Source: Candidatus Delongbacteria bacterium (GTDB lineage: Bacteria; Delongbacteria; UBA4055). Taken from it: DNA of 9,933 nt. The notes under the pieces are model-generated. The model ran no database searches and was not told where the DNA came from. It worked only from the letters and a program-made list of their open reading frames with translations. Both the position numbers and the translations under genes were made by a program. The stretch is taken from contig JAFGUL010000207.1 of the NCBI GenBank assembly GCA_016938535.1, forward strand, positions 1 through 9,933. Direction: 5' to 3'. Position 1 is the stretch's first letter, and every line of letters starts with the position of its first letter. Shown here piece by piece: positions 1-9,933 of the stretch.

Positions 1-1080
1 AACCATAGAATTATAAATATAATTGACAAAATCATCATAATATCCTACAACTTTCCAGAAATCTTTTCTTTTCTGTTTTTCATCCTCAGTTTCCTCGATC
101 ATTCTGACTACTTTTGGCAACAAAGCAATTGTTACATCAAGAATGCCATACACTTCGCCTACTCTATTCATCTCAATCTCAAGTTCTGTAAAAATTTCCG
201 GTCTGCCTTTTAGAGCAGTAAAAAAATCCTGACCATTGCATAACTCACCGATCATTTGTTCTGTTGCAGTCTGTACTTTTTCATCTGCCCATTCGGATGC
301 TATTTCCATACCTTTTGTTAAACTAACACCAGCCTCAAGCAGTAATCCAAAAGTTTTCCAGTACTTTGAACGGGTATTTTTCTGGCCTTCAGAATTGTCG
401 GGAAAGCCAACCTCTTCGAGATGACTACCCAACATGTTCGAAGCTGTAGCCAAATAGTTTATTTCTAAAGAAGTATTTATTACCGATATCTCATGAGAAG
501 CTTCGAGAACAATAATTTCAAGTTCGGTAAATACGGTGCTGTATTTGCTCATTGTGTCATGGAGCGTGTTTCCTTTTATAATTTCGTCAATGAATTCACT
601 AATGACGGCTTTTAATTCGCCGTCTGCATTTTTTGAAGCGATTTTTAAAGAATCTGTAATTGAAACTTTCTCTCTGATCAGTTTAGAGAACATTTTCCAG
701 AAACGGCTTCTATGTTTTGAGGTATTATTTTGGTCATTCATGACAGGCCCCCTTTTTAATTTCTCGTTTATCAGTTCCATTACGAAATTGTATTTATTTA
801 TTTTATTCTCAATAATATCTTTCTGCTTCTCAAGAAGTTCTGCAAGGAATGATTCATCATCCTTATTGTCCACGATTTCCTTTATATCAGAGAGAGAAAG
901 ATCGAACTGTTTAAAGAAAACTATCAGCCTCGCAGTTTCCAGGTTATGCTCGTTATAGTATCTGTACTTTGAAAACTCATCCACCTTTGCGGGTGTCAGA
1001 AGTTCCATTTCGTGATAGATCTTCAGCATTTTCGGCGTAAGATTCGTGATATTTGAGAATTCTCCGATACTGTACAGCAT
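1..1080 (-). CDS. MerR-family regulator fused to tandem soluble T2SSF (GspF/PilC-like) repeats, 3' end beyond window
   Basis: I translated this by hand: 360 codons from ATG at 1080 run without a stop to the left edge, so the C-terminus is missing. A Shine-Dalgarno GGAGGA lies just upstream. Residues 1-70 form a MerR winged helix ('YSIGEFSNITNLTPKMLKIY', then 'KYRYYNEHNL' and 'FDLSLSDIKEIV'), followed by a coiled coil at about 75-112. Instead of a known effector domain, residues 127-205 and 240-318 are ungapped repeats resembling the cytoplasmic domain of GspF/PilC. The second copy shows the family pattern best: 'LLEAGVSLTKGMEIASE', then 'PEIFTELEIEMNRVGEVYGI' and LD. A third copy seems to start at residue 341 (FWK). 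No hydrophobic membrane helix is visible, whereas real GspF has three. I infer a cytosolic DNA-binding regulator whose repeats sense a ligand or protein partner, or drive oligomerisation; the target is unknown. It has its own MerR-type promoter, so autoregulation is likely. The MerR call is firm and the T2SSF call is good by motif, not by search. Confidence 0.85.
   Translation of the reverse strand, partial: MLYSIGEFSNITNLTPKMLKIYHEMELLTPAKVDEFSKYRYYNEHNLETARLIVFFKQFDLSLSDIKEIVDNKDDESFLAELLEKQKDIIENKINKYNFVMELINEKLKRGPVMNDQNNTSKHRSRFWKMFSKLIREKVSITDSLKIASKNADGELKAVISEFIDEIIKGNTLHDTMSKYSTVFTELEIIVLEASHEISVINTSLEINYLATASNMLGSHLEEVGFPDNSEGQKNTRSKYWKTFGLLLEAGVSLTKGMEIASEWADEKVQTATEQMIGELCNGQDFFTALKGRPEIFTELEIEMNRVGEVYGILDVTIALLPKVVRMIEETEDEKQKRKDFWKVVGYYDDFVNYIYNSMV
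739..753 (-). promoter_or_regulatory. Possible internal ribosome binding site and start codon (Met114)
   Basis: Inside the MerR fusion gene, AGGGGG (748-753) precedes an in-frame ATG (739-741) by 6 nt, a normal Shine-Dalgarno spacing. The ATG is codon 114, just after the MerR coiled coil and about 13 residues before the first T2SSF-like repeat. It could start a shorter product made only of the repeats. The AGGGGG also encodes Arg-Gly, so chance is possible. Confidence 0.35.
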
Positions 1081-1110
1081 AACTTCCTCCGTTTTTAATT
1101 GTTTAAATCA

Positions 1111-1141
1111 AAGATAAACATGAACCTTGGGTTCAAGTCAA
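1111..1141 (-). promoter_or_regulatory. MerR-type promoter with 19-bp spacer and central dyad operator
   Basis: Read on the minus strand, TTGACT (1136-1141) and TATCTT (1111-1116) are separated by exactly 19 bp. The spacer contains a perfect inverted repeat TGAACC-3 nt-GGTTCA (1121-1135). An over-long 19-20 bp spacer with a central dyad is the hallmark of promoters that MerR-family proteins activate by DNA distortion (MerR, CueR, SoxR). It lies 30 bp upstream of the MerR fusion gene's start, so the gene is probably autoregulated. No protein binding has been shown; the assignment rests on spacing, dyad and position. Confidence 0.75.
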
Positions 1142-1168
1142 GTGATATTTTAAAAATGATGTATCAAG

Positions 1169-1846
1169 TTAAAATTCCCTGTACCCAAACACCTGAATTG
1201 AACTTGAAAGTGAGACCCAAACAGCAGGGACAGCTATGAACAGCATTATTAAATTCACCCAGATCATACTTACACCTGCATCGGACAGTCCTTCGAGTAG
1301 CGGCTTGATAGCGAAAACGATGATTAGTACGGACATTGTAAAATAAAGGTTATATCTGTCATGCTCGAACTTGGACCAGAAGTACAGGTAAGCCGAAGCG
1401 ATGATGACAGTAAGAAGCATCCCGAAGATCAGCCCCGCGATGATCCCGCTGACAGGAGTATGTATCTCGACTATGATCTTTCTAAATGCGAGATCGACTT
1501 TAGTCGAATCATAAATGACTTTCTTGAAATTCGCCCAGACCGAAACACAGATCGCGGCAAGAGTGAAAGTATCGCAAATGATGGCGGCGGTAATGAACCT
1601 TGAAGTGACCAGAATATCCTTTTCGACCGGAACAGCCGCGTTGATCCTTTCGAATTTTCCCGACATCACGGTCGAGTTCAGCTTTAGAAGCGCGAAATAT
1701 ACTGACACAGGAAGTCCGATCGCATAAGCTGAAAAATGTCCCTGAAGTATTATCACAGGCGCAAGTAGAACAGCTAAAACAACGGGGCCGAAGTATTTAT
1801 CAGCCCAGAATATCAGGTAAAGGTTAGATTTGACCATGTGCTTCAT
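1169..1846 (-). CDS. ABC-2 type transporter permease (third permease of the operon)
   Basis: This is a 225-residue integral membrane protein with about six hydrophobic segments, the size of ABC2_membrane_5-type permeases found beside GntR/YtrA regulators. Residues about 56-85 ('MSGKFERINAAVPVEKDILV' and after) match the cytoplasmic loop of that family, where a run ending in S/A-x-P-[VI]-x-[KR] precedes the next helix. It would form the membrane channel with the upstream ATPase. Its ATG overlaps the stop of the preceding permease (ATGA), and AGGAGG lies 5 nt upstream, so the two are translationally coupled. A second ATG at codon 4 is a possible alternative start. It is shorter than the two permeases before it, lacking their C-terminal half, and in a hand-counted 60-base window was more GC-rich. 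Substrate unknown; last gene of the operon. Confidence 0.8.
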   Translation of the reverse strand: MKHMVKSNLYLIFWADKYFGPVVLAVLLAPVIILQGHFSAYAIGLPVSVYFALLKLNSTVMSGKFERINAAVPVEKDILVTSRFITAAIICDTFTLAAICVSVWANFKKVIYDSTKVDLAFRKIIVEIHTPVSGIIAGLIFGMLLTVIIASAYLYFWSKFEHDRYNLYFTMSVLIIVFAIKPLLEGLSDAGVSMIWVNLIMLFIAVPAVWVSLSSSIQVFGYREF

Positions 1847-2961
1847 GACAGCCTCCTGTTATTCTTGAGGAGATAGACTGAGGATTTATAAGAAACTATT
1901 GTGATCATTGAAAGCGAGATAATGAGAGTGAAAAGATTTGTAAAATAATATAGCCTGCCGTCTTCAAAAAAACTCCCGACTAAAAATGCGATTTTATCAG
2001 AAACAATAATAATCGTTAGCGGGGCAAAAATATAAAGAACTGCATTCTGAAAGAATTTCTGAGAACTTTTTCGTCTAATAATAAACAGCCAAGATCCGAT
2101 CGTTATCAGTGCAATTGAAATAACGGGAAAGTAAAGCCTTAAATTTTTAATTATCTGAAGTATTATTTCTCTCTTTTCACCTTCGGAACTATCAAGTGCC
2201 GCGACGATACGAATATAATAGTCCGCAAATTGAAGGTTTCTCATTAGGATCTCAAATACGAAAAGGAATAAGATAAATATCAGCGCGAACCAAACTGTTC
2301 TTATAGCATCATCGGGAATTTTTTTTACCCAGAATTTGTTTACTAGATGAATAACTGAAGCCGGGATAAGAATTAAACCTATCAGATAAAACATCAAGTG
2401 CAAATTGTCATCAAAGACACTGACATAAAAATGCTCATAAAAAAATGTTAATATCCTCTCCGAAAAGTAAAATGTGAAAACTATGCCTATTAATGCAGAA
2501 ATAATAATTTTTCGAATGAAAAAGTAGATCGGAATGACAAAATATACAATCGGGATCACAAAAGCCATTATTTTTAGCATATTCGAAAGGAAAGAGAGAC
2601 TTTCGGTAAAAGAAAAATTTCCGGTTTGAATAGTATTAGTGAATAATGTTGCAAGCCATCCCGCAGGGATCGTAGTTATACCTAAAATGATCACGGTCGT
2701 GTATTTTGCCAGAACATAAATATTTTTGTTTACAGGCATTGTCATTATCAAAGACTCCGAACCCCTTTTCTGGTCTTCTCTAAAAAGTTCAAATATTAAC
2801 AGACATGGCGCTAAAAGAGCTATCATGAAATTCCGTACCGGATCAGGCATTTCGAGGCCGGGAATCAAATACACCAGAGCTACTAAGACTAGAGCCATTA
2901 GCGGAACAGTCCATAATCTGTGACCAAGGACTTTTAAGTCAGCTAAGATTAAATTCTTCAT
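1843..2961 (-). CDS. ABC-2 type transporter permease (second permease of the operon)
   Basis: This is a 372-residue protein with roughly ten hydrophobic segments and no catalytic motif. Residues 1-20 ('MKNLILADLKVLGHRLWTVP') and the loop at 58-87 ('ELFREDQKRGSESLIMTMPV' onward) align without gaps with the same parts of the permease gene immediately upstream, so the two are tandem paralogues of the ABC-2 permease superfamily. It presumably pairs with the operon's single ATPase as one half of the membrane unit. The start is supported by AAGGAGG 8 nt upstream, embedded in the last codons of the preceding gene, with only 1 bp between stop and start. Its DNA is notably AT-rich compared with the ATPase gene. 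The substrate cannot be read from the sequence; antimicrobial or lipid export is the usual suggestion for such operons but is only a guess here. Confidence 0.82.
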   Translation of the reverse strand: MKNLILADLKVLGHRLWTVPLMALVLVALVYLIPGLEMPDPVRNFMIALLAPCLLIFELFREDQKRGSESLIMTMPVNKNIYVLAKYTTVIILGITTIPAGWLATLFTNTIQTGNFSFTESLSFLSNMLKIMAFVIPIVYFVIPIYFFIRKIIISALIGIVFTFYFSERILTFFYEHFYVSVFDDNLHLMFYLIGLILIPASVIHLVNKFWVKKIPDDAIRTVWFALIFILFLFVFEILMRNLQFADYYIRIVAALDSSEGEKREIILQIIKNLRLYFPVISIALITIGSWLFIIRRKSSQKFFQNAVLYIFAPLTIIIVSDKIAFLVGSFFEDGRLYYFTNLFTLIISLSMITIVSYKSSVYLLKNNRRLS

Positions 2962-2962
2962 T

Positions 2963-4075
2963 TTATTTACCTCCTTCGGAGAGGAACTTTTTAGAGTAGT
3001 GGATAGAGACGAAAAGCATCGGAATGAAAATAATATACTGAGATAACGAAAACAGCGGAATATCTAATTGAATTGGATCTTGAAAATCGTTTGTCATAAT
3101 TACAGATGTCAACCAGATAAATATTCTCAAACAATTTTCCATGCAGTAGAACAGAACAGGGAGGAGAACAATCAAAGAAAGACTTTTGATAAGCTTTCTC
3201 ATTCCACAGAACTTCCACAAGTAGTAACCCAAAGCACTGAATATCATTGTTATTAAAAAATGGAACAGAAAGAATTTCGGGACCACATCGGATATCCTAT
3301 CTACATAACTTTCGGGCCATCTTCCGGGGAGAGCATACACAAATATGTTTTTTGCGATTAAATCATTTACCGATTCCCAAAGAAGAGCTATGCTGATCGG
3401 GAATATCAATGCGAGTGGGATAACTAATAATTCATGTAGCCTGACTTTATTTTTCAACCTAATTTTCTCAATAGCTACTGTAATGAAAGAAAGAAGGATC
3501 AGTAATCCGTAAATGTAACCGGTTTTCTGAGAATCATATCTCGCATAAAGTAGCTCAAGTGTCGCATTTCCGTGAATTATATACATTCCAAAAACCCAAA
3601 CTAAAAAAAGTATGAAAGCTTTCCTTGTGCTTTTCAGTAAAAAAAATAATGGGAGAACAAAAATTGCGACCCGTAGCACTCCAAGTAGCGAAACATTGAT
3701 AGAATCTAAAAGAGTTTCGTATCCTTTGGCGGCTCCGAAAATACTCATTACTACCGAAAGTAGATGTTCCGTCAAAACTCCAATCCCGAAGAATATAATC
3801 AGCATGATATATTTCTGTATAACGATCTGAGATTTGCCTATTGGTAACGAAGCCTCTTGGACATGAAGTCTTCTGCCGTCGGATGATCGCATAAGTTCGT
3901 AACCAAGCAGCAATGTCACCAAAGGAATTATCATAAAAGGAATCATCATCATTGTTTTATGCGTATATAAAGAGTAGCCTGAAATAATGAGGAAGAAAAA
4001 TAGAAGTATACTTAGCGGGATCATCCAGATCTTTTTCTCTAAAACTTTTATATCAGCCATTATCAACTTAAACAT
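2963..4075 (-). CDS. ABC-2 type transporter permease (first permease of the operon)
   Basis: This is a 370-residue multi-pass membrane protein with about ten hydrophobic helices (first ones near residues 17-36, 43-60 and 88-106). The loop at 60-89 ('ELMRSSDGRRLHVQEASLPI' onward) has the E-x-x-R ... S-L-P-I-x-K pattern of ABC2_membrane_5-type permeases. It is a paralogue of the next gene, most clearly at the N-terminus ('MFKLIMADIKVLEKKIWMIP' here). The start has GAGG 8 nt upstream and lies 15 bp after the ATPase stop, so the two are co-transcribed. The C-terminal half (about 210-360) holds further helices beyond the minimal 220-residue permease fold, a longer form than the third permease. Probable role: membrane subunit of an exporter energised by the adjacent ATPase. 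Confidence 0.82.
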   Translation of the reverse strand: MFKLIMADIKVLEKKIWMIPLSILLFFFLIISGYSLYTHKTMMMIPFMIIPLVTLLLGYELMRSSDGRRLHVQEASLPIGKSQIVIQKYIMLIIFFGIGVLTEHLLSVVMSIFGAAKGYETLLDSINVSLLGVLRVAIFVLPLFFLLKSTRKAFILFLVWVFGMYIIHGNATLELLYARYDSQKTGYIYGLLILLSFITVAIEKIRLKNKVRLHELLVIPLALIFPISIALLWESVNDLIAKNIFVYALPGRWPESYVDRISDVVPKFFLFHFLITMIFSALGYYLWKFCGMRKLIKSLSLIVLLPVLFYCMENCLRIFIWLTSVIMTNDFQDPIQLDIPLFSLSQYIIFIPMLFVSIHYSKKFLSEGGK

Positions 4076-4090
4076 TTTACTTTCCTCACT

Positions 4091-4942
4091 TTACTGGTTC
4101 GACATATAGACCATCATCTGCTCGAGGGTCGGTTTTTCGACTACTACCTCGAACTGCGAGAAAATGCTCTGCTTTTCCACGTTGCAGAGAGCTTCGAAAC
4201 CGAAGCGGTTCTCTTTAACTCCGAGAAGTTCCCTGCGGATGTCGTTTGTGAGTATCCCTGTGTCGCCTTTGATGATCTTGTAGTTTTCGAGCAGCACGTC
4301 CTTCTGGTCGGAGAAGACGATCCTGCCGTTATTGATGAATGTGATGTAGTCGGCTATCTTTTCAAGGTCGGAAGTGATGTGCGTCGAGAAAAGAACGGAT
4401 TTGTTCTCGTCCTGGATCTCCTCGCGCAGGATGTCCATCAGTTTATCGCGGAAGACGGGATCGAGACCGGAGGTCGGTTCGTCGAGGATCAGTAGTTCGG
4501 CGTTGTGAGAAAGGGCTACAGCAAGCGAGAATTTCATTTTAGTACCTTTTGAGAGATCCCGTATTTTTTTATTTGGGAGGAGGCCGAAGATCTCGCAGTA
4601 TTCATCGAATTTACCTTCGTCCCACCTGCTGTAGAACGGCGCGATTATCTCTTTCATTTTCTTAACGGTCAGGTGCTCATAAAAATAGCTTTCCTCATAT
4701 ACGAAGCCGATCCTGTCCTTTATCGCGACCTCGTCCTTTTCATTGTCCATTCCGAATATTTTTATGTCGCCCGAATCCTTCTTCAACAGATTCATTATTA
4801 ATCTTATAGTGGTCGTTTTTCCCGCTCCGTTCGGTCCGATAAATCCCATAATATAGCCTTTTTCCAGGCCGAAACCGATGTTGTCCAGCTTAAAACCTTC
4901 GAACTCTTTCGTTACCCCGTTGATCTCAAGTATTTTACTCAT
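4091..4942 (-). CDS. ABC transporter ATP-binding protein (YtrB-like)
   Basis: This 283-residue cytoplasmic ATPase drives the three permeases encoded after it. Walker A is GPNGAGKT at 36-43, Walker B LLILDE at 150-155, D-loop SGLD at 158-161 and the switch histidine H188 in 'STHI'. The ABC signature is LSKGT (130-134) rather than LSGGQ, and the Q-loop position reads E83 in 'IGFVYEES'. Such variants are seen in GntR-linked exporter ATPases, and the catalytic glutamate E155 is kept, so it should be active. Residues after about 205 form the short C-terminal extension typical of ABC-2 export ATPases. The ATG lies 2 bp after the GntR stop, with its GGAGG Shine-Dalgarno inside the last GntR codons, which implies coupling. 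Cargo unknown. Confidence 0.95.
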   Translation of the reverse strand: MSKILEINGVTKEFEGFKLDNIGFGLEKGYIMGFIGPNGAGKTTTIRLIMNLLKKDSGDIKIFGMDNEKDEVAIKDRIGFVYEESYFYEHLTVKKMKEIIAPFYSRWDEGKFDEYCEIFGLLPNKKIRDLSKGTKMKFSLAVALSHNAELLILDEPTSGLDPVFRDKLMDILREEIQDENKSVLFSTHITSDLEKIADYITFINNGRIVFSDQKDVLLENYKIIKGDTGILTNDIRRELLGVKENRFGFEALCNVEKQSIFSQFEVVVEKPTLEQMMVYMSNQ

Positions 4943-4944
4943 AA

Positions 4945-5319
4945 TTACACCTCCTCATATAGCGCGTCGAGCATTTCTTTCAGCTCACTTTTCTTTAATC
5001 CGAGCATCTTAGCCTCATCAACAGCTTCCGAAAGCCTGTTCTCGATGATCTTGAGCTTTTGTTCTTTAATAAATTCCTTATTCTGATGTGCTACGAAAGT
5101 ACCTTTCCCGCCGACGGTCTCCAGAAAGCCTTCGCGCTCAAGGTCCTCATAGCTTCTCTTTGTGGTTATCACACTGATCCTGAGGTCTTTCGCCAGGTTC
5201 CTTATTGACGGAAGAGCATCGCCTTCTTTCAGTTCGCCGGTGATGATCATTCCCCTGATCTGATCGGATATCTGCTTATAGATCGGGTCGGGTGAAGAGT
5301 TTCTTATTATTATTTTCAT
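4945..5319 (-). CDS. GntR-family transcriptional repressor, YtrA subfamily
   Basis: This is a 124-residue DNA-binding protein. Residues 12-76 form the GntR winged helix: 'PIYKQISDQIRGMIITGELK', then 'LPSIRNLAKDLRISVITTKR' (36-55) and the wing 'GGKGTFV' (70-76). Only about 48 residues follow, a short helical tail (about 80-124), which is the size and architecture of the YtrA subfamily rather than of FadR, HutC or MocR types with large effector domains. YtrA proteins usually sit first in an ABC-exporter operon and repress it, as here. The start is preceded by GGAGCG at a 4-nt spacing. A sigma-70-like promoter with an inverted repeat overlapping the likely transcription start lies 29-76 bp upstream and is its probable own target. 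The inducer is unknown; Bacillus YtrA responds to cell-wall antibiotics. Confidence 0.93.
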   Translation of the reverse strand: MKIIIRNSSPDPIYKQISDQIRGMIITGELKEGDALPSIRNLAKDLRISVITTKRSYEDLEREGFLETVGGKGTFVAHQNKEFIKEQKLKIIENRLSEAVDEAKMLGLKKSELKEMLDALYEEV

Positions 5320-5347
5320 TTTTCGCTCCGTTCATTCTGTTCTGACT

Positions 5348-5366
5348 GTATATAGTGTACATATAC
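5348..5366. promoter_or_regulatory. Probable YtrA/GntR operator (inverted repeat)
   Basis: A perfect inverted repeat GTATAT-7 nt-ATATAC sits immediately downstream of the predicted -10 box and upstream of the GntR gene, where bound repressor would block initiation. The central part also contains AGTGTA, which resembles the half-site I recall for Bacillus YtrA, but only one such half is present. The arms are AT-rich, so some chance symmetry is possible. Confidence 0.55.
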
Positions 5367-5395
5367 AATTTACGGAATAAAAAGTACCATGTCAA
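5367..5395 (-). promoter_or_regulatory. Sigma-70-like promoter of the GntR-ABC operon
   Basis: On the minus strand a consensus -35 TTGACA (5390-5395) is separated by 17 bp from TAAATT (5367-5372), which matches four of six -10 consensus bases. It lies about 50 bp before the GntR start codon and after the terminator of the propeller genes. Upstream of the -35 is AAAATATCGC, nearly the same as upstream of the MerR gene's promoter. Confidence 0.7.
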
Positions 5396-5413
5396 GCGAT
5401 ATTTTTCAGAAAC

Positions 5414-5437
5414 AAAAAATCCCATCAAAGATGGGAT
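5414..5437 (-). terminator. Rho-independent terminator of the beta-propeller genes
   Basis: On the minus strand ATCCCATC-TTT-GATGGGAT forms a perfect 8-bp stem with a 3-nt loop (5419-5437), and the T-run continues from the stem end (5414-5419). It begins 32 bp after the stop of the last propeller gene and lies before the GntR promoter, so it separates the two transcription units. Confidence 0.9.
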
Positions 5438-5468
5438 GATTTTTGGATATTTAATTTAAGTCATGATT

Positions 5469-6617
5469 CTAGTAATCGTAAACGTCTATTACATTCTTTT
5501 CCCTGTCGAGGTAGTAAAGTCTGGTTCCGGAAAAGATCACATCACTTCTTACCTGCCATAATAAGCCTATCGTACTTTTGTCCATAAGGTCGTAACTGAC
5601 CCGGTTCAGGAATATCCCTTCCTTGAAGATGTCGATGTAAACCCCGTCTTTATCTTTCAGCCTGTCTATTGAAGGGATCACGAGCAGTCTGCCGTATTTG
5701 TCGGTGTACATTGCATAGATCGCTTTTTTAAAATTATCGATCCTCAATTCAGCGTCTTTCCTCATGTATTTCGACATGTCATCTTTATACTGCGCAAGTT
5801 CATTCTTTTCAAACCTGATCTTCTGATAATCTTTATTAATTTCATACTTTTTATTACCGTCATGGTCATACGCAAGTATCCGGTACTGGTAATCAGAATT
5901 ATCGGAAAGGTATGCATAATTGTCGTCTGTGGCTAAGGAAGCTCGGAAAACGAGCCAATCGACATTTCCGGCCATAAATTCTTCCTGGTTCATCGGATTC
6001 TGCTGAACAGTACTTTTCACAGTCAGTGTTTTCAGATCGATCATACAAAGGTCAAGATTCGCTATTTCTCTATTTTCTCCAAGATTTGGAATAAAAACGA
6101 AGGCTGAAAGGCTCTTTCTCGAAGTAGAGAATTTCTCCCATTGAGGCTGTATCCTGTTTATCTTTTTGCCATACAGGAAATTTCCCTCAAGGTCGAACTT
6201 GCTGATCACTGTCGAGCCGTTACTATAAACATTCAGAGTGTCATTATCCAGATACATTATAGAAGGATCGTAGAATTCGCCCGGTCCCTGACCTTCTCTG
6301 CCGATCGCCATAATGAAGTTGCCTTCGGAATCGTACTTTTTGACATTCGAAGCCATTATGTCGAGAACAAAAATGTTTTTTAATTCATCTTCGGATATCG
6401 AATACGGGTATCTTAAAAAAGCAGTTGAGTCTGCACCTGATTCCGAAGATATTGTGAATGCTTTCTTCAGATCAAGCTTTGCTTCGGGGTCATTTGGCAC
6501 TCCTGTGCTACTGTATAGATTTACTCCGTTGACCTCAGTAACAGTAAAATTCTCGGTTTTACTCGTGCAGCTTAAAAACAATAACGCTACTAATAATGCT
6601 AATATCTCTTTCTTCAT
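5469..6617 (-). CDS. Six-bladed beta-propeller lipoprotein (third of three)
   Basis: This is a 382-residue predicted lipoprotein. The signal peptide 'MKKEILALLVALLFLSC' puts the lipidated cysteine at residue 17, although the lipobox (FLSC) is less typical than in its two paralogues. Residues 106-115 read 'GREGQGPGEF', the signature of the six-bladed beta-propeller family common in Bacteroidota (BF2992/DUF5128 type), and blade-like 'YDSEGN', 'FDLEGN' and 'YDHDGN' turns recur. A PNDP motif at 41-44 and a C-terminal 'YTDKYGRLLVIPSIDR' stretch are shared in pattern with the other two. It is expected on the outside of a membrane; binding partner or enzymatic role is unknown. The ATG has GGAGAG upstream. 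A 133-bp gap separates it from the preceding gene, so it may have its own promoter (TATAAA lies about 20 bp upstream, but without a convincing -35). Confidence 0.85.
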   Translation of the reverse strand: MKKEILALLVALLFLSCTSKTENFTVTEVNGVNLYSSTGVPNDPEAKLDLKKAFTISSESGADSTAFLRYPYSISEDELKNIFVLDIMASNVKKYDSEGNFIMAIGREGQGPGEFYDPSIMYLDNDTLNVYSNGSTVISKFDLEGNFLYGKKINRIQPQWEKFSTSRKSLSAFVFIPNLGENREIANLDLCMIDLKTLTVKSTVQQNPMNQEEFMAGNVDWLVFRASLATDDNYAYLSDNSDYQYRILAYDHDGNKKYEINKDYQKIRFEKNELAQYKDDMSKYMRKDAELRIDNFKKAIYAMYTDKYGRLLVIPSIDRLKDKDGVYIDIFKEGIFLNRVSYDLMDKSTIGLLWQVRSDVIFSGTRLYYLDREKNVIDVYDY

Positions 6618-6750
6618 TCCTGCTCTCCATATTTTATATTTTCTCGTTAAAAAGATATCCGAAATTAAAGAACTGTTGGAGAAAATCCAACCTGATTATG
6701 ACGAACAGCGTATGTTCGAGGATGAAAGTGTGAAAGCGAAGACGAAAAAA
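6618..6750. other. Intergenic gap with hairpin and plus-strand coding-like stretch
   Basis: This 133-bp gap inside the propeller set contains a perfect inverted repeat GTTGGA-5 nt-TCCAAC (6675-6691) without a T-run, so it is not a clear terminator. Read on the plus strand, 6649-6750 gives 34 codons of charged, helix-like sequence ('KKISEIKELLEKIQPDYDEQ' then 'RMFEDESVKAKTKK'). It has no start or ribosome site of its own and could be a remnant of an older gene or chance. Confidence 0.35.
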
Positions 6751-7830
6751 CTAAATCTCCGTATAATCGTAAACTATTATATACTGGTCGGTAACCGCGT
6801 AAATTCTATCTTTCTCGAAGAACAGTTTATGGTCCATAGGGATCGGAATAGTAATGTCTTTTAAATAGACACCGAACTTATAGATCGAATAGACCGGATT
6901 CTCCTTACCTTCGTTCTTATATGTTTTCAGCACCCACAGAATACCGTTCTTATCGGCATAAATATTTTTGACCGTGTTCTTGGACTTTCCTTCACCGAAG
7001 ATTATTTCATCGATTACATCTGGTGCGAGGTTGTAATTTTTATATTTTTCAGTAAGTTCTTTTATTTCTTCAGCGCTTATATCGACTATAGGTGCACGGT
7101 CTTTTATCGTCTGGATCAACTTTCCGTCAAGATCGTAAACTAAGATCGAGATATCCTTTTTTGATTTCTCGTAAAGGTGTATCCTGTCTTTGCCTATAGC
7201 CGTAATTATCAGTTTGAGTACGCTGACGCTCGGGTTTTTTATATAATTCCTGCGTTCCAGAATTGACGCTATTTTATTGATTTCGCTGTCGTATATATTG
7301 ATGCTCTGTATGCCGTAATATTTTTCATCGACCGTTTCATTGCTTACACCAAGTCCGATCATCTTTCCGCCTGCATATCTGATCCAGCTTATGCTGCCTG
7401 AAAATCCGGCCGACCTGATAAAATTCCCGTCCCTGTCGAAGAAAGATATCCTTCTGAGCTGATCGTCTATGATTGAGACTGTATCGCTTACTGCAGCGAT
7501 GTTATATGAGACCTCGAATTCTCCGGGACCCTGACCTTTTCCGCCGAACTTATTTATTATATTCAGATTAGCATCGGTATGAAAAACTGTACAAGACTTC
7601 GAGTCCAGAAGGTAGATATCGTCCGGTGAAACAGCTGTTATGCCTTTGACCGACATGATGCCGTTTTCATGATAATCAGATCTCAATACTTCGGTGATCT
7701 CATATTGAAATGCAGGATCGGTTGGTTCTCCATTGTTGATCTCGTTGACTTTAGAGCTTGGGTTTTCACTTTTTTTCGAGCAGCCTGCTATAGTTATAAG
7801 GAACAGAAAACTGATAAATATGTTTTTCAT
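6751..7830 (-). CDS. Six-bladed beta-propeller lipoprotein (second of three)
   Basis: This is a 359-residue predicted lipoprotein with signal peptide 'MKNIFISFLFLITIAGC', good lipobox IAGC and Cys17. A PTDP motif lies at 36-39, and the family signature 'GGKGQGPGEF' at 96-105. Repeated blade turns ('FDRDGNFI', 'YDLDGKLI') and the C-terminal 'IYADKNGILWVLKTYKNEGK' pattern match its two neighbours, so all three arose by duplication. The fold is a six-bladed beta-propeller; the role in this organism is not known and no catalytic residues can be assigned. Its ATG overlaps the stop of the preceding propeller gene by ATGA, with GGGAG upstream, indicating translational coupling and likely equal expression. 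It probably sits on a membrane facing the periplasm or outside. Confidence 0.9.
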   Translation of the reverse strand: MKNIFISFLFLITIAGCSKKSENPSSKVNEINNGEPTDPAFQYEITEVLRSDYHENGIMSVKGITAVSPDDIYLLDSKSCTVFHTDANLNIINKFGGKGQGPGEFEVSYNIAAVSDTVSIIDDQLRRISFFDRDGNFIRSAGFSGSISWIRYAGGKMIGLGVSNETVDEKYYGIQSINIYDSEINKIASILERRNYIKNPSVSVLKLIITAIGKDRIHLYEKSKKDISILVYDLDGKLIQTIKDRAPIVDISAEEIKELTEKYKNYNLAPDVIDEIIFGEGKSKNTVKNIYADKNGILWVLKTYKNEGKENPVYSIYKFGVYLKDITIPIPMDHKLFFEKDRIYAVTDQYIIVYDYTEI

Positions 7831-8912
7831 TCTCTTTTCTCCCTGATCTTATACTTAGATACGACTACCTTATCTTCGCCTATATAAAATGAATATATCC
7901 TGTCGTTCAGAACTTTGGTTCTTGTTCCGTAATCGAACGACTCATATTCAAGGCTGTCGAGCGTGACTTCATTGACGAATCGTCCATCCTTGAAAACATC
8001 GAATCTGAAATGATCTTTAATGTTTTCTTTGTCGGGAGCATCATCAAAAGCCCGCATTACCCACAGGTTACCTTCGTAGTCTATGTACAGGTTTGAAATG
8101 CTTCTTTTGTATTTTGTACCGAAGAATTTACTCCAAACATCTTTTTTATATTCGAAAGGTATCATCGCGTAGTTCTTATTGATCACGCCTGCAGGTTTTC
8201 CGGATCGATCGTAGATTTCTATTCTGTACCTGTCCGTACGGTTCTCAGCTACATAGATCAGACTGTCTGATACTGCGTAAGGGATGCGGGATTTGAAAAA
8301 TATAAAATCCTCCGTTTCACCGCTGTCGCAAATATCGATCTTAATCTTGAATTTGTCGTCAAGGAGCGTAAGTTTCGATCTGCCCGTCATGATTTCGTCA
8401 GTTTCAAAAAGCTCAATACTTTGAGAAACGAACATTCCGTCCCTTACAACGAAAGTATGCGATTGACTGATAGCCGGGTCAAGGGATGAATTGATGAATT
8501 CTCCGTCAAGTGTGAACCTGTTCAGTGATTTATTGGCGGAATCGGTTACGAACAGTGTGTCATTTACGATAAATATGTTATTCGGATTAGTCAGTTCTCC
8601 GGGTCCGCCTCCCATACCTGCGAAATCTTTGATGTAATCAAGGTTACTGTCATATTTAATTATCTTACAGTTGATGCCCGAAAGAATATATATATTTCCT
8701 TCATCATCTTCAGTGGCGTCCCACGGCATGTCAAGCAGCATGGAAGTTGAGTCGTTCTGTAAAACTTTTTGTTCGATAATTTCTATAGCAAAGTCAGGAT
8801 CAGCCGGTTTTGAGGAGTTGTTGAATACCTGAGGTCCTTTTTCCGCTGCAGAGTTTTTCGAGCAAGATACTATCACAAGTAATACAAATAACAGTAATAA
8901 CAGTTTCTTCAC
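7827..8912 (-). CDS. Six-bladed beta-propeller lipoprotein (first of three)
   Basis: This is a 361-residue predicted lipoprotein that starts with GTG. No upstream in-frame start is evident, and GGAG lies 5 nt before the GTG. The signal peptide is leucine-rich and ends in lipobox IVSC with Cys17. PADP at 36-39 and 'AGMGGGPGEL' at 98-107 (the propeller signature, here with GEL for GEF) follow. Blade-like turns 'YDSNLDYI' and 'FTLDGEFI', and the C-terminal 'LYIDYEGNLWVMRAFDDAPD' region, mirror the two genes after it. It heads the three-gene set, with a predicted promoter about 40-70 bp upstream. Propellers of this family are often found near secreted or polymer-handling proteins, and the gene upstream is a secreted protein, but a functional link is only suggested by adjacency. 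Confidence 0.9.
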   Translation of the reverse strand: MKKLLLLLFVLLVIVSCSKNSAAEKGPQVFNNSSKPADPDFAIEIIEQKVLQNDSTSMLLDMPWDATEDDEGNIYILSGINCKIIKYDSNLDYIKDFAGMGGGPGELTNPNNIFIVNDTLFVTDSANKSLNRFTLDGEFINSSLDPAISQSHTFVVRDGMFVSQSIELFETDEIMTGRSKLTLLDDKFKIKIDICDSGETEDFIFFKSRIPYAVSDSLIYVAENRTDRYRIEIYDRSGKPAGVINKNYAMIPFEYKKDVWSKFFGTKYKRSISNLYIDYEGNLWVMRAFDDAPDKENIKDHFRFDVFKDGRFVNEVTLDSLEYESFDYGTRTKVLNDRIYSFYIGEDKVVVSKYKIREKRE

Positions 8913-8950
8913 TTTTACTCCATAATGTACATCAAATTAACTTCTGTATA

Positions 8951-8979
8951 ATGTTAAGGCTGAAATTATAATTAATCAA
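8951..8979 (-). promoter_or_regulatory. Possible promoter of the beta-propeller genes
   Basis: On the minus strand TTGATT (8974-8979) and TAACAT (8951-8956) are 17 bp apart, in the 82-bp gap before the first propeller gene. Each box departs from consensus, and the region is AT-rich, so this is a weak call. I see no terminator in the gap, so read-through from the secreted-protein gene is also possible. Confidence 0.35.
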
Positions 8980-8994
8980 GCATAATATAAGGGA

Positions 8995-9933
8995 CTATTT
9001 TATTATCACGAACTTGCCTATGAAATCATCTTTCTTGTCATCGACATCCTGCACGCTGAAGAGATAAATTCCGGACATGACCGCCTGATTGTTGTCGTTG
9101 ATGAGGTTCCACCATGCGCCGTTCTTACCGTAAATGTAAGGGTCGGAATATCTTGCGCTCCCGTTATGTCCGATAGTTTTAACAAGGTCTCCCGCAAGGG
9201 TGTATATCCTGATGACGCATCTTTCGGGCAGATTGAGAAAAGCTATCTTTCTGTCCTGCTCCTCCCATGCCGCGCCGTTCGTGGTTTCCCATCCCATGGC
9301 TTCATAGTCAATATCTCCTCTGTACGGGTTGGGAACGACGATAACGTCTTTTATTGAAGTAAAGCTCGAAGGAACTACCGAAGTTCCGTTTATTGAAGGG
9401 CTGGATTTGAGCGCGGGAACTCCCGTTTTGGGATCGCCGTAGTCAGACGCTGTGACGGCAACGAAATAAGGTCTGGCAGCGAGCTTGTTGTGCAAGACGA
9501 ATTTATAGTTGAAAATTTCGGTGCTCACAATAGAATCAGGAGAGAATGCAATGTCAACAGTGTCCTTCGTGCAGGTATAAGTGTAGATGTCCTGCAAAGA
9601 ATGGTCCGAGTGCAGGTCGCGGTTGTCGCCGAAAGGCGCAAGGTTCCAGACCGATCCGTCAGCGGTGATCGTAACGGGAGACACGGCTGCGCTGTCGGCG
9701 TAGAACGGTATATCGAAGAGTTCGGAAGGATCACCCGCATTGAAATAAGCGTAATTCACCCTGTCCGCGGAAAAGATCTCAGTGAAATTCAAAGCGTTCG
9801 CGTCAGGGGAGATGTGCACCTGATAACCCTCGAAATCCTTCCGCCGGGAGAACTTGTCCGTCGCGTGCTCCGGACCGGATACCGTTACGGCTCCGTCCTT
9901 TCCGTTAAGTTCGTGCGAGCACCACTCTATCGC
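8995..9933 (-). CDS. C-terminal part of a secreted protein with a Por/T9SS-type sorting domain (5' end beyond window)
   Basis: The reading frame is open from the right edge to TAG at 8995, giving 312 visible residues. The GTG at 9819 is not the real start, because coding-like sequence ('RRKDFEGYQVHISPDANALN') spans it. The 'DFEGYQVHIS' and later 'YFVAVTASDYGDPKTG' (about 156-171) segments have the style of the fibronectin-III-like modules of large exported proteins in FCB and allied candidate phyla. The end is a FlgD-like/sorting-type domain: 'VVPNPYRG' (199-206), 'IRIYTLAGDLVKTI' (241-254), 'GIYLFSV' (288-294), and terminal 'GKFVIIK'. Such domains direct export through the type IX (Por) system in Bacteroidota; here that is inferred from pattern only. 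The DNA is much more GC-rich than the ABC operon (38 of 60 bases in 9601-9660). Confidence 0.85.
   Translation of the reverse strand, partial: AIEWCSHELNGKDGAVTVSGPEHATDKFSRRKDFEGYQVHISPDANALNFTEIFSADRVNYAYFNAGDPSELFDIPFYADSAAVSPVTITADGSVWNLAPFGDNRDLHSDHSLQDIYTYTCTKDTVDIAFSPDSIVSTEIFNYKFVLHNKLAARPYFVAVTASDYGDPKTGVPALKSSPSINGTSVVPSSFTSIKDVIVVPNPYRGDIDYEAMGWETTNGAAWEEQDRKIAFLNLPERCVIRIYTLAGDLVKTIGHNGSARYSDPYIYGKNGAWWNLINDNNQAVMSGIYLFSVQDVDDKKDDFIGKFVIIK

Follow-up and report, generated by a model that had tools for sequence, protein, structure and literature searches.

A gene on the minus strand at positions 1..1080 of the window, the whole 9,933-nucleotide stretch of Candidatus Delongbacteria DNA that was analyzed, encodes a MerR DNA-binding domain followed by soluble GspF/PilC-type (T2SSF) repeats, and this one-frame architecture is almost certainly real. 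The fusion is a MerR one-component regulator, and it represents a small family. No description of a regulator combining MerR and T2SSF, or of its sensor domain, was met in the open-access literature searched (most subscription journals lie outside it), which is consistent with the original prediction that no regulator of such an architecture had been described. MerR proteins are known for domains that sense metals, redox state, drugs, or light, and a pilus or secretion platform domain captured as a sensor would be a new type of input for the MerR family.

Architecture and distribution of the fusion family

The frame begins with an ATG at position 1080 on the minus strand, preceded by the Shine-Dalgarno sequence GGAGG (1086..1090, minus strand), and is free of stops to base 1, where the end of the window cuts off the 3' end of the gene after 360 codons. 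A close relative, P0002, comprised 447 aa. In the Pfam search, the window protein matched MerR_1 PF13411 (E 1.1e-12; 48.4 bits, cut-off 21.6) and, in two stretches, T2SSF PF00482 (E 4.8e-17; 62.5 bits, cut-off 25.2), the best T2SSF stretch being residues 243-337. All NCBIfam matches were below the curated cut-offs: the C-terminal half hit the HofC, PilC, and GspF models, and the N-terminal half hit MerR-family models, e.g., ZntR and CueR. In the PDB sequence search, the T2SSF part matched PilC 3jc8 (E 2.7e-9), and the MerR part matched MtaN and BmrR. The TipAS domain PF07739 gave no Pfam row at E values up to 10 in the 360 residues of the window, although few matches above about 0.1 pass the HMMER filters.

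The winged-helix DNA-binding domain occupies residues 3-72 (865..1074, minus strand), as the original prediction stated for the N-terminus and as the Pfam and structure matches confirmed. It is followed by a presumed dimerization helix at about residues 76-108 (757..855, minus strand), placed by the P0002 model and by homology to MtaN 1-106; this region of the P0002 model has low confidence (pLDDT mostly <60).

The occurrence of T2SSF domains after the MerR part, also predicted originally, was borne out by Pfam, profile–profile comparison, and structure, and both motifs on which it was based were located in the fusion protein (LLEAGVSLTKGMEIASE, residues 247-263; RVGEVYGILD, residues 306-315). 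The implied number of repeats was two, but the complete relatives have three. On the minus strand, repeat A lies at 394..711 (residues 124-229) and repeat B, which contains GE..G.LD and accounts for the best Pfam stretch, at 82..375 (residues 236-333). Repeat C starts at 1..72 (residues 337-360) and lies mostly beyond the end of the window; it is complete in the longer relatives (411-470 aa), which contain the three repeats in tandem. With hhalign, repeat B matched PilC Cyto1 at E 1.2e-17 and Cyto2 at E 3.4e-8, repeat A matched repeat C at E 4.7e-15, and Cyto1 outscored Cyto2 against all three repeats. In the structural comparison, the T2SSF part of the model clearly matched only the cytoplasmic domains of GspF, PilC, and TcpE; AlbA, TipAS, and V-ATPase subunit C, which may still be similar, did not appear among the matches.

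Transmembrane segments, a hallmark of GspF/PilC platforms, were not seen by Kyte–Doolittle hydropathy in the eight fusion members examined, as had been noted for the window protein. The maximum 19-residue value was 0.99-1.55 in these members versus 2.74-2.95 in 10 PilC proteins of the phylum (12 loci were taken, and L042 and L045 were left out as PilB frames). With a profile match above the gathering score and the six-helix Cyto fold, sequence comparison and modeling show the predicted C-terminal half as three tandem soluble PilC-Cyto1-like six-helix bundles.

The first database search retrieved 32 proteins, and the profile search retrieved 51 among the 7,996 candidates scored, which were those sharing the most words at 0.55-1.75 of the query length. 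A third search using the divergent member P0034 as the query retrieved three proteins, all of them family members. According to the Pfam lists, MerR and T2SSF occurred together in 26 proteins including that of the window (P0001-P0024, P0033, and P0034); the fragments P0025-P0028, P0030-P0032, and P0035 were left out, as was P0029 (209 aa), which contains the MerR part and the first T2SSF residues. As the 25 further proteins carry both domains and align along their length, the fusion is not a sequencing chimera, and the clean frame of 360 codons had been read correctly. The named source organisms were Candidatus Delongbacteria, except for one protein labeled Clostridiales. The non-family matches of the profile search were, in 18 of 18 cases (P0036-P0053), MerR proteins with a GyrI-like domain (PF06445), the length limits having barred short MerR proteins from appearing.

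The fusion was found in five of the 13 Delongbacteria genomes, with the phylum taken from the record titles (four of the five carrier records read "Delongbacteria" and one only "bacterium"). T2SSF exceeded the cut-off in 12 of the 13 genomes. The non-fusion frames were 401-421 aa in length, plus one of 379 aa and one of 311 aa, and no T2SSF architecture other than PilC/GspF-type frames and the fusion was found in the 13 genomes. In the tree of the 26 members, P0008 and P0015 were placed apart; since both lie on what is presumed to be the same 11,318-base contig, paralogues of the fusion seem to exist within one genome. Searches of mobile elements gave no tblastn match (E up to 1e-5) to the T2SSF part of L001 among 72,556 plasmid and 50,697 phage records. 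In viral contigs, none of the 42 stretches with the peptide pattern encoded a relative, and the promoter pattern described below did not occur.

Conservation differed along the protein. The mean identity in the five carrier genomes was 54, 59, and 60% for the three repeats, 80% for each of PilC Cyto1 and Cyto2, and 86% for the MerR domain. The GE..G motif of repeat B was well kept (E in 26 of 31 rows and both G in 31 of 31). In repeat C, GE was mostly kept (G 26/30, E 26/29), and in repeat A it was partly kept (G 12/31, E 18/31). The family alignment contained indels in repeats A and C. A stretch of ~23 residues (IAES...SAD.ET.AVLPD) was duplicated inside repeat A of P0014, P0021, P0022, P0024, and the fragment P0035, which suggests a recent expansion.

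The surroundings of the gene also varied. Its upstream neighbors in the window, all on the minus strand, are three ABC-2 type permease-like genes (1169-1846, 1843-2961, and 2963-4075, the first with matches below the cut-off) and an ABC ATPase gene (4091-4942), preceded by a gene for a PmtR-like GntR-type regulator (4945..5319; below the NCBIfam cut-off). The same order was seen by eye in locus L002, another ABC transporter was present in L004, and the upstream genes of L001, L003, and L005 differed from those of the window. Downstream of the fusion, we found YefM/YoeB in L001, an ATPase fragment in L002, a Sel1-repeat protein in L003, and AbiEi/AbiEii in L004; L005 ends inside the fusion gene. 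This pattern suggests an accessory gene whose neighborhood varies. A role in a defense system was considered and rejected, as YefM/YoeB, AbiEi/AbiEii, and the PDC-S01-type ATPases of L001, L003, and L005 show only these variable surroundings; relative P0002 matched no PADLOC model at E values up to 0.001.

Further along the window, 5469-8912 encodes three tandem lipoproteins with similarity to a six-bladed propeller (PF17170; only the first exceeded the cut-off). They were dropped as candidate partners, as eight Delongbacteria genomes contained 4-22 such matches each. The region 8995-9933 encodes a protein truncated by the window end whose C-terminus weakly resembles PorZ and PorU of type IX secretion, with scores far short of the cut-offs.

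Private promoter and candidate short form

Upstream of the start codon lies a MerR-type promoter (1111..1141, minus strand), in which the −35 element TTGACT (1136-1141) and the −10 element TATCTT (1111-1116) are separated by a 19-bp spacer (1117-1135) with the dyad TGAACC-CAA-GGTTCA (1121-1135, minus strand). The promoter reads TTGACT-N19-TATCTT in the window and TTGACT-N19-TACATT in the five other genes; the spacer was 19 bp in six of six fusion genes, and TGAACC-N3-GGT occurred within it in the window and the five genomes. A simple dyad score was 7 of 10 for the window, 6 for L001, L002, and L005, and 4-5 for L003 and L004. MerR promoters typically have a spacer of 19-20 bp that contains a palindrome (passages of PMC10189885).

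Allowing up to two mismatches, the promoter pattern was found at one site per genome in five of five carriers (control, 0). As the pattern was derived from the fusion-gene sites, the presence of this match is by construction, and the informative part is the lack of extra sites: none was found at other genes at up to two mismatches in the five carrier genomes, the completeness of which is not stated. The window contained one match at up to three mismatches (chance mean 0.00), and the looser pattern with three mismatches gave 10 other sites over the five genomes compared with five control hits. The operator of AlbA is likewise reported in passages of PMC10189885 to occur nowhere else in its genome. 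These sequence features make it very probable that the fusion gene is under private autoregulation by predicted DNA binding of its own product. Between the −10 element and the start codon, a second inverted repeat (ATTGTG..A.CACAA) was seen by eye in L003, L004, and L005 and not in the window, L001, or L002; it is possibly a further operator or a hairpin.

Since no second operator was found at up to two mismatches, pilus genes do not seem to be targets of the fusion. The repeats could bind the housekeeping PilB/PilT or the PilC ring, such that the regulator reports the assembly state of the type IV pilus. PilC-type T2SSF and a PilB-type hit of at least 360 bits each occurred in 12 of the 13 phylum genomes, and the repeats are most similar to PilC Cyto1. 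However, the pilus genes had no promoter site at up to two mismatches, the repeats evolve much faster than PilC, and the fusion is present in five of the 13 genomes while pilus genes are present in 12, and we consider a housekeeping pilus partner improbable.

The junction between the two halves contains a Shine-Dalgarno-like AGGGGG (748..753, minus strand) upstream of an internal ATG at codon 114 (739..741, minus strand), a candidate start of a T2SSF-only product that stands just before the first repeat. Its duplex energy (−10.7) was the best among the internal ATGs of the window gene. This ATG and an upstream AGGGGG, GGAGG, or AGGAG were present in five of the six genes, L002 being without both, and in five of six the duplex energy was the best or joint-best of 28-36 internal ATGs, with ties in the window (an overlapping out-of-frame ATG at codon 115 sharing the site) and in L004 (another ATG). 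Met 114 was found in 22 of 25 rows scored (25 of the 26 two-domain proteins, P0012 being left out) and was replaced in P0003, P0007, and P0009, within a linker that had a mean identity of 47% in the five genomes. As other Met columns were equally conserved, the conservation of Met 114 alone is insufficient, and the argument lies in the combination of Met and ribosome site. The fragments P0026, P0027, P0030, P0031, and P0035 lie on contigs of 1,120-1,815 bases; their common start at Met 114 may reflect contig truncation.

The internal start may alternatively be the fossil of a separate T2SSF gene, with the repeats merely oligomerizing the regulator or persisting as a barely constrained leftover of the fusion event. 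The position of the ribosome site at the junction would fit this, as would the fast divergence of the repeats and the indels in repeats A and C. A fossil ribosome site should decay, yet the site is present in five of the six genes. Furthermore, 11 residues of repeats A and B (R124, F127, W128, A152, D153, F184, T185, E188, W232, W255, and D257 in P0002 numbering) were invariant in the 31 rows of the alignment, which includes members at 40-42% identity and omits P0012, and this argues for a function. A fossil or leftover therefore appears quite unlikely. We slightly favor a functional short T2SSF-only form, the product being deduced from its start site, and the circuit of private autoregulation with a probable short form is well supported at the level of sequence.

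Candidate ligands of the repeats

In the proposed mechanism, the MerR half would sit as a dimer on the private promoter with its over-long 19-bp spacer, before its own gene, and the three PilC-Cyto1-like bundles would take the place of the ordinary MerR effector domain. Contact of the bundles with their partner would make the dimer twist the promoter and activate its own gene, by analogy with the MerR family. From the ribosome site and ATG at the junction, a free T2SSF triple repeat would also be made, which could hold or titrate the partner, following the logic of TipAL/TipAS and AlbA/AlbAS. The partner would be a T2SSE-type ATPase; PilB is one candidate, but the stand-alone PilB-like ATPases encoded in these genomes are the likelier one. 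A T2SSE-type ATPase is the most likely partner because the Cyto domains of GspF have been modeled as binding the N2 domain found in these enzymes; both PulF Cyto1 and Cyto2 contact PulE N2D in an AlphaFold-multimer model from the literature (PMC10790770). An ATPase as the ligand is plausible at somewhat below even probability, and the explanation as a whole, i.e., an autoregulated one-component sensor including the ATPase ligand, is likewise tentative.

In the L002 locus of genome G002, a PilB-like frame begins 204 bp past the fusion stop on the same strand, just before the region encoding N2D, and runs for 82 codons to the contig end. It scored 25.3 bits against the T2SSE cut-off of 24.9 and 60.5 bits with the profile of the stand-alone ATPases; in a direct comparison, it was closer to the stand-alone ATPases (62.0 bits) than to PilB (51.2 bits). 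Such an ATPase neighbor was found at one of the four carrier loci with a readable downstream region (L002, and not L001, L003, or L004). The stand-alone PilB-like ATPases (three in G003, two in G005, and the fragment in G002; none found in G001 and G004) are about 400 aa in length, carry the Walker A motif G....GK[ST], were seen by eye to be without the N-terminal domains of PilB, and are mutually diverse (44-55% identity to the first row). They occurred in three of five carriers versus none of eight non-carriers (Fisher p 0.035, post hoc and uncorrected for kinship or missing sequence, for a few related genomes of unstated completeness), or in two of five carriers without G002, which is counted on a fragment only because the L002 frame is cut after 82 codons.

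In G003 and G005, stand-alone PilB/GspE-like ATPases of about 400 aa occur in runs interleaved with propeller lipoproteins (L141 in G003:C131, 3728-8663; L142 in G005:C121, 2-3637); these ATPases start with MLNAE, and some have unusual Walker A loops. In the housekeeping PilB of the phylum (about 720 aa), nine of nine frames with a complete N-terminus (L082, L083, L084, L095-L099, and L101) showed by eye an N-terminal receiver-like domain with I.IDDDD.LRE..., so pilus extension may be phospho-controlled.

With their lower identity than PilC and the MerR domain, the repeats hardly match what a conserved PilB partner would lead one to expect. A sensor that drifts while its DNA-binding domain and promoter stay constant fits a varied ligand, which may be the stand-alone ATPases or a small molecule. 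Both roles put forward in the original prediction, sensing of a secretion or pilus component and reuse of the fold for ligand binding, thus have circumstantial support; the promoter, the internal start, and the third repeat were not part of that prediction. In the more specific form of the ATPase proposal, the fusion would sense stand-alone cytosolic PilB-like ATPases outside any filament, and the short isoform would act as a decoy titrating the ATPase; we regard this combination as rather doubtful. The absence of the internal start from L002, the very locus that has the ATPase neighbor, and the partial retention of GE in repeat A count against the proposed mechanism.

The repeats may instead enclose a toxic or signaling molecule as a TipA/AlbA-like sensor and trap, with the PilC fold reused as a scaffold. 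Ligand binding would activate the private promoter, and the full-length and short proteins would mop up the ligand. The circuit resembles that of AlbA, with a 19-bp spacer, a palindrome reported as unique in the genome, and, as a candidate in the fusion, a shorter product that is devoid of the DNA-binding domain (passages of PMC10189885, PMC7762955, and PMC6078987). AlbAS has two six-helix repeats. The repeats diverge fast while the DNA-binding domain and promoter are nearly fixed, the 18 non-family MerR matches among the length-limited candidates all had the GyrI-like PF06445, and the fusion is preceded by ABC transporter genes in the window, in L002 (by eye), and in L004 (its ATPase by eye). 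The gene order of L002 is that of the window, however, so the ABC association amounts to two cases at most, and the upstream genes of the other three loci differ. AlbA and TipAS, which may yet be similar, were not among the structural matches, and we know of no small-molecule ligand of a T2SSF domain. Such a sensor and trap is a possibility that we rate as somewhat unlikely, and we consider an ATPase to be a slightly more likely ligand than a small molecule.

If the ligand is an ATPase, an interface of a filament machine would have been turned into a transcription switch, and the fusion would provide a soluble handle on the GspF–GspE contact, whose membrane setting makes it difficult to investigate. 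If the ATPase is of the stand-alone type, T2SSF and T2SSE filament parts would form a soluble regulator–ligand pair. If the ligand is a small molecule, the repeats would add a new fold to those that capture ligands in the manner of TipA and AlbA. Because the promoter is private, the ligand question can be addressed directly by a reporter, whichever ligand applies.

Comparison with known regulators and platform proteins

The TipA class (TipAL/TipAS and SkgA; PF07739) shares with the fusion a MerR domain, an all-helical sensor, and a promoter of its own (passages of PMC7762955). TipAL and TipAS are made from two starts, the second in-frame start giving the sensor-only form (passages of PMC7762955 and PMC6078987), which in the fusion is a candidate only. 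The fusion differs from this class in having T2SSF (PF00482) instead of TipAS and in having three repeats. AlbA, with its shorter product AlbAS (passages of PMC10189885), shares the promoter with a 19-bp spacer, the palindrome reported as unique in the genome, the tandem six-helix sensor, and, as a candidate in the fusion, the short product (passages of PMC6078987 and PMC10189885), but its sensor belongs to another domain family and has two repeats rather than three.

BmrR, EcmrR, and MtaN share the DNA-binding domain and, for residues 1-110, rank among the nearest solved structures. The relatives of BmrR carry a GyrI-like effector domain, whereas the fusion carries the T2SSF repeats. V-ATPase subunit C is described in passages of PMC10790770, from which alone the likeness is taken, as having three tandem six-helix domains resembling PulF Cyto1. 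EpsF, OutF, PulF, PilC, and TcpE share with the fusion the six-helix Cyto1 fold, the sequence family, and the GE..G of repeat B. Unlike the GspF/PilC platforms, the fusion has no transmembrane segments that could be seen, three cytoplasmic domains instead of two, and an attached DNA-binding domain.
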